Under the pieces are notes generated by a model. The model made no database searches. It worked only from the letters and a program-made list of their open reading frames with translations, and had not been told where the DNA came from. Shown here piece by piece: positions 1-64,000 of a DNA stretch of 64,000 nt (the first letter of the stretch is position 1; every line of letters begins with the position of its first letter). Position numbers and translations under genes: made by a program. Source of the stretch: Gammaproteobacteria bacterium (GTDB taxonomy: Bacteria; Pseudomonadota; Gammaproteobacteria; Arenicellales; Poriferihabitantaceae); NCBI GenBank assembly GCA_009842505.1, contig VYFG01000135.1:1-64000 (forward strand), given 5' to 3'.

Positions 1-1173
1 CATGGGAATGATCAAGACTGACTGAGTCGTATGTGGGGTGTTGTGAGGGCCCGGGTAGGTTCTCAATTCGCCCATGGCCTGCATGGTGAGGTAGTCGGCA
101 TTGTCCCGCTTGCCCCGGGCCTTGAGGTCCGGCGTATCGCCGAATGCAAGCCAGCTTTCGGCCCGCCCGGTTTGCGGCCAGATCGCAAAGGCGCTGGTGC
201 CGCTCAACGATTCCCCGAGGTCGAACCCGATGAACACCGGGCCGGATCGTTCCGGGGGACCGGCGACGAAACACTGCCGCAGATCGTCCGGGGAACAGAT
301 CATTTCCCGGGTCGGGCTTAGCGGCTGGTTCAGGTCGAACGCCCGGAATGATGGTTCATCGGCGGGCGCGGCGGCAATCCGGGCAACCTCGTTTTCCATG
401 TACCGCAGGGATTTGATGGTGCCCAGGCCCGGATTGGCCGCTTTCCACCCCTCCCGGTCATCCAGGCGGCAATCACGCGGGGCCGCGAATACGGCTTTCA
501 CGGTTTGCGGATTGGTCAGGATTTCGGCATACAGGGGGGAATCGCCCTGTATGCTTACATGGATGATCCGCCCTTCCTTGGCGCTGACACTGGACCGCAG
601 GCCCGCCAGCAAGTCCCGCGCCCGTTCCGGGAACAGGCCGGTTTCGTCCACGATGACAAGATCATACCCGCTCGCATGGCCCGCGTTCCGGTCGGCGGAA
701 AGGGTCTCGAATGATCCCGTATCGGATTCAATCGCGCCGGGGTATGGGCTTTTCCGGATGGTCACGTCCAGGCCGGACGCCTCGGCGATGGCGGCGACCT
801 GCGCCCGCAACTCGGCGGCCTTTTCCTTGGAAAGGGAGCAAACCGCACCACGCCACCCGGCCCGCCTCAATGGGCCTACCAGAAACCCGAGCGCAACCAC
901 GGCACAGATTGCGGATTTCGCATTTTTTCTCGCAATGCTCAACGCGGATTCATGGGCCGTCCATCCGGCTTGCAGCCAGTCCACGGCAAAGCCGGGTAGT
1001 TCCATTGACTCCCCCTCCCGGGGATGGCCGGGGGGAACCTTCAGTTTCTCACGCGCCCATAGCGCCAGCTCGCCCACCGGATCGAGTATCGCCCGGGGTT
1101 CCGGCACCGGCCCCGTTTTTTTCTTGGCGCGATAGGCCCGCATGTATTGCTTCATGTATGCCTTGCGGGACAT
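1..1173 (-). CDS. Phage terminase large subunit (partial, runs off left edge)
   Basis: Reading the minus strand from the ATG at 1173 gives 391 codons with no stop before the window edge. The protein begins MSRKAYMKQYMRAYRAKKK and contains a Walker A-like ARKNAKS about 80 residues in and a Walker B-like LVIVDE near residue 170, the ATPase signature of Terminase_1 (HK97-type) large subunits. These enzymes pump phage DNA into proheads and cut it with a C-terminal nuclease, of which only part could lie in this window. The two small genes upstream and the integrase at 3.1-4.3 kb share its strand, so it belongs to one phage-derived island. A long open frame on the opposite strand is only its shadow. 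Family assignment is from motifs, not a search. Confidence 0.8.
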   Translation of the reverse strand, partial: MSRKAYMKQYMRAYRAKKKTGPVPEPRAILDPVGELALWAREKLKVPPGHPREGESMELPGFAVDWLQAGWTAHESALSIARKNAKSAICAVVALGFLVGPLRRAGWRGAVCSLSKEKAAELRAQVAAIAEASGLDVTIRKSPYPGAIESDTGSFETLSADRNAGHASGYDLVIVDETGLFPERARDLLAGLRSSVSAKEGRIIHVSIQGDSPLYAEILTNPQTVKAVFAAPRDCRLDDREGWKAANPGLGTIKSLRYMENEVARIAAAPADEPSFRAFDLNQPLSPTREMICSPDDLRQCFVAGPPERSGPVFIGFDLGESLSGTSAFAIWPQTGRAESWLAFGDTPDLKARGKRDNADYLTMQAMGELRTYPGPHNTPHTTQSVLIIPM

Positions 1174-1298
1174 CAGTCAATCACCAGTCTGTAAGCATTT
1201 GTAAACATCGGCCCTGATCCGTTTACACTTTCGGGGAAATGTAGGGAGGATGCGATTTACGGCGATGCACCCTTTGTCGGACAGGGGTCCCCATGGCC

Positions 1299-1481
1299 TC
1301 AATCCCCGGTGATCGCCGCATGACGGCGGGCCATGGCCTCGGCGTCTTTCAGGACGCGGCGGCCTCGGCTGGTAGGCGATGAATGCCATGCCTTGCGGCG
1401 CAGTTCATCAAGGCGCTTGGCCGGGGATGGACTTTCCGCCGTTCCACTGCGTTCCGTCCGTTGTCGTGCTGAATCGCCCAT
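1299..1481 (-). CDS. Small basic hypothetical protein of the phage island
   Basis: A 60-residue frame starts at ATG 1481, five bases past the stop of the preceding small gene, and ends 125 bases before the terminase start. It reads MGDSARQRTERSGTAESPSP and continues with a basic, helical-looking stretch (AKRLDELRRKAW, RRVLKDAEAMARRHAAI). Its position directly before terL would fit a small terminase subunit or another packaging accessory, but there is no recognisable motif and I do not assign one. An alternative frame at 1177-1389 overlaps it; the tight spacing to the upstream gene makes this frame the better choice. Confidence is low because it is short. Confidence 0.35.
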   Translation of the reverse strand: MGDSARQRTERSGTAESPSPAKRLDELRRKAWHSSPTSRGRRVLKDAEAMARRHAAITGD

Positions 1482-1485
1482 GGCC

Positions 1486-1806
1486 CTATCCGCCGTCCTG
1501 GTCCTGTTTCGCCAGCTTGTCGAATTCCGCCCGCTCGGCTTGCGGCGTGGTCCGGTTCCGGGCGGCAAGGTAGACCATGAGTTGATCCCGTTCCGTGTCG
1601 TTCACGCCGCCGGACTTCCACAGCGCATAGGCCGTCGCCCTGCCATCCTCTTCCGTGTCGCTATGGTGGAACCACAGCCCGGAGATCGCCGCAAACAGCC
1701 CGCCGGTCAGTGCGTTGTCCGGGGTTTCGTCGCCGCCGTCGCTTCCCTGGGTCGTGTCCGGCTTTGTGTCCGGCTTCGGCTTTACGGGTTTCACTACTCT
1801 GGTCAT
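1486..1806 (-). CDS. Hypothetical phage-island protein
   Basis: The frame encodes 106 residues from ATG 1806 (MTRVVKPVKPKPDTKPDTTQ). The first 30 residues are a Lys/Pro/Thr/Asp-rich, probably disordered leader. They are followed by a compact acidic region with GGLFAAISGLWFHHSDTEED and ERDQLMVYLAARNRTTPQAE. The frame is open further upstream to 1899, but that extension crosses AT-rich non-coding sequence, so the start at 1806 is preferred. It is the first of three same-strand genes leading into the terminase and so is likely co-transcribed with it. I recognise no family. Confidence 0.45.
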   Translation of the reverse strand: MTRVVKPVKPKPDTKPDTTQGSDGGDETPDNALTGGLFAAISGLWFHHSDTEEDGRATAYALWKSGGVNDTERDQLMVYLAARNRTTPQAERAEFDKLAKQDQDGG

Positions 1807-2474
1807 TGCTCGATTCCGCAGGCTGGAATGCAACCATAGAATATCAATGTTTATTCTTTTAAAACAAACATTTACACAATTAACCATTGTTGCCGTCAAT
1901 TGCCCGAGCCTGCCCGGTTCGCCGCCCGGTTTTTCGCCGCCCCTTCAACCAATCATCAAGACGACAACGAACCGGCGCGGTGCGACACCGTGGAAACCCC
2001 ATGAGGGAATGCGATCATTCCACCATTCCGAAGGAACCGGGCTTCAAGATCAGCAAGGCGATTGATGAAAGATTTTCCAGCCTTTCCCGGCTGGCTGGCG
2101 AGAAAACCCCTTACCCAAATTAGTAAAATCGAATTCAGGTTGGAAGTCGCGCAATGCTTGGGCATTGAGCGCCGCCGGAAAAGAGACTGGCGGTTGCCGC
2201 TACGGTGATCCTTGCACGGCCCCTTTGCAACCGTCCATCCGGTTGCCAGTCTCCCAGGCATCCCGGCGGCGAGCCGGTATGACACTGCCTATGTGCCCCG
2301 CGCCTTACCCTAAACCGGCCCGACGAATCAGAACCCTTGGGTGTACCTTAACGCGGTTCCTTTCTAGGTACGTTTTACATGATCCGCCTGAAACGTCCGT
2401 TGCCCGGCCAAGCTCCTGATGGCGCGCAAACCGGGGCTCGTGTACACCGATAACGTGACGGATCGCAGGGTCGA
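1807..2474. other. Island stretch without a confident gene
   Basis: This 668-base gap lies between the AlpA-like regulator and the small genes before the terminase. In related integrative elements a primase/helicase or replication gene normally occupies this position. Short frames exist on both strands (for example minus 1956-2285), but their composition is low-complexity and no motif is visible. The 1840-1890 part is clearly AT-rich and could hold the promoter for the terminase-side genes. I see nothing else that I can support. Confidence 0.4.
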
Positions 2475-2660
2475 TCAGTCCGTCACGGTGCGTTGGGCCG
2501 CGTCGATGGCGGCCTGTAGTTCGCTGGCTTTCCAGCGAACGCAACGCTTGGATATCTTGATGGGTTGGGGTAGCAGTCCGGCCCGGATTGCGCTGTACAG
2601 CGTGGGGCGGCTAATGCCGGTAATTTCCAGCACCTGGTGCCGGGTCAATAGCTTGTCCAT
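2475..2660 (-). CDS. alpA: AlpA-family excisionase/transcriptional regulator
   Basis: A 61-residue protein starts MDKLLTRHQVLEITGISRPT. This is the hallmark of AlpA/MerR-like small winged-helix proteins: a recognition helix after VLEITGISRPTLYSAIRAG, then PQPIKISKRCVRWKASEL, where R-x-x-R-W contacts DNA in the family. AlpA-type proteins activate integrase expression or act as excisionases in P4-like satellites and genomic islands. A second in-frame Met lies three codons upstream (2669), but MDKLL matches the family start. It lies on the same strand as the integrase and 450 bases beyond the integrase stop, so it is probably the first gene of the island's own transcription unit. Confidence 0.85.
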   Translation of the reverse strand: MDKLLTRHQVLEITGISRPTLYSAIRAGLLPQPIKISKRCVRWKASELQAAIDAAQRTVTD

Positions 2661-3113
2661 AACGTACAATCATGGTTAAGCAGACGCGCCTATAGCGCAT
2701 CCGCGTTACCATGATGTGCCCGTTACCGGCACCTCCCCCTTGTCCTGTTTATGGTTTGTGGGTCTTGGTGCCTCCCGGCAGGCATCATGTTGACTCCGCC
2801 GGAAAATATTTAAAACCTCGCCTTGAGGCCGGGGAGCGGTTGGCTTAGGCATAACCCTTCTACCCCCTAAAGGCGGCGCACCAAATCCACCCCGTAGGGC
2901 TGGCTCACGCTCAAAGACGCTTTACCGCGCCCGCAATTCTAAGGGGCGGCGGCTCCATTCCGCAACTCCCCGGGATTTTGTTTTGTGCGATAATCCCCGG
3001 CGTCTTTCCACAAAGACAAGGCGGGCCACCCGGTCAAGTTAAGGTCTTTACCCCCGGCCCGCCAACCCTCCAAGCCCGCCGGTTTGTCATTGCTTCCGGC
3101 GGGCTTTTTTCTG
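2661..3113. other. Structured intergenic region between alpA and integrase
   Basis: This gap of about 450 bases has no convincing protein. Its 3' third is densely structured: GTCTTT-CCAC-AAAGAC (3002-3017), GGCGGGCC pairing with GGCCCGCC (3020-3027 with 3056-3063), then an intrinsic terminator (3072-3110). All read as hairpins on the plus strand, converging on the integrase 3' end. A GATAAT element sits at 2989-2994 without an obvious -35 box. The layout fits a small plus-strand RNA or a structured regulatory element of the mobile island, but transcription is not shown. A 64-codon minus-strand frame across 2939-3133 probably has no coding role. Confidence 0.45.
3072..3110 (+). terminator. Intrinsic terminator, plus strand
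   Basis: AAGCCCGCCGG at 3072-3082 pairs perfectly with CCGGCGGGCTT at 3096-3106 across a 13-nt loop, and six T residues follow (3105-3110). This is a strong rho-independent terminator for transcription moving left to right. No plus-strand gene precedes it, which implies an unannotated transcript upstream. On the minus strand the stem lies just past the integrase stop but has only a short run of U after it. Confidence 0.8.
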
Positions 3114-4298
3114 TCAGGCCGAAAGCCGGACAACCTTTGCAGTCTGTCCGGTGCAGTGTGCGGCCCATTGCTCCATCAGAACGCGGCGACGGTCGAACAG
3201 GTCACTGCGGAAATAGGCTCCCTCGACGCCGCCCACGATATGGGCAAGCGCGGCCTCGGCCAGTTCCCGGGGCTTGCCAGTCTCGGCGCACCAGTCGCGG
3301 AATGATGACCGGAATCCGTGTACCGTTCCACCAACACCGGCGGCAATCCTCGCCTTGCGGATCATGTTATTTGCAATCCGCCCGCCGTTCCGAACGCCTG
3401 GGAAAATGATGCCGGTTTCGTCGCCGTAGGGTTTCATGCTTTCCAGTATCGACATTGCCGCCGGTGACAGTGGAACGCGATGTTCCTTGCCGGTTTTCAT
3501 CCGGCTTGCCGGGATAACCCATGTATCGCCGTCAATCTCGGCCCATGTCGCCCCGAGCGCTTCGGCCTGTCTCGCCGCCGTCAGGATGATGAATTCCAGT
3601 GCCGCCCTTACCGTGTCCGGGGATTCCGTATTACGGACGCCCTCAATTGCCGCAGGAACGTCTTTCCATGGGATGGCGTCAAAGTGCTGCGTCTTGGCCT
3701 TTTGGGACGGTAGAGCGCCGTTGATGACCTCTCCGGCGGGATTGTGGTCAATGTGCCCATGGGACATGGCGTACTCGAAAACCGCCTTGAGATTCTGGCG
3801 TACATTCCTGCCGATGGACGGCTTGGCTGCCCACAGCGGCAAAAGGATTTCCAGGGTATGCGTCCGGTCGATCCGGTCAACCGGGATATCTCCGATCACG
3901 GGCAGGACGTAACGGGGAATGTAGGTTTGCCACATATGGCGCGGGGAGGCGCTTTTCCATGTCTCGCACTTGAGGTTGTATACTTCATCCGCAATCTTGC
4001 GGAATGTCGGTACATTGGCCTTCCGCACCAATGCCTTGCGGATGGCGCGGCGATCCGCAACCGGGTCATTGCCATCGAGCACGGCGGCGCGATTCTGTAC
4101 CGCCTTGTCCTTGGCTTCGCTAAGGGACGTGGCAGGGTATCCGCCCAGGCCGATATCCTTGCGCTTGCCGTGGACCATGAGGCGCTGCACAAATTGCTTT
4201 GACCCGCCCGGGGCGATCCGCAGGTACAGGGAATCCGCCACCCGGTGCATACCCGGCTTTTTCAGTCCGGCCAGTTGGCTTGCTTTCAGAAGTTTCAT
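3114..4298 (-). CDS. int: Tyrosine recombinase / P4-type integrase
   Basis: This 394-residue integrase starts at ATG 4298 (MKLLKASQLAGLKKPGMHRV). The frame is open upstream to 4460, but that part is AT-rich and lacks family similarity. The N-terminal DUF4102-like arm-binding domain (YLRIAPGGSKQF, GLGGYPATSLSEAK) is followed by a core-binding SAM-like domain (PVIGDIPVDRIDRTHTLEIL) and the catalytic domain. Visible catalytic residues are R in TAARQAEALG, H-x-x-R in HGFRSSFRDW, H in ALAHIVGG and the Tyr in EGAYFRSD. It catalyses site-specific insertion and excision of the island. The att site should lie beyond its 5' end (about 4.3-4.7 kb), but no tRNA gene is visible there. Confidence 0.95.
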   Translation of the reverse strand: MKLLKASQLAGLKKPGMHRVADSLYLRIAPGGSKQFVQRLMVHGKRKDIGLGGYPATSLSEAKDKAVQNRAAVLDGNDPVADRRAIRKALVRKANVPTFRKIADEVYNLKCETWKSASPRHMWQTYIPRYVLPVIGDIPVDRIDRTHTLEILLPLWAAKPSIGRNVRQNLKAVFEYAMSHGHIDHNPAGEVINGALPSQKAKTQHFDAIPWKDVPAAIEGVRNTESPDTVRAALEFIILTAARQAEALGATWAEIDGDTWVIPASRMKTGKEHRVPLSPAAMSILESMKPYGDETGIIFPGVRNGGRIANNMIRKARIAAGVGGTVHGFRSSFRDWCAETGKPRELAEAALAHIVGGVEGAYFRSDLFDRRRVLMEQWAAHCTGQTAKVVRLSA

Positions 4299-5080
4299 CG
4301 CTCTAATCCGGTCAAGTGTCAAGGTGCCTAGAATAGTACGCCAGCGTGAAAAGTAATGCAACAGTATATCCAACATTTGTCCCACATAAAACATGCATAC
4401 ATAGATTATTTGAAAACAGGGATTTATGACGATATATTCAATATAACTACGTAATATCAATGATATAACTGATTTTCTCTGCTCTTTCTTGATTTTATAA
4501 GACTTTGGATATTACTTCATAGGCAAGTAGTCCTGATCCCAACCCCGCATTATCCGTTTGGCGGGTATGAGTCCCATCGAACAGTCCGTTGCCATGGCGA
4601 ATTGAACCGCAACGACGTAGGCTCCATTCAGGAAGGCGCAATGATCGTGGTGACTGGAGGGCGAGTAAGGATAAGGTCAACGAGAAATACCGGACGCAAC
4701 GAAGTCTAGTTCCCGAATGAAAAAAATTGTTCTACCGAATTTTCCTTTCTCAGGTCTTCTACACTTCAGCACATCTCCTTCACGGTCCCCGGGCGGCATT
4801 GTGGGATGATGAGGTAGGTTCTATAATCTGGTCATTCGGTCCGGGGAATCCGTTTGCACGGACTCCTATTGTCACGGTACCCGGTTCCTCAGGGCCGTCC
4901 TGAACCGGTGGGGGCCGGTCTCCATAATTGAAATCAATTCCGATCGAGAGGCACGGACCAAGGCAGGGCGGCCAAGACGGGATACGAGCGTGACCGGGCA
5001 TCCGGTTCAATCCAGGTTCCAGACACTTGGGAGCATTTCCAGGCGGGCCTGTCCGAAATCCTCCCTCAGGGGACAGCAAT
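4299..5080. other. Island boundary / intergenic region
   Basis: This 782-base spacer runs between the integrase start and the proton-channel gene. Its left third (4320-4500) is strikingly AT-rich compared with everything to the right, and it is the likely place for the integrase promoter and the attachment core. I find no tRNA, no tmRNA 3' end and no long direct repeat within the window. The other end of the element lies outside, so the att duplication cannot be tested. The right part holds a candidate promoter for the downstream operon, followed by a leader of about 250 nt with several GC-rich complementary segments. Confidence 0.5.
4799..4827 (+). promoter_or_regulatory. Candidate sigma70 promoter upstream of the proton-channel pair
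   Basis: TTGTGG (4799-4804), a 17-nt spacer and a perfect TATAAT (4822-4827) lie about 250 bases before the ExbB/MotA-like start. The -10 is consensus and the -35 matches at only three of six positions. No other consensus -10 is seen before the operon. The long leader could hold post-transcriptional control, but I see no known riboswitch. Confidence 0.4.
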
Positions 5081-6109
5081 ATGAGTTCGACCACTAGGCT
5101 GACCAGCAATTACACCCGGAGCATCCTGATCCAGATGGTCGCGGTGCTCGCCATCTTGATTGGGGTCGCGGTCTGGCAATGGGATCTTTTTCGGGAAATC
5201 TACATCCAGAACCAGATCAACAGGGTGGGCTGGACGATCAACGGGGGCATTGCCATCCTCTTTCTGACCGGCCTGATCCAGCTGGTCATGCGGTTCTCCG
5301 AGTACCGTTACCAGGAGGTGGCGCTGAACCGGTTCCTGGTGAATATACGCAAGGATGACGACCCGCTGAAGGGCATCGAGCAGAAATGCATGATCGCGGA
5401 GCGGTACATTACGCTGGGCAAACTCAACCGCCGGCGTGCCCGCATCAATCACAACGCGCTGGCGGCCACCCTGCACGCGGTGGAGTCCAGCCGCAACAGC
5501 TACCTCAAGTTCGTGCAGAGCGTGCTGGTGCTGACCGGCGTGTTCGGCACGATCGTATCGCTGTCAATCGCCCTGCTGGGCGCGTCCGGCATCATCCAGG
5601 CGGGCCTGAGTGCGACCCAGGGGACCGATGGCATGAGCACCATGATCTACGGCATGTCCACCGCGCTTTCCACCACCATGTCCGCGATCCTGGCGTATCT
5701 CATATTCGGGTATTTCTACATCAAGCTGACGGACACCCAGACCTATCTGATCAGCAAGGTGGAGGAGGTGACCGCGACGACCCTGCTGCCGCATTTGCAG
5801 TCCATCCAGGACAAGGTGGCCATGGACTATTCGGACAGCATCCGGGGGGCCACCGAACTCATGCAGCGTTTCGACAGGAGCCAGAAGGTATACGCGGATT
5901 CGGCCGCCCAGCTCAAGACCTCCATTGAGCAGTTCACGGCCAGCTACCGGCCCGAACTGGCGGATGCCAACGTTGAAACCACCCGCAAGATACTGGATCA
6001 GTTGCAGGAGATCAGCGAGAAGCAGCGCGAGTCGGGACAGCGCAGCGAGGAGGCGCTGAAAGAGATGGTGCAGCTGTTGCGCGAAGGGTTCCGCCTTTCC
6101 GGCAAGTGA
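5081..6109 (+). CDS. MotA/TolQ/ExbB-family proton channel subunit
   Basis: This is a 342-residue inner-membrane protein. The start MSSTTRL at 5081 is preceded by GGGGAC at good spacing. Hydrophobic segments lie near residues 14-34, 52-70, 146-168 and 190-214. The last two carry the family signature: TGVFGTIVSLSIALLG, then GMSTALSTTMSAILAYL, matching the TolQ/ExbB/MotA helices that line the proton path. A cytoplasmic loop (71-145) and a helical cytoplasmic tail of about 120 residues flank them. It lacks the long MotA torque loop and is shorter than ZorA. Only three bases separate it from the next gene, which encodes the matching single-pass partner, so together they should form a pmf-driven 5:2-type motor. 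The process it powers is unknown. Confidence 0.85.
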   Translation: MSSTTRLTSNYTRSILIQMVAVLAILIGVAVWQWDLFREIYIQNQINRVGWTINGGIAILFLTGLIQLVMRFSEYRYQEVALNRFLVNIRKDDDPLKGIEQKCMIAERYITLGKLNRRRARINHNALAATLHAVESSRNSYLKFVQSVLVLTGVFGTIVSLSIALLGASGIIQAGLSATQGTDGMSTMIYGMSTALSTTMSAILAYLIFGYFYIKLTDTQTYLISKVEEVTATTLLPHLQSIQDKVAMDYSDSIRGATELMQRFDRSQKVYADSAAQLKTSIEQFTASYRPELADANVETTRKILDQLQEISEKQRESGQRSEEALKEMVQLLREGFRLSGK

Positions 6110-6112
6110 CGG

Positions 6113-7732
6113 ATGGCCGAAAACGGCTTCATTGACCTGCGCATCGGCCACGGGGTACGCGGCCCCGGCGACGACAGCGTATGGCCTTCCTTCACGGACA
6201 TCATGACCGTGGTGGTCATGATATTTCTCATGGCCCTGGTGATCATCATGATCCGGAACAGCGACCTGAACCGGCAGCTGCTGAGCAGCATGGATATCAA
6301 CCAGGCGATCTCATCGGCCAACCTGGGGCTGACTTCCGAGGTATCCGAGCTGAGGAGCAACCTGTTGGCGCTGCAGAAGGCCCTGGGGGATACCGAAAGC
6401 GACAAGCAGTCGCTGAGCGATCGCCTCGCGGACGAGGTCGCCCGCGCCACGGCATTGCTGGAGGCCAAGCAATTGCTGGACCGGGAGGTGGCGGGTCTGG
6501 AGGAACTCAGGTCCAGCCTGAGCAGTGAAAACCTGATCCTGCTCGCGGAGAAGGACCAGCTGACCGGCGAGAACCGGACACTGTCCGCGGAAAACGCCCG
6601 GCTCAGACAGGCCAATGCCGTACTGGAGCAGAACCTGGGTGAACTGACCGAGGAGAAGGTCCAGCTGCTCGCGCAGAGCGCCGAGCTGACGCAACACCGG
6701 GACCTGCTGGCCACGCAGAAAGAAGCGCTGGCATCCGAAAAGCAGGGCCTGATCGGGGAAAGGGACTCCCTGAAAACATCCCTCGGCAGGCTCGAGACCC
6801 AGAATCTGGGCCTCAGGCAGGACAAGGAGGAACTGATCGGTCAAAGACAGTCCCTGGCCGGCGAAGTGGAGACCCTGCTTGCGGCGCGGCGCCAGCTGCA
6901 GTCCGATCTTGAATCCATGCGGCTGGAGAACCAGGAACTGGAGTCCCAGCGCTCGACGTTGTCCACGGAGAACCAGCTCAAGCAGTCCACCATCGAGGAT
7001 CTTGCCCAGCAGGAACGCATTCTGTCCGGTCAGCTGGCGGAAATTTCCCGGCAGCTTGATCAACTCACGATCTCATCGACACAGGAGATCAAGACCCTGA
7101 CACAGCGGAACCTCTCACTGTCGGACCAGCTGGATGACGTCAACCTGAAGCTTGCACTGCTGCAGTTGGAACTGGAACGCCAGAAGGAGCAGGAGGTGAC
7201 CCTGCTGCAGCAACTGTCCGATCGCAAGCAGGAATTCGAACAGTTGCAGCAGAGCGAACAGGCCGTGCTGCTGAAATTTGCCGTGGCGAGCGAAGAGATC
7301 GAGGAACTGTCGCGCCTGATCCAGGTAAGGGAGCGGGAAAACCGCGCACTGCAGGCCGAGGCCGACCGGCAGGGTTCTCTGTTCGTTTCCCTCAAGGAGG
7401 AATACGAGGCGCTGGAAGAACAGTATCGCAGCCTGGTGCGTGCGGCGCGGTCCCCGGCCGGCAAGGAAGTGGTTCAAGTGTATTTCAGCCGGGGAACTGC
7501 AGGGTATGAGTATCGCCTGGTCATGCCCGGCGGCGACGAGCAGGAGGACGTCACCAGGGGGGAACTGGACCGTCGCCTAGCCGCGCTCAAGGACCTTCAC
7601 GGACGGAACCTCTACACACGGGTGATCATTCCCGAGACGAGCAACCTGTCACACAACGAGGCCTGGCGCTTCACCCAGGAGATCCTGAACAGGTACGACT
7701 ACTACTACCAGCAGGCGGACGGGGAGGAGTAG
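6113..7732 (+). CDS. ExbD/MotB-like stator partner with very long coiled coil
   Basis: This 539-residue protein has one transmembrane helix near residues 26-47. It contains SFTDIMTVVVMIFLMAL, whose Asp29 matches the essential proton-binding Asp of MotB/ExbD/TolR. Residues of about 55-450 are almost pure heptad-rich coiled coil (repeated LxxExxxL, Q/E/S-rich, hardly any Pro or Gly). The last 90 residues are globular (VVQVYFSRGTAGYEYRLVM, then a helix LDRRLAALKD, then LYTRVIIPETSNLSHNEAWR) and resemble the small ExbD/TolR periplasmic fold. I see no OmpA peptidoglycan-binding motif, unlike MotB and ZorB. It is operonic with the upstream channel gene. The stalk could span much of the periplasm. 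The C-terminal fold assignment is inference. Confidence 0.75.
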   Translation: MAENGFIDLRIGHGVRGPGDDSVWPSFTDIMTVVVMIFLMALVIIMIRNSDLNRQLLSSMDINQAISSANLGLTSEVSELRSNLLALQKALGDTESDKQSLSDRLADEVARATALLEAKQLLDREVAGLEELRSSLSSENLILLAEKDQLTGENRTLSAENARLRQANAVLEQNLGELTEEKVQLLAQSAELTQHRDLLATQKEALASEKQGLIGERDSLKTSLGRLETQNLGLRQDKEELIGQRQSLAGEVETLLAARRQLQSDLESMRLENQELESQRSTLSTENQLKQSTIEDLAQQERILSGQLAEISRQLDQLTISSTQEIKTLTQRNLSLSDQLDDVNLKLALLQLELERQKEQEVTLLQQLSDRKQEFEQLQQSEQAVLLKFAVASEEIEELSRLIQVRERENRALQAEADRQGSLFVSLKEEYEALEEQYRSLVRAARSPAGKEVVQVYFSRGTAGYEYRLVMPGGDEQEDVTRGELDRRLAALKDLHGRNLYTRVIIPETSNLSHNEAWRFTQEILNRYDYYYQQADGEE

Positions 7733-7889
7733 GGGCAAATGGAGCAATCCGCCTGTCCGGATCGTGCCATCTTCCGGCGATGCCGGAACCGGGCCGGGCC
7801 GGCATGATGGGCGACTGCCGCTGTCCGGCAAGCTGATTGCCGTAACCCCTGACCTGCCGCGACCTGCCCGTAAGCCTGAAGGTGTATTG

Positions 7890-8600
7890 ATGAGCGCCGA
7901 TGCGAAGCATGCGAAACTGGCACTGTACAGGGTGTTGCGCCATCTTCCCGGGCGGCCGGGCGCGATTTTCCGGGACAAGTATTCGAGGAAACTGGAGCAG
8001 GGTGCGGCCCGGGAGGCATTCCAGAGGGCTATGCAACGGATTGACGGCACCGTGTGCATCGACCTTGGCGCAAACGTCGGGATATATACCCGGTTGCTGG
8101 CTTCGCGTGCCAGGCGCGTGATCGCATTTGAACCGGATCCATGGACGTGCGCCCGGCTCCGGGAAAACGTTTCCGGTCTTGACAATGTGAAGGTTGAAAA
8201 TGCGGCGGTGGGTACCAGCGACGGTGTGACCTGGCTTTACCGTCACAGGAAGTTCGACCGGGACCGGGCTTTCCGCTCGCAGTCAAGCTCGACCCTCTCG
8301 ACAAGCAGGCGCCTCGACAGGGATAGTGCCCTGGAGGTGCCACTGGTGGATTTCGTGAGATACCTCGAAGAACTTGAAGCGGTGGGCGAGCCGATCGGAA
8401 TTCTCAAGATCGACATCGAAGGCGCTGAAATCGAGTTGCTCGAAGCCCTGTTTGACCGGCCGGACCTGCTGGAGGGCATGGACTATATCTTCGCGGAGAC
8501 CCATGAGCGGTTTCATGCCAGTTTCGTGCCGCGTGTCGCACGGCTCCGCGAACGGGCGAAGCGCATTCGCCGTCCCGTGATCAACCTGGGTTGGCACTGA
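7890..8600 (+). CDS. FkbM-family SAM-dependent methyltransferase
   Basis: This 236-residue protein starts at MSADAKHAK (ATG 7890). The open frame reaches 7764, but its first 42 residues are Pro/Gly/Arg-rich, like read-through of non-coding DNA. The class I SAM-binding motif is VCIDLGANVGIYTRLLA, followed by VIAFEPDPWTCARLRENV (acidic motif II), NAAVGTSDG, and the FkbM hallmark LKIDIEGAEIELLEAL. FkbM enzymes O-methylate sugars, lipids or polyketides, and the substrate cannot be inferred here. It lies 157 bases after the coiled-coil gene and 51 bases before mnmG, so linkage to the proton-channel pair is possible but not compelling. Confidence 0.85.
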   Translation: MSADAKHAKLALYRVLRHLPGRPGAIFRDKYSRKLEQGAAREAFQRAMQRIDGTVCIDLGANVGIYTRLLASRARRVIAFEPDPWTCARLRENVSGLDNVKVENAAVGTSDGVTWLYRHRKFDRDRAFRSQSSSTLSTSRRLDRDSALEVPLVDFVRYLEELEAVGEPIGILKIDIEGAEIELLEALFDRPDLLEGMDYIFAETHERFHASFVPRVARLRERAKRIRRPVINLGWH

Positions 8601-8651
8601 TGGCATTCGTCATGTCATATACTCACGTTTACGGCAACACGTATCCGCCAC

Positions 8652-10532
8652 ATGAGCCATCCTGAACATTTCGACGTCATCGTCATCGGCGGCGGGCATG
8701 CCGGGGTGGAGGCCGCGCTCGCATCCGCCCGCGTCGGCGCGTCCACGCTCCTGGTGACCCACAACATCGAGACCGTCGGCCAGATGTCCTGCAATCCCGC
8801 CATCGGCGGGATTGGCAAGGGGCATATCGTGAAGGAGATCGATGCGCTGGGAGGCGTCATGGCACGGGCCATCGACCGGTCCGGCATCCATTTCAGGATC
8901 CTCAACGCCCGCAAGGGTCCCGCGGTGCAGGCCACCCGGGCCCAGGCGGACCGCGCTCTCTACCGGATGGCCATCCGGGGTGCGGTGGAGCACCAGGACG
9001 GCCTCACGCTGTTCCAGCAGGCGGTGGACGATATCCTGATGGACGACGGGCGGGTGCGCGGTGTCCGCACCCGGATCGGGATCGTTTTCGAGGCCCCCGC
9101 GGTGGTGCTGACCACGGGCACGTTCCTGAACGGCAGGATCCATATCGGCATGGACAATTCCATGGGCGGGCGCGCCGGCGACCCGCCTTCCGTCACGCTG
9201 GCCAACCGGTTGCGGGAGCTGCCCCTGGGGGTGGACCGCCTGAAGACGGGAACGCCGCCGAGGATTGACGGCAAGACCATTGACTACAGGGGGCTCGAAG
9301 AGCAGCCCGGGGATGAGCCGGTGCCGGTATTTTCCTTTCTCGGCAGCGCCGAGGAGCATCCCCGCCAGGTGCATTGCCACATCACGCATACCAACGCCCG
9401 CACCCACGATATCATCATGCAGGGGCTCGACCGGTCGCCCCTGTATGGCGGGATGATCGAGGGCGTGGGGCCGCGATACTGCCCTTCCATCGAGGACAAG
9501 GTCGTTCGTTTTGCCGACCGCGCAAGTCACCAGATCTTCATCGAACCCGAGGGACTGAATACCACCGAGGTCTATCCCAACGGAATCTCCACCAGCCTGC
9601 CCTTCGACGTGCAGCGGGATCTGGTGCATAGCATCAGGGGCTTTGAAAATGCCCGTATCACCCGGCCCGGCTACGCCATCGAATACGATTTTTTCGATCC
9701 GCGGGGGCTCAAGCACAGTCTGGAAACCAAGTGCGTCCAGGGGCTTTTCTTCGCCGGCCAGATCAACGGCACCACCGGTTATGAGGAAGCGGCCGGACAG
9801 GGGCTGATTGCGGGACTGAACGCCGCAAGGCAGGTGGCGGGCGAGGACCCGTGGTGGCCCGGGCGCGGCGATGCCTACATCGGCGTGATGATCGATGACC
9901 TGGTGACGCTGGGCACCGGCGAACCCTATCGCATGTTCACTTCCCGGGCGGAATACCGCCTTCAGCTCCGCGAGGACAATGCCGACCTTCGCCTCACGCA
10001 GGAAGGACGCAGGCTCGGCCTGGTCGATGACGGGCGAATGCGCCGCCTCGAAGCCAAGCGCGATGCCGTGGAACGGGAGAAGATCCGCCTGGCCGGGACC
10101 CGGGTGCATCCCGGCGGGCTGGACCCGCAGAAGGAAGCGGCGGTGCTGGGCCGGGCGCTCGGCCGGGAAGCCAGCCTGCTGGAACTGCTGCGCCGCCCGG
10201 AAGTCGGCTACCGTGCGATGGCTGATCTCGTCGGTCTCGAGGAACCCCTGGACGATGAACAGGTGATCCGGCAGCTGGAGATCCAGGCCCGGTACGAGGG
10301 CTACATCGAGCGGCAGCAGGGGGAAATCAAACGCCTGCGCAGTAAGGAGAACACCGCCATTCCCGCGGACATGGACTATGCCCTGGTACGCGGGCTGTCG
10401 GCGGAAGTGCGCCAGAAGCTGGCCGATGCCAGACCGGAAACCGTGGGACAGGCGGCCCGCATACCCGGGGTCACCCCCGCCGCGGTCTCCCTGCTGCTGG
10501 TCCATCTCAAGCGGATCCAGCACGCCGCCTGA
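8652..10532 (+). CDS. mnmG: tRNA uridine-5-carboxymethylaminomethyl modification enzyme MnmG (GidA)
   Basis: The length of 626 residues is close to the usual 629. With MnmE it installs the cmnm5 group on U34 of tRNAs, using FAD, methylene-THF and glycine. Visible features are the FAD dinucleotide motif [21 protein letters not shown] at the N-terminus, [13 protein letters not shown], the GidA signature ending [20 protein letters not shown], and the helical C-terminal domain starting around [12 protein letters not shown]. The usual gammaproteobacterial neighbours rsmG and parAB are absent; a convergent gor follows. ATG 8652 is the only start that gives the canonical N-terminus. Confidence 0.98.
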
Positions 10533-10538
10533 CGGCGA

Positions 10539-10567
10539 CCGTGCGCGGGAAAGCGGCCCGCGCACGG
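10539..10567. terminator. Bidirectional hairpin between convergent mnmG and gor
   Basis: CCGTGCGCGGG (10539-10549) pairs perfectly with CCCGCGCACGG (10557-10567) around a 7-nt loop. It lies seven bases after the mnmG stop and two bases past the gor stop. There is no U-tract, so it may act with Rho, or mainly protect both mRNA 3' ends from exonucleases. Confidence 0.7.
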
Positions 10568-10569
10568 TA

Positions 10570-11919
10570 TCAGCGCAGTGTCACCAGTTCTTCCGCCGCC
10601 GTGGGGTGGATCGCCACGGTGTCGTCGAAGTGACGCTTTGTGGCGCCCATTTTGACCGCCACGGCGAATCCCTGCATCATCTCGTCAGCGCCGTCTCCGA
10701 TGACATGGCAGCCGATGATCCGTTCCTCCGGGCCCAGGGTGACGAGCTTGACCACCGTGGGCGGCTTGTACGCGGAAACCGCGTAGCGCATGTTGACGAA
10801 ACGGCTCTGGTAGATCCGGATGCCGTCACCGTGCCTTTCCCGCGCCTCCCGTTCGGTGAGGCCGACGGTACCGATGGGCGGATGGCTGAACACCACCGTG
10901 GGGATGTTTTCGTAGTCCAGCCTGGCATCCGGCTGGTTGTTGAACAGGCGCTCCGAGAGACGGCGGGCCGCGGCGATCGCCACCGGCGTCAGCGGCGCGC
11001 GGCGGGTGACGTCCCCCACGGCGTAGATGCCGGAAACACTGGTGTTCTGGTATTCATCGGCGTCGACATGTCCACGGCCGTCGATCCGGACACCGGTGTA
11101 CTCCAGTCCGAGCGACGCGACATTGGCATGGCGGCCGATGGCCCAGATGATGCAGTCGAAGCCGCCGGTCACGTCGCCGCCGGCATCGGTGAAACCCAGG
11201 CTGCCGTCGTCATCACGGACGAGCCCGGCCAGGTTCGCCCTGGGAATGATGCGGATCCCGGAGGATTCCATCTGCTCCATGACCACTTCGTGCAGCGTGT
11301 GGTCGAAGGTGCGCAAGAGCCTGTCCTTGCGCAGGACCATGGTGACGCCGCTGCCGAGTCCGTGCAATACCCCGGCCAGTTCCGTGGCGATATAGCCTGC
11401 GCCGATCACCAGTGCGTTGGCGGGCTGTGAATCCAGCGCGAAGAAGCCGTCGCTGGTGATTCCGAGTTCCGCGCCGGGCAGGTCCGGGATGGTCGGCTGC
11501 CCGCCCGTGGCGATCAGGATGTGCGGTGCGTGGTGCCGCTCCCCGTTCACTTCGATTTCGTGGTCCGCGACGAAATGCCCGGTGCCGTGCACCACCGTGA
11601 CGCGCGAACTGTCCAGATTGCGGGCATAGATGCCGTTCAGCCTGTTGACATAGGCGTCCCTGGCCGACTTGATCGTTTCCCAATGGAAACCGCCGGTCTT
11701 CGTCTCGAACCCATAGTCCGGGGCGAGTCGCAGCATGTCGGCCATCTGGGCGGTGTTCCACATGACCTTCTTCGGCACGCAGCCGACATTGACACAGGTG
11801 CCGCCCAACGGTCCGTGCTCCACCAGCAGCACCTCGGCGCCGTGCTCCGCCGCCCTTCGGGCACCGGCGATGCCGCCGCTGCCCCCACCGATCACGATAA
11901 AATCATGTGTTTTTGACAT
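10570..11919 (-). CDS. gor: Glutathione-disulfide reductase
   Basis: This 449-residue FAD/NADPH flavoenzyme reduces GSSG to GSH in the cytoplasm. It shows the FAD motif [21 protein letters not shown], the redox-active disulfide [16 protein letters not shown], the NADPH Rossmann motif [21 protein letters not shown], the reductase-specific [10 protein letters not shown], and the C-terminal catalytic His-Glu in [13 protein letters not shown]. Length and motifs match the E. coli-type enzyme. It is divergent from prlC with only 18 bases between the two start codons and convergent with mnmG. It supports the glutathione-dependent formaldehyde pathway encoded 4 kb away. Confidence 0.97.
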
Positions 11920-11937
11920 CAGGTCTGACAGGAAAAA

Positions 11938-14010
11938 ATGAAAGAAACCATGCAGTGCGGCAACCCGCTGCTCGATCTTTCCGGGCTGCCGGATTTCGGG
12001 GCGATTCTACCAGAGCATGTGGAACCTGCAGTGGATCGGGTGCTGTCCAGGAATCGCAGGGAGATCCGGCGGCTGATCGACACGGTGGAAAACCCCGGAT
12101 GGGACAGTTTCATGGCGCCGCTGGAGCAGCTGGCAGATGAACTGGAGCGCATATGGGCGCCGGTGTCCCACCTGAATGCGGTGCGGGACAGCGAGGACCT
12201 GCGTACGGTATACCAGAAGTGTCTTGTCAAGTTGTCGGACTATTGGGTCGAACTGGGCCAGAACAAGGCCCTGTACCGGACCATTCAGCGGATCCGGCAC
12301 CATGACCGCTTCGATGGTCTCGAACAGGCCAGGCGCAAGGCCATCGACAATGACCTGAGGGATTTCCGGCTCTCCGGAATCGACCTCGAGCCCGCGCAAA
12401 GGGAACGGTTCCGGGAGATATCCGGTGAATTGTCCCGTCTGGGAAACCTGTTTTCCCGCAACCTGTTGGATGCCACGGACGCCTGGCATGTCGATGTCAC
12501 CGGGGAGGCCGGACTGGACGGGATTCCCGACCACGCCAGGCAGGCGGCCCGGCAGGCCGCCGGCGAAGCCGGCGTGGACGGCTGGCGCTTTACCCTCCAG
12601 GAGCCTTCCTACAAGGCGGTCATGAATCATGCCGAGGACGGCGGGTTGCGGGAGGAGATGTATCGCGCCTTTGCCACCCGGGCCAGCGAGACCGGTCCCG
12701 GCGGGGGAAAATGGGACAACAGCGGGGTGATGCGGGATATCCTCGAATTGCGCCGGGAACAGGCGCAGTTGCTCGGCTACGGGCACTACGCGGAATACTC
12801 GCTGGCCACCAGGATGGCGCAGAGCACGGATGAGATCTTCGGTTTCATCCGGCAGCTGTCCGACAAGTGCCGCCCGGCGGGCCTGAAGGAGGTGGAGCGC
12901 CTGAAGTCGTTTGCCAGGGAAAACCTTGGGCTCGACGATCTCGCGCCATGGGATTATGCCTGGGCCGGAGAAAGGCTGCGCCAGCACCAGTACGGATTTT
13001 CCGGGGAAACGGTCAGGCCCTACTTTCCGCTTCCGACCGTGCTGGATGGCATGTTCCGCATCGCCGGCCGCCTCTTCGGAATTGATGTGGAGCCTGCGGA
13101 CGCCCCGTCGGTATGGCATCCCGACGTCCGGTTTTTCCGTGTCCGGGACCGGGATGGAGAAACCAGGGCCTATTTCTACGCCGACCTGTACGCGCGCAGG
13201 CACAAGCGCGGCGGCGCCTGGATGGCGGACTGTGTCGGCCGTCGCGCGACGGACGCGGGGGTACAGTTGCCGGTGGCTTTCCTGACCTGCAATTTCACGG
13301 CCCCGGTGGACGGCCGCCCGTGCCTGCTGACCCATGAGGAGGTGATCACCCTGTTTCACGAATTCGGACACGGCCTGCACCACATGCTTACCCGGGTGGA
13401 TGTGGCCGCGGTGGCGGGTATCAACGGGGTTCCCTGGGACGCCGTGGAACTGCCGAGCCAGTTTCTCGAGAACTGGTGCTGGGAGCAGGAGGCTCTGGAC
13501 CTGGTATCGGGCCACGTGGACACCGGCGAGCCGCTGCCCGTGGAACTGCTGGAGAAAATGCGCCGGAGCCGGAATTTTCACTCGGCCATGGGGATGTGCC
13601 GCCAGCTCGAGTTCGCACTGTTCGACATGCGGCTGCACTCGGGTTTCGATCCCGGGGGCGGTGAAACCGTTCTGGACCTGCTGGAGGCGGTGCGGGACGA
13701 GGTCGCCGTGGTCCGGGCCCCGGCTTTCAACCGCTTCCCGCATTCCTTCGGCCACATCTTTGCGGGTGGTTATGCGGCGGGCTACTACAGTTACCTCTGG
13801 GCGGAAGTACTGTCGGCGGATGCGTTCAGCCTGTTCGAGGAAACGGGCATCTTCGACCGGGACTCGGGGCAGCGGTTTCTCCACTGGATACTGGAGCGGG
13901 GCGGGTCCGAGGAGCCCATGGTGCTGTTCGAGGGGTTCCGGGGCCGGAAACCCACCGTGGACGCCCTGCTGCGTCACTCGGGATTGAGCCCGCTCGGGGA
14001 AGCGGCGTAA
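11938..14010 (+). CDS. prlC: Oligopeptidase A (M3 zinc metallopeptidase)
   Basis: This 690-residue cytoplasmic M3-family peptidase degrades oligopeptides, including signal-peptide fragments. The thermolysin-like zinc site [11 protein letters not shown] is in the C-terminal half (around residue 480), and the third ligand Glu lies in the downstream [10 protein letters not shown] segment. The helical N-terminal domain with [20 protein letters not shown] matches PrlC. The start at 11938 (MKETMQCG) has AGGA five bases upstream; [10 protein letters not shown] four codons later is an alternative. Its promoter must overlap the gor 5' end because of the 18-base divergent gap. Confidence 0.96.
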
Positions 14011-14299
14011 AATGACGCGTGACGGGGACGGATTCCCGCACGCTGAATGCTAGGCCAAGCGCATCTTTCGGCCCTCGCCCACGGCACCGTGCCGGGTCCG
14101 TGGCTCCGGTCGATTGCTTCGCGATCGCCGTTGCCCGAACCGGGAATGTTGCCGGGGCCGCAAGTCCGGCACGCAGGTCGATGTACTTACACCGGAATGG
14201 ACCGGTGTCCCGGCGGGCCTGTCATGGCCAGAACGCAGACAATAAAATAACCGGCACGTCACCCGAACCATTCCGCGACGGGAGATTGAGGTCAACGAG

Positions 14300-14926
14300 A
14301 TGAAGAGAATACTGGTGGTGAATCCCAAGGGCGGCTGCGGCAAGTCCACCCTTGCAACCAACCTGGCGAGCTACTATGCAACCTGGGAGGTGCCGGTTGC
14401 GCTGATCGACCTCGACGCCCAGCAATCCAGCCTGGAATGGCTGGACCAGCGTTCCGGAGCCCTGTATCCCATCGAGGGCATTGACGGTTCCCGCGGCCGC
14501 CTCAGTGTGCCCGGCCGGATCCAGCGGGTGGTCATGGACGCGCCGGCGCGAACCGGCAAGAACCAGCTCCAGCGTTATTTCAACCAGGCCGACGAAATCC
14601 TCATTCCGGTGCTGCCATCCCCCATCGACATTCGCGCCGCCGGCCACTTCGTCGGCGAACTGCTGCTTGAAGGGATGCTGAAAAAATCCCGCGTCGGCCT
14701 GGTGGCCAATCGCGTGCGGGAGAACACGCTGATCTACAGCAACCTGGAAAGGTTCCTGCGCACGCTGAAGGTGCCGCTGGTCGCCCATCTCCGGGATACC
14801 CAGAACTACATACGCGCCGCGGAGGGTGGCCGCGGCATTTTCGAGATGGCGCCCTACCTGGTGGACAGGGATATCGAAACCTGGCGCCCGCTGATCAAGT
14901 GGGTCGAGAAAAACAGGAGGCTCTGA
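14300..14926 (+). CDS. Orphan ParA/MinD-family ATPase
   Basis: The protein of 208 residues is typical of small ParA-like proteins. It has the deviant Walker A VNPKGGCGKSTLATNLA (KGGxGKS with the signature lysine), Walker A' LIDLDAQQSS, and a Walker B-like VVMDAPARTG. No parB or parS-like sequence is beside it, and it is too short to carry an HTH extension, so chromosome partitioning is unlikely. Such stand-alone ATPases often position a protein cluster or surface structure. It follows a 289-base gap after prlC and precedes an unrelated formaldehyde operon. The partner is unknown. Confidence 0.85.
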   Translation: MKRILVVNPKGGCGKSTLATNLASYYATWEVPVALIDLDAQQSSLEWLDQRSGALYPIEGIDGSRGRLSVPGRIQRVVMDAPARTGKNQLQRYFNQADEILIPVLPSPIDIRAAGHFVGELLLEGMLKKSRVGLVANRVRENTLIYSNLERFLRTLKVPLVAHLRDTQNYIRAAEGGRGIFEMAPYLVDRDIETWRPLIKWVEKNRRL

Positions 14927-15104
14927 TCTGCCGGACCGATGCAAACAGCTTGCGCCAATGAGGTACCATCATGGGGTTGCTGAAATCCACCGCCGATAGC
15001 GGCAACCGGCGGTTGCGTGGCGACCCGGTGGAAAACCGGGCGCCTGATACCTCCGCAGCGGACCCAATTCCAACACGTCAACAACACACCGAGGAGAAAT
15101 AATC

Positions 15105-16220
15105 GTGGAAACTCGCGCAGCAGTCGCCTACGAGGCGGACAAGCCCCTGGTCATTGAAACCGTGAACCTGGATGGCCCGAGAGAGGGGGAGGTCCTGGTG
15201 GAGATCATGGCCACCGGAATCTGTCACACCGATGAGTTCACCCGGTCCGGAGCCGATCCGGAAGGGATCTTCCCGGCCATTTTGGGCCATGAGGGGGCCG
15301 GGGTCGTGGTGGATACCGGGCCCGGTGTCACCAGCGTGAGGAAGGGGGACCACGTGATCCCGCTGTACACGCCGGAATGTCGCCAGTGCGAATACTGCAC
15401 CTCGGGCAAGACCAACCTGTGCCAGGCCATCCGCTCCACCCAGGGGCAGGGCGTCATGCCGGACGGCACCAGCCGTTTCTCCATCGGCAAAGACAGGATC
15501 TACCATTACATGGGGACCTCCACGTTTTCCAATTTCACCGTGCTTCCGGAAATTGCCGTGGCCAAGGTGCGCGAGGACGCCCCGTTCGACAAGATCTGCT
15601 ATATCGGCTGCGGCGTCACCACGGGGATCGGCGCGGTGCTCAACACCGCCAAGGTCAAGCCGGGTGACAACGTGGTGGTGTTCGGCCTCGGCGGTATCGG
15701 CCTCAACGTGATCCAGGGCGCGCGGATTGCCGGAGCGAACATGATCGTCGGCGTCGACATCAATCCGGCACGCAAGGCCCTCGGCGAAAAATTCGGCATG
15801 ACCCATTTCGTCGATCCCGGGGAGGTGGAAGGGGACCTGGTGCCCTACCTGGTGGATCTGACCAATGGCGGCGCGGACTTCAGCTTTGAATGCGTGGGCA
15901 ACGTGGACCTGATGCGCCAGGCGCTGGAATGCTGTCACAAGGGCTGGGGGGAGAGCGTGATCATCGGCGTGGCCGGCGCGGGCCAGGAAATCAGCACCCG
16001 CCCGTTCCAGCTCGTGACGGGAAGGGTCTGGCGCGGCACCGCATTCGGCGGCGCCCGGGGCCGCACCGATGTGCCGAGGATCGTGGACTGGTACATGGAC
16101 GGCAAGATCAACATCGACGACCTGATCACACACACCATGCCCCTGGGTGATATCAACAGGGCCTTCGACCTGATGCACGGGGGCGAGTCCATCCGCAGTG
16201 TAGTGCTGTACGACCAGTAG
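15105..16220 (+). CDS. frmA: S-(hydroxymethyl)glutathione dehydrogenase (class III alcohol dehydrogenase)
   Basis: This 371-residue zinc MDR enzyme oxidises S-hydroxymethylglutathione to S-formylglutathione with NAD+. It starts at GTG 15105, preceded by GAGGAG. It has the catalytic zinc ligands in GICHTDE and GHEGAG, the structural four-cysteine lobe CRQCEYCTSGKTNLC, the NAD motif VFGLGGIGLNVIQGA, and the class III-specific Asp and Arg-rich substrate pocket (IRSTQGQGVMPDGTSRF). It is followed after seven bases by the hydrolase for its product. No frmR repressor or gfa gene is adjacent. Confidence 0.98.
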   Translation: METRAAVAYEADKPLVIETVNLDGPREGEVLVEIMATGICHTDEFTRSGADPEGIFPAILGHEGAGVVVDTGPGVTSVRKGDHVIPLYTPECRQCEYCTSGKTNLCQAIRSTQGQGVMPDGTSRFSIGKDRIYHYMGTSTFSNFTVLPEIAVAKVREDAPFDKICYIGCGVTTGIGAVLNTAKVKPGDNVVVFGLGGIGLNVIQGARIAGANMIVGVDINPARKALGEKFGMTHFVDPGEVEGDLVPYLVDLTNGGADFSFECVGNVDLMRQALECCHKGWGESVIIGVAGAGQEISTRPFQLVTGRVWRGTAFGGARGRTDVPRIVDWYMDGKINIDDLITHTMPLGDINRAFDLMHGGESIRSVVLYDQ

Positions 16221-16227
16221 ACCCGGC

Positions 16228-17067
16228 ATGGACACGCTATCCGAGCAGCGCTGCTTCGGCGGCGTGCAGGGCATCTACAGCCACGTGTCCCGCGAAACCG
16301 GGACGCCGATGCGGTTTTCCGTGTTTGCACCGCCCGCGGCAGGGGAGGGCACGGTGCCGGTGCTCTGGTACCTTTCCGGACTCACCTGCACCGAGGAAAA
16401 CTTCACTGTCAAGGCGGGCGCCCAGCGCTACGCGGCGGAGCATGGCATCATGCTGGTTGCACCGGACACCAGCCCCCGTGGCGCCGGGATCGACGGAGAG
16501 GACGATGACTACGATTTCGGCACCGGCGCCGGTTTCTATGTCGATGCCACCGAGCCGCCATGGGACGGCAACTACCGGATGTACAGCTATGTGACCCGGG
16601 AACTCCCGGAGCTGGTGTTCTCCCGGTTTCCGGGGGACCGGGACCGCCAGGGGATCACGGGCCATTCCATGGGCGGTCACGGCGCGCTGACCATCGGCTT
16701 AAGGAATCCGGGCACCTACGGCTCGATTTCCGCATTTTCGCCCATCTGCGCCCCGATGCAGTGCCCCTGGGGCCGCAAGGCCCTCGGCGGCTATCTGGGT
16801 GAGGACCGGGACGCCTGGAAAGTCCACGACGCCACCGAACTCATCCGCGCAGGCGCCCTCGGCCGGGAGATCCTGGTGGATCAGGGCGATGCGGATGATT
16901 TTCTCGGGGAACAGCTCAAGCCGGAACTGCTGATTGCGGTGTGCGGGGAGATGGGCCAGCCGGTCAATTTCCGGATGCAGCCGGGCTACGATCACAGCTA
17001 CCACTTCGTGGCGACGTTTATCGGAGACCATGTGCGCTTTCACGCGGAGCGGCTGAAAGACGACTGA
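16228..17067 (+). CDS. fghA: S-formylglutathione hydrolase
   Basis: This 279-residue esterase-D-type alpha/beta hydrolase cleaves S-formylglutathione to formate and glutathione, completing detoxification started by frmA. It has the nucleophile elbow GHSMGGHGAL, the oxyanion region WYLSGLTCTEENF, and the C-terminal catalytic Asp (DQGDADDFL) and His (YDHSYHFVATF). The gap to frmA is seven bases, so the pair is co-transcribed. Length is the family norm. Confidence 0.97.
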   Translation: MDTLSEQRCFGGVQGIYSHVSRETGTPMRFSVFAPPAAGEGTVPVLWYLSGLTCTEENFTVKAGAQRYAAEHGIMLVAPDTSPRGAGIDGEDDDYDFGTGAGFYVDATEPPWDGNYRMYSYVTRELPELVFSRFPGDRDRQGITGHSMGGHGALTIGLRNPGTYGSISAFSPICAPMQCPWGRKALGGYLGEDRDAWKVHDATELIRAGALGREILVDQGDADDFLGEQLKPELLIAVCGEMGQPVNFRMQPGYDHSYHFVATFIGDHVRFHAERLKDD

Positions 17068-17398
17068 ACGGCGAGCCCGTCCAGCACCGGTTCGGGCCGA
17101 CGGGATTGCCGGGAGGCGCGTAATTCCGGAACAACGGTCCGGAAGGCCGTGCTGCGTGCCGGAGCCGGGCGATTTCCCCGGCAGCAGGGACATCCGATGG
17201 CACTGCCCGACTTGCCCACAGGATGGAAATCACCCGGGGCTGCAACCGATGCGGCCGCCACGGGAGGTGGCGTAACACTTCGGCAGAATGGCTGTCACAC
17301 CTGCTTCATATTCCGCGAATAGATTCCCGGCCACTTCCGCCATCTTGCAGGCCTGCGGGCCTCATCCATGAATCCATTACCTGAATACGGCTGAAACC
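17068..17398. other. Intergenic region before the PhoX-like gene
   Basis: This is 331 bases of GC-rich sequence. I see no protein, no RNA gene and no clear pho box. It must contain the promoter for the PhoX-family gene, but no convincing -35/-10 pair stands out. Confidence 0.4.
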
Positions 17399-19234
17399 AT
17401 GAAATCGACTGAAAGCATGACTGACTTTGACAGGATTATTGACCGCAGGGAGCTTCTCAAGGGGTCGCTCGTCCTGGGAGCGGGGGCCTTTGTTGCCACC
17501 GCCATTCCGGCTGCGCGGGTGCTGGCCCATCCCACGATCCGGTTCAATCCGGTGGCCGCCAACGGGCATGACACCGTCACCGTGCCGGAGGGCTTCGAGT
17601 GGCGGGTGGTGGCCGCATGGGGGGACCCGCTCTGGAGTGGTGAGCCCGGTTTCGACCAGGTCACCCGCGGAACCGCCGCCAGCCAGGCCATGGCCTTCGG
17701 CGACAACTGTGACGGCATGGCCTTTTTCCAGGTGAACGACCGTTACCTGCTGGCGGTCAACAATGAATACTGCAACCGCAACATCATCTATGGAAACCGT
17801 GCCTCCGGACTGCCCGAAAATGACGACGATGTGCACAAGGGAATGGCTGCCCACGGGGTGAGCGTCTTCGAGGTGGCCCGGCGGGATGGCCAGTGGCGGA
17901 TCGTGCTCGACTCGCCCTACAACCGCAAGATCACCGCCGCGACACCGGCGGAAATCACCGGTCCGGCAAGGGGGCATGACCTGCTGAAAACTACCGCGGA
18001 CCCCACCGGAACACGCTCCCTCGGAACCTGGAACAACTGCGGCAACGGGGTGACGCCCTGGGGCACCTTTCTCACCTGCGAGGAAAATTTCAACGGATAT
18101 TTCGCAGCGCCCGGCCAGCCCGAGGCGGAGTTGTCCGATGCCCTGAAACGCTACGGCGTCAAGACCAAGGATCGGGGTTACGACTGGTCCCGAGTGGATG
18201 ACCGGTTTGACGTTGCCAGGAACCCCAACGAGCCAAACCGCGCGGGCTACATCGTGGAGATCGACCCTTCCGCACCCCAGTCGGCACCGAAAAAGCGCAC
18301 CGCCATGGGCCGCTTCAAGCACGAGAACTGCGAAGTCGTCGTGGCGGACAGCGGCCATGTGGTAGCCTACATGGGCGATGACGAGCGGGGCGAATTCATT
18401 TACCGGTTCGTATCCAGCGGCAGGTTTGTTCCCGGAGCGGAGGGGAACGGCGATCTGCTGGAAGACGGGGTGCTGTCGGTGGCGAAATTCGAGGAGGACG
18501 GAAGCGGCCGCTGGATCGAGCTGACACCGGAAGCGACCGGCATGTCCCGGGAGGAGATCTGCGTTCTTTCACGGGTTGCGGGCAGCAGGGTTGGCGCCAC
18601 CACCATGGATCGTCCCGAGTGGGTGGCGGCGAATCCCCACAAGGCGGAGGTCTACTGCTGCCTTACCAACAACAAGAACCGCGGGATCAAGCCCAATGCC
18701 GGGGGGGACCCGACCCCGGTCGGCGGACCGAATCCCCGGGAGGCCAACAGGTACGGGCAGATCGTCCGCTGGGTGCCCGCGGGGGGCGACCACACCGCGG
18801 AGGGATTTTCCTGGGATCTCTTCGTCATCGCCGGGAATCCCGGGGTGCACGATGATGCCCGGGCCGGCTCGGCCAACGTCAACGTCGACAACATGTTCAA
18901 TTCTCCCGACGGACTGGCGTTCGATTCACTGGGCAACCTGTGGATTCAGACCGACGGAAACTACTCCAACGAGGGCGATTTCGCCGGCATGGGCAACAAC
19001 CAGATGCTGATGGCGGACGTTGAAACCGGCGAGATCAGGCGTTTCCTTGTGGGTCCGAAGGAATGCGAGATTACCGGCATCACCTGGAGCACCGACAAGC
19101 GCACCATGTTTGTGGGCATCCAGCACCCGGGTGAGGACAATCCCGCCACATGCCATTTTCCGGACGGCGGCAGTTCCGTGCCCCGGTCCGCGGTGATCGC
19201 GGTCACACGGACGGACGGCGGCTACGTCGGCTGA
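17399..19234 (+). CDS. PhoX/DUF839-family Tat-exported phosphatase-like protein
   Basis: This 611-residue protein has a twin-arginine signal peptide: DRRELLKGSLVLGAGAFVATA, with a likely cleavage after VLA near residue 45. PhoX enzymes are periplasmic Ca/Fe-dependent alkaline phosphatases with a six-bladed propeller. Here the family features LGTWNNCGNGVTPWGTFLTCEENFN, VVYMGDDE-like VAYMGDDERGEFIYRF, DRPEWVAANP and FNSPDGLAFDSLGNLWIQTDG are all visible. Whether it is a true phosphatase cannot be told from sequence alone. A second possible start is MTDFDRI at 17417. It stands alone and ends in a hairpin shared with the convergent arsenic operon. Confidence 0.88.
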   Translation: MKSTESMTDFDRIIDRRELLKGSLVLGAGAFVATAIPAARVLAHPTIRFNPVAANGHDTVTVPEGFEWRVVAAWGDPLWSGEPGFDQVTRGTAASQAMAFGDNCDGMAFFQVNDRYLLAVNNEYCNRNIIYGNRASGLPENDDDVHKGMAAHGVSVFEVARRDGQWRIVLDSPYNRKITAATPAEITGPARGHDLLKTTADPTGTRSLGTWNNCGNGVTPWGTFLTCEENFNGYFAAPGQPEAELSDALKRYGVKTKDRGYDWSRVDDRFDVARNPNEPNRAGYIVEIDPSAPQSAPKKRTAMGRFKHENCEVVVADSGHVVAYMGDDERGEFIYRFVSSGRFVPGAEGNGDLLEDGVLSVAKFEEDGSGRWIELTPEATGMSREEICVLSRVAGSRVGATTMDRPEWVAANPHKAEVYCCLTNNKNRGIKPNAGGDPTPVGGPNPREANRYGQIVRWVPAGGDHTAEGFSWDLFVIAGNPGVHDDARAGSANVNVDNMFNSPDGLAFDSLGNLWIQTDGNYSNEGDFAGMGNNQMLMADVETGEIRRFLVGPKECEITGITWSTDKRTMFVGIQHPGEDNPATCHFPDGGSSVPRSAVIAVTRTDGGYVG

Positions 19235-19245
19235 TCCGGCCCCGG

Positions 19246-19267
19246 CCCGATGCCGGGAGGCATCGGG
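19246..19267. terminator. Bidirectional hairpin between phoX-like gene and aquaporin gene
   Basis: CCCGATGCC (19246-19254) pairs perfectly with GGCATCGGG (19259-19267) around a GGGA loop, directly abutting the aquaporin stop. It serves two convergent transcripts. There is no U-tract on either strand. Confidence 0.65.
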
Positions 19268-19951
19268 TCATTCGGTCCGGCCCGGGTCATCCCCGGTGAA
19301 CAGCCAGGCGCACACCGCCACGGCCACGAGGCTGCCGGCGAACTGGGCGGCGATGAACATCGGTGCGTGCCCGGGCAGGATGCCGGAAAAGGTGTCGGTC
19401 AGGCTGCGCGCAACGGTGACCGCGGGATTGGCGAAGGATGTGGATGCGGTGAACCAGTAGGCGGCGGTGATGTAGAGGCCTACGGCCATGGGGACCGCGG
19501 CCGGACGGGCGCGCAGTGTCGCGAGGATGGTCAGCACGAGGCCGAACGTGGCGATGCCCTCGGAAAACCACTGGGCGCCGCCGGTCCGGATCTTCTGGGA
19601 AAGCTGCCACAGCGGCTCCTCGAACATCAGGTGCGCCGCCAGCATGCCCGCGATTCCCCCCAGAACCTGGAGGATCACGTAGGCGCCGCACCGGGGCCAG
19701 GTGATTTCCCGCCGGAGTGCGAACGCGAGTGATACGGCAGGGTTGAGATGCGCACCCGATACCGGTGCCAGCATGGTGATCAGGACCACCAGGATGGCGC
19801 CGGTGGCGATCGTGTTGGCCATGAGCGCGATTGCCACGTTGCCGCCGGCCAGCCTTTCGGCCATGATCCCCGAGCCGATGACGGTGGCGAGCAGCAGGGC
19901 GGTGCCCAGCCACTCGGCGAAGAGCGCCCGGGTCGAGGAGAATCGGCCCAT
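19268..19951 (-). CDS. aqpS: Aquaporin-family channel (AqpS-like, arsenic operon)
   Basis: This 227-residue, six-helix major intrinsic protein has both pore loops: SGAHLNPAVSLAFAL (loop B NPA) and TSFANPAVTVARS (loop E NPA). It is the last gene of a three-gene minus-strand operon behind arsR and arsI, 21 bases from arsI. In other bacteria ars-linked aquaglyceroporins let arsenite, and probably trivalent methylarsenite, flow out down its gradient in place of an ArsB pump. No arsC, arsB, arsP or arsM is next to it. Gene symbol is by operon context. Confidence 0.85.
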   Translation of the reverse strand: MGRFSSTRALFAEWLGTALLLATVIGSGIMAERLAGGNVAIALMANTIATGAILVVLITMLAPVSGAHLNPAVSLAFALRREITWPRCGAYVILQVLGGIAGMLAAHLMFEEPLWQLSQKIRTGGAQWFSEGIATFGLVLTILATLRARPAAVPMAVGLYITAAYWFTASTSFANPAVTVARSLTDTFSGILPGHAPMFIAAQFAGSLVAVAVCAWLFTGDDPGRTE

Positions 19952-19972
19952 GCGGGAGTGCGTGCGCGGGGA

Positions 19973-20377
19973 CTAGAGGGCGGAGAGCGCTTCGCCCTGG
20001 GTTTCCCCGTACTCTTCCAGGTCGTGGCGGTGCGTCAGGAACACCTCCCATTTTTCGTCCGCCATTCCCTTCACCCAGGCCTTGTCCATCCTGGCATGGC
20101 AGCAGTCCAGCCGCTCCACGTCGAGAAACGGCTGTCCCGATTCCCGGACCCGGCTGGCAAGCTCATCGAGCTCCTCGTCGGAGTCCGCCTGGATGCCGAG
20201 ATGGTCGACGCCCTGGGTGCCGGCGCCCTGTTCGATGGCGAAATTGACCGGCGGCTCCTCCACGTCCCATTTGGCGTAGCCGTCCTTCAGCACTTTCGGC
20301 TCCAGCCTAAAGAGCCGGGAATAGAATGCCACCGAGGCATCGAAGTCGTTTACGGACAGGGAAAGGTGAAGTTTCAT
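19973..20377 (-). CDS. arsI: ArsI-type C-As lyase (glyoxalase/dioxygenase fold)
   Basis: This 134-residue vicinal-oxygen-chelate protein starts MKLHLSLSVNDFDASVAFYS. The key feature is the vicinal cysteine pair in LDCCHARMDKAWV, the As-binding site that defines ArsI, the Fe(II) dioxygenase that cleaves the C-As bond of trivalent methyl- and aryl-arsenicals. Metal ligands are consistent with His (HLSL), His (VDHLGIQ) and Glu (WEVF). The start overlaps the arsR stop by four bases. It was formerly annotated as CadI. Product arsenite would leave through the downstream aquaporin. Confidence 0.88.
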   Translation of the reverse strand: MKLHLSLSVNDFDASVAFYSRLFRLEPKVLKDGYAKWDVEEPPVNFAIEQGAGTQGVDHLGIQADSDEELDELASRVRESGQPFLDVERLDCCHARMDKAWVKGMADEKWEVFLTHRHDLEEYGETQGEALSAL

Positions 20378-20733
20378 GTGATGTCTCCTTCGCAGCAGTT
20401 AGGGTTCATGTCAGTGCCGGGCGGGCAGCAGGGCACCTCGGATTGCTCATCGGCGCAGCATTCCTCCAGCAGGAAGTCTGCCAGGCCGCGGATGTGGGAG
20501 AAGTCGGCCCGGTTGAGCACCGTACGGCCGCATTTTTCCTGTTCAATCAGGCCCCCGTCGGCGAGGGACCGGAGGTGGTGGGCCAGGGTCGAGGACGGAA
20601 TGCCCAACCGTTCCTGGATTTCGCCCACGCGAAGGCCGGAAGGTCCCGCCCGCACCAACGCGCGAAGGACATGTAGCCGGGCCTCGGAGCCGGCCGCGGA
20701 AAATCCACGGGATGCCTGTTCTGTGCTGATCAT
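20374..20733 (-). CDS. arsR: ArsR-family repressor with cysteine-rich C-terminus
   Basis: The 119-residue protein is a winged helix (LRVGEIQERLGIPSSTLAHHL, recognition helix IPSSTLAHHLRSL, wing GLIEQEKCGRTVLN). The classic ELCVCDL metal site in the recognition region is absent. Instead the last 35 residues hold three vicinal cysteine pairs: EECCADE, PCCPPG and NCCEG. C-terminal Cys sensors occur in Acidithiobacillus ArsR, and related ones respond to trivalent methylarsenite. It is the first gene of arsR-arsI-aqpS and overlaps arsI by four bases. A palindrome over the promoter fits autoregulation. Confidence 0.9.
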   Translation of the reverse strand: MISTEQASRGFSAAGSEARLHVLRALVRAGPSGLRVGEIQERLGIPSSTLAHHLRSLADGGLIEQEKCGRTVLNRADFSHIRGLADFLLEECCADEQSEVPCCPPGTDMNPNCCEGDIT

Positions 20734-20759
20734 CGCCTGTTCAGATCTGATTAAAAACT

Positions 20760-20800
20760 TATATAACTAGTTATATAGTTTATTTTGTCTGTGCGGTCAA
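20760..20800 (-). promoter_or_regulatory. ars operon promoter with overlapping ArsR operator
   Basis: On the minus strand TTGACC (20800-20795), a 17-nt spacer and TATATA (20777-20772) form a good sigma70 promoter about 40 bases before arsR. The perfect 18-bp palindrome TATATAACTAGTTATATA (20760-20777) covers the -10, where a bound repressor would block RNA polymerase. Confidence 0.75.
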
Positions 20801-20832
20801 GCACAAATTCCGCCTGGCTGGAAATCCAGGTC

Positions 20833-22212
20833 TCAGACCCGGATTTCGTAGCAGGGCTGGTAGTCACCCGAGATTTTCATCCGCCCCTGGCTGACGAAGG
20901 TTGCCAGCAGCCCGTCCAGCTGTCCCATGATGCGGGCAGATCCCCGGATGTGAAACGGACCCTGGCGTTCAATGGCGGCCATCACGTCCTCGCGCAGGTT
21001 GCCCGCAACGATGCCGGAGAATATGCGCCGCAGATTCGCCGCGAGTTCATGGACGGGGAGCCCGTCGTCGATGCGGGCGGCGGCCATGTCCTCGTGGCTC
21101 GAGCTGAACGGGATCTGGAAGTCGTGATCGATCCTGAGCCGCCAGTTGTAATAGTAGGCGTCGTTGTTGGCCCTGCGGTATTCGTAGACGTCCTCAAGGT
21201 CCTGCAGCATGGTGCGGCCCACGGTCTCGGGGTCGTCGATGATGATCCGGTACCTGTCCCGCACCGCATCGCCCAGGGTGCCGGCGACGAACCGGTCCAT
21301 CTGCTGCAGGTAGGGCTCCGCGCTCTTCGGCCCGGTCATGATCACCGGGAGGGGCAGGCCGGCGTTGTCGGGATGCAGCAGGATTCCGAGCAGGTAGAGA
21401 ATCTCCTCGGCCGTACCGACCCCCCCGGGAAACACGATCATGCCGTGCCCTGTCCGGACGAATGCCTCGAGGCGCTTTTCCATGTCGGGCATGATCACCA
21501 GGTTGCTGACGATGGGATTGGGCGATTCGGCCGCGATGATTCCGGGCTCGGTGATGCCGACATAGCGGCCGGTGCGGATACGCTGCTTGGCGTGACCGAT
21601 CGTCGCGCCCTTCATGGGTCCCTTCATCGCCCCGGGTCCGCAGCCGGTGCAGACGTTGAGCCCGCGCAGGCCCAGTTCATAACCCACCTTCTTCGTATAG
21701 TCGTATTCCTCCCTGCCGATCGCGTGTCCGCCCCAGCAGACCACCAGGTTGGTGTCCATTGCCCGTTCGAACATCCGTGCATTTCTGAGGATGTGGAAAA
21801 CCGCGTTGGTGATGCCATGGGAATCCTCCAGGCAAAAGTGGCCGCCGCGGTGGATTTCGCTGCCGATGTAGACCATGTCCCTGAGCACGGCGAACAGCAT
21901 TTCGCGGATGCCGCGTATCAGGTGCCCGTCGACAAAGGCGCTGGGCGGCGCGGCGTTGAGGACGATCTTGAGGCCGCGGTCCTGCTGGACGAGGTTGACA
22001 CGGAAATCCCGGTAGAGGTCGAGTACCGCCCGCGTGTCGTCGGTATCGGATCCGGTATTGAGCACCGCGAGGATGCAGCGCCTCAGGAGCCCGTGAAGCC
22101 CTCCCTCGCCCTCACTGAGAAGCTGCTCGACCTCGACCTGGGAAAACGCCTCGAGGCTGTTTTCGGGCAGCACTTCGGTATCAATGGTGCGGGTTTGTCT
22201 GCGGGAATCCAT
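20833..22212 (-). CDS. ppnN: Pyrimidine/purine nucleotide 5'-monophosphate nucleosidase (LOG family)
   Basis: The length of 459 residues matches PpnN (YgdH, 454). It hydrolyses nucleoside monophosphates to base and ribose 5-phosphate and is a (p)ppGpp target in E. coli. The LOG/Rossmann motif appears as VCWGGHAIGREEYDYTKKVG, then GCGPGAMKGPMKGATIGH and the catalytic PGGVGTAEEILYLLGILLHP (the PGGxGTxxE signature). The N- and C-terminal extensions typical of PpnN are present, so it is not a short plant-type LOG. It stands alone between the ars operon and hemW. Confidence 0.95.
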   Translation of the reverse strand: MDSRRQTRTIDTEVLPENSLEAFSQVEVEQLLSEGEGGLHGLLRRCILAVLNTGSDTDDTRAVLDLYRDFRVNLVQQDRGLKIVLNAAPPSAFVDGHLIRGIREMLFAVLRDMVYIGSEIHRGGHFCLEDSHGITNAVFHILRNARMFERAMDTNLVVCWGGHAIGREEYDYTKKVGYELGLRGLNVCTGCGPGAMKGPMKGATIGHAKQRIRTGRYVGITEPGIIAAESPNPIVSNLVIMPDMEKRLEAFVRTGHGMIVFPGGVGTAEEILYLLGILLHPDNAGLPLPVIMTGPKSAEPYLQQMDRFVAGTLGDAVRDRYRIIIDDPETVGRTMLQDLEDVYEYRRANNDAYYYNWRLRIDHDFQIPFSSSHEDMAAARIDDGLPVHELAANLRRIFSGIVAGNLREDVMAAIERQGPFHIRGSARIMGQLDGLLATFVSQGRMKISGDYQPCYEIRV

Positions 22213-22259
22213 GGGTTGGCGGTACTGTAGAGGGTTTCGGGTCAGGTTGCGGGCCGCTT

Positions 22260-23591
22260 TCAGGGCCGCGCCATCCCGATGGCTGGTCCCGGCAGTTGCC
22301 GGTCGGGGCGCGGCCTTGCCGCAACCGCCTCCCGGTCCGGCAGGACCATGGCCAGTGCGTCATCGAGAAACAGGTATCCCCGGTCGGTGCACGCGATGCG
22401 GTCGCCGGTCCGGAATGCGAGTTCCCGGGTGATCAGCGGCGCAAGCACGTGCACGATGGACTCGCCGGAATACCCCGTCCGTTCCGCCGCGGTGGACAGG
22501 GCAAATCCGTCCTTGAGCCGCAGCGCATTCATGAAAAATTCGAAAAGGAGGTCATGACCCCCGACTTCCCGGATCTCGGCCACGGCCTGTTCGGTGCCGG
22601 CAAGGGCCAGGTAGCCTGCCGGGTGCCGCTTCCGGGCACGCCGCTGCACCCGGCCGGCCGTATCCGTGAACTTGCCATGGGCCCCGGCCCCGATCCCGAT
22701 GTAGTCGCCGAAGTTCCAGTAGTTCAGGTTGTGCCGGCACTGCCGGCCTTCCCGGGCATGGGACGATACCTCGTATTGCGTGTATCCCGCCAGGCGCAGC
22801 CTGCCAAGCAGCGTCTCCTGCATCCGCGCGATCTCGTCTTCCGGGGGCAGGGGGGGCGGATAGCGGTGGAATACCGTGTTCGGCTCCAGTGTCAGCTGGT
22901 AGAGGGATATGTGCTCGGGCCCGAGAGCGATCGCCTGGTCGAGATCATCCATTGCGCCTTCGCATGCCTGCGCCGGAAGACCGTACATCAGGTCGAGGTT
23001 GATGTTCCGGAATCCGGCCCCGCGGGCTTTCCGGAAGGCACGGACCGTCTCCCCGGCGGTATGGATGCGCCCCAGGGTTGCGAGCGCGGCGTCGTCGAAG
23101 CTCTGGGCCCCGATGGACAGCCGGTTGATGCCCGCGTCCAGGCAGGCGGCGAAATCGGCGTACTCGGTGGTTCCCGGATTCGCTTCCAGGGTGATTTCGG
23201 CGTCATTCGCCAGGGTGAGCCTTGCGCGGATTCCCTCGAGGATCCTGGCCAGCGCCCCGGGGGAGAACAGACTGGGCGTGCCGCCGCCCATGAACACGGA
23301 CCGCACCTCCCGGTCAACCCGCAGCCGGGACAGTTCGAAGTCGAGATCCCCCAGCAGGGCGTCGACGTACCGGTCCTCCTCCAGAACGGGACCCGCCGGA
23401 TGGGAGTTGAAATCGCAATAGGGGCATTTCCGTCTGCACCACGGGAAATGCACATACAGGCAAAGCGGTACCGGGTTTGCCGGCTCCTTCGCCGGGGAGA
23501 GCGGGGCCGGCTCGCCCAGCGGTGCGGACCGCCGGGATCCGGCCGCTGCACCCCGTCCGGATGCCCCCGGGACAGGTTCAGGTGACGACAT
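22260..23591 (-). CDS. hemW: Radical SAM heme chaperone HemW
   Basis: At 443 residues it is longer than the usual 380-400 because of a Gly/Pro/Ala-rich N-terminal extension of about 45 residues before LCLYVHFPWCRRKCPYCDFN. A later start would remove it, but none is obvious. The radical SAM cysteines are CxxxCxYC in that motif, and the extra HemW-conserved aromatic and Gly-rich segments are present (FMGGGTPSLF, INRLSIGAQSFDD, LMYGLPAQ). HemW is related to HemN but acts as a heme-insertion chaperone, not a coproporphyrinogen oxidase. The 14-base overlap with the upstream dehydrogenase gene suggests coupled translation. Confidence 0.93.
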   Translation of the reverse strand: MSSPEPVPGASGRGAAAGSRRSAPLGEPAPLSPAKEPANPVPLCLYVHFPWCRRKCPYCDFNSHPAGPVLEEDRYVDALLGDLDFELSRLRVDREVRSVFMGGGTPSLFSPGALARILEGIRARLTLANDAEITLEANPGTTEYADFAACLDAGINRLSIGAQSFDDAALATLGRIHTAGETVRAFRKARGAGFRNINLDLMYGLPAQACEGAMDDLDQAIALGPEHISLYQLTLEPNTVFHRYPPPLPPEDEIARMQETLLGRLRLAGYTQYEVSSHAREGRQCRHNLNYWNFGDYIGIGAGAHGKFTDTAGRVQRRARKRHPAGYLALAGTEQAVAEIREVGGHDLLFEFFMNALRLKDGFALSTAAERTGYSGESIVHVLAPLITRELAFRTGDRIACTDRGYLFLDDALAMVLPDREAVAARPRPDRQLPGPAIGMARP

Positions 23592-24531
23592 TACGGGGTG
23601 TTCCCGCCTGCCACGCGGCCAGGCATTCCTCCATCTGCGCCACGAGCCGCTGGCGGCTTTCCAGGGTGCCCCAGGCGTTGTGGGGTGTCACGATGAGATT
23701 GGGGATATCCGCTGCCAGCAGCGGGTGGTCCGGCGGCGGGGGCTCCTTGTCGAGCACATCGATGCCCGCGCCGGCGATTTCGCCGGTCCTGAGGGCCCAG
23801 GCCAGGGCCTCGTCGTGAATGATCGCTCCGCGGGCGGTGTTGATCAGGACGGCGCCGGGTTTCATCTTCTGGAACTGAGTCCGGGACAGCAGATGGTGGG
23901 TCCGGGGAGTGAGCGGGCAGTGAAGGCTGATGACGTCGGCGAGCGAGAGGAAATCGTCCATTGCCAGGCGGTCGCCGCCCGGATCCGTTCCCGGGCGCGC
24001 CGCGACGGCGATGTTCATGCCGAAGGCACGGCCGATATCCGCGACCCGGCCGCCGATGTCGCCGAAACCGACAATGCCCAGCGTCTTTCCCTGAAGCTCG
24101 CGGATGGGATGGTCCAGCAGGCAGAATATATCGCTGCCGCTCCAGTCCCCGTTGCGGACATCCTCGCGGTATGCCGGCAGGCCGGTCATCAGGTTGAGCA
24201 TCAGGGCGAAGGTGTGCTGGACCACCGCGGGCCGGGAATACCGGATGGTGTTGCAGACCACCACGCCCCGTTCCCTGCAGGCATCCAGGTCCACGTTGTC
24301 GGTGCCGGTTGCGGCGAGGATCACCAGTCTGAGGGCGTCCGCGCCGAGGACGGTGTCGCGGTCCAGCCGCACCTTGTTCGTGATCACGACCCCGCAACCC
24401 GCGATGCGCTCCGCCGCCTGCGCATGCCGGGAGCTGGGATAGTGGGCCCATTCGTCGAGCCGGCCAAGCAGGCCGCCCATGCGGATGTCACCGCGATCGA
24501 AGGTGCGTTGATCGAGCATGCAGCCTTTCAT
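23578..24531 (-). CDS. D-2-hydroxyacid dehydrogenase (hydroxypyruvate reductase-like)
   Basis: This 317-residue NAD(P)-dependent dehydrogenase has the Rossmann motif LGIVGFGDIGGRVADIG and the catalytic triad Arg (INTARGAI), Glu (LDKEPPPP) and His (VTPHNAW). The sequence most resembles HprA/glycerate dehydrogenase rather than phosphoglycerate dehydrogenase (no ACT domain) or lactate dehydrogenase. An alternative start is MLDQRTF, four codons in. It reads with hemW (14-base overlap) and lies just downstream of hslR on the same strand. Substrate is inferred and not certain. Confidence 0.88.
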   Translation of the reverse strand: MKGCMLDQRTFDRGDIRMGGLLGRLDEWAHYPSSRHAQAAERIAGCGVVITNKVRLDRDTVLGADALRLVILAATGTDNVDLDACRERGVVVCNTIRYSRPAVVQHTFALMLNLMTGLPAYREDVRNGDWSGSDIFCLLDHPIRELQGKTLGIVGFGDIGGRVADIGRAFGMNIAVAARPGTDPGGDRLAMDDFLSLADVISLHCPLTPRTHHLLSRTQFQKMKPGAVLINTARGAIIHDEALAWALRTGEIAGAGIDVLDKEPPPPDHPLLAADIPNLIVTPHNAWGTLESRQRLVAQMEECLAAWQAGTPRNVVT

Positions 24532-24568
24532 TACGGTCCCGGTGGTCGGTGGATTTCAGGGGGTGTGG

Positions 24569-24997
24569 TCAGTCCCAATCCGGCAACTGGCGCTTGACGC
24601 GGAGCATTTTCCCGCGCTCCCGCTTGCCGGGGCGATGGCGATCGTGCAGGATTCCCTGCCTCTGGGCCTTCATCAGGGCAGCCTTGTTCTGCCGTGCCTC
24701 GAGGCTGGCTTCCGTCTCCCGGTACAGGCCCGCGGCCAGAGGCGCGCCGAGGCGCCTTGCCGACAGGCCGGCGACCACCACCGTGAATTCCACGGAAAGA
24801 CGCCGGATGCGCAGCCGGTCCCCGGGCACCACCGTGCGCGCCGGCTTGCAGCGTTGGCCATTGAGCCAGACATGGCCACCGCGGACAGCCTCGTTGGCAA
24901 GCTTGCGGGACCTGAAGAAACGGCTCGCCCACAGCCAGGTATCGATGCGCTGGCCACCGCGTTCAGCCATGGATAAAGCGTCGTCGGCGGATTTCAT
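24569..24997 (-). CDS. hslR: Heat shock protein 15 (S4-domain, ribosome rescue)
   Basis: This 142-residue protein has an N-terminal S4 RNA-binding domain (QRIDTWLWASRFFRSRKLANEAVRGGHVWLNGQRCKPARTV, shown in part by RIDTWLWASRFFRSR) and a basic C-terminal tail rich in Lys/Arg (KRERGKMLRVKRQLPDWD). Hsp15 binds 50S subunits carrying a stalled nascent-chain tRNA after premature dissociation. Length is slightly above E. coli HslR (133). It is first in a minus-strand run with the hydroxyacid dehydrogenase and hemW. Confidence 0.92.
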   Translation of the reverse strand: MKSADDALSMAERGGQRIDTWLWASRFFRSRKLANEAVRGGHVWLNGQRCKPARTVVPGDRLRIRRLSVEFTVVVAGLSARRLGAPLAAGLYRETEASLEARQNKAALMKAQRQGILHDRHRPGKRERGKMLRVKRQLPDWD

Positions 24998-25348
24998 GAT
25001 GGCATTTTACGATAGTATGGCGCAGATCAAGAACAGAGACATGGTACCCGCACCGAGATGGTTCCAGCCCCGATACCCCTTCCCTGCGGCAATCGTTCGC
25101 GGCGCATCGACCCCGCATGCCGTGGCATGCCGGGCGGAAGTGCCGATCAGGCGCCATGGCCGGCGCACCGGATGAACGGGGTCATGATCTCCCGGCGCCA
25201 GTTGCCGATGAACGATCCCGGGCGTAGCCCTCCCGGCGGGGTGAACAGGGAGGGGCTTTCGCGTCCGTGCAGCCGATGGGAAGTTCCGGGCCTTGACGCG
25301 GAGCATGAACGGATCGGCAGCGGCCGGCAGGCCTGCTGACACGACGGG
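24998..25348. other. Intergenic region between divergent hslR and NUDIX gene
   Basis: These 351 bases must hold both promoters. I see short open frames without coding character, no RNA gene, and no strong -10 box. Nothing further can be supported. Confidence 0.4.
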
Positions 25349-25927
25349 ATGCGGGATATTGAAAAAGCGCTTGCGCGTCACAGCCCTTCCCTGATCAGCC
25401 GGGACAGAATTCGGGAGGCGGCCGTGGCCATGATCCTCCGGGACCGCCCGGAGGGCCCGGAAGTGATGTTCATCCAGCGGGCAGAGTCGGAGAACGACCC
25501 GTGGTCGGGCCAGATCGCATTTCCCGGGGGCGGCCTCGAATCCCGTGATGCCGACCTGGCGGATGCAGCCATACGGGAAACCCGGGAGGAAACCGGCGTG
25601 GTTCTCGCCCACAAACTCCAGATCGGCCGGCTCGACGACCTGCAGGGCAGCAGCCACAACCGGCCCATCAACCTGATGATCGGGTGCTTCGTCTACCGTC
25701 TCGACCTTGCGCCCGTTACGGTTCCGAATTACGAGGTCGCCGACATATTCTGGACTCCGCTGGCGCTTCTGCGGGACGAATCCCGGCGAATGGACTACCT
25801 GACCCCCTTTCGCGAAGAACCCTACCCGGCAATCCACCTTGGGCCTGCCCGTCATGGCGCGGACCGGATTCTCTGGGGGCTGACCTACCGCTTCGTTCAG
25901 AACTTTCTGGACATCACCGCGCCCTGA
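25349..25927 (+). CDS. nudL: NUDIX hydrolase, probable CoA pyrophosphatase
   Basis: The 192-residue protein starts at ATG 25349 (MRDIEKALARH). The UPF0035-type segment MFIQRAESENDPWSGQIAFP precedes the NUDIX box, which reads GGGLESRDADLADAAIRETR followed by EETGV, with REXXEE intact for Mg binding. NudL/YeaB-type enzymes hydrolyse CoA and its derivatives to phosphopantetheine and adenosine 3',5'-bisphosphate. The gene stands alone ahead of the dcw cluster. Substrate is assigned from the UPF0035 segment. Confidence 0.9.
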   Translation: MRDIEKALARHSPSLISRDRIREAAVAMILRDRPEGPEVMFIQRAESENDPWSGQIAFPGGGLESRDADLADAAIRETREETGVVLAHKLQIGRLDDLQGSSHNRPINLMIGCFVYRLDLAPVTVPNYEVADIFWTPLALLRDESRRMDYLTPFREEPYPAIHLGPARHGADRILWGLTYRFVQNFLDITAP

Positions 25928-26324
25928 CGGATTTCCGGGACGGCGGCCGGACAAAAGGAATGTCCGGGGTATCAACCGCCGCCCCATGCCATTTCAGACC
26001 ATTGCCGGCGGGCAGTGAACCGCCGCTTCCATGGCCGGCGGCCATGGCGCCGGACGGCAGTGTTTCCATGGCGATTTTCCGGCGGGCAGGAGTTCGGGGA
26101 GCAGGCCGGGACACGATCTTCCGGGGCGGCGCGACCGGTTGCGGCGCCGCCGAACCGGCGTTCCTCAAGGCAGTCACCTGCAGGAAACGGAAATGCCGGC
26201 CGGAAACCGTTTGATAGGGAAATTGTGCCCGTTATCCGGATAACCGCCTTGATCCTGTGCAAAGTCCGGCACTTTTCTTGTTAAAAATCAAGGAGATTTT
26301 GTTGACCGATTTATCGAATTTTCC
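25928..26324. other. Intergenic region upstream of the dcw promoter
   Basis: This stretch of about 400 bases without a gene contains a hairpin just after the NUDIX stop (CCGGAC with GTCCGG around 25945-25963, no T-run) and a 19-bp near-palindrome at 26029-26047. Towards 26270-26320 it becomes AT-rich ahead of the mraZ promoter. Confidence 0.5.
26029..26047. repeat. Inverted repeat CCATGGCCG-G-CGGCCATGG
   Basis: Two perfect 9-base arms surround a single G. It lies 100 bases after the NUDIX stop and 280 bases before the dcw promoter. It could be a processing or termination hairpin, or a protein site. No T-run follows. Confidence 0.5.
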
Positions 26325-26380
26325 TTGACAACGCGCGACTTTGGCTCATATAGTGCAGATTAGTGGGAAATAGTGGGAAA
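26325..26380 (+). promoter_or_regulatory. dcw promoter with MraZ operator repeats
   Basis: A consensus TTGACA (26325-26330), an 18-nt spacer and TATAGT (26349-26354) form a strong sigma70 promoter. Directly downstream are three 10-base repeats: TAGTGCAGAT, TAGTGGGAAA and TAGTGGGAAA (26351-26380). The last two carry the TGGGA core that MraZ octamers recognise as direct repeats with 10-bp spacing. Binding here would repress the whole dcw operon by feedback. Confidence 0.85.
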
Positions 26381-26407
26381 TTTTCCGAAAAACCCGGTCT
26401 TTTCGGC

Positions 26408-26866
26408 ATGTTTCGTGGCGCCAACAAACTGAATCTCGACAACAAGGGTCGCCTGGCGATTCCGGTGGGATACCGGAACGATCTGCAGGGCCGTTGTGGC
26501 GGCAAACTGGTGGTGACGGTGAACAACACACGGGAAAAGTGCCTCTGGCTGTACCCGATGGATGAATGGGACGTAGTCGAGCAGAAGGTGGTGAACCTGT
26601 CAAGTTTCGACCCCAATCACCAGAAGCTCAAGCGCTTTCTGATCGGCTATGCCAGCGACGTGGAGATGGACAAGACCGGCCGGATCCTGGTGCCGGGGTC
26701 GTTGCGGGAGTTCGCCGGGCTGGACAAGACGGTTTTCCTGGTGGGACAGGGCAACAAGTTCGAGATCTGGGACGAGAATCTGTGGAACAAGAAGTGCGCG
26801 AAGTGGCTCAAGGAGGAACTGGATGCCAGCACGATGTCCGTGGAGCTCGAGCAGATATCCCTCTGA
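26408..26866 (+). CDS. mraZ: Transcriptional regulator MraZ
   Basis: This 152-residue protein has two AbrB/SpoVT-like swapped-hairpin domains, each with the D-x-K-G-R/D-K-T-G-R motif: LNLDNKGRLAIPVGYR near the N-terminus and VEMDKTGRILVPGSLR near residue 83. The start MFRGANKLN at 26408 is canonical; the frame is open upstream to 26363, but that part overlaps the operator repeats. MraZ forms a ring that binds TGGGA repeats upstream of itself and represses the dcw cluster. Its stop overlaps the rsmH start by one base. Confidence 0.97.
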   Translation: MFRGANKLNLDNKGRLAIPVGYRNDLQGRCGGKLVVTVNNTREKCLWLYPMDEWDVVEQKVVNLSSFDPNHQKLKRFLIGYASDVEMDKTGRILVPGSLREFAGLDKTVFLVGQGNKFEIWDENLWNKKCAKWLKEELDASTMSVELEQISL

Positions 26867-27810
26867 TGCACGCGGCCGTCACAACGAACGAAGAGCACCG
26901 GCATGTGCCGGTGCTGCGCGATGAGGTGGTCTCGGGGCTGGACCCGGAGGAGCATGGCATTGTCGTCGACGCCACCTACGGGCGAGGCGGCCACACGAGA
27001 GCGATCCTCGCCCGCCTGGGGGCCGGTGGAAAGATGCTCGTCATCGACCGGGACCCCGCCGCCGTGGCGCAGGCCCGGCGCGAGTGGTCCGGGGACCAGC
27101 GCATCGAAATCGTGCACGCACCCTTTTCCCGGCTGCGCGCCATCCTGGATGATCACGGCCTGTCCGGCAGGGTGACCGGCGTACTGTTCGATCTTGGCGT
27201 TTCGTCACCCCAGCTGGACGACGGGAGCCGCGGTTTCGGTTTTGCACACGATGGCCCGCTGGACATGCGCATGGACACGGAAAGCGGGATCACCGCGGCA
27301 GACTGGCTGGAGCGGGTGGAACAGGGCGAACTCGCCAGGGTGCTGAGGACGCTGGGTGAGGAGAGGTTCGCCCGCCGCGTGGCCAGTCGGATCAAGGCCC
27401 ACGGCAGGTTTTCGACGACAGGCGAGCTGGCGCAGGTGGTTGCCGGCGCGGTTCCGACCCGGGAACCCGGCAAGCATCCGGCAACCCGCACCTTCCAGGC
27501 CATTCGCATTGCCCTCAACCGCGAACTCGAGGAACTCGGGGAGGCCCTGCCCCAGGCGGTCGATGTCCTGGCGGGCGGTGGGCGCCTGGTGGTGATCAGC
27601 TTTCACTCGCTGGAGGATCGTCTGGTGAAGCGGTTCATCCGGGAGCAGAGCAGGGGCGATCCCTATCCGCCGGATCTTCCGGTCAGGCATGACATGCTGC
27701 GCCCCAGGCTGCGCGCGGTGGGCAAGGCGGTGCGAGCGGGAAAGGCGGAAATTGCCGCCAACCGGCGCGCGCGCAGCGCGGTGATGCGGGTGGCGGAGAA
27801 AGTCGCGTGA
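26866..27810 (+). CDS. rsmH: 16S rRNA m4C1402 methyltransferase RsmH (MraW)
   Basis: This 314-residue SAM enzyme N4-methylates C1402 of 16S rRNA. It shows the conserved HVPVLRDEVVSGL near the start, the SAM motif VVDATYGRGGHTRAIL, the DRDP acidic loop, FDLGVSSPQLDDGSRGFGF, and the C-terminal HSLEDRLVKRF. ATG 26866 overlaps the mraZ TGA (26864-26866) by one base, which implies translational coupling in the dcw operon. Confidence 0.97.
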   Translation: MHAAVTTNEEHRHVPVLRDEVVSGLDPEEHGIVVDATYGRGGHTRAILARLGAGGKMLVIDRDPAAVAQARREWSGDQRIEIVHAPFSRLRAILDDHGLSGRVTGVLFDLGVSSPQLDDGSRGFGFAHDGPLDMRMDTESGITAADWLERVEQGELARVLRTLGEERFARRVASRIKAHGRFSTTGELAQVVAGAVPTREPGKHPATRTFQAIRIALNRELEELGEALPQAVDVLAGGGRLVVISFHSLEDRLVKRFIREQSRGDPYPPDLPVRHDMLRPRLRAVGKAVRAGKAEIAANRRARSAVMRVAEKVA

Positions 27811-28085
27811 CCATGGCCCGGCTGCTGGTCCTGCTGTTGTGTCTTGTGCTGGTCAGTGCCACGGCGGTGGTGGCGGTAAGGCACCAGAACCGGTTGACGT
27901 TCGTGGCCCTCCAGAAACAGGAACAGCGACACGATGAACTGCAGGCCGAATGGGGCCGCCTGATGCTGGAAAGGGCCACCTGGACCCGCCAGCACAGCGT
28001 GGTGGACGACGCCCGCAAGCGTCTCGGCATGGTGGCGCCGTCCCCCGAGCGGATCGTGACGCTGCAACTTGCAACCGGCGAATGA
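27807..28085 (+). CDS. ftsL: Cell division protein FtsL
   Basis: This 92-residue bitopic protein has a short cytoplasmic N-terminus, a transmembrane helix (LLVLLLCLVLVSATAVVAV, residues about 5-24) and a periplasmic leucine-zipper-like coiled coil (LQKQEQRHDELQAEWGRLMLE). With FtsB and FtsQ it scaffolds septal synthesis by FtsWI. The GTG at 27807 overlaps rsmH by four bases; ATG 27813 is an alternative. It is identified mainly by position and topology, because FtsL sequences diverge quickly. Confidence 0.9.
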   Translation: MTMARLLVLLLCLVLVSATAVVAVRHQNRLTFVALQKQEQRHDELQAEWGRLMLERATWTRQHSVVDDARKRLGMVAPSPERIVTLQLATGE

Positions 28086-29847
28086 AGGCGATGCGGACTG
28101 CCAGCGCACACGGACATCGTTTTGCCATGCCGGGGGGCGGTATGACCAGGCGTTTCGCCCGTCCGCCGGTCTGGCGCGAATACTTCGTCCTGGGCCTGCT
28201 GTTTACGGGGCTGGTCGTGATTGCCCTCAAGGTGGTGCATATCCAGACCGTGGAACGGGGCCATCTCCATGCTCAGGGCGACGCCAGGTACCTGCGGGAA
28301 ATCACCGTGCTGCCCCAGCGCGGCCAGATCCTGGACAGAAACGGGCAGGTGCTGGCAGTGAGCACCCCGGTGGAGTCACTGTGGGCGGAGCCGGGCGTGT
28401 TCTGCGCCGCCGGGGATTCCTGGAAATCCATGCCGGATATCCTGGAACTTGACCCCGGGGACCTCAAGGCCGCATGCGAACGCCGCAAGGGTGCCGATTT
28501 CATGTATGTCAAGCGGAGAATACCGCCGGCCGTGGCGAAGGAGGTCATGGCGCTCAACATTCCCGGGCTGGAGAGGCAGCGGGAGTACCGGCGCTATTAC
28601 CCCGATGGCCCCGTCGGTGCCCACCTGATTGGTTTTACCGATGTGGACGACACCGGCCAGGAGGGTCTGGAGAGCCGGTTCGACCGTCATCTGGCGGGCG
28701 TTCCGGGCCGCAAGCGGGTACTCAAGGATGTGGCGGGACACTTTGTCGAAAGCGTGGAGAGCATCCAGCAGGTCCGCCACGGGGAAAATCTCCGGATCAG
28801 TGTCGACCAGCGGGTGCAGTTCCTGGCCGCCGCCTACCTGGAGAAAGCCGTCAAGAAACACAAGGCTTCCGGGGGCAGCGTCGTGGTGCTGTCCGTTCCC
28901 AGCGGCGAGATCCTCGCCATGGTGACCTCACCGCAGTTCAATCCCAATGACCGCGGCACCATCAGGCCGGGGGTGTTTCGGAACCGCACCGTGACCGACG
29001 TGGTGGAACCGGGCTCCACGTCCAAGCCGTTTACCGTGGCCATGGCCCTGGAAAGCGGGCAGGTCGGTGTGGACACGATGGTGAATACCGCGCCGGGAAT
29101 GTACCGGATCGGAGGAAGAACCATCCGGGACGTGCACGACTACGGGGATCTTTCCGTTTTCGACGTTCTGGTGCGGTCGAGCAATATCGGAACCGCCAAG
29201 ATCGCGCTTGCGTTTCCGTTTGACCGGCTGTTCGACACGCTGAGCACCGTGGGATTCAACGAGCCGGCGTCCGATCTGCCGGGGGAAGTGAAGGGCGTGC
29301 TGGTCAGGCGCAACCGGCCCATCGAGCATGCCACCATATCCTACGGCTACGGCTTCTCGGTGACCCCGCTTCAGCTTGCCCGCGCCTACACCGCGTTCGC
29401 CACTGACGGCGAACTGCTGCCGGTAACGCTGGAACCCAGGCCGGAAGGCTACAGGGCCAGGGGAATACGAGTGTTCAGCAAGTCGACGGTGCAGCAGATC
29501 CGGGCCATGATGGAGAAAGTGGCGACTCCGGAGGGAACGGCCCGCCGGGCACGCATCCAGCGTTACCGGGTGGGCGGCAAGACCGGCACCACCCACAAGC
29601 TGGTTGACGGCAACTATGACAACAACGAGTACATCAGCCTGTTCGCCGGGCTGGCGCCACTTTCCGACCCCCGCTTCGTCACCGTGGTGACCGTGGACAA
29701 CCCCAGGGGCGGGGATTATTACGGCGGCGTCGTCGCGGCGCCCGTGTTCGCGGAACTCATGCAGGACCTGATGCGCCTGTACAACATTCCCCCTGACAGC
29801 GTCAGGGATACCCAGATCACCACCATCGACACCGGGGATAATCCCGC

Positions 29848-29851
<4 letters not shown>
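28082..29851 (+). CDS. ftsI: Septal peptidoglycan transpeptidase FtsI (PBP3)
   Basis: This is a 589-residue class B PBP. It has a cytoplasmic segment of about 38 residues and one transmembrane helix (YFVLGLLFTGLVVIALKVV), then the pedestal domain starting RGQILDRNG and the transpeptidase domain. Active-site motifs are visible: S-x-x-K in EPGSTSKPFTVAM, SxN in VRSSNIGTAKIA, and KTG in VGGKTGTTHKL. The start ATG 28082 overlaps the ftsL stop (ATGA). It cross-links septal peptidoglycan with FtsW as its glycosyltransferase partner. Confidence 0.97.
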
Positions 29852-31382
<1,531 letters not shown>

Positions 31383-31386
<4 letters not shown>

Positions 31387-32756
31387 TGACGTTCAGCGCC
31401 GCAGCCGAATTGACCGGAGGCACCCTGCATGGCATGGATGGTGTCTTCAGCGGGGTACGTATCGATTCCCGTGCGGTGCAGCGGGGCGAGCTGTTCGTTG
31501 CCATCCGCGGGGACCGTCTGGACGGGCATGACTTCGTGGCGGACGCGGCGGACCGCGGCGCCGCGGGCGCACTCGTTGCCCGCCGGACGGATGCGGATAT
31601 CAGCCAGGTCGCAGTGGCCGACACCACCGTCGCCCTTGGCCGGCTTGCATTGGACTGGCGGCGCGCATTCGACATTCCGGTGATCGGGATTACCGGCAGC
31701 AACGGCAAGACCACCGTGACCGCCATGGTCCGCGAAATCCTGTCGGTGTCCGGTCATCCCCTGGCTCCCCGGGAAAGTTACAACAATCAGTGGGGAGTCC
31801 CCCTGACCCTGTTGGAACTGACCGGCGGGCATACCCACGCGGTCATCGAGATGGGGATGAACCACGCCGGGGAAATCGATCGCCTGACCCGGATTGCCGC
31901 CCCTACCGTGGCGCTGGTCAACAACGCGGTCGCCGCCCATCTGGAGGGCCTTGGCTCCATGGAGCGTGTGGCCGAGGCGAAGGGAGAGATCTTCAACGGG
32001 CTCGGCCCCGATGGCGTGGCGGTACTGAACCGGGACGATCCGAACTTCGGGTTGTGGCAGGCCTTGGCGGGCGAACGCAGGATACTGACATTCGGCCTTA
32101 AGAACGATGCGGATTTTCGGGGTCTTGACGTGGAATTCACCCCGGCCGGCAGCCGGTTGTCGGTCCGCGGTCCCGCCGGGGATGCCGAAATCACGCTGGC
32201 CGTTCCGGGCCGGCACAACGTCATGAATGCCCTGGCCGCCATGGCGGCGTGCCACGCCGTCGGCACGGACCCCGACGACCTGTCCGCCGGCCTTGCCGCG
32301 TTTACGGGGATTCCGGGGAGGCTGCGGCGGCTGAGCGCGGCCGGTGGGGCCACCCTGGTCGATGACAGCTTCAATGCCAACCCGGGGTCCGTCGCCGCCG
32401 CCATCGATTTTCTTTCATCGCAGCCGGGCCGGCGCATTCTGGTGCTCGGCGCCATGGCGGAACTCGGCCACTCCGCCGAGGAGCATCATGCCGCGATGGG
32501 AAGTTACGCGAGTCGCGGAGGAATCGACCGGCTGCTGGTGTTGAACGATGGGGACAATCCCGATCTGGCAGGGTACCGCAGGGGATACGGCGGCTGCACG
32601 GAGGTGTTCCCGGACGTCCCGTCCCTGGTGGCGTCCCTGGCGTCGGAGGATCGCCCGGGAAACATCATCCTGGTCAAGGGTTCCAAGTCATCCCGCATGG
32701 GAAGGGTGGTACAGGCGCTGGCCGCCGGGGGGGAACCTGGGGGTGCGTCATGCTGA
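31383..32756 (+). CDS. murF: UDP-MurNAc-pentapeptide synthetase MurF
   Basis: This 457-residue ligase adds D-Ala-D-Ala to the UDP-MurNAc tripeptide. The P-loop is [15 protein letters not shown], followed by [11 protein letters not shown], the MurF-typical MGMNHAGEI, and the C-terminal [18 protein letters not shown] 31383 overlaps murE by four bases. Its substrate D-Ala-D-Ala must come from a Ddl encoded elsewhere, because ddl is absent from this cluster. Confidence 0.97.
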
Positions 32757-33832
32757 TCTGGCTGTTCGAGTGGCTGTCCCAGTATCACAGCGGATTCAAT
32801 GTGTTCCGCTACCTGACGCTGCGGGGAATCTGCGGCGTGCTGACCTCGATCACCATTTTCTTCATTTTCGGTCCCGCGATGATCCGGAAACTGAGCGAGT
32901 ACCAGATCGGTCAGACCATTCGCATGGACGGCCCGCCGACCCACTTCGACAAGGTGGGCACACCCACGATGGGCGGCCTGCTCATCCTGTTCGCCGTGGT
33001 GGTGACCACGTTGCTGTGGGCCGATCTCGGCAACCGATTCGTGTGGGTGACCCTGCTCACGACGATCCTTTTCGGACTGATCGGCTGGATCGACGACTAT
33101 CGCAAGCTCGTCGAAAAAAACCCCAGGGGCATGGGGGCACGCAACAAGTTCCTCGGGCAGACCCTGGTCGGATTCGCCGCCGCCTGCTTCCTCTACTTCA
33201 GCGCCCAATCACCGGTGGAAACCGCCTTTCTTGTACCGTTGTTCAAGAACGTGTCCATTCCGCTTGGCGTAGGATTCATCGTGCTCGCATGGTTTGTCAT
33301 CGTTGGCACCAGCAATGCGATCAACCTGACCGACGGTCTCGACGGTCTCGCGATCATGCCCACCGTGATGGTGGCCGGTGCGCTCGGCATCTTCGCCTAC
33401 GTCACCGGCAATTCGATCTTTTCCGAGTACCTCGGCATCCCGTATATCCCCGGGGCCGGGGAGGTTCTGGTTTTCTGCGCCGCGCTGGTGGGATCCGGTC
33501 TCGGGTTTCTCTGGTTCAACACCTACCCCGCCCAGGTTTTCATGGGCGATATCGGTGCCCTTTCCCTTGGCGCCGCCATCGGCGTGGTTGCCGTCATCGT
33601 GCGCCAGGAGATCGTGCTCATGATCATGGGCGGCATCTTCGTCGTGGAGACGGTATCGGTGATCCTGCAGGTGGCGTCCTACAGGCTGGTGGGCAGGAGA
33701 ATCTTCCGGATGGCGCCGCTGCACCATCACTTCGAGCTCAAGGGCTGGCCCGAGCCCCGGGTGATCGTACGTTTCTGGATCATCAGCCTGATGCTGGTGC
33801 TGGTGGGCCTGGCTACCCTGAAGGTGCGTTGA
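32750..33832 (+). CDS. mraY: Phospho-MurNAc-pentapeptide transferase MraY
   Basis: This 360-residue polytopic enzyme (about 10 hydrophobic segments) makes lipid I from undecaprenyl phosphate. Conserved elements are GTPTMGGL, the catalytic Asp cluster [19 protein letters not shown], and the HHHFE-type cytoplasmic loop [12 protein letters not shown]. It overlaps murF by seven bases. The length equals that of E. coli MraY. Confidence 0.98.
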
Positions 33833-35166
33833 TGATGGTCGCGGCGAACAGGGAGTTGGGCGGCAAGCCGGTGCTGGTGGTGGGGCTGGGCCTGACCGGG
33901 TGGTCGGTGGTGCGTTTTCTCAAGTCCCGCGGGGAGGACGTGGTGGTGGCGGACTCCCGCGAAGCCCCGCCTTACCGGGACGCGCTGGAAACCAATTTCC
34001 CGGATGTGCCGCTTCTGGACTGGAACAGGGGCATCAACGAGCAGGCCTACGGGGGCATCGTGGCAAGTCCCGGCATGGCGGTGCCGGGTGATGCGGTGAT
34101 TGGCGATGTCGAGCTGTTCGCCCGTGAGGCAAAGGCGCCGGTCGTGGCCGTGACCGGGTCCAACGGCAAGTCCACGGTGACCATGCTGGTGCAGCGGATG
34201 CTGGACTGTGCCGGAACCGGGGCGCTGGCGGGGGGCAATATCGGCACTCCCGTTCTGGACCTTCTGGCGCAACCGGTGCCGGACTTCTACGTTCTCGAGC
34301 TGTCCAGCTTCCAGCTGGAAACCACCCGCAGCCTGCGCCCCGCGGCTGCCGTGGTTCTGAACCTGAGCGAGGATCACATGGACCGCTACGGGGACATGGA
34401 CGCCTACCTTGCGGCGAAGCTGCGCATCTATGACGGTGCCGCCTGCCGGGTGTTCAACCGGGACGACCCGCGGCTTGCGGGAATGGCGCGCCGGGATGCC
34501 GATATCACATTCGGCCTCGGCAGCCCCGGCGACGGTGATCTCGGCGTGGTCCGGCGGGACGGCGAACGCTGGCTGTGTCACGGCGAGAGCATGCTGGCCC
34601 CGGTGTCGGCCCTGTCGTTGCAGGGCGAGCAGAACGTATCCAACATGCTCGCTGCACTCGCCCTGGTGGCGGGTGTTCTCGGCAAGGCTGGCCGGGTCGT
34701 CGAGGGGCACCGGATCGATGCCGGCCTTGCCTTCGAGGGACTGCCCCACCGCTGTGAGCTGGTTCCCACCGGAGATGGAGTCAGGTGGATCAACGATTCC
34801 AAGGGCACCAATGTCGGCGCCGCCATGGCGGCCATTGGCGGTGCGGGCAGGCCGTTGGTGCTGATTGCCGGCGGACAGGGTAAGGGCGCCGATTTCTCGC
34901 CGCTCAAATCGGTGATGGATCCCGGTGTTCGGGCGGTCATCCTGATCGGTGAGGATGCCGACCGGATGGAGGGATCCCTTGGATTGGGAGATCGGATCTG
35001 GCGCGAGTCATCGCTGGCGGCCGCGGTTTCCCGGGCAAGGCTGCTCAGCCGGCCCGGAGACACGGTGCTGTTTTCCCCGGCCTGCGCCAGCTTCGACATG
35101 TTCGACGACTATGCCCACCGCGGAGAGTGTTTTCGGCAACTGGTGACGGACGGCCCGGCGGGTTAG
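33832..35166 (+). CDS. murD: UDP-MurNAc-L-alanine:D-glutamate ligase MurD
   Basis: This 444-residue ligase adds D-Glu. The N-terminal Rossmann motif is VLVVGLGLTGWSVVRFL, the ATP loop is AVTGSNGKSTVTMLV, the central-domain ELSSFQLETT is typical of MurD, and the C-terminal domain begins WINDSKGTNVGA. The start ATG 33832 shares its A with the mraY TGA; a second ATG follows immediately (33835). Confidence 0.97.
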   Translation: MMVAANRELGGKPVLVVGLGLTGWSVVRFLKSRGEDVVVADSREAPPYRDALETNFPDVPLLDWNRGINEQAYGGIVASPGMAVPGDAVIGDVELFAREAKAPVVAVTGSNGKSTVTMLVQRMLDCAGTGALAGGNIGTPVLDLLAQPVPDFYVLELSSFQLETTRSLRPAAAVVLNLSEDHMDRYGDMDAYLAAKLRIYDGAACRVFNRDDPRLAGMARRDADITFGLGSPGDGDLGVVRRDGERWLCHGESMLAPVSALSLQGEQNVSNMLAALALVAGVLGKAGRVVEGHRIDAGLAFEGLPHRCELVPTGDGVRWINDSKGTNVGAAMAAIGGAGRPLVLIAGGQGKGADFSPLKSVMDPGVRAVILIGEDADRMEGSLGLGDRIWRESSLAAAVSRARLLSRPGDTVLFSPACASFDMFDDYAHRGECFRQLVTDGPAG

Positions 35167-35170
35167 CAGC

Positions 35171-36361
35171 ATGGAAATCCATACCGATCAGCAATACCAC
35201 GCACTACCGACGGAACCGACTGAACCCGCGGAACCGGTGGCGGAGGTCGGGGGCGTGGATCACCTGCTGGTATTTTCGATGGTGAGCCTGTTGTGCCTGG
35301 GCGCGGTGATGGTGTTTTCCGCCACCGTGGCCGCAGACAGTGAGACTCTGGCCTTCAATACCAGGGCCATGTTCCGGCATCTCGCCCATATCGGGTTCGG
35401 GCTTGTGCTGCTGCTCGTTGCGATGCGCCTGCCCCTGGAATGGGTTCAGGCTCATGCCAGGTCGATCCTGCTCGTCATGCTTCTGATGCTCGCCCTGCTG
35501 TTCCTGCCGGGGGTCGGCAGGGAAGTGAACGGCAGCCTCAGGTGGTATGACTTCGGTGGGCTGAGCGTACAGCCCTCGGAGTACATGAAGGTTGCAGCCC
35601 TGATCTATTTCGCCGACTACCTCGCCCGCAAGAAAGACGACCTGCACCTGTTCAAGGTGGGAATCGTCTATGTCGGCGTGGTGGTGGGTGTGATCGGGCT
35701 GCTGCTCCTGATGCAGCCTGATTTCGGCACGACCGCGGTTCTTGCCGCCACGGTGGCCGGCATGATGTTTCTTGCCGGCGTCCGTTTCTCCCATTTTCTG
35801 GTGAGCGTCAGCGTGACGGCGGTACTCATGACCCTGCTGATGTGGATGGAGCCTTACCGGGTGGAGCGGTTGCTGAGCTACCGCGACCCCTGGGCCGATC
35901 CGTTCGGATCCGGTTTCCAGCTGACCCAGGCGCTGATCGCCATCGGCCGTGGCGAGTGGTTCGGCACCGGTCTCGGCAGCAGCATCCAGAAGCTCTTCTA
36001 CCTGCCCCATGCCGGGAATGATTTCCTGATCGCGGTGATCGGCGAGGAACTCGGCTCCGTGGCCATCTTCACGGTCATCGGGTTGTTCGCCCTGATTCTG
36101 TGGCGCGCCTTCGTCATTGCCAGGAGGGCCATTGACCTGGGACACCGTTTCGCGGCCTTTCTGGCCCAGGGGGTCGGGCTCCTGCTGTGTATACAGGCGT
36201 CGGTGCATATCGCTGTAAACACCGGCCTTGTGCCCACCAAGGGGCTCACCCTGCCGTTGATGAGCTACGGTGGCAACAGCATCCTGGCGACGATGCTGGC
36301 GCTGGGGCTGTTGCTGGGCGTGGACCGGCAGTGCCGGCCCGAGCCCCGGAGGTGTCCATGA
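35171..36361 (+). CDS. ftsW: Septal peptidoglycan glycosyltransferase FtsW
   Basis: This 396-residue SEDS-family protein has 10 hydrophobic segments after a cytoplasmic N-terminus of about 30 residues rich in Glu/Pro/Thr. SEDS motifs visible are GVGREVNGSLRW, LQPSEYMK-like VQPSEYMKVAALI (with the catalytic-region Asp downstream in MQPDFGTT), and LTLPLMSYGGNSIL near the C-terminus. It polymerises lipid II with FtsI at the septum. Only four bases separate it from murD, and it overlaps murG by four. Confidence 0.97.
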   Translation: MEIHTDQQYHALPTEPTEPAEPVAEVGGVDHLLVFSMVSLLCLGAVMVFSATVAADSETLAFNTRAMFRHLAHIGFGLVLLLVAMRLPLEWVQAHARSILLVMLLMLALLFLPGVGREVNGSLRWYDFGGLSVQPSEYMKVAALIYFADYLARKKDDLHLFKVGIVYVGVVVGVIGLLLLMQPDFGTTAVLAATVAGMMFLAGVRFSHFLVSVSVTAVLMTLLMWMEPYRVERLLSYRDPWADPFGSGFQLTQALIAIGRGEWFGTGLGSSIQKLFYLPHAGNDFLIAVIGEELGSVAIFTVIGLFALILWRAFVIARRAIDLGHRFAAFLAQGVGLLLCIQASVHIAVNTGLVPTKGLTLPLMSYGGNSILATMLALGLLLGVDRQCRPEPRRCP

Positions 36362-37428
36362 GCCGGATGATGGTGATGGCGGGGGGGACCGGCGGGCATG
36401 TGATGCCGGCCCTTGCAGTGGCCCGGTGCCTGAGAGAGCGCGGCGTCGAGGTTCGCTGGATGGGCAGCACCAGGGGGTTCGAGTCACGACTGGTCGCCGC
36501 GGAGGGATTCGACCTGGACGCCATCCACATACTCGGGCTGCGCCACAGTGGCCTCGGGCGCAAACTGATCATGCCATTCCTGCTCCTGGTCGCATGCTCC
36601 CAGGCGCTGTTGATCCTTCTGCGTCGAAAGCCGGATGTATTGCTGGGCATGGGCGGATTCGTCTCGGGTCCGGGCGGACTGGTTGCCGGGCTGTTGAGCA
36701 AGCCGCTGGTCCTGCACGAACAAAACGCGGTGGCCGGCCTGACCAACCGCTGGCTGGCCAGGGTGGCGAGCCGGGTGCTTACCGGCTTTCCGGCCACCGA
36801 GGGGCTTGCCGCCGGGACCTGGGTGGGGAACCCGGTACGCTCGGACATCGCCGCCATTGACAGTCCGTTGCAGCGTCTTGCCGGCCGGGCCGGGCCTTTC
36901 AGGATTCTGGTGGTTGGGGGCAGCCAGGGAGCCCGGGCATTCAACAGCCACCTGCCGGATTTGCTGGCGCGGCGCCCCCGGATTCCGATGTCTGTCCGGC
37001 ACCAGGCAGGACACGGGGATTCCGCGAATGTGCGGGCGGCCTACGAGGATGCGGGCATCCCGGCGGAAGTGTCGGAGTTCATCGAGGACATGGCGGCCGC
37101 CTATACCTGGTCGGATGTGGTGATCTGTCGAGCCGGCGCCATGACGGTCGCTGAAATCTGTGCTGCCGGAGGGGTGGCGTTCTTCGTTCCCTATCCCCAT
37201 GCGGTGAACGATCACCAGACCTGTAACGCGGAATATCTCACGGGAGCCGGTGCGGCATTCACGATACCTCAGGAAGAGTTCCTGGCGGGCGACTGGCTTG
37301 AAGACTTGGACGCACTGGCCTCGGACCGGCGTCGGCTGGTGGCGATGGCCGAGAAGGCCCGTTCACTGGCCAAGGCGGATGCCGCGGAACGGGTCGCGGA
37401 TATCTGCGGGGAGATGGTGCATGCGTGA
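36358..37428 (+). CDS. murG: Lipid I N-acetylglucosaminyltransferase MurG
   Basis: This 356-residue peripheral GT-B enzyme converts lipid I to lipid II on the inner leaflet. The N-terminal glycine loop is MVMAGGTGGHVMPALAVA, the second G loop ILVVGGSQGARAFN, the UDP-GlcNAc pocket CRAGAMTVAEICAAG, and the C-terminal PYPHAVNDHQTCNAEYL. ATG 36358 overlaps the ftsW stop by four bases. Confidence 0.97.
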   Translation: MSRMMVMAGGTGGHVMPALAVARCLRERGVEVRWMGSTRGFESRLVAAEGFDLDAIHILGLRHSGLGRKLIMPFLLLVACSQALLILLRRKPDVLLGMGGFVSGPGGLVAGLLSKPLVLHEQNAVAGLTNRWLARVASRVLTGFPATEGLAAGTWVGNPVRSDIAAIDSPLQRLAGRAGPFRILVVGGSQGARAFNSHLPDLLARRPRIPMSVRHQAGHGDSANVRAAYEDAGIPAEVSEFIEDMAAAYTWSDVVICRAGAMTVAEICAAGGVAFFVPYPHAVNDHQTCNAEYLTGAGAAFTIPQEEFLAGDWLEDLDALASDRRRLVAMAEKARSLAKADAAERVADICGEMVHA

Positions 37429-38821
37429 ATTCGTTCGCAGGATCCACTTCGTGGGCATCGGTGGCATCGGGATGAGCGGGATTGCGGAAGTCCTCATCGG
37501 CGAGGGTTTTACCGTTTCCGGCTCCGACCTGGTCCGCAACGCCATCGTGGACCGGCTCTCCGAGGCCGGGGCGAGAATCCATATCGGTCACGATGCGGCG
37601 AATATCGAGGGCGCCGATGCCGTGGTCACATCTGCTGCGGTGATGGATGACAACGTGGAGGTGCAGGCTGCCCATGCGCAAAAGATACCCGTGGTCCGGC
37701 GGGCGCAGATGCTGGGTGAACTGATGCGTTTCCGCCGTGGCATCGCGATCGCCGGCACCCATGGAAAAACCACCACCACCAGCCTGGTGTCCGCAGTCCT
37801 AGCCACCGCCGGGCTTGATCCCACGTTCGTGGTCGGCGGCGTGGTCAACAGTACGCGGACCAATGCCCGCCTTGGGCGCGGCGAGTACCTGGTGGCCGAA
37901 GCCGACGAAAGCGATGCCTCGTTCCTCCATCTGCAGCCGCAGATGGCAGTGGTCACCAATATTGACGCCGATCACATGGAAACCTATGGCGGCGATTTTG
38001 ACCGGTTGCGCCGGACCTACCTCAGGTTTCTCCACAACCTGCCGTTCTACGGTCTTGCCGTTTTGTGCTTCGATGACCCGGAAGTCAGGAGCCTGAATGG
38101 CGAACTCGCACGTCGTTTTCTGAGTTATGGACTTGGCGGGGATGTTCATTTTCGCGCGACCAACCTGCGCTTCGCGGGATGCGAAAGTCATTTCGAGGTG
38201 GTGACACCCCATGGCGGGCTGGGTGAGTTCCGCCTCAGCATGCCGGGGGAGCACAATGTACTCAATGCCCTGGCTGCCATTGCCATCGCCAGCAAGCTGG
38301 GGATTGGCATGGGGCATGTCCGCAGGGCGTTGGCGGACTTCGAGGGAATCGGCCGGCGGTTTCAGCTGCTCGGCACCCTGTCCCTGCCGGGCGGGGAAGT
38401 GGTGATGGTGGACGATTACGCGCATCATCCCCGGGAACTACAGGCCACGTTGGTCGCGGCCCGCGGCTGCTGGCCGGACCGGAGAATCGTGGCGGTGTTC
38501 CAGCCCCATCGCTACACCAGGACGCGGGACCTGTTCGACGATTTCGTCCAGATGCTCGCCGGGCTCGACAGCCTGATCGTGACCGAGGTGTATCCCGCCG
38601 GCGAACAACCCATCCCCGGGGCCGACGGGCGCGCCCTTTGCAACGCAATACGCAAACGGGGCAGGAACCCGGTCTTTGTGAAGAAGCTCAAGGAACTGAA
38701 GGCACTGCTGCCGGGATACCTGCACCCGGGAGACGTGCTCCTGACACTCGGCGCCGGCGATATCGGGCGGTTTGCCTCGTGCCTGTGCGCCGAGGGGCTG
38801 GTGGAGGCAAAGGCATCATGA
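37421..38821 (+). CDS. murC: UDP-MurNAc:L-alanine ligase MurC
   Basis: This 466-residue ligase adds the first amino acid of the stem peptide. The start MREFVRRIHFVGIGGIGMSG at 37421 is canonical and overlaps murG by eight bases. Motifs are the N-terminal VGIGGIGMSGIAEVL, the ATP loop IAGTHGKTTTTSLV, EADESDASFL, and the C-terminal DDYAHHPREL with QPHRYTRTRDLF. Length is close to that of the E. coli enzyme (491). Confidence 0.97.
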   Translation: MREFVRRIHFVGIGGIGMSGIAEVLIGEGFTVSGSDLVRNAIVDRLSEAGARIHIGHDAANIEGADAVVTSAAVMDDNVEVQAAHAQKIPVVRRAQMLGELMRFRRGIAIAGTHGKTTTTSLVSAVLATAGLDPTFVVGGVVNSTRTNARLGRGEYLVAEADESDASFLHLQPQMAVVTNIDADHMETYGGDFDRLRRTYLRFLHNLPFYGLAVLCFDDPEVRSLNGELARRFLSYGLGGDVHFRATNLRFAGCESHFEVVTPHGGLGEFRLSMPGEHNVLNALAAIAIASKLGIGMGHVRRALADFEGIGRRFQLLGTLSLPGGEVVMVDDYAHHPRELQATLVAARGCWPDRRIVAVFQPHRYTRTRDLFDDFVQMLAGLDSLIVTEVYPAGEQPIPGADGRALCNAIRKRGRNPVFVKKLKELKALLPGYLHPGDVLLTLGAGDIGRFASCLCAEGLVEAKAS

Positions 38822-39738
38822 TGGCAGCCAGGACACAGTCACCGGCACCGTTCGATGCCAGGGGCCTGCGCGGCGTTCTGCGCATTCATGAACCGATGTC
38901 ACAGCATACCAGCTGGCGCGTGGGCGGGGTGGCGGATTATTTCTATCTGCCCGCCGACAAGGAGGATGCGGTTGACCTTGTCCGGCGGATCCCCCGGGAC
39001 ATGCCGGTCACGTGGCTGGGGCTCGGCAGCAACCTGCTGGTACGGGACGGCGGAATCGAGGGGATGGTGATCAAGACGGTCAAGTCGTTGGCCGGGGTGG
39101 ACATTCTGGACAGTAACCGGCTGTTCGCGGAAGCCGGTGCGACCTGTGCCAAGGTGGCAAGACGGAGTGTCGCGGCAGGACTGGCCGGCGCGGAGTTTCT
39201 CGCCGGTGTGCCGGGTTCGTTCGGCGGTGCGCTGGCCATGAATGCCGGAGCCTTTGGCGGGGAAACCTGGCCGCTGGTACTGGAGGTGGAATGCGTCGAC
39301 CGGCAGGGCAACCTGGTCCGGTACTCGCGGGGCGAGGTGGCCTACGGCTATCGCCGGGTGGAGCTTCCCGACGGTGTGGCGCTGCTGTCCGGCGTACTGG
39401 AACTCAGGCCCGGCGAGGGTGACGGGGGTCGGCAGGAGATTCGGAAATTGCTGGACCGGCGCAGTGCCAGCCAGCCGATACAAAGTGCCAATGCGGGCTC
39501 GGTGTTCAAGAATCCGCGGGGAGATCACGCCGCCAGAATCATCGAGCAGGCGGGTCTCAAGGGCCATTCCGTGGGCGGTGCCCGGCTGTCCGCCAAACAT
39601 GCCAACTTCATCATCAACGAAGGCGGGGCCAGTGCCCGGGATATCGAGGCGCTGATCGAGGAAGTCCGGGAACGGGTGCTGTCGGCATCGGGCATCGAAC
39701 TGGAACCGGAAGTGCGAATCATCGGGAGAAGGCCATGA
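38818..39738 (+). CDS. murB: UDP-N-acetylenolpyruvoylglucosamine reductase MurB
   Basis: This 306-residue FAD enzyme reduces enolpyruvyl-UDP-GlcNAc with NADPH. The length and loop layout fit the shorter type IIa enzymes, not the 342-residue E. coli type I. Features are HTSWRVGGVADYF, LGLGSNLLVRDGGI (FAD pyrophosphate), FLAGVPGSFGGALAMNAGAFG, the catalytic Ser in NAGSVFKNP, and the C-terminal Glu in GIELEPEVRI. ATG 38818 overlaps murC by four bases, and the next gene is ftsQ, not ddl. Confidence 0.97.
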   Translation: MMAARTQSPAPFDARGLRGVLRIHEPMSQHTSWRVGGVADYFYLPADKEDAVDLVRRIPRDMPVTWLGLGSNLLVRDGGIEGMVIKTVKSLAGVDILDSNRLFAEAGATCAKVARRSVAAGLAGAEFLAGVPGSFGGALAMNAGAFGGETWPLVLEVECVDRQGNLVRYSRGEVAYGYRRVELPDGVALLSGVLELRPGEGDGGRQEIRKLLDRRSASQPIQSANAGSVFKNPRGDHAARIIEQAGLKGHSVGGARLSAKHANFIINEGGASARDIEALIEEVRERVLSASGIELEPEVRIIGRRP

Positions 39739-40589
39739 ACGATCATGCGCTGGAGAATCTGGCCGGCTACTACGACACTGAAGACGAGGATCCCCGTCCC
39801 CGCTCTTCCTTGTGGGTGATCGTGCTGGTCTTTGTCCTGCTGGTGGCGATCGTCGGCCTCTTCCTCCTGGATTGGCTCTACAACCCGGAGAAGTTCCGCA
39901 TCGAGGAGGTGGAGATTCACGGCCAGCTCGAACATGTGGACACGGAGTTGATTCGCTCCGCGGTGGCTTCCGAACTGGACGGGAACTACTTTTCCGCGAG
40001 GCTGGAGGACATCGAGGGGGCCATTCGTACGCTGCCCTGGGTCTTCGATGCGAGTGTACGGCGGCGCTGGCCTTCCACGCTCGTGGTGGGCGTGGATGAA
40101 GTAAGTCCCGTCGCGGCGTGGGGGTCGGACCGGTGGCTCAATGCCAGCGGGGACCTGGTCGAGCGCGAGCCTTGGGACGGCAGTCTGCCGGTGCTGGATG
40201 GCCCCGAAAACATGAAAGAGGTCGTCTGGCGTGCCTTCCGGGAATGGCAAGGACTGTTTGCCGATCAGGGCCTGTCCTTGGACCGGCTCGAATTTGACGA
40301 GCGCGAACTCTGGTACATGACGCTGTCGTTCGCCGAGCGGCTGGACCGGGGCCGTGCCCCGGAGGCGGATGCGGCCGACCGGTCCCCACCGGTGACCGCG
40401 GCAGTCGTCATGATCGTGGACAACCTCGACGCGGGTGCCCGCATCCAGCGGCTGATCAGCGCGCTCAACAGCCAACTGATCAGTGAATTTCCCAACATGC
40501 GGTCTGTTGACCTGCGTTATCCGAACGGTTTCGCCATCCATTGGGCGCACGACGCGCCCGATGTACGGGGACTCGCCGAATCGAACTGA
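39735..40589 (+). CDS. ftsQ: Cell division protein FtsQ
   Basis: This 284-residue bitopic protein has an acidic cytoplasmic tail, a transmembrane helix (SLWVIVLVFVLLVAIVGLFL, near residues 30-50), a POTRA domain (FRIEEVEIHGQLEHVDTELI) and a beta domain with the family WPSTLVVGVDEVSPVAAW. It anchors FtsBL in the divisome. It overlaps murB by four bases and lies three bases before ftsA. Length is usual. Confidence 0.95.
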   Translation: MNDHALENLAGYYDTEDEDPRPRSSLWVIVLVFVLLVAIVGLFLLDWLYNPEKFRIEEVEIHGQLEHVDTELIRSAVASELDGNYFSARLEDIEGAIRTLPWVFDASVRRRWPSTLVVGVDEVSPVAAWGSDRWLNASGDLVEREPWDGSLPVLDGPENMKEVVWRAFREWQGLFADQGLSLDRLEFDERELWYMTLSFAERLDRGRAPEADAADRSPPVTAAVVMIVDNLDAGARIQRLISALNSQLISEFPNMRSVDLRYPNGFAIHWAHDAPDVRGLAESN

Positions 40590-40592
40590 CTC

Positions 40593-41828
40593 ATGGCCCG
40601 GAAAACCAACGACAATCTCATCGTCGGTATCGACATTGGCACGTCCAAGGTCCTGGCGATCGTCGGTGAAATCGGCGACGACGGGGCGGTCGAGATCATC
40701 GGCGTGGGGCATCACCCGGCCAAGGGGCTGCGCAAGGGTGTCGTGGCCAACATCGAGTCCACGGTGCAGTCGATCCAGCGTGCCGTGGAGGAGGCCGAGC
40801 TGATGGCCGGCTGCCAGATCTACTCGATTTTCGCCGGTATCGCCGGGGCGCACATCAACAGTTTCAATTCCCACGGTGTGGTTGCGGTGCGTGACGGCGA
40901 GGTGGCGCACGGGGACATCGAGCGGGTGATCGACGCCGCCAGGGCCATGGCCATCCCAAATGACCAGCGCATTCTCCATGTGATGCCGCAGGACTTCATC
41001 ATCGACGGCCAGGATGGTATCCGTGAGCCCGTGGGCATGAGCGGTGTGCGCATGGAGGCCAAGGTCCACATGATCACCGGCGCGGTCAGCGCGATTCAGA
41101 ATATCATCAAGTGCGTCCGCCGCTGCGGGCTTGAGGTGGACGACGTCGTCCTGGAGCAGATTGCCTCCAGCGAGTCGGTACTGACCGAGGACGAGAGGGA
41201 ACTCGGGGTCTGCATGATCGAGATTGGCGGCGGCACCACCGGAATCGCGGTTTTTACGGAAGGCGCGATCCGGCATACCGCGGTCATTCCCATTGCCGGT
41301 GACCAGGTAACCAATGACATCGCCGTGGCGTTTCACACCCCGACTCCCGCAGCGGAGGAACTGAAGAAGAAGTACGGCTGCGCGCTGGCACAGATGGTGG
41401 ATGAAAACCAGACGGTCGAGACGCCAAGCATCGGCGGCAGGCCCCCGCGTACGCTGTCGAGGCAGAATCTCGCGGAAATCATCGAACCCCGGCTGGAAGA
41501 ACTGCTGCTCCTGGTGCAGTCCGAGCTTCGCAGCAGCGGCTTCGAGGAACTCATCGGTTCCGGCATCGTCTTGACCGGCGGCAGTTCCCGCATGGAGGGC
41601 ATGACGGAACTGGCCGAGGAAATCTTCCACCTCCCGGTACGACTCGGCGTGCCGAGGTATGACGGCGCGCTCAGCGAGGTAGTCAGGAATCCGATCTATG
41701 CCACGGGCATCGGGCTGATTCAGTTCGGCCATGCCAACCGTATCCGGGTCAGTCAGATCAGCCAGGAGCCGGCCGGGATCGGCATCCTGATGGGGCGGAT
41801 GAAAGGTTGGCTCAGGGGAAGTTTCTAG
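40593..41828 (+). CDS. ftsA: Cell division protein FtsA
   Basis: This 411-residue actin-like ATPase tethers FtsZ to the membrane. It has phosphate 1 GIDIGTSKVLAIVG, the phosphate 2/adenosine motifs MIEIGGGTTGIAVF and IVLTGGSSRMEGM, the 1C domain characteristic of FtsA, and a C-terminal amphipathic membrane-targeting helix (LMGRMKGWLRGSF). It is the last tightly packed gene of the operon; a 129-base gap precedes ftsZ. Confidence 0.98.
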   Translation: MARKTNDNLIVGIDIGTSKVLAIVGEIGDDGAVEIIGVGHHPAKGLRKGVVANIESTVQSIQRAVEEAELMAGCQIYSIFAGIAGAHINSFNSHGVVAVRDGEVAHGDIERVIDAARAMAIPNDQRILHVMPQDFIIDGQDGIREPVGMSGVRMEAKVHMITGAVSAIQNIIKCVRRCGLEVDDVVLEQIASSESVLTEDERELGVCMIEIGGGTTGIAVFTEGAIRHTAVIPIAGDQVTNDIAVAFHTPTPAAEELKKKYGCALAQMVDENQTVETPSIGGRPPRTLSRQNLAEIIEPRLEELLLLVQSELRSSGFEELIGSGIVLTGGSSRMEGMTELAEEIFHLPVRLGVPRYDGALSEVVRNPIYATGIGLIQFGHANRIRVSQISQEPAGIGILMGRMKGWLRGSF

Positions 41829-41957
41829 GGTGATGAATTACCGGTTCATTGCCCGTGCCGTGCATGCCGTCTGCGGCGTGTGCGGCGAATTCGAGGCGGC
41901 GGACTGCGCTTGCAGGCCTGCTGCCGGTTGTTACTTGCATATTGGGAGGCTTTAGAC

Positions 41958-43121
41958 ATGTTTGAATTGGTTGAGGCGGTAAGCCAGCAGGCGGTGATCA
42001 AGGTCATCGGCGTTGGCGGTGGCGGCGGTAACGCCGTCGAACACATGCTGAGAGCGGATCTGGATGGCGTCGATTTCATCAACGCCAATACCGACGCGCA
42101 GATGCTGTCGCGCTCCAATGCACCGACCATCCTGCAATTGGGTGAAAACCTGACCAAGGGACTCGGGGCGGGCGCCAATCCCGAAATCGGCCGTCAGGCG
42201 GCCATGGAGGACCGGGACCGGATTTCCGATGCCATCAACGGTGCCGACATGATTTTCATCACCGCGGGCATGGGTGGCGGAACCGGAACCGGGGCCACGC
42301 CGGTCATAGCCGAACTGGCCCGGGAGAAGGGGGCTCTCACGGTCGCAGTGGTGACGAAGCCCTTTCCGTTCGAGGGGCAAAAGCGCATGGACCTAGCCAT
42401 GCTTGGTATCGAGGACCTGCAGGAGCACGTGGATTCCCTGATCACGGTACCCAACGAAAAGGTGCTGGCGGTCATGGGGCACGAAGCCTCCCTGGTGGAC
42501 GCGTTCGCCAAGGCCAACGAGGTCCTGTTCAACGCCGTGCAGGGAATCTCGGAACTCATCACCCGGCCCGGTCTGATCAATGTCGACTTTGCCGACGTGC
42601 GCACGGTGATGGCAGAGATGGGCAGGGCGATGATGGGGTCCGCCACGGCCAACGGAGAGAACCGCGCGGTTGAGGCCGCCCGGCAGGCGATCTCGAGCCC
42701 CCTTCTTGAGAACATCAATCTCTATGGCGCCAAGGGACTTCTGGTGAATATCACCGCGGGCCCGGACATGGCTATCGGGGAATTCGAGGCGGTGGGCAAC
42801 TCCATTCACGAGTACGCCGCGCCGGACGCCAACCTGGTGATCGGCACCGCCTTCGACCCCGAGATGCAGGGTGACCTGCGGGTGACCATGGTGGCTACCG
42901 GCCTTTGTGATTCAAGTTCTCCCAAGCCCGTGGTGGAGAAGCCCGTCAAGGCCGCACCGCCGCCGCCCAAGGAGGAGAAGGCGGAAGAAAAGCTGCCCAA
43001 GGGCGCCATGGTGCCGCCACGCAAGTTCGCCAGGGCGGGCGGCGCGTCGATGGCGGAGGCCGCCCAGCTCGACCTGGATCACCTGGAAATTCCCGCATTC
43101 CTCAGGCGACAGGCCGACTAG
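41958..43121 (+). CDS. ftsZ: Cell division GTPase FtsZ
   Basis: This 387-residue tubulin homologue forms the Z ring. The start [13 protein letters not shown] at 41958 follows GGGAGG at good spacing; upstream codons in frame are not conserved. It has the tubulin signature [13 protein letters not shown], the T7 loop region with [11 protein letters not shown], a flexible Pro/Lys/Glu-rich linker (about residues 320-365) and the conserved C-terminal peptide [14 protein letters not shown] that binds FtsA/ZipA. The 129-base gap from ftsA may hold its own promoter, as in other gammaproteobacteria. Confidence 0.98.
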
Positions 43122-43463
43122 GAGTGCATTGCACGCACCCTGGTTTCTCATGAGAAGATGTCCGGAAGGTCCGAGAGCTGCCGGTTCCGGATCCTGAAGT
43201 GGATCCGTGGCTGGTACCCGTTCGACCGGGCAGTCCGGGACTGTACCGGGTCCGGGGTGACGGCACGCCAGTGCCGGAACCGGGACCTGTGGAAGTACCG
43301 CGCCATCCTCCCAAGGCGCGGTCTTCCACCCGGAGACGGGCGGGTCTGCTCGCGTGCGGGACACCAGAGGCCGATTGCACCGCTATGGGGCGCCGGACCT
43401 GCCCGGAGGGCAGGATGGCACCGGCATCACATGCTGTTCACGCGGGTGAAAGTTGTAACGCAA

Positions 43464-43496
43464 CGGTAATGCTACGGTAATGCTACGGTAATGCTA
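43464..43496 (+). repeat. Three tandem copies of CGGTAATGCTA
   Basis: CGGTAATGCTA occurs three times without mismatch, end to end, with an 11-base period (about one helical turn), 97 bases before lpxC. A protein bound to each copy would sit on the same DNA face, which suggests an activator or repressor array. Slippage expansion is the alternative. Confidence 0.75.
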
Positions 43497-43549
43497 ATTG
43501 GTTCTCAACCAGCCCATTTTGTTGTAGTATCGCCGAATAACCCCTCCTT

Positions 43550-43568
43550 TTATAAAATTATTTTATAA
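43550..43568. promoter_or_regulatory. AT-only palindrome upstream of lpxC
   Basis: TTATAAAAT (43550-43558) and ATTTTATAA (43560-43568) are perfect inverted repeats around one T. The site ends 24 bases before the lpxC ATG, where it could be an operator over the promoter or a 5'-UTR hairpin. No known regulator motif is recognised. Confidence 0.55.
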
Positions 43569-43592
43569 CCTGAACCGGTTACAGCATTCCGG

Positions 43593-44501
43593 ATGATCAT
43601 ACAGCGCACACTCAAGAATATTATTCGCGCGACTGGTGTCGGGCTGCATACGGGCAAGAAGGTATACCTGACGCTCAAGCCCGCCGTCGAGGATACCGGC
43701 ATCGTATTTGTCCGGACCGACCTCGACCCGGCGGTGGAAGTGCCGGCGCGACCGGAAAATGTCAGTGATACCCGGCTTTCCACCACGCTGGAGCGCGACG
43801 GGGTCAAGATCTCCACCGTGGAGCACCTGATGTCGGCATTTGCCGGATTGGGTATCGACAACGCCTATGTCGAGTTGAGCGCGCCCGAGGTGCCGATCAT
43901 GGATGGCAGCGCCGGGCCGTTCGTGTTCCTGCTGCAGTCGGCCGGCATCCACGAGCAGAAAAAGCTCAAGAAGTTCATCCGGATCAAGAAACCCTGCGTG
44001 GTGAAGGAGGATGACAAGTGGGCGAAGTTCGAGCCGTTCAACGGCTTCAAGGTCACCTTCGCCATAGATTTCGATCACCCCATCCTGAAAAGCTCCACCC
44101 AGACCGCATCGGTGGATTTTTCCACGACGTCATTCGTCAAGGAGGTCAGCCGCGCCCGCACCTTCGGATTCATGGATGACCTGGAGGCCCTCCGGAACGC
44201 GGGACTCGCCCAGGGCGGAAGTTTCGACAACGCCATCGTGATGGACTCCTACCACATCCTCAACGATGACGGCCTGCGTTACGAGGACGAGTTCGTCAAG
44301 CACAAGGTACTGGATGCCATCGGGGACCTGTATCTTCTGGGCCATCCCCTGATCGGGGAATTCAGCGCGCACAAGTCAGGCCATGCACTGAACAACTGCC
44401 TGCTGCGCAAGCTCATCAATGACCAGTCCGCCTGGGAACTGGTTTCCTACGCGGACGAATCCGAAGTCCCGATCTCCTTCGTACGCCCCGTTCCCGCCTG
44501 A
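43593..44501 (+). CDS. lpxC: UDP-3-O-acyl-N-acetylglucosamine deacetylase LpxC
   Basis: This 302-residue zinc amidase catalyses the committed step of lipid A synthesis, so the cell has an LPS outer membrane. Zinc ligands are the His in [10 protein letters not shown] and the His and Asp in [15 protein letters not shown]. The catalytic Glu lies in [11 protein letters not shown]-neighbouring SAPE, and the general-acid His in [12 protein letters not shown]. It sits after ftsZ as in most gammaproteobacteria and is convergent with dciA. Confidence 0.98.
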
Positions 44502-44559
44502 CGCCGGATACGCCCGAGTCCGGGTTGCCCCGGTTCCGGGCCCTGCAAGTCAGCCCGGA

Positions 44560-45012
44560 TCACTCATCGTCGTCTTTCACCGCCACGCGCTCGGCCAGCC
44601 GTTCCACGGCCATACGCAGCCCGGGATGTCGCAGGCGGTGCGCGGTCTGGGCGATGTTCTTCTGGCTGGTGGAGGAAACGCGTGCCTCCCGTCCGGCGGG
44701 ACGGGGCGCCGGATGCATCGACGGGGTGGTGCGGACAACCATTTTCCTGGCACCCAGATCGGACAGGGCGGAAAGTATCCGCTGTTGCTGATGCAGCAAT
44801 TCCGTGGCCCAGACCGGGGAGCGGGTGTAGACCACAAGCCGGCCGGACCGGAACAGGAGAGGGAAGCTCAAGTCCGCGGCATTGCCCGCGCAACGGGCCC
44901 ACCTGAGCCGTATCTCCTCCTGTACGGACTCGTCCTCGGGCGCGTCCCTTCCGGCTCGGGAGTTCCTTCGAACGAGTTCCCCCATGACCGAGGCGTGGTT
45001 CAGTTTCTTCAT
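44560..45012 (-). CDS. dciA: DciA-family (DUF721) replicative helicase loader
   Basis: This 150-residue protein has an N-terminal DUF721 domain with a conserved tryptophan motif (IRLRWARCAGNAADLSFPLLF, then GRLVVYTRSPVWATELLHQQ) and a disordered, basic C-terminal tail. DciA loads DnaB in bacteria without DnaC, and its location between lpxC and secA on the opposite strand matches Pseudomonas and relatives. The gene is convergent with lpxC. Upstream of it on the same strand lies an accessory patch not found in the usual arrangement. Confidence 0.88.
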   Translation of the reverse strand: MKKLNHASVMGELVRRNSRAGRDAPEDESVQEEIRLRWARCAGNAADLSFPLLFRSGRLVVYTRSPVWATELLHQQQRILSALSDLGARKMVVRTTPSMHPAPRPAGREARVSSTSQKNIAQTAHRLRHPGLRMAVERLAERVAVKDDDE

Positions 45013-45033
45013 TTCGTTGTCATGCAGGGGAGA

Positions 45034-45381
45034 TCACGAAGCCGTCTCCGGTTTCTCTCCATCCCCCTTTCCTGGCACCTGGTTGCCTTGACTTGCCCGG
45101 GCAACCATTCTCTTGATCGACGGATTCGCCCGGATCGGGCGTAACTCGATCTCCGGATGTCGCCGGGCGAATACGCGGAAGATTTCGTCAGCGAAGGCGG
45201 GTCCGATCATCTCCACTTCGCTGAAGTCGAACAGGACAGTCCTGAGCAGTTCCACGCGTGCAAGCAACCGTTTCGCCTGCGACCGGGCAATCGGCGTGTC
45301 CTGTCCATACCTTGCCAGTCTCACGGGAACCACTGTTTTCGTGAATCCGTAGCCACGCGGCCTAGGACTGCTTTTGTCCAT
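45034..45381 (-). CDS. STAS-like (DUF4325) domain protein
   Basis: This 115-residue protein contains the DUF4325/STAS-like core VLFDFSEVEMIGPAFADEIF, FARRHPEIELRPIRANP. DUF4325 proteins resemble anti-sigma-factor antagonists and often sit beside defence or toxin genes with a helix-turn-helix or ATPase partner, though their biochemical role is not established. The preferred start is ATG 45381 (MDKSSPRPRG), which overlaps the zeta-kinase stop TAA by one base. The frame remains open a further 21 codons into the kinase gene. Confidence 0.8.
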   Translation of the reverse strand: MDKSSPRPRGYGFTKTVVPVRLARYGQDTPIARSQAKRLLARVELLRTVLFDFSEVEMIGPAFADEIFRVFARRHPEIELRPIRANPSIKRMVARASQGNQVPGKGDGEKPETAS

Positions 45382-45968
45382 TACGTTCGCATATCTGGAA
45401 GAGCGGTAAGCGCTTCCACACCGAGAAAGGCATTTTTGACCCATTCAGGAAAGTGGGTCGTAGTCAACCATACTCCCTGCCTAACAATCCCAATTTCTCG
45501 ATGTGGCCGATCAGGGTCAGTGTTATCGTAAAAATGAACCTCGTCAGATTCCAGAATGGCCACTGGAAGATTGGCATAAGATCGAACAAATCGACGTCGG
45601 ACATCTGCCTCCGGAACATTGTGGCCGCCGAGTTCAACGCGATTGCGTATACGGCCGAGTGCTTGGTCAGGTGAGTCCAGGGATATGAAGTGAAGCTCAA
45701 CTCGGTACCTTTCTCTCCGAGCGAGTTTCATGTGACGTATTATCCCAGTGCCAGAGAGGGTTGTCTCCACAAGATGCGAACGTCTTGCATGAATTGCCTT
45801 TTGTCGTCGACTCAGCGCTTCACGGGCCGCCATCCCGGGTGTGCCAGTCATCATGTTGTGGGCAACCGCGTCCGGGTCAATCAAATCAATACCGTCAAAC
45901 CAAGTCGTGCGAGTGAGGATTGATTCGCCGCACCCATTCGGGCCAGCTATCACAAACAGGGTTGGCAT
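45381..45968 (-). CDS. Zeta-toxin-like kinase with mutated Walker A
   Basis: This 195-residue protein resembles zeta/PezT-like P-loop kinases (LFVIAGPNGCGES, LIDPDAVAHNMM, the sensor region VETTLSGTGIIRHMK, VELHFISLDSPDQAL, RIRNRVELGGHNVPEADVRRR). Active members phosphorylate UDP-GlcNAc sugars and poison wall synthesis. In the P-loop the invariant lysine is glutamate: GPNGCGES in place of GPNGxGKS, codon GAA where AAA/AAG is expected, one base change away. The frame is otherwise intact, so it is probably a recently inactivated toxin or one kept for another role. Its small partner is 24 bases upstream. Confidence 0.82.
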   Translation of the reverse strand: MPTLFVIAGPNGCGESILTRTTWFDGIDLIDPDAVAHNMMTGTPGMAAREALSRRQKAIHARRSHLVETTLSGTGIIRHMKLARRERYRVELHFISLDSPDQALGRIRNRVELGGHNVPEADVRRRFVRSYANLPVAILESDEVHFYDNTDPDRPHREIGIVRQGVWLTTTHFPEWVKNAFLGVEALTALPDMRT

Positions 45969-45992
45969 GGTCGCCGACCCGAGTTGGCAAGG

Positions 45993-46193
45993 TCAGCCAG
46001 ATTCTTGACCGGGCATGCTGATCACCCGGTCACCGGCTTTGGTACGTGCAATATAGGCCCCATCCGACCGGACGCCATAAAGTGTTCCCCCAGCCTCCAA
46101 CTGGGCTGCGAGGTCTGCCTTGATCTGTTCCTGCCAGTCTTTTGGCCGGCCGGGTGTATCGGGTAATTTGCTGATTTTATGGTAGCTGTGCAT
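45993..46193 (-). CDS. Small antitoxin-like partner of the zeta-like kinase
   Basis: This 66-residue protein is MHSYHKISKLPDTPGRPKDW followed by a helix (QIKADLAAQLEAGG) and a beta segment (TLYGVRSDGAYIARTKAGDRVISM). It is encoded 24 bases upstream of the zeta-like gene on the same strand, the usual antitoxin-first order. A TATAAT hexamer lies on the minus strand at 46207-46202. The sequence is not the three-helix epsilon antitoxin, so antitoxin function rests on context. Confidence 0.6.
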   Translation of the reverse strand: MHSYHKISKLPDTPGRPKDWQEQIKADLAAQLEAGGTLYGVRSDGAYIARTKAGDRVISMPGQESG

Positions 46194-46444
46194 GAAACAA
46201 AATTATACAGTGTTCTTGTTGCAAATTGGATTCCTCGATTGAATTGGTGTTGAGATCTGCCGAATTGGCACCCTGCCGAATGTCAACCTTTACTGCTCGA
46301 TGACGTAGAGAGCGTTCGGTGAATTGTAGTGGTATTGTGGTCAGATACAACAACCGACCTCCAAACTGGTGGATTGGGTTGTCTCTATACCGGCTATCGG
46401 AACGACCATCACCCGACAGTGTGTCAGTTCTATTTTATATGCTC

Positions 46445-46527
46445 ATTATTCATCGAATAAGTGAATAATGGACTTCACACTACATTCTTGCAAAATTATC
46501 AGTAATTCACTTGATTCGTTCATTATG
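46445..46527 (+). promoter_or_regulatory. Two operator-like repeats at the AbiEi gene start
   Basis: ATTATTCA (46445-46452) and TGAATAAT (46462-46469) are a perfect inverted repeat. A related copy follows: ATTCACTTGATTCG at 46505-46518 (plus strand) matches ATTCACTTATTCG on the minus strand of the first site (46466-46454). The copies are thus inverted to each other, and each abuts an ATG (46468 and 46525). AbiEi antitoxins repress their own promoter by binding paired inverted repeats, which fits this layout. Confidence 0.6.
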
Positions 46528-47328
46528 TACCGTTGTTTACCACAGCAAGGACTGGCGCTCGCCAACGAGTTGGTTGCCGAAGGTTGTACAACGTTCACTT
46601 TCGGCGAAGTGGAGAAGCGTCTCGGGAAGTCGAAGACAGCCACCGCAAACCTCCTCAAGCGCATGGAGAATGTCGGCTTGGTTGATCGAGTACGGCGAGG
46701 GCACTACGTTGTGCGTCAACTGGGTGTGCTCGGTACTCCGGCTGCCGCCGAAAGCGTCGCATTGTCAGTCGGGGCGGCACTGGACGGCGTATCACATCGC
46801 ATTGCTTATCGAAGCGCCCTTTACGAGAACGACCTGTTGGTTCACCCGACTCGGTCCATTCAGGTCGCGGCCGTACGCCGGATTCGTACCAGGTCGCTCT
46901 CCGATTGGCCGCTGCAGGTTGTTATCGAATCGCCCGAGAAAATTGGGGTGGGGCGTATGCCGTGGGGAGCATCCCACATCTCCGATCGGCATCGCGCCGT
47001 CCTGGATGTGGCAAGGCGTCCGCGGCTCGTCGGCGGGATCGAGGTATTGGCGGAGGCTTTCGCCGCGGCCGCTTACGAACTGGACGCGGAGATTCTCATG
47101 GATTATGCCCGTCGGTTGGGTTGGTCAGCGGCGCTGCGGCGGCTGGGTTCGCTCGCCGGCGCCCTGGCATTGGAACCACTCCAGGGTTTCCTCCTACCCA
47201 TCAGGCCCATCACTGCGGATCTCGATCTCGAACCCGGAACCGGTGAACCCACGGTTTGGCGGGATAGCCGATGGCGCGTGCGCTGGCAAAGATCTGTTGA
47301 TGAATTGCTGGCCGTGACCGGCCATTGA
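46525..47328 (+). CDS. AbiEi-family antitoxin-like protein (orphan)
   Basis: This protein of about 267 residues has an N-terminal winged helix (TFTFGEVEKRLGKSKTATANLLKRMENVGLVDRVRRGHYVV) typical of type IV AbiEi antitoxins, seen in part as GEVEKRLGKSKTATANL and RVRRGHYVV. It is followed by the AbiEi core (YRSALYENDLLVHPTRSIQV, GIEVLAEAFAAAAYELDAEI, RRLGWSAALRRLGSLAGAL). The start at 46525 is chosen because ATG 46468 lies inside an operator-like repeat; both are possible. The AbiEii nucleotidyltransferase toxin that should follow is missing. The next 440 bases are non-coding before secA. Confidence 0.75.
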   Translation: MYRCLPQQGLALANELVAEGCTTFTFGEVEKRLGKSKTATANLLKRMENVGLVDRVRRGHYVVRQLGVLGTPAAAESVALSVGAALDGVSHRIAYRSALYENDLLVHPTRSIQVAAVRRIRTRSLSDWPLQVVIESPEKIGVGRMPWGASHISDRHRAVLDVARRPRLVGGIEVLAEAFAAAAYELDAEILMDYARRLGWSAALRRLGSLAGALALEPLQGFLLPIRPITADLDLEPGTGEPTVWRDSRWRVRWQRSVDELLAVTGH

Positions 47329-47769
47329 GCAATCTGGCAGGAGAAGTTTGTGAACTAGGCTTCAACTGACAGTCGTCCAATCAAACCGGTCACGGTCAGA
47401 TCATGTGCCGACTACTACAAATCATCTTTATTATCCCCATATGCTAGACTAGCGCTCCCTCGCCGCCGCAGTCTTCCTGCCTGTATCGGGCTTATCGAAC
47501 TGTACGTGTACGGTCGTGGGGCGAGTAGGTTGTTGACATGGCATAGAGGTCAAATTCTGTCTATGCTTCGCAGGATTCACGGCTATATTCATCTGTTCCA
47601 ACGCCTGGTTGCCGGACAATTATCCAAACGGAAACCCTTGATTGCACGATTGTTCCACATGGACATCGGCCAAATCTGATCGCCGTCCGATCAAGGATTC
47701 CTGGTTAAATTGATTAAGTAATTATTTATAAGAAGAATACATAAATCCTTTCCGTAATATCTGGAAAAT
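47329..47769. other. secA upstream region
   Basis: These 441 bases are relatively AT-rich and have no gene and no SecM-like reading frame. A TTGACA (47533-47538) is followed by a dyad GCATAGA (47541-47547) and TCTATGC (47560-47566). The last 60 bases before secA are very AT-rich. No AbiEii remnant is recognisable. Confidence 0.5.
47533..47566 (+). promoter_or_regulatory. TTGACA box with adjacent dyad upstream of secA
   Basis: Consensus TTGACA at 47533-47538 is followed after two bases by GCATAGA and, 12 bases on, its exact inverse TCTATGC. The dyad would lie between -35 and start. The expected -10 position reads poorly, so promoter activity is uncertain and the dyad may be an operator. Confidence 0.35.
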
Positions 47770-50526
47770 ATGCTGCAAACCGTACTCAAGAAAGTGTTCG
47801 GCGACCGCAATCAGCGGATGCTGAACAAGATGCAGAATATTGTGAAGCGCATCAACGGTCTCGAGGACGCCATGCGTGAACTCGACGACACCGCGCTTTG
47901 CGCCAGGACCGGGGAGTTTCGTGACCGGATCAAGGCGGGGGAAAGTATCGACGACATCCTGCCGGAGGCATTCGCCGTGGTGCGGGAGGCGTCCGTCCGG
48001 ACCTTGGAGCTGCGCCATTACGACGTTCAGCTGATCGGCGGGATGGTGCTCAACGACGGCAAGATCGCGGAAATGAAAACCGGGGAGGGCAAGACACTGG
48101 TCGCCACCCTGCCGGCTTACGTCAATGCCGTGGCGGGCATCCCGGTCCACATCGTGACGGTGAACGATTACCTGGCCAGGCGGGATGCCGAGTGGATGGG
48201 GAACATCTACAGCTTCCTCGGGCTGAGTGTGGGTGTCGTCGTGCCCGGACAGTCTCCGGATGAGAAACGGAGCGCATACCAGAGCGATATCGTCTACGGA
48301 ACCAACAACGAGTTCGGCTTCGACTACCTGCGGGACAACATGGCCTTCTCCTCGGAGGACCGGTTCCAGCAGGGCCTCGGATTTGCCATCGTGGACGAGG
48401 TTGACTCCATCCTGATTGACGAGGCGCGCACACCGCTCATCATTTCTGGGCCGGCGGAAGAAAGCAACGAGCTCTACCAGAAAATCAACGTGGTGGTGCC
48501 GGAACTGGTTCGCCAGGAGGAGGAAGACGGGCCGGGGCACTTCAGCGTGGACGAGAAGACAAGGCAGATATCGCTGACCGAGGACGGCCACGACCGTGGG
48601 GAACAACTGCTGGTGGCCGAAGGCCTGCTCGAGGAGGGCGACAGCCTGTATGAGCTTGGCAATATCAGCCTGATGCATCACCTCTATGCCGCCCTGCGCG
48701 CCCATAACCTGTTCAAGCGCGATGTGGACTACATCGTCCGGGACGGCCAGGTGGTGATCATTGACGAGTTCACCGGTCGGATGATGGCGGGACGGCGCTG
48801 GTCCGACGGCCTTCACCAGGCGGTGGAAGCCAAGGAGGGGGTGACCATCCAGCAGGAGAACCAGACCCTGGCGTCCATCACGTTCCAGAACTATTTCCGC
48901 CTGTACGACAACCTTTCGGGAATGACGGGCACCGCTGACACCGAGGCGCCGGAGTTTCTGCAGATCTACGGGCTGGAAGTGGTGATACTGCCCACCAACC
49001 AGCCCATGATCCGGGATGACCAGCCCGACCTGGTCTACCGGACCGCCGGGGAAAAATTCGACGCGATCGTGCACGGGATCCAGGATTGCCAGAAGCGGAA
49101 CCAGCCCGTGCTGGTGGGCACCGCATCCATTGACACCTCGGAAAATCTGTCGGGCATCCTCAGCAAGCTGGATATCGACCACCAGGTGCTGAACGCGAAG
49201 CACCACGAACGCGAAGCGGAAATCATCGCCGAGGCGGGCCGCCCCGGGCGGGTGACCATCGCCACCAACATGGCGGGGCGGGGCACCGACATCGTTCTTG
49301 GCGGCAATCTAGAGATTGAGCTGTCCAGGCTCGATGAGGACGACCATGAACCGGCGCGGAAGGCCTGGGAGGATCGGCACAGCCAGGTGCTCAAGGCCGG
49401 CGGCCTGCATGTTCTCGGCACCGAACGCAACGAGTCGCGGCGGGTCGACAACCAGCTCCGGGGGCGCTGCGGCCGTCAGGGTGATCCGGGCTCCAGCCGT
49501 TTCTATCTTTCGCTGGAAGACAACCTGATGCGGATCTTCGGATCCGGCAGGATCTCGAACCTGATGCAGAAGCTGGGCATGGAGGATGGCGAGGCCATCG
49601 AGCATACCTGGGTCACCAAGGCCATCGAGAATGCCCAGAAGAAGGTCGAGGGGCACAACTTCGATATCCGCAAGCAATTGCTCGAATACGATGACGTGGC
49701 CAATGAGCAGCGCAAGGTGGTCTACGACCAGCGCAACATGCTGATGGCCACGGATGACGTTTCCGAATACATCCAGCACAACCGCGAAGAGTCCATTCAG
49801 GCGGTCATCAGTCGCAGCGTGCCTCCGCAGACGCTGGAGGAGCAGTGGGACATCGGGACGCTTGAGCAGGACCTGGAGCGGGAATTCGGCATCGCCCTGC
49901 CGGTGGCGCAATGGCTGGAGGAGGATGATTCCCTCCACGAGGAGCCGCTCCGGGGCAAGATCACCGGCGCCATCGAGTCCATGATCGCGGACAAGGAGAG
50001 CCGGGTGGGTCCGGAGGCCATGCGCCATTTCGAGAAGGCGGTCATGCTGAAAATCCTGGACGAGCAATGGAAGGAGCATCTCGCCAGCATGGACCACCTT
50101 CGCCAGGGCATCGGCCTGCGGGGCTATGCACAGAAGAACCCGAAGCAGGAATACAAGCGCGAAGCGTTTGAAATGTTCGCCCGGTTGCTGGACGACGTCA
50201 AGTACACCGTGTCCACTACGCTGGCAAGGCTGCACATTCCCACTGCCGAGGAGATCGCGGAGATGGAGGCCCGCCAGAGGGAACTCCAGCGTCAGCAACA
50301 GCAGCAGGCGATGAAATTCATCCACGCGGACGCCGCCGCGGTGCCGGAGGAAAGCGCCCCCCCGCAACCGCAGGCCGCATCCGGGCAGCCCGGCGCCGCG
50401 GTGCGCAGGACGCAACCCGCGTCCAGGCAGCCGGTCACCCGCCAGGGAAGGAAAATCGGCCGGAACGAGCCCTGCCCCTGCGGCTCCGGCAAGAAATACA
50501 AGCAGTGCTGTGGCCGTATCGGCTGA
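47770..50526 (+). CDS. secA: Preprotein translocase ATPase SecA
   Basis: This 918-residue motor drives export through SecYEG. Visible parts are NBD1 Walker [18 protein letters not shown], the DEAD-like Walker [17 protein letters not shown], the preprotein cross-linking domain, NBD2 [14 protein letters not shown], helicase motif [21 protein letters not shown], the helical scaffold/wing, and a C-terminal zinc-binding SEC-C motif [18 protein letters not shown] for SecB and ribosome contact. Length is usual (901 in E. coli). ATG 47770 gives the canonical N-terminus [14 protein letters not shown]. Confidence 0.99.
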
Positions 50527-50550
50527 CGCGCGGCCCGGGGGGCAATTCCC

Positions 50551-51783
50551 ATGGCCGCGCTGAAGACTTCCCCGCTGGCACCTCCGGGCTTTCCCGTACT
50601 GCCGGAAGTTGCCGGAGTCCGCCTTGCTGCCGTAGAGGCAAATATCCACTATCGGGGCAGGAACGATGTCATGCTGGCGGCATTCGACGCCGGGACCCGG
50701 GTGGCGGGCGTGCTGACCAGGTCCCTCACCGCCAGTGCGCCGGTACACTGGTGCCGGGAGCGGTTGCCCCAGGGGTGCGCCGGTGCACTGATCGTGTGCG
50801 CCGGCAATGCCAACGCATTCACCGGCCAGACGGGGCATCGGCATGTACGGGAAACCTGCGAGGCGGTTGGCGCGCAGCTGGGCTGCAGCCCTGACGAGGT
50901 TTTTGTCGCTTCCACCGGCGTCATCGGCGATACGCTGCCCATCGGACGCGTTCTCGATGCAGTGCCCGTGGCGGCGGCGGGTCTCGGGGGGAACTGGGAG
51001 AGTGCCGCGCGGGCCATCATGACCACGGACACGTTTCCGAAGGGAGCAACCCGAACCGCGGCCATCGGCGACACTACGGTAAGAATCAACGGCTTTGCGA
51101 AGGGTTCCGGAATGATCGAGCCCGACATGGCCACGATGCTGGCGTTTGTATTCACCGACGCCGCCATTCCCGGGCAGGTATTGCAGGATCTGCTGGTGGA
51201 ATGCAATCAGGATTCGTTCAATTCCATCACCGTGGACAGCGATACCTCCACCTCGGACACCTGCCTCCTGTTTGCCAGCGGAGCCGCCGGAAACGCCGAG
51301 CCCGTCTCGGCATCTGATACCCGGCTGGCCGGCTTTCGCGAAGCCTTGGAGGCGCTCATGCAGGACCTTGCGGTCCAGGTGGTGCGTGACGGCGAAGGCG
51401 CCGAAAAACTCATCGAGGTGGTTGTGCGGGGCGCCGCAACCGATGCCGAGGCCCGGGTTGCGGCGAAGGCCATCGCTAATTCACCGCTGGTCAAGACCGC
51501 CGTGGCCGGCGAGGACGCGAACTGGGGCCGGGTGGTGATGGCCGTGGGCAAGTCGGGCACCCGGTTGGATCAGCGCAACCTCGGCGTGTCCTTCGGTGGC
51601 ATCACCATCGCCAGCGGAGGAGGGAAGGTGGAGGATTACGACGAGTCCCTGGTCACCGGGCACCTGAAGGGCCGGGAGATCCTGATCGAAGTGGAGCTTG
51701 GGGCGGGCACCGGTACATCCAGGGTCTGGACCTGCGACCTGACCCATGGCTACATCGAGATCAACGCCGACTACCGTTCCTGA
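50551..51783 (+). CDS. argJ: Bifunctional ornithine acetyltransferase / N-acetylglutamate synthase ArgJ
   Basis: This 410-residue Ntn-type enzyme recycles the acetyl group in arginine synthesis. Self-cleavage occurs before the Thr in EPDMATMLAFVFTDAAI, giving alpha and beta chains. Conserved elements are TKGVIG-like VASTGVIGDTLP, GFAKGSGMIEPDMATML, the beta-chain VDSDTSTSDTC, and the C-terminal ADYRS. It starts at ATG 50551, 24 bases after secA. Presence of ArgJ indicates the acetyl-recycling arginine pathway rather than the linear ArgE route. Confidence 0.97.
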   Translation: MAALKTSPLAPPGFPVLPEVAGVRLAAVEANIHYRGRNDVMLAAFDAGTRVAGVLTRSLTASAPVHWCRERLPQGCAGALIVCAGNANAFTGQTGHRHVRETCEAVGAQLGCSPDEVFVASTGVIGDTLPIGRVLDAVPVAAAGLGGNWESAARAIMTTDTFPKGATRTAAIGDTTVRINGFAKGSGMIEPDMATMLAFVFTDAAIPGQVLQDLLVECNQDSFNSITVDSDTSTSDTCLLFASGAAGNAEPVSASDTRLAGFREALEALMQDLAVQVVRDGEGAEKLIEVVVRGAATDAEARVAAKAIANSPLVKTAVAGEDANWGRVVMAVGKSGTRLDQRNLGVSFGGITIASGGGKVEDYDESLVTGHLKGREILIEVELGAGTGTSRVWTCDLTHGYIEINADYRS

Positions 51784-51790
51784 TCCCGCA

Positions 51791-52243
51791 ATGGACACGC
51801 CCGTGCCGGAGGACCGGTTGCATGTGGTGGTCGGCGTCATCGCGGATTCCCGGGGCAGGCTCCTGATCCAGCAAAGACGCCCCGGAACACCGAAAGCCGG
51901 GCAGTGGGAGTTTCCGGGGGGCAAGGTGGAACCCGGTGAGTCGCCCGGCTTCGCGCTCGCGCGTGAACTCGAGGAGGAACTCGGCATAGAGGATGCCGTA
52001 TCGACACCCCTTGCGAAGATCAGGCACGACTATGACCATGCCCGCGTGTGGCTCGATACCCGGCTGGTGACTTCCTTCCATGGACAGGCACGGGGCCGCG
52101 AGGGACAGTCCGTCGCCTGGGTGCATGTGGAGGAAATACTGTGGTTCGATGTCCTGGAAGCGGTGCACCCAATCCTTGCGGCTTACAAGCGGACCAGCCG
52201 CAGGAAGGAGGAAGATGGATCGGGAGGCTCGAGGACCGGCTGA
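51791..52243 (+). CDS. mutT: 8-oxo-dGTP diphosphatase MutT
   Basis: This 150-residue NUDIX enzyme has the box GGKVEPGESPGFALARELEE followed by ELGI, with REXXEE-type residues intact (here ELEEEL). The substrate loop WEFPGGK is the MutT signature for 8-oxo-dGTP clean-up. The start MDTPVPEDRLH at 51791 is seven bases after argJ; the frame extends upstream to 51746 inside argJ. secA-argJ-mutT order is common in gammaproteobacteria, where coaE also lies nearby, as here 2 kb downstream on the other strand. Confidence 0.93.
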   Translation: MDTPVPEDRLHVVVGVIADSRGRLLIQQRRPGTPKAGQWEFPGGKVEPGESPGFALARELEEELGIEDAVSTPLAKIRHDYDHARVWLDTRLVTSFHGQARGREGQSVAWVHVEEILWFDVLEAVHPILAAYKRTSRRKEEDGSGGSRTG

Positions 52244-52344
52244 ACGGTATGGCGGAGACGGGGGGTGTCTGAACCGCGGTTTCAGCCTTCCGGGGTCCGA
52301 ACCTGCGTCGGCCTGATCAGGGATTCGGCCGGCATGCCCGGTTC

Positions 52345-52434
52345 CTAGTTCAGCCCCCGGATCATTTTCAGGGTCAACGGACGTCTGCGGTTCAGAATCC
52401 CGTAGACACGGTTGGATTGGCCCGACTTTGACAC
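52345..52434 (-). pseudogene. HigA-type antitoxin C-terminal fragment
   Basis: Read on the minus strand this gives SKSGQSNRVYGILNRRRPLT, then LKMIRGLN and a TAG stop. It is the recognition helix and following segment of HigA-type Xre antitoxins (pattern S-x-V-x-x-x-L-x-x-K/R-R-x-L-T-L). No N-terminal domain precedes it, because Fic coding sequence directly abuts it. About 75 bases are nearly identical to the tail of the larger HigA pseudogene at 53.7 kb. Confidence 0.7.
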
Positions 52435-52435
52435 C

Positions 52436-53590
52436 TCATGGATACCGGTTTCCGAATTCTTGGTCTGCCGGCATTTCCGGTATCTCCATGAAGATACCCA
52501 TCAACGGGCGATTGACGTAGTAGTTGTAGCGCCCGATCTTGTGTTTCTCGATGAATCCCTTTTCTGTCAACAGCTCCAGGTATTTGACCGCGGTCACGCG
52601 CGAGACCTGCAGGTCGGTCTGCACCGCTTCGATTTTGGTGTAGGGGTGCCGGAATAGATTGTTGAGCAGGTCCTGACTGTAGATCTTCGGCAACTCCGCG
52701 CGGATGCGGTGTTTGTACGCCATCATGATTTCCTTGATCCGCTGGATGATCCAGATGGTCTGGCGCGAGGTGAGTTCGACGCCTTCCAGCATGTAGAGGA
52801 TCCAGGGCTCCCAGTCACCGGTATCCCGCGTGGCCTGCAACAGGCGATAGTAGTCCGCCTTGTTGCGGATGATATAGCCGCTGAGATAGAGCACCGGGAT
52901 ATCGAGTAGCCCCCTTGCCACCAGGTAGATGATATTGATGATGCGTCCGGTACGGCCGTTGCCGTCATAAAAGGGATGGATGCTCTCGAACTGGTAGTGG
53001 ATCACTGCCATCTTGACCAGTGGGTCGACATTGGAGAGTTCGTCATCGTTGATGAACTGTTCCAGGTTATTCATCAGGCGCACAATCTCCCCGTGATCCT
53101 GCGGCGGCGTATAAAGGGTCTCGCCGGTGCGCTCATTCCTGAGTGCCGTGCCCGGGAGTTTTCGGATGCCGGCTTCGTTCTGTTCCAGCACCCGGTGGAT
53201 CCCGACGATGCGGTTGACCGTGAGCAACCGGTCGTGTTTCACCTGCTCGAAGGCGTTCTTCAGGGCGGTGGCGTAACGATTGACCTCCTTGGCGGCCGGA
53301 TTCTTTATATAATCCCCGAACAGGACGGCCTTGTAGAGATCATCGTGGGTGGTGACGACGTTCTCGATCTCGGAACTGTCCTTGGCCTCCTGCAGAATAA
53401 GGGTATTGATCAGGATGTGCTCGCTGGGGATGGTGGCTGCCATGCCCTTGAGTTCGGCCAGATAGCGATGGGCCGGGGCAAGGCTTTTCAGCACCGAACG
53501 GGATTCCAGTTCGGCGGTGGGCGGTAGCGGTGAGATGGTGCCTTGGGTCGTCACAGGATCCGCGTCCCCTATGTGTATAGAAAATGGCAC
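52436..53590 (-). CDS. Fic-family AMPylase (SoFic-like, class II)
   Basis: This 384-residue protein has an N-terminal Fic_N helix bundle carrying the auto-inhibitory motif SSEIEN (S/T-x-x-x-E-N), then the Fic core with the intact catalytic motif HPFYDGNGRTGR, and a C-terminal winged helix (LLNNLFRHPYTKIEAVQTDL, SRVTAVKYLELL). Layout and length match Shewanella SoFic. Fic enzymes transfer AMP to target Ser/Thr/Tyr and here would be held inactive by the motif's Glu. The start is GTG 53590; GTG 53554 is an alternative that clears a palindrome spanning the first. It appears to be a later insertion among HigBA remnants. Confidence 0.92.
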   Translation of the reverse strand: MPFSIHIGDADPVTTQGTISPLPPTAELESRSVLKSLAPAHRYLAELKGMAATIPSEHILINTLILQEAKDSSEIENVVTTHDDLYKAVLFGDYIKNPAAKEVNRYATALKNAFEQVKHDRLLTVNRIVGIHRVLEQNEAGIRKLPGTALRNERTGETLYTPPQDHGEIVRLMNNLEQFINDDELSNVDPLVKMAVIHYQFESIHPFYDGNGRTGRIINIIYLVARGLLDIPVLYLSGYIIRNKADYYRLLQATRDTGDWEPWILYMLEGVELTSRQTIWIIQRIKEIMMAYKHRIRAELPKIYSQDLLNNLFRHPYTKIEAVQTDLQVSRVTAVKYLELLTEKGFIEKHKIGRYNYYVNRPLMGIFMEIPEMPADQEFGNRYP

Positions 53591-53600
53591 TTTCTATACA
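53574..53600 (-). promoter_or_regulatory. Operator-like palindrome over the fic start
   Basis: TGTATAGAAA (53574-53583) and TTTCTATACA (53591-53600) are perfect 10-base inverted arms separated by seven bases. The GTG start of fic lies in the spacer. A repressor bound here would block transcription or translation initiation. The Fic protein's own C-terminal winged helix is a candidate ligand. Confidence 0.65.
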
Positions 53601-53742
53601 TAATTCTCCCTCATGTCATTAAAATGATTGTTTTATATATATGAACGGATCCATATGCATAGATCGTTACTCATTGCGGGGAAGCCTGTAACTCACTGAC
53701 ACGTTGGGATAATTTCGGTGATTACAGTGCAAAAAGCCTGAT

Positions 53743-54077
53743 TTAACTGTCTGGAATGCCAGGTTCCTGATTCGGCCTCCAGATCATCTTCAGGGTCAAC
53801 GGACGTCTGCGGTTCAGAATCCCGTGGACACGGTTGGTTTGACCGATCATGGGGACAAGGTCCTTCACACCCTGGTTGATTCCATTTCGAAATAGCTCGA
53901 TTCCACTGGATCAGGCGGGTACAGAGGGAAGTGTTTGGCTTCATCGGCTTCGACCTGGGTCACCAGCACATCGAACCTTTCCCCCTCGGATGAATCCGCC
54001 CCGGACGTCATCAGGCTGTCAATCTCCACCAGCGCCTCCCGGTAGTCGGTACCGGTTCTGATCGGCTTGATATCCAT
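53743..54077 (-). pseudogene. HigA antitoxin pseudogene (frameshifted)
   Basis: From ATG 54077 the frame gives MDIKPIRTGTDYREALVEID, then SLMTSGADSSEGERFDVLVTQ and AKHFPLYPPDPVE, the N-terminal half of HigA. It then shifts and stops at VESSYFEMESTRV (53865). In another frame the missing half continues: GVKDLVPMIGQTNRVHGILN, RRRPLTLKMIWRPNQEPGIPDS, stop at 53743. A single indel near 53880 would explain it. The HigA DNA-binding half is therefore not made as part of the protein. Confidence 0.75.
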
Positions 54078-54091
54078 TGCAATTTCCTCGG

Positions 54092-54135
54092 TCACAGAAT
54101 TTTCTGTGCATCGATCCGCTCATATATCGGACCTA
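54092..54135 (-). pseudogene. HigB toxin C-terminal remnant
   Basis: Directly upstream of the HigA start the minus strand reads GPIYERIDAQKIL and stop. This matches the extreme C-terminus of HigB mRNA interferases (typically GTH-x-EYD-x-IDA-x-x-stop). The rest of the toxin gene is gone; coaE begins its 3' end 45 bases away. Order toxin then antitoxin fits higBA. Confidence 0.55.
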
Positions 54136-54179
54136 CTGCAAGTACATCCCGGGTTGTTTGCAGTTCGGAAGTGGCGATT

Positions 54180-54776
54180 TCAGTCGAAACGGCGCTGCAG
54201 GTCCATGAGCACACGACCGAACCGGGACGCCAGCGTTTCCCGGTCCGAATCGTTATCCAAAACATGGTCCGCGGCTTCAAGCCGCTCTTCGTCCGTGGCC
54301 TGCTGATCCATCACCCGCTCCACATCTTCCCGACGCATTCCACGGCATTCTATCAGCCGAGCAATGCGCACCTCCTTCGGGCAGTGCACGACGATCACGC
54401 AATCCATGTCCTGTTGCCTCCCGGTCTCCACCAGGAGGGGGATTTCCAGGATGCAATATGGATCGGTGCAGTTCGATGCCCGGCTGTCCATCTCCCGGCG
54501 GATCAGGGGGTGCAACAGGTTTTCGAGCCAAAGGCGCTGGTCCGCACTGGCGAAGACTTCCCGCCCAAGCGCCCCCCGGTCCAGACTGCCGTCCGCCTTC
54601 AGGATTCCTTCGCCAAAGCGAGACACGATCGCCACCAGGGCCTTTGCGCCCGGACGGGTGACTTCACGGGCAACGGCATCCGCGTCCACCACCTGGACGC
54701 CCCGGTCGACGAACAGCTTCGCCACGGTGGACTTGCCGCTGCCGATGCCGCCGGTGAGTCCTACCCTGGCAGCCAT
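54180..54776 (-). CDS. coaE: Dephospho-CoA kinase
   Basis: This 198-residue P-loop kinase catalyses the last step of coenzyme A synthesis. Walker A is GLTGGIGSGKSTVAKLF at the N-terminus, followed by DADAVAREVTRPG (substrate Asp), HPLIRREM, and the lid region RGMRREDVERVMDQQ. Length is typical. It is transcribed away from iscR. In many gammaproteobacteria coaE is grouped with secA and mutT, consistent with its position here after the toxin-remnant patch. Confidence 0.96.
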   Translation of the reverse strand: MAARVGLTGGIGSGKSTVAKLFVDRGVQVVDADAVAREVTRPGAKALVAIVSRFGEGILKADGSLDRGALGREVFASADQRLWLENLLHPLIRREMDSRASNCTDPYCILEIPLLVETGRQQDMDCVIVVHCPKEVRIARLIECRGMRREDVERVMDQQATDEERLEAADHVLDNDSDRETLASRFGRVLMDLQRRFD

Positions 54777-55061
54777 CGGGTCGGCGTCAGTCCGAGGGTT
54801 TCATTGGCCGACTGTCCTTCGGATGGGGCTCCCGACTCCAGGGACATCATCGGCATGAGTAAAATCACCAGGGCTGAATGGCAACCCGCGCTATCTTCCG
54901 CGGGGCCGGCAGGGCGGAAAGACGGGCTGGTGACGGGTATTCCCGAATTCGGGGAACGCACCCGTATCCGCGTCCGGCGAAGGCTTGATCGACGGCCTGT
55001 TCCGGCGACATGGAATACCGAGGCCCCGAACTACCTGGCTGGAAGAGATATTGCCAAAATG

Positions 55062-55088
55062 AAAAACCTAGTAAAATACTTGGTTTTT
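55062..55088. promoter_or_regulatory. Perfect palindrome AAAAACC-N13-GGTTTTT upstream of iscR
   Basis: AAAAACC (55062-55068) and GGTTTTT (55082-55088) are exact inverted arms 13 bases apart, 80 bases before iscR. The outer half-sites and the 13-base spacing match the general form of IscR type-2 sites (WWWWCC-N13-GGWWWW), although the inner positions of that consensus are not conserved. It probably mediates autoregulation of the iscR-suf operon. Confidence 0.6.
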
Positions 55089-55168
55089 ATCCTAGAGCCC
55101 TTATTGTTACTCATCAAGGCGGGACCTGCACGTTCGTTCGTGCAAAATGTAACCTGAATTTCGGCGAA

Positions 55169-55648
55169 ATGCGACTCACAACCAAAGGACGCTATGCGGT
55201 GACGGCGATGATTGATCTCGCCATGAATCAGTCGCTGGGTCCGGTTTCATTGAAAAGCATATCGGTCAACCAGGGAATTTCGCTATCCTACCTGGAGCAG
55301 CTGTTCGCGAAAATGAAACGGAAGAACCTGGTTGTGGGCGCGCGTGGTCCGGGCGGTGGATACGTGCTGGCCAGGGATGTCGACAGCATCAGCATTGCCG
55401 ACATCATCCTGGCGGTGGATGAACCGCTGGATATCACCGAGTGCGAGGGCGAGGAGAACTGCCATGACGGCAAGCGCTGCCTGACCCATGATCTGTGGTC
55501 CGAACTGACCGATCAGTTGCATGTGTTTTTAAGGGGAATCAGACTGGGCGAGCTGATGCGGCGAAGCGGGATTGACCAGGCGCGGAACAGCGGCCCGGCA
55601 GTACGGCTTGCCCGTAGCGACGGCCACAGGGTTGGCCTTCCTGAATGA
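55169..55648 (+). CDS. iscR: Rrf2-family Fe-S regulator IscR
   Basis: This 159-residue protein has the Rrf2 winged helix ([20 protein letters not shown] at the start, [18 protein letters not shown] recognition region, [11 protein letters not shown] wing) and three cluster-binding cysteines spaced C-x5-C-x5-C in [15 protein letters not shown], exactly the IscR [2Fe-2S] pattern. ATG 55169 gives the canonical start; upstream codons in frame are not conserved. It heads the suf operon and should repress it when Fe-S supply is adequate. Confidence 0.95.
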
Positions 55649-55710
55649 GGACCCGGACGGTAGCCGGACCGGAACCATCGGCACAAGACAAAACAGAACA
55701 GTCAACCGAC

Positions 55711-57162
<1,452 letters not shown>

Positions 57163-57208
57163 TCCGGCCGGGGCGCGCATACCAATTTTCAATTTCTCAA
57201 TTCACAAC

Positions 57209-57958
57209 ATGCTATCCATCAAGAATCTGAGTGCCAGCGTTGAAGGCAAGACCATTCTCAGGGGTATCGACCTTGAGGTCGGCGCCGGTGAAGTTCACGC
57301 CATCATGGGACCCAACGGTTCCGGCAAGAGTACGCTGGCAAGCGTTCTCGCGGGACGTGACGGCTACGAGGTCACCGGGGGCGCCGTCACTTACCGCGGC
57401 ATGGACCTGCTGGACATGGAGCCGGAAATACGCGCCAGGGAAGGGTTGTTTCTTGCCTTCCAGTACCCGGTGGAAATTCCCGGTGTGACCAATCTCTATC
57501 TCCTGAAGGCCGGGCTCAACGCGATACGCAAGCATCGTGGCGAGGAGGAACTGGATGCCATGGATTTTCTCAAGCTGATCAAGGAAAAGGCGGCGCTGGT
57601 GGATATGAAGCAGGAGTTCCTGTATCGCGCGGTCAACGAGGGATTCTCGGGCGGTGAAAAGAAGCGCAACGAAATCCTGCAGATGGCATTGCTTGAGCCT
57701 CACCTCGGCATTCTCGACGAAACAGACTCCGGCCTCGACATCGACGCCCTGCGGATCGTGGCCGAGGGCGTCAACAAGCTGCGCGGCGCCGACCGCGCCA
57801 TCGTCGTGGTCACCCATTACCAGCGGTTGCTGAACCACATCGTCCCCGATCATGTCCATGTGCTTGCGGGAGGGCGGTTCATCCGGTCCGGAGGCAAGGA
57901 ACTGGCACTGGAACTGGAGGAAAAGGGCTATGGCTGGATCGAGGAACAGGCCGCCTGA
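57209..57958 (+). CDS. sufC: Fe-S assembly ATPase SufC
   Basis: This 249-residue ABC-type ATPase has Walker A MGPNGSGKSTLASVL, a Q-loop in LAFQYPVEIPGV, the signature FSGGEKKRNEILQ, and Walker B LGILDETDSGLDID with the SufC-specific DETDSGLD. It pairs with SufB and SufD; ATP-driven dimerisation opens the SufB-SufD interface. The start MLSIKNLSASVEG at 57209 is canonical. Confidence 0.98.
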   Translation: MLSIKNLSASVEGKTILRGIDLEVGAGEVHAIMGPNGSGKSTLASVLAGRDGYEVTGGAVTYRGMDLLDMEPEIRAREGLFLAFQYPVEIPGVTNLYLLKAGLNAIRKHRGEEELDAMDFLKLIKEKAALVDMKQEFLYRAVNEGFSGGEKKRNEILQMALLEPHLGILDETDSGLDIDALRIVAEGVNKLRGADRAIVVVTHYQRLLNHIVPDHVHVLAGGRFIRSGGKELALELEEKGYGWIEEQAA

Positions 57959-57991
57959 TGCGCCATCACGCATAACCGACCGTATCGCAGA

Positions 57992-59293
57992 ATGAACGAC
58001 ACCGTAACCCAATATTCGGAACAGTTCGCCGCACTGTCACCCGTGTTCTCGGAGGGGGAACCGGACTGGATGACCAGGCAGCGCGGTGCGGCCATGGACA
58101 GCCTGCGCCAGTCCGGTTTTCCTGGCCAGCGCGACGAAGACTGGCGCTACATGCCGCTGCGTCCGTTGACAGCCAGGGCCTTCGACACCGATATCACCGG
58201 GGAGGTTGATGATCTGCCCCTGGATCACTGGCTGATTCCCGGCCTGGAAAGCCACAGGTTCGTATTCGTCGATGGCGTACTGAATGACGCAATTTCGTCG
58301 AACACGGGTTTGTCGCCGGGGATTTCGGTCCGCTCGCTGGCTTCCGTGCTGCGCCAGGGTCCGGATGCCCTGCCCGGAGTTTCAGCCGATGAATCATTGC
58401 CGGGGAACGGATTCCTCGCCCTGAACGCCGCCTTTTTCCGTGACGGCTACGTGGTGGACCTGGACGCAGACCTGGAGGCCGATTCGGTACTCGAGTTCCT
58501 GTTCGTCTCGGCCGGAAAAGGCAAGGCGGGACAGGCGCGCAATATCCTTCGGCTGGGCCCCAACGCCAGGGTGAAGGTGGTGGAGCGGCATGTGTCTCTG
58601 GACGGGCTGAACGCCCTGGTGAACACCAGCACCCGTGTGGTACTGGAAGCCGGGGCCTCGCTGGACTACCACCTGGTGGAAACCATGGGCAGGGGGACCA
58701 GCATGATCAATGATGTCGTGGTGGACCAGTCCAGGGACAGCAATCTGCAGATCATGACGGCGACACTGGGCGGTGACGTGGTACGCAACAACCTGAAGGT
58801 CAGGCTGAATGGCCCCGGAGCGCACTGCGAGTTGCTCGGGATGTATGCCGCGACCGGCCGGCAGCATGTGGACAACCACACCGGCGTGGTGCACGCGGCC
58901 CCCCATTGCAGCAGCAGAGAGCTCTACAAGGGCGTTCTGGACAAGCGGTCGCGGGGCGTGTTTCATGGCCGCATACGGGTGGATCAAGGGGCGGTGAAGA
59001 CCGATGCAGACCAGACGAACGACAATCTCCTGCTGTCGCCGGATGCGGAAATCGACACCAAGCCTCAACTGGAAATCTATGCCGATGATGTGAAGTGCGC
59101 CCATGGAGCCACCGTGGGGCAGTTGGATGCCAACGCGTTGTTCTATCTCCGGTCCCGCGGGATTGATCCTGAAAATGCCCGGTCCCTGCTGACGTACGGG
59201 TTCGTGAACGACGTGCTTGGCGATGTCGAGGTGGAGCCGCTGCGCGACTTCCTGGCCGCGGAGTTGTCGAGACGCCTGATCAGCCATGAATGA
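57992..59293 (+). CDS. sufD: Fe-S assembly protein SufD
   Basis: This 433-residue paralogue of SufB has a beta-helix core and the conserved C-terminal ligand region HGATVGQLDANALFYLRSRG, including His and the family LLTYGF. It forms the heterodimer that gates iron delivery. A 33-base gap from sufC and an 8-base overlap with the next gene place it in one operon. Confidence 0.96.
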   Translation: MNDTVTQYSEQFAALSPVFSEGEPDWMTRQRGAAMDSLRQSGFPGQRDEDWRYMPLRPLTARAFDTDITGEVDDLPLDHWLIPGLESHRFVFVDGVLNDAISSNTGLSPGISVRSLASVLRQGPDALPGVSADESLPGNGFLALNAAFFRDGYVVDLDADLEADSVLEFLFVSAGKGKAGQARNILRLGPNARVKVVERHVSLDGLNALVNTSTRVVLEAGASLDYHLVETMGRGTSMINDVVVDQSRDSNLQIMTATLGGDVVRNNLKVRLNGPGAHCELLGMYAATGRQHVDNHTGVVHAAPHCSSRELYKGVLDKRSRGVFHGRIRVDQGAVKTDADQTNDNLLLSPDAEIDTKPQLEIYADDVKCAHGATVGQLDANALFYLRSRGIDPENARSLLTYGFVNDVLGDVEVEPLRDFLAAELSRRLISHE

Positions 59294-59738
59294 CAAGATC
59301 CCGAGCCGCCGGGTGGAATTCGATCCCGAGTTGACGCCGCACGAACAGCTCATGCGGCAGTTCGAAACCGGCAACGGACCGGTTGAGGACGATGTGTCCT
59401 CAGGGGACGCCGGCACGTCTGGGGGGGTGGTCGATGAATCCGTACTTCATGACCGTGTGGTGGCCGCGCTGAAGACGATCTACGATCCGGAAATTCCCGT
59501 GAACATCTATGATCTCGGCCTGATATACCGGGTCGAGGTGAAAAACCGGTTCGTGGAAGTGGACATGACCCTGACGGCGCCGGGCTGCCCCGTGGCGCAG
59601 ACTTTCCCGGGCATGGTGGAAGGGACGGTCAAGCTGGTTCCCGGCGTCGAGGACGCGGTGGTGGACCTCGTGTGGGATCCCCCGTGGCGCCAGGAAATGA
59701 TCAGCGAGGCGGCGCGGCTTGAACTTGGCCTGATCTAG
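59286..59738 (+). CDS. sufT: SufT-like MIP18/DUF59 Fe-S carrier
   Basis: This 150-residue protein has a disordered N-terminus of about 45 residues and a MIP18/DUF59 domain with the conserved YDPEIPVNIYDLGLIY, LTAPGCPVA (the cluster-associated Cys) and VWDPPWRQEMISEAAR. SufT acts in Fe-S cluster maturation of target proteins. It overlaps sufD by eight bases. In many genomes sufS and sufU/E lie between sufD and sufT, but here sufD runs straight into it. Confidence 0.93.
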   Translation: MNDKIPSRRVEFDPELTPHEQLMRQFETGNGPVEDDVSSGDAGTSGGVVDESVLHDRVVAALKTIYDPEIPVNIYDLGLIYRVEVKNRFVEVDMTLTAPGCPVAQTFPGMVEGTVKLVPGVEDAVVDLVWDPPWRQEMISEAARLELGLI

Positions 59739-59752
59739 CGGGCAATACAACG

Positions 59753-60073
59753 ATGAGCGACTGGACCACTGTGGTGGCGGTGGACGATCTCCCGCCCGGG
59801 AAGCACATGTCTGTTGAAGTGGAAGGGGCGGTGATGGTGCTGGTCAACCTGGACGGGGAGTTTTATGCCATCGAGGACATCTGCACCCATGACGGCAGCG
59901 ACATCTCAAGCGGGTGCGTGGTGGACGGTTCCATCGAATGTCCGCGCCACGGCGCCCGTTTCGACATCCGGACTGGAGAGGTGACAGCGCCTCCCGCCTA
60001 CGAGCCGGTGGATGTTTTTCCGGTCAGGGTGCAGGATGGCGTGGTCCAGGTGCGGGATCACCGATGGGATTGA
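59753..60073 (+). CDS. Rieske [2Fe-2S] ferredoxin-like protein
   Basis: This 106-residue protein resembles the ferredoxin subunit of non-haem iron dioxygenases. Rieske ligands are present as CTHDGSDIS and, 16 residues on, CPRHGARFD (C-x-H and C-x-x-H). It is the last gene of the suf operon, 14 bases after sufT. Such a gene often follows SUF operons, where it may donate electrons for cluster assembly. No oxygenase large subunit is nearby, so a degradative role is unlikely. Confidence 0.93.
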   Translation: MSDWTTVVAVDDLPPGKHMSVEVEGAVMVLVNLDGEFYAIEDICTHDGSDISSGCVVDGSIECPRHGARFDIRTGEVTAPPAYEPVDVFPVRVQDGVVQVRDHRWD

Positions 60074-60325
60074 CTTCCCGCAGAAAATTCGCAAATCCGC
60101 GCTGAAATCGTTCCGTCAGTACCTTTTATACGCTGCAAACCTGAATCCGATCTGGACAGGGTGTGGATATTGAAGGGGAGTCCGTGTATCTTGGGGAGAA
60201 ATGGCTTCCAGGCCCGCCCGGCTAATTCCAGTCATCGCCAGGGTTGCAGGATAGCTGCACGGTGCCTTGTCATCCTGGGGCCACGACGCCACCCCGAACC
60301 CACGAGCGAGGCATGGACGCTGCCT

Positions 60326-61087
60326 TCAGAAATCGCGGCGCAGGGATACCCGGATTCCATGGCCCGCAAGCCTGGCCCGAGTTGGCGCAAGATCAAGCGG
60401 CAACGGGTCCCGGCTGCCGTCTCGCCAGACGACCCGGCCCGCGCCTTGGCCCGTGCGAACCTCGCCAAGGTCGGTGTAGCGCCAGGCTAGGTCGAGAGTG
60501 ACCCGCTCGCTCAACGCCACTCCAGCTCCGGCTGTCACCATCCAGGTCAGTTCCGTCCGGCTCCCTCCCGGTACGGTGGTCGTCGTCGTCGGGAAGGTCA
60601 TGGTCGTCGGGTCGGTCCGGGTTCGTACGGTGCCGATGCCGGCCCCGATGAATGGAGTGAACTGGCCCGGCCTTCTGAAGTCCACAAACCCAGCCAGCAT
60701 CCCGGATACGGACGATAGGTCCATCATGACGGATTGCCGACGCTCCGGCGCCAGGAAGTTGGCACGGCCTTCGAACGTGAAGCTGGGCCGGTATTCGAAC
60801 AGCATCTCGTATCGGACCGCTCCGGTCGAGTAACCGAGCCCGAGCTCAATCGCCGGCACCGTCCCGAAACTGCCGTGCGACCGGTAAGGTGCGCCGTCAC
60901 CGCCCGTTCCGCAGCCATAGAGTGCCGCCGGCGAGGTGAGAGAGCAATCGATGTCGGCGAAGACCGCATTGCCTGGATGGTCGAATCCGATTCCGCCGCG
61001 CAGGTAGTAATGGCCTGCAAAGGCATCCCCGACGGCCAGCCACAGCCCGGCTGCAGCCGCAAACACCGCAATGCGCACATTCCGCAT
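60326..61087 (-). CDS. Outer-membrane beta-barrel (OmpA/opacity-like) protein
   Basis: This 253-residue protein has a Sec signal peptide (MRNVRIAVFAAAAGLWLAVG, cleavage after AFA near residue 24) followed by alternating hydrophobic strands (HYYLRGGIGFD, AIELGLGYSTGAVRYEMLFEYR, FTPFIGAGIGTVRTRT, LTWMVTAGAGVALSERVTLDLAWRYTD). It ends in Phe after an aromatic beta signal. It looks like an 8-stranded porin-type surface protein of the OMP_b-brl family. ATG 61087 is chosen for the signal peptide; the open frame extends to 61192. There is no functional assignment. Confidence 0.82.
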   Translation of the reverse strand: MRNVRIAVFAAAAGLWLAVGDAFAGHYYLRGGIGFDHPGNAVFADIDCSLTSPAALYGCGTGGDGAPYRSHGSFGTVPAIELGLGYSTGAVRYEMLFEYRPSFTFEGRANFLAPERRQSVMMDLSSVSGMLAGFVDFRRPGQFTPFIGAGIGTVRTRTDPTTMTFPTTTTTVPGGSRTELTWMVTAGAGVALSERVTLDLAWRYTDLGEVRTGQGAGRVVWRDGSRDPLPLDLAPTRARLAGHGIRVSLRRDF

Positions 61088-61276
61088 GAAGCCGGCGGTC
61101 GAATGGGTCCGGTGCAATTTACACGGTGCCGCACTCGTGCCGGTAGTGCATACTGATGAAACGGTTTTATGTAATCTGGTCATGCTTCGCATGGCCGGAA
61201 GATAACATGATCATTCATATTGAGGTACTTGCCGATGATGATGCGTCGCCGTATTCAGTAATGGGGTAAAAGTGCC

Positions 61277-61591
61277 CTATCCGGCCAACTCCGGATCGGC
61301 CGAAGCTTCGGCCCGTAAACGCAAGCCAAGCGCGGCGATAACACTGAGAACGGTATCAAACGCCGGACTGCGGTTGCCCGAAAGGGCCTTGTAGAGACCT
61401 TCGCGGGAAAGCCCCGTATCGCATGCAACCTGCGTCATACCCTTGGCACGGGCAATATCGCCCAGAGCCTTGGCGACGAATGCAGCATCGCCATCAGCTT
61501 CTTCCAGGCTGGCATCCAGATATGCAGCCATATCCTCTGGCGTACGGAGGTGCTCGGTGACGTCATATGGCGATGTTTCGGTTCTGGGCAT
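61277..61591 (-). CDS. Addiction-module antidote protein, HigA/Xre type (orphan)
   Basis: This 104-residue protein has the COG3636 pattern: VTEHLRTPEDMAAYLDASLE, AFVAKALGDIARAKGMTQVA, then the helix-turn-helix TGLSREGLYKALSGNRSPAF and VLSVIAALGLRLRAE. These antidotes normally follow a RelE-like killer gene. No toxin frame or recognisable remnant is found on either side within the available intergenic DNA, so it is an orphan. An inverted repeat CCAGAC-TTG-GTCTGG 32 bases before the start is a likely autoregulatory site. Confidence 0.85.
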   Translation of the reverse strand: MPRTETSPYDVTEHLRTPEDMAAYLDASLEEADGDAAFVAKALGDIARAKGMTQVACDTGLSREGLYKALSGNRSPAFDTVLSVIAALGLRLRAEASADPELAG

Positions 61592-61622
61592 GGCAACCTC
61601 GTTGGAAGATGAAATATTCTAG

Positions 61623-61637
61623 CCAGACTTGGTCTGG
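61623..61637. promoter_or_regulatory. Operator-like repeat upstream of the orphan antidote
   Basis: CCAGAC (61623-61628) and GTCTGG (61632-61637) are perfect arms three bases apart. It lies just before the antidote gene, where the Xre-type protein would bind to repress its own promoter. Confidence 0.5.
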
Positions 61638-61825
61638 TCTACATTGTGGATAAACCCAAGGACTGCGGTGGCAGTAGCCCTCAATTTGCGGAAGGTGTCA
61701 ATGATGTGTGGTGTTACAGGATGAGTCTGGGAAGGATCGATGAGTACCACAGATAAGGCATGTTGACAGCAGGTGGAAATAACCGTAAACACATCAAAAA
61801 TACAGACTATTTTGAAGCTGTTACC

Positions 61826-62104
61826 ATGCCGGATCGGTCAGTTCCGACAAAGGTGATCAACTTTCGGGCTTCGGAGGATCAGAAAGCGTTGATCGAACGG
61901 GCAGCAAAGCGCCTCGGAAAGTCACGCACGGATTTTATCCTCGATACGATGCGTGAGGCGTCGGAGAACGTTCTCCTTGACCAGTATCTGTTTGGTGTGG
62001 ATGAATCCGTGTTCAGGACCTTCGAGGCTGCGCTTGATGCGCCTCCCAAGCTGAATGAAAATTTACGTCGTACGCTGATGACTGTCGTACCTTGGGAAAA
62101 ATAA
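61826..62104 (+). CDS. DUF1778 (TacA-like) antitoxin, toxin gene missing
   Basis: This 92-residue protein reads MPDRSVPTKVINFRASEDQK, then ALIERAAKRLGKSRTDFILDTM, the ribbon-helix-helix domain of DUF1778 antitoxins, and the C-terminal toxin-neutralising tail DAPPKLNENLRRTLMTVVPWE. TacA proteins normally pair with an immediately downstream GNAT acetyltransferase (TacT) that blocks charged tRNAs. Only a short stretch reading LTGPEPIP, similar to a TacT N-terminus, follows at about 62118-62141 before a stop. The antitoxin appears orphaned. The start is taken at 61826; 61760 is an open extension. Confidence 0.85.
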   Translation: MPDRSVPTKVINFRASEDQKALIERAAKRLGKSRTDFILDTMREASENVLLDQYLFGVDESVFRTFEAALDAPPKLNENLRRTLMTVVPWEK

Positions 62105-62224
62105 TCTTCGGGCAGGGATTGACTGGTCCCGAGCCGATACCCACAGAAGAAATGGAATTCATTTTCAATAGTTGACAACATCCGTTGAACATCTTTCCGC
62201 ATCCTGCCCGGGAAACCCCGCGGC

Positions 62225-62392
62225 TTAATCATCGGAAACATCCCCGGACGCACCGGGATGTGCCCACCGACCAACATCCCTCCCGGTCAGCAGGATAGCC
62301 CGCCCGAGAATATTTTGTGCCATGTTTACGTCCTGGTCCAATTCAAGGCCGCAGGAATGGCTGCAGTAGGTTCGCACACCGAGCGGCATCGC
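62225..62392 (-). pseudogene. TnpB (IS200/IS605) C-terminal zinc-ribbon fragment
   Basis: On the minus strand the DNA reads VRTYCSHSCGLELDQDVNMA, then QNILGRAILL and runs to a TAA at 62225. This is the C-terminal zinc ribbon of TnpB: a C-x3-C half followed by CG-x-x-x-D-x-DVNxAxNI. An in-frame stop lies just upstream (62395-62393) and no other TnpB domain or end structure is visible, so it is a decayed scrap of an IS605-type element inside the antitoxin-murA spacer. Confidence 0.7.

Positions 62393-64000
<1,608 letters not shown>

Follow-up and report, generated by a model that had tools for sequence, protein, structure and literature searches.

A conserved gene pair joining a MotA/ExbB-type channel subunit to a coiled-coil stalk of heptad-quantised length with a predicted TolR-fold tip

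The locus studied here raises the question of how a bacterial envelope houses a rod that, if straight, would be two to six times as long as the periplasm is wide. In the window, by which we mean the whole 64,000-nucleotide stretch of Arenicellales DNA that was analysed, it consists of two adjacent genes, here called A and B (Table 1). A sequence-only reading had described a four-helix TolQ/ExbB/MotA-like channel gene, followed three bases on by a single-pass protein with a MotB/ExbD-type Asp29 in SFTDIM, about 400 residues of unbroken heptad-rich sequence and a 90-residue C-terminal domain of ExbD/TolR appearance that lacks an OmpA motif. The homologue comparisons, periodicity analysis and structure prediction given below bear out each part of this description.

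Table 1. Positions in the window of the A-B pair, the parts of B and the flanking features
Feature	Positions	Strand	Description	Basis
Gene A	5081..6109	+	342 aa; four-TM MotA/TolQ/ExbB-type channel subunit	ORF, PF01618 in homologues, ExbB alignment
Gene B	6113..7732	+	539 aa; single-pass axle subunit	ORF and homologue comparison
B TM helix	6182..6256	+	putative proton-carrying Asp29 (codon 6197-6199; WPSFTDIM)	translation, homologue alignment
B stalk	6269..7444	+	392 residues, no proline, heptad period 3.50; a single straight coiled coil of this length would measure ~58 nm	sequence periodicity
B tip	7460..7705	+	TolR/ExbD-fold domain (predicted), then conserved YDYYYQ end	AlphaFold2 model, structural realignment
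mnmG (gidA)	8652..10532	+	borders the conserved core locus of the pair on its downstream side	
mnmE 3' end copy CATAGGCAAGTAG	4518..4530	+	likely attachment-site edge of integrated element; A-B outside; chance 0.002	
Tyrosine integrase of the mnmE element	3114..4460	-	context, not part of the putative motor	

The pair and its place in the genome

Both open reading frames were recovered where they had been placed, with a gap of 3 bases between them in the window. Hydropathy averaged across the family gives A four hydrophobic segments, and PF01618 (MotA_ExbB) matches 23 of 24 A homologues (best E 2.2e-5), most of the matches shown lying under the curated cut-off and one (L088) above it. On its own, the A of the window reaches E 0.018 against PF01618 and is absent among the matches of a PF01618 search over the source genome, so routine annotation can miss it. 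The A profile is collinear with an ExbB profile across residues 11-236 (P 4e-4). In this alignment, GVFGT of A falls on GLFGT of ExbB and GMSTALSTT on GIAEALLAT (EALLAT), the sites of the pore threonines of ExbB TM2 and TM3; the corresponding Thr157 and Thr198/Thr199 of A are invariant among the aligned homologues. The AlphaFold2 monomer model of A (pLDDT 46) was too low in confidence for use. The cytoplasmic tail of A (residues 229-342, window 5765-6106) comprises about 110 variable residues and closes in an EGFRL motif that is conserved in nearly all homologues.

A is present upstream of every intact B that has readable upstream sequence, and at 20 class-level loci the two genes mostly overlap or almost touch. 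The arrangement is conserved in more than 100 homologues and is therefore not a product of chance; A and B are an obligate pair. The search for further partners covered gene neighbourhoods. Across the same 20 loci A is the sole generally conserved neighbour of B, with neither defence genes nor a linked TolA/TonB-like transducer conserved there, and a tblastn search of plasmids gave no match. A profile search with the tip located the family in 55 of 369 genomes and 40 of 272 genera (~15%) of a Gammaproteobacteria sample and in 28 more genomes of a phylum sample, which belong to two families (f211 and f231) placed outside the class. Within the source order the distribution is patchy: family f10 is without the pair in every sampled genome listed (for example G032, G040 and G045). 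TolB occurs in 53 of the 55 class-level carriers, the source genome included, which rules out that A-B replaces Tol-Pal. The source genome also carries three classical ExbD/TolR genes.

The gene order yidC-mnmE-A-B-mnmG is found in the same genus and in about ten families of the source order. In the source genome itself, mnmE lies on a separate contig (C56, L210; 4100-5476), and its terminal CATAGGCAAGTAG recurs in the window beside the integrase. The 3' ends of mnmE are a known target of SGI1-type elements, and mnmE is missing from the window because an integrase-bearing element occupies its 3' end. The 13-bp direct repeat likely marks the edges of this element (window 3114-4530), and the assembly parts mnmE from its usual neighbours. 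Given the core order in relatives and the position of the element, A-B is core chromosome, vertically inherited in the source order, and not island cargo. The pair had been read as sitting at an island boundary and as possibly defence-related. A boundary is indeed there, but it belongs to an integrative element in the mnmE 3' end, and A-B lies outside that element. The suggestion of a defence role finds no support, as the locus is a vertically inherited core locus in the source order and elsewhere has no conserved defence neighbours in the tabulated contexts.

Two further features of the window belong to its annotation. An ORF for an FkbM-type methyltransferase at 7764-8600 separates B from mnmG, and at the same-genus loci L002-L005 mnmG comes directly after B. 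A tRNA-Asp called by ARAGORN at 12304-12383 (-) lies within the prlC coding region and is likely a false positive.

The stalk and tip of B

The motif WPSFTDIM is present in the B of the window and in the aligned homologues, the 117-protein B set used below having been selected with a motif of this type. The surrounding TM region is weakly matched by the PRK09039 and ZorB1 models. Beyond it, residues 53-444 contain no proline, and their period of 3.50 stands at z = 11 against shuffled sequences. Conservation in B is among its highest towards the two ends, in a cytoplasmic leader GF(V/I)DLR (residues 5-10, window 6125-6142) and in YDYYYQ (residues 528-533, window 7694-7711), both of which are likely partner or assembly sites.

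The length of the stalk follows a rule. The distance D, counted from the TM Asp to an invariant AR in the tip of 117 intact B proteins, is 174 residues at its shortest and 986 at its longest. Its remainder on division by 7 is 6 in 73 of these proteins, 3 in 29, 0 in 12, 4 in two and 5 in one, and never 1 or 2. The three main classes, which hold 114 of the 117, are spaced 4 residues apart; a step of 4 residues is the size of a coiled-coil stutter and keeps the hydrophobic seam. Among the 58 distinct lengths, uniformity is broken only at modulus 7 (and 14 and 21; p 2.8e-16), with R = 0.76 at period 3.5. The rule also holds in tree-based, non-overlapping pairs that differ in length (n = 44): exact multiples of 7 separate 33 of them, where 6.3 are expected (p 2e-19), and 41 differ by 0, 3 or 4 modulo 7. 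Hydrophobic phase is nearly constant over the 117 proteins, whether counted from the Asp (R 0.94) or from the tip (R 0.91), and the B of the window has a single phase shift at about residues 276-332 past the Asp, as expected for its class, 3.

Three control distances, namely the cytoplasmic leader of B, a loop of A and the tail of A, do not obey the rule (the length of the A tail has no heptad quantisation), which excludes chance or a generic modulo-7 effect. Every single-heptad step of D between 174 and 216 is in use (174, 181, 188, 195, 202, 209, 216); an antiparallel fold-back of the stalk is disfavoured, since a hairpin would step by 14. Tandem DNA repeats (TRF) occur in 25 of the 117 stalks, in 15 of which the best period is a multiple of 21 bp. 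Duplication thus has a share in the quantisation without explaining all of it; as its sole source it is ruled out. Judged from sequence, the B stalk is shown to be one continuous heptad coiled coil that holds its register from the TM helix to the tip in the sampled lineages. What the quantisation demonstrates is a continuous coiled coil, not the transmission of torque.

A straight rod with the standard helix rise of 0.1485 nm per residue would measure 22 nm for the shortest stalk (150 residues), 25 nm for the common class-level one (171 residues), 58 nm for the B of the window and about 143 nm for the longest (~960 residues). The periplasm is normally 20-25 nm wide. The floor of the series thus roughly equals the width of the periplasm, and forms of 58-143 nm could not fit into it upright. 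The earlier expectation of a stalk able to cross the periplasm holds as far as reach is concerned, but it was an understatement: the usual 22-25 nm would suffice, and the copy in the window and its longer relatives go far beyond that. Many contigs of family f3 stop within or near the B stalk (L129, L130, L137, L138, L143, L148, L151), which suggests that assemblies break at internal repeats of the stalk and that the sample is short of the longest forms.

The tip comprises about 90 residues, and its AlphaFold2 model, built from five close sequences, has a core mostly at pLDDT 80-91. Foldseek alone found no significant match for this model. Structural realignment (VIA) against a pool of 1000 chains, Foldseek's own best, placed TolR of H. 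influenzae (2jwk) first, with Z 9.0 over 74 of 74 residues at 2.3 A, followed by E. coli TolR (5by4; Z 8.4) and two ExbD chains (8p9r and 8vgd; Z 7.1); unrelated ribosomal proteins start at Z 5.8. Profiles are less telling. PF02472 has no significant match in B (two of 37 tips, best E 0.048; best whole protein E 0.011), and hhalign against a TolR/ExbD profile gives P 0.004 with a reversed control at P 0.015. The weakness of these similarities means that the link to TolR/ExbD comes from the predicted model and its five sequences. Profile searches found no OmpA domain in B or in the tips, and sequence searches of the PDB returned coiled-coil or chance matches only. The tip of B is TolR/ExbD-like by predicted fold, not OmpA-like, and lies outside PF02472 by profile.

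A putative motor and competing explanations

We are confident of the overall architecture, which very probably runs from a channel through an axle helix and a continuous coiled coil to a TolR-fold tip. Its most natural reading, and probably the correct one, is that A-B belongs to the 5:2 superfamily (MotAB, TolQR, ExbBD, GldLM) as an inner-membrane motor driven by the proton motive force and acting at the outer envelope through a continuous coiled-coil shaft, separately from Tol-Pal. By homology, an oligomer of A (five copies in relatives) would surround a pair of B helices, and relative rotation would be driven by protons moving past Asp29 of B and the A threonines. The stalk would be two-stranded and parallel, a rod conveying motion or force over the periplasm to the peptidoglycan or outer-membrane side. 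Transducer and axle would then be combined in a single protein, as in GldM and unlike TolR with TolA or ExbD with TonB, and the system would operate alongside Tol-Pal rather than in its place. Whether the transmission of force to the outer envelope is really the job of A-B we regard as evenly balanced. In the lineage of the window, the rod has probably been lengthened by added heptads, partly through tandem duplication, and would have to lie tilted or along the wall. Indeed, a rod of 58-143 nm in a periplasm of 20-25 nm leaves a simple "span and push" picture with no explanation for the long forms. It is possible, if somewhat doubtful, that A-B stands for a kind of rotary envelope motor that is widespread and still undescribed. 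Its axle would be one parallel coiled coil reaching the outer envelope, its length would evolve only by whole heptads because the transmission of motion needs an unbroken register, and the rod of some lineages, at 60-140 nm, would work as a lever lying tangentially in the periplasm or as an arm sweeping through it.

The periplasmic domains of MotB and TolR anchor to peptidoglycan. If the tip of B did the same, the coiled coil would be a tether and the A ring would turn against a partner in or beneath the inner membrane. That stalks anywhere between 22 and about 143 nm are tolerated fits a tether better than a lever of fixed reach, and the A tail of about 110 residues with its conserved EGFRL end is in keeping with such a stator. 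A tether, however, needs neither an unbroken heptad register nor a floor near the width of the periplasm, and no conserved neighbour at the 20 class-level loci points to a partner; we consider this reading unlikely. There is a slim chance that B is instead a passive, Lpp-like rod that fixes the width of the envelope or senses it, with proton flow vestigial or serving only as an assembly gate. The shortest stalks, at about one periplasm width, would suit this role, whereas the long ones exceed any such width, and the conservation of the TM Asp and channel threonines in an obligate pair speaks against it. Equally improbable is a second Tol- or Ton-type system in which an unlinked TolA/TonB-like partner uses the A ring: channel and tip are of the Tol/Ton type, but none of the 20 contexts has a conserved linked transducer, the B shaft is already of periplasm length, and classical TolR/ExbD genes coexist. 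Finally, a Zorya-like anti-phage motor, suggested by a weak ZorB1 similarity confined to the TM region (E 1.6e-3, residues 20-69 of B only; ZorA, E 0.22) and by the integrase that adjoins the pair in the window, is scarcely credible, as ZorC/D/E-type neighbours and an OmpA tip are absent, the locus keeps its place between mnmE and mnmG throughout the source order, and the island is a separate element that targets mnmE.

Comparison with known systems

Among Pfam, NCBIfam and PADLOC models, none is the pair's own. Reviews and surveys of 5:2 motors cover MotAB, ExbBD, TolQR, AglRQS and GldLM, together with transpore-helix vWA proteins and "generic" transporters that carry additional domains (PMC9389320, PMC12505986, PMC12204202). 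No description of a coiled-coil axle that ends in a TolR fold was found in the literature searched, itself an incomplete collection, and within that collection the sequence-only reading was right that the known relatives do not combine a long coiled coil with an ExbD-like tip. It had named an OmpA tip, a ZorB or GldM variant and an already described system as identifications that would speak against it; OmpA and GldM are unmatched, and ZorB1 matches the TM segment only. If the motor reading of A-B is correct, it adds a nameless, profile-less family to the 5:2 ion-driven motors, with motor axle and periplasmic transducer joined in one protein and a natural length series at hand.

TolQ-TolR of Tol-Pal and ExbB-ExbD of Ton resemble A-B in their PF01618-type channel, in a single-pass partner with a TM Asp and, by our prediction, in the fold of the tip. 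TolR and ExbD, however, are about 140 aa long, have a short linker and depend on TolA or TonB as a separate transducer, whereas B has 150-960 coiled-coil residues between TM helix and tip; ExbB and TolQ have three TM helices, and A has four hydrophobic segments. GldL-GldM and PorLM, of type 9 secretion and gliding, are, like A-B, two-gene systems in which the axle subunit is itself a long periplasmic shaft. The GldM shaft measures 18 nm (PMC9389320). It consists of four folded domains, in contrast to the single coiled coil and predicted TolR-fold tip of B, and the A-B proteins have no GldM-type Pfam match. The transpore-helix vWA motor proteins likewise fuse an Asp-bearing axle helix to a large periplasmic transducer with a TolQ-like gene as sole partner, but they carry a vWA domain where B has its coiled coil and tip, and their axle genes usually form heterologous pairs (PMC12204202).

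MotAB, ZorAB and the PRK09039 family share with A-B a WxxFxD-type TM segment, at the level of weak HMM similarity, which in the case of PRK09039 extends over part of the coiled coil; their tips are OmpA-like and bind peptidoglycan, unlike the TolR-like tip of B. The nearest likeness to the length rule is found in the coiled-coil arms of SMC proteins, which also have evolutionarily periodic arm lengths and require a continuous heptad (PMC5344682). SMC arms show an added superhelical period of ~91-100 residues, however, whereas B stalks use every heptad step from 174 to 216, so that, unlike in SMC arms, no fixed superhelical angle from motor to tip is needed (PMC5344682). A five-fold variation in rod length with conserved register makes A-B a rare system in which the transmission of force through the periplasm could be tested through residue insertions and deletions.
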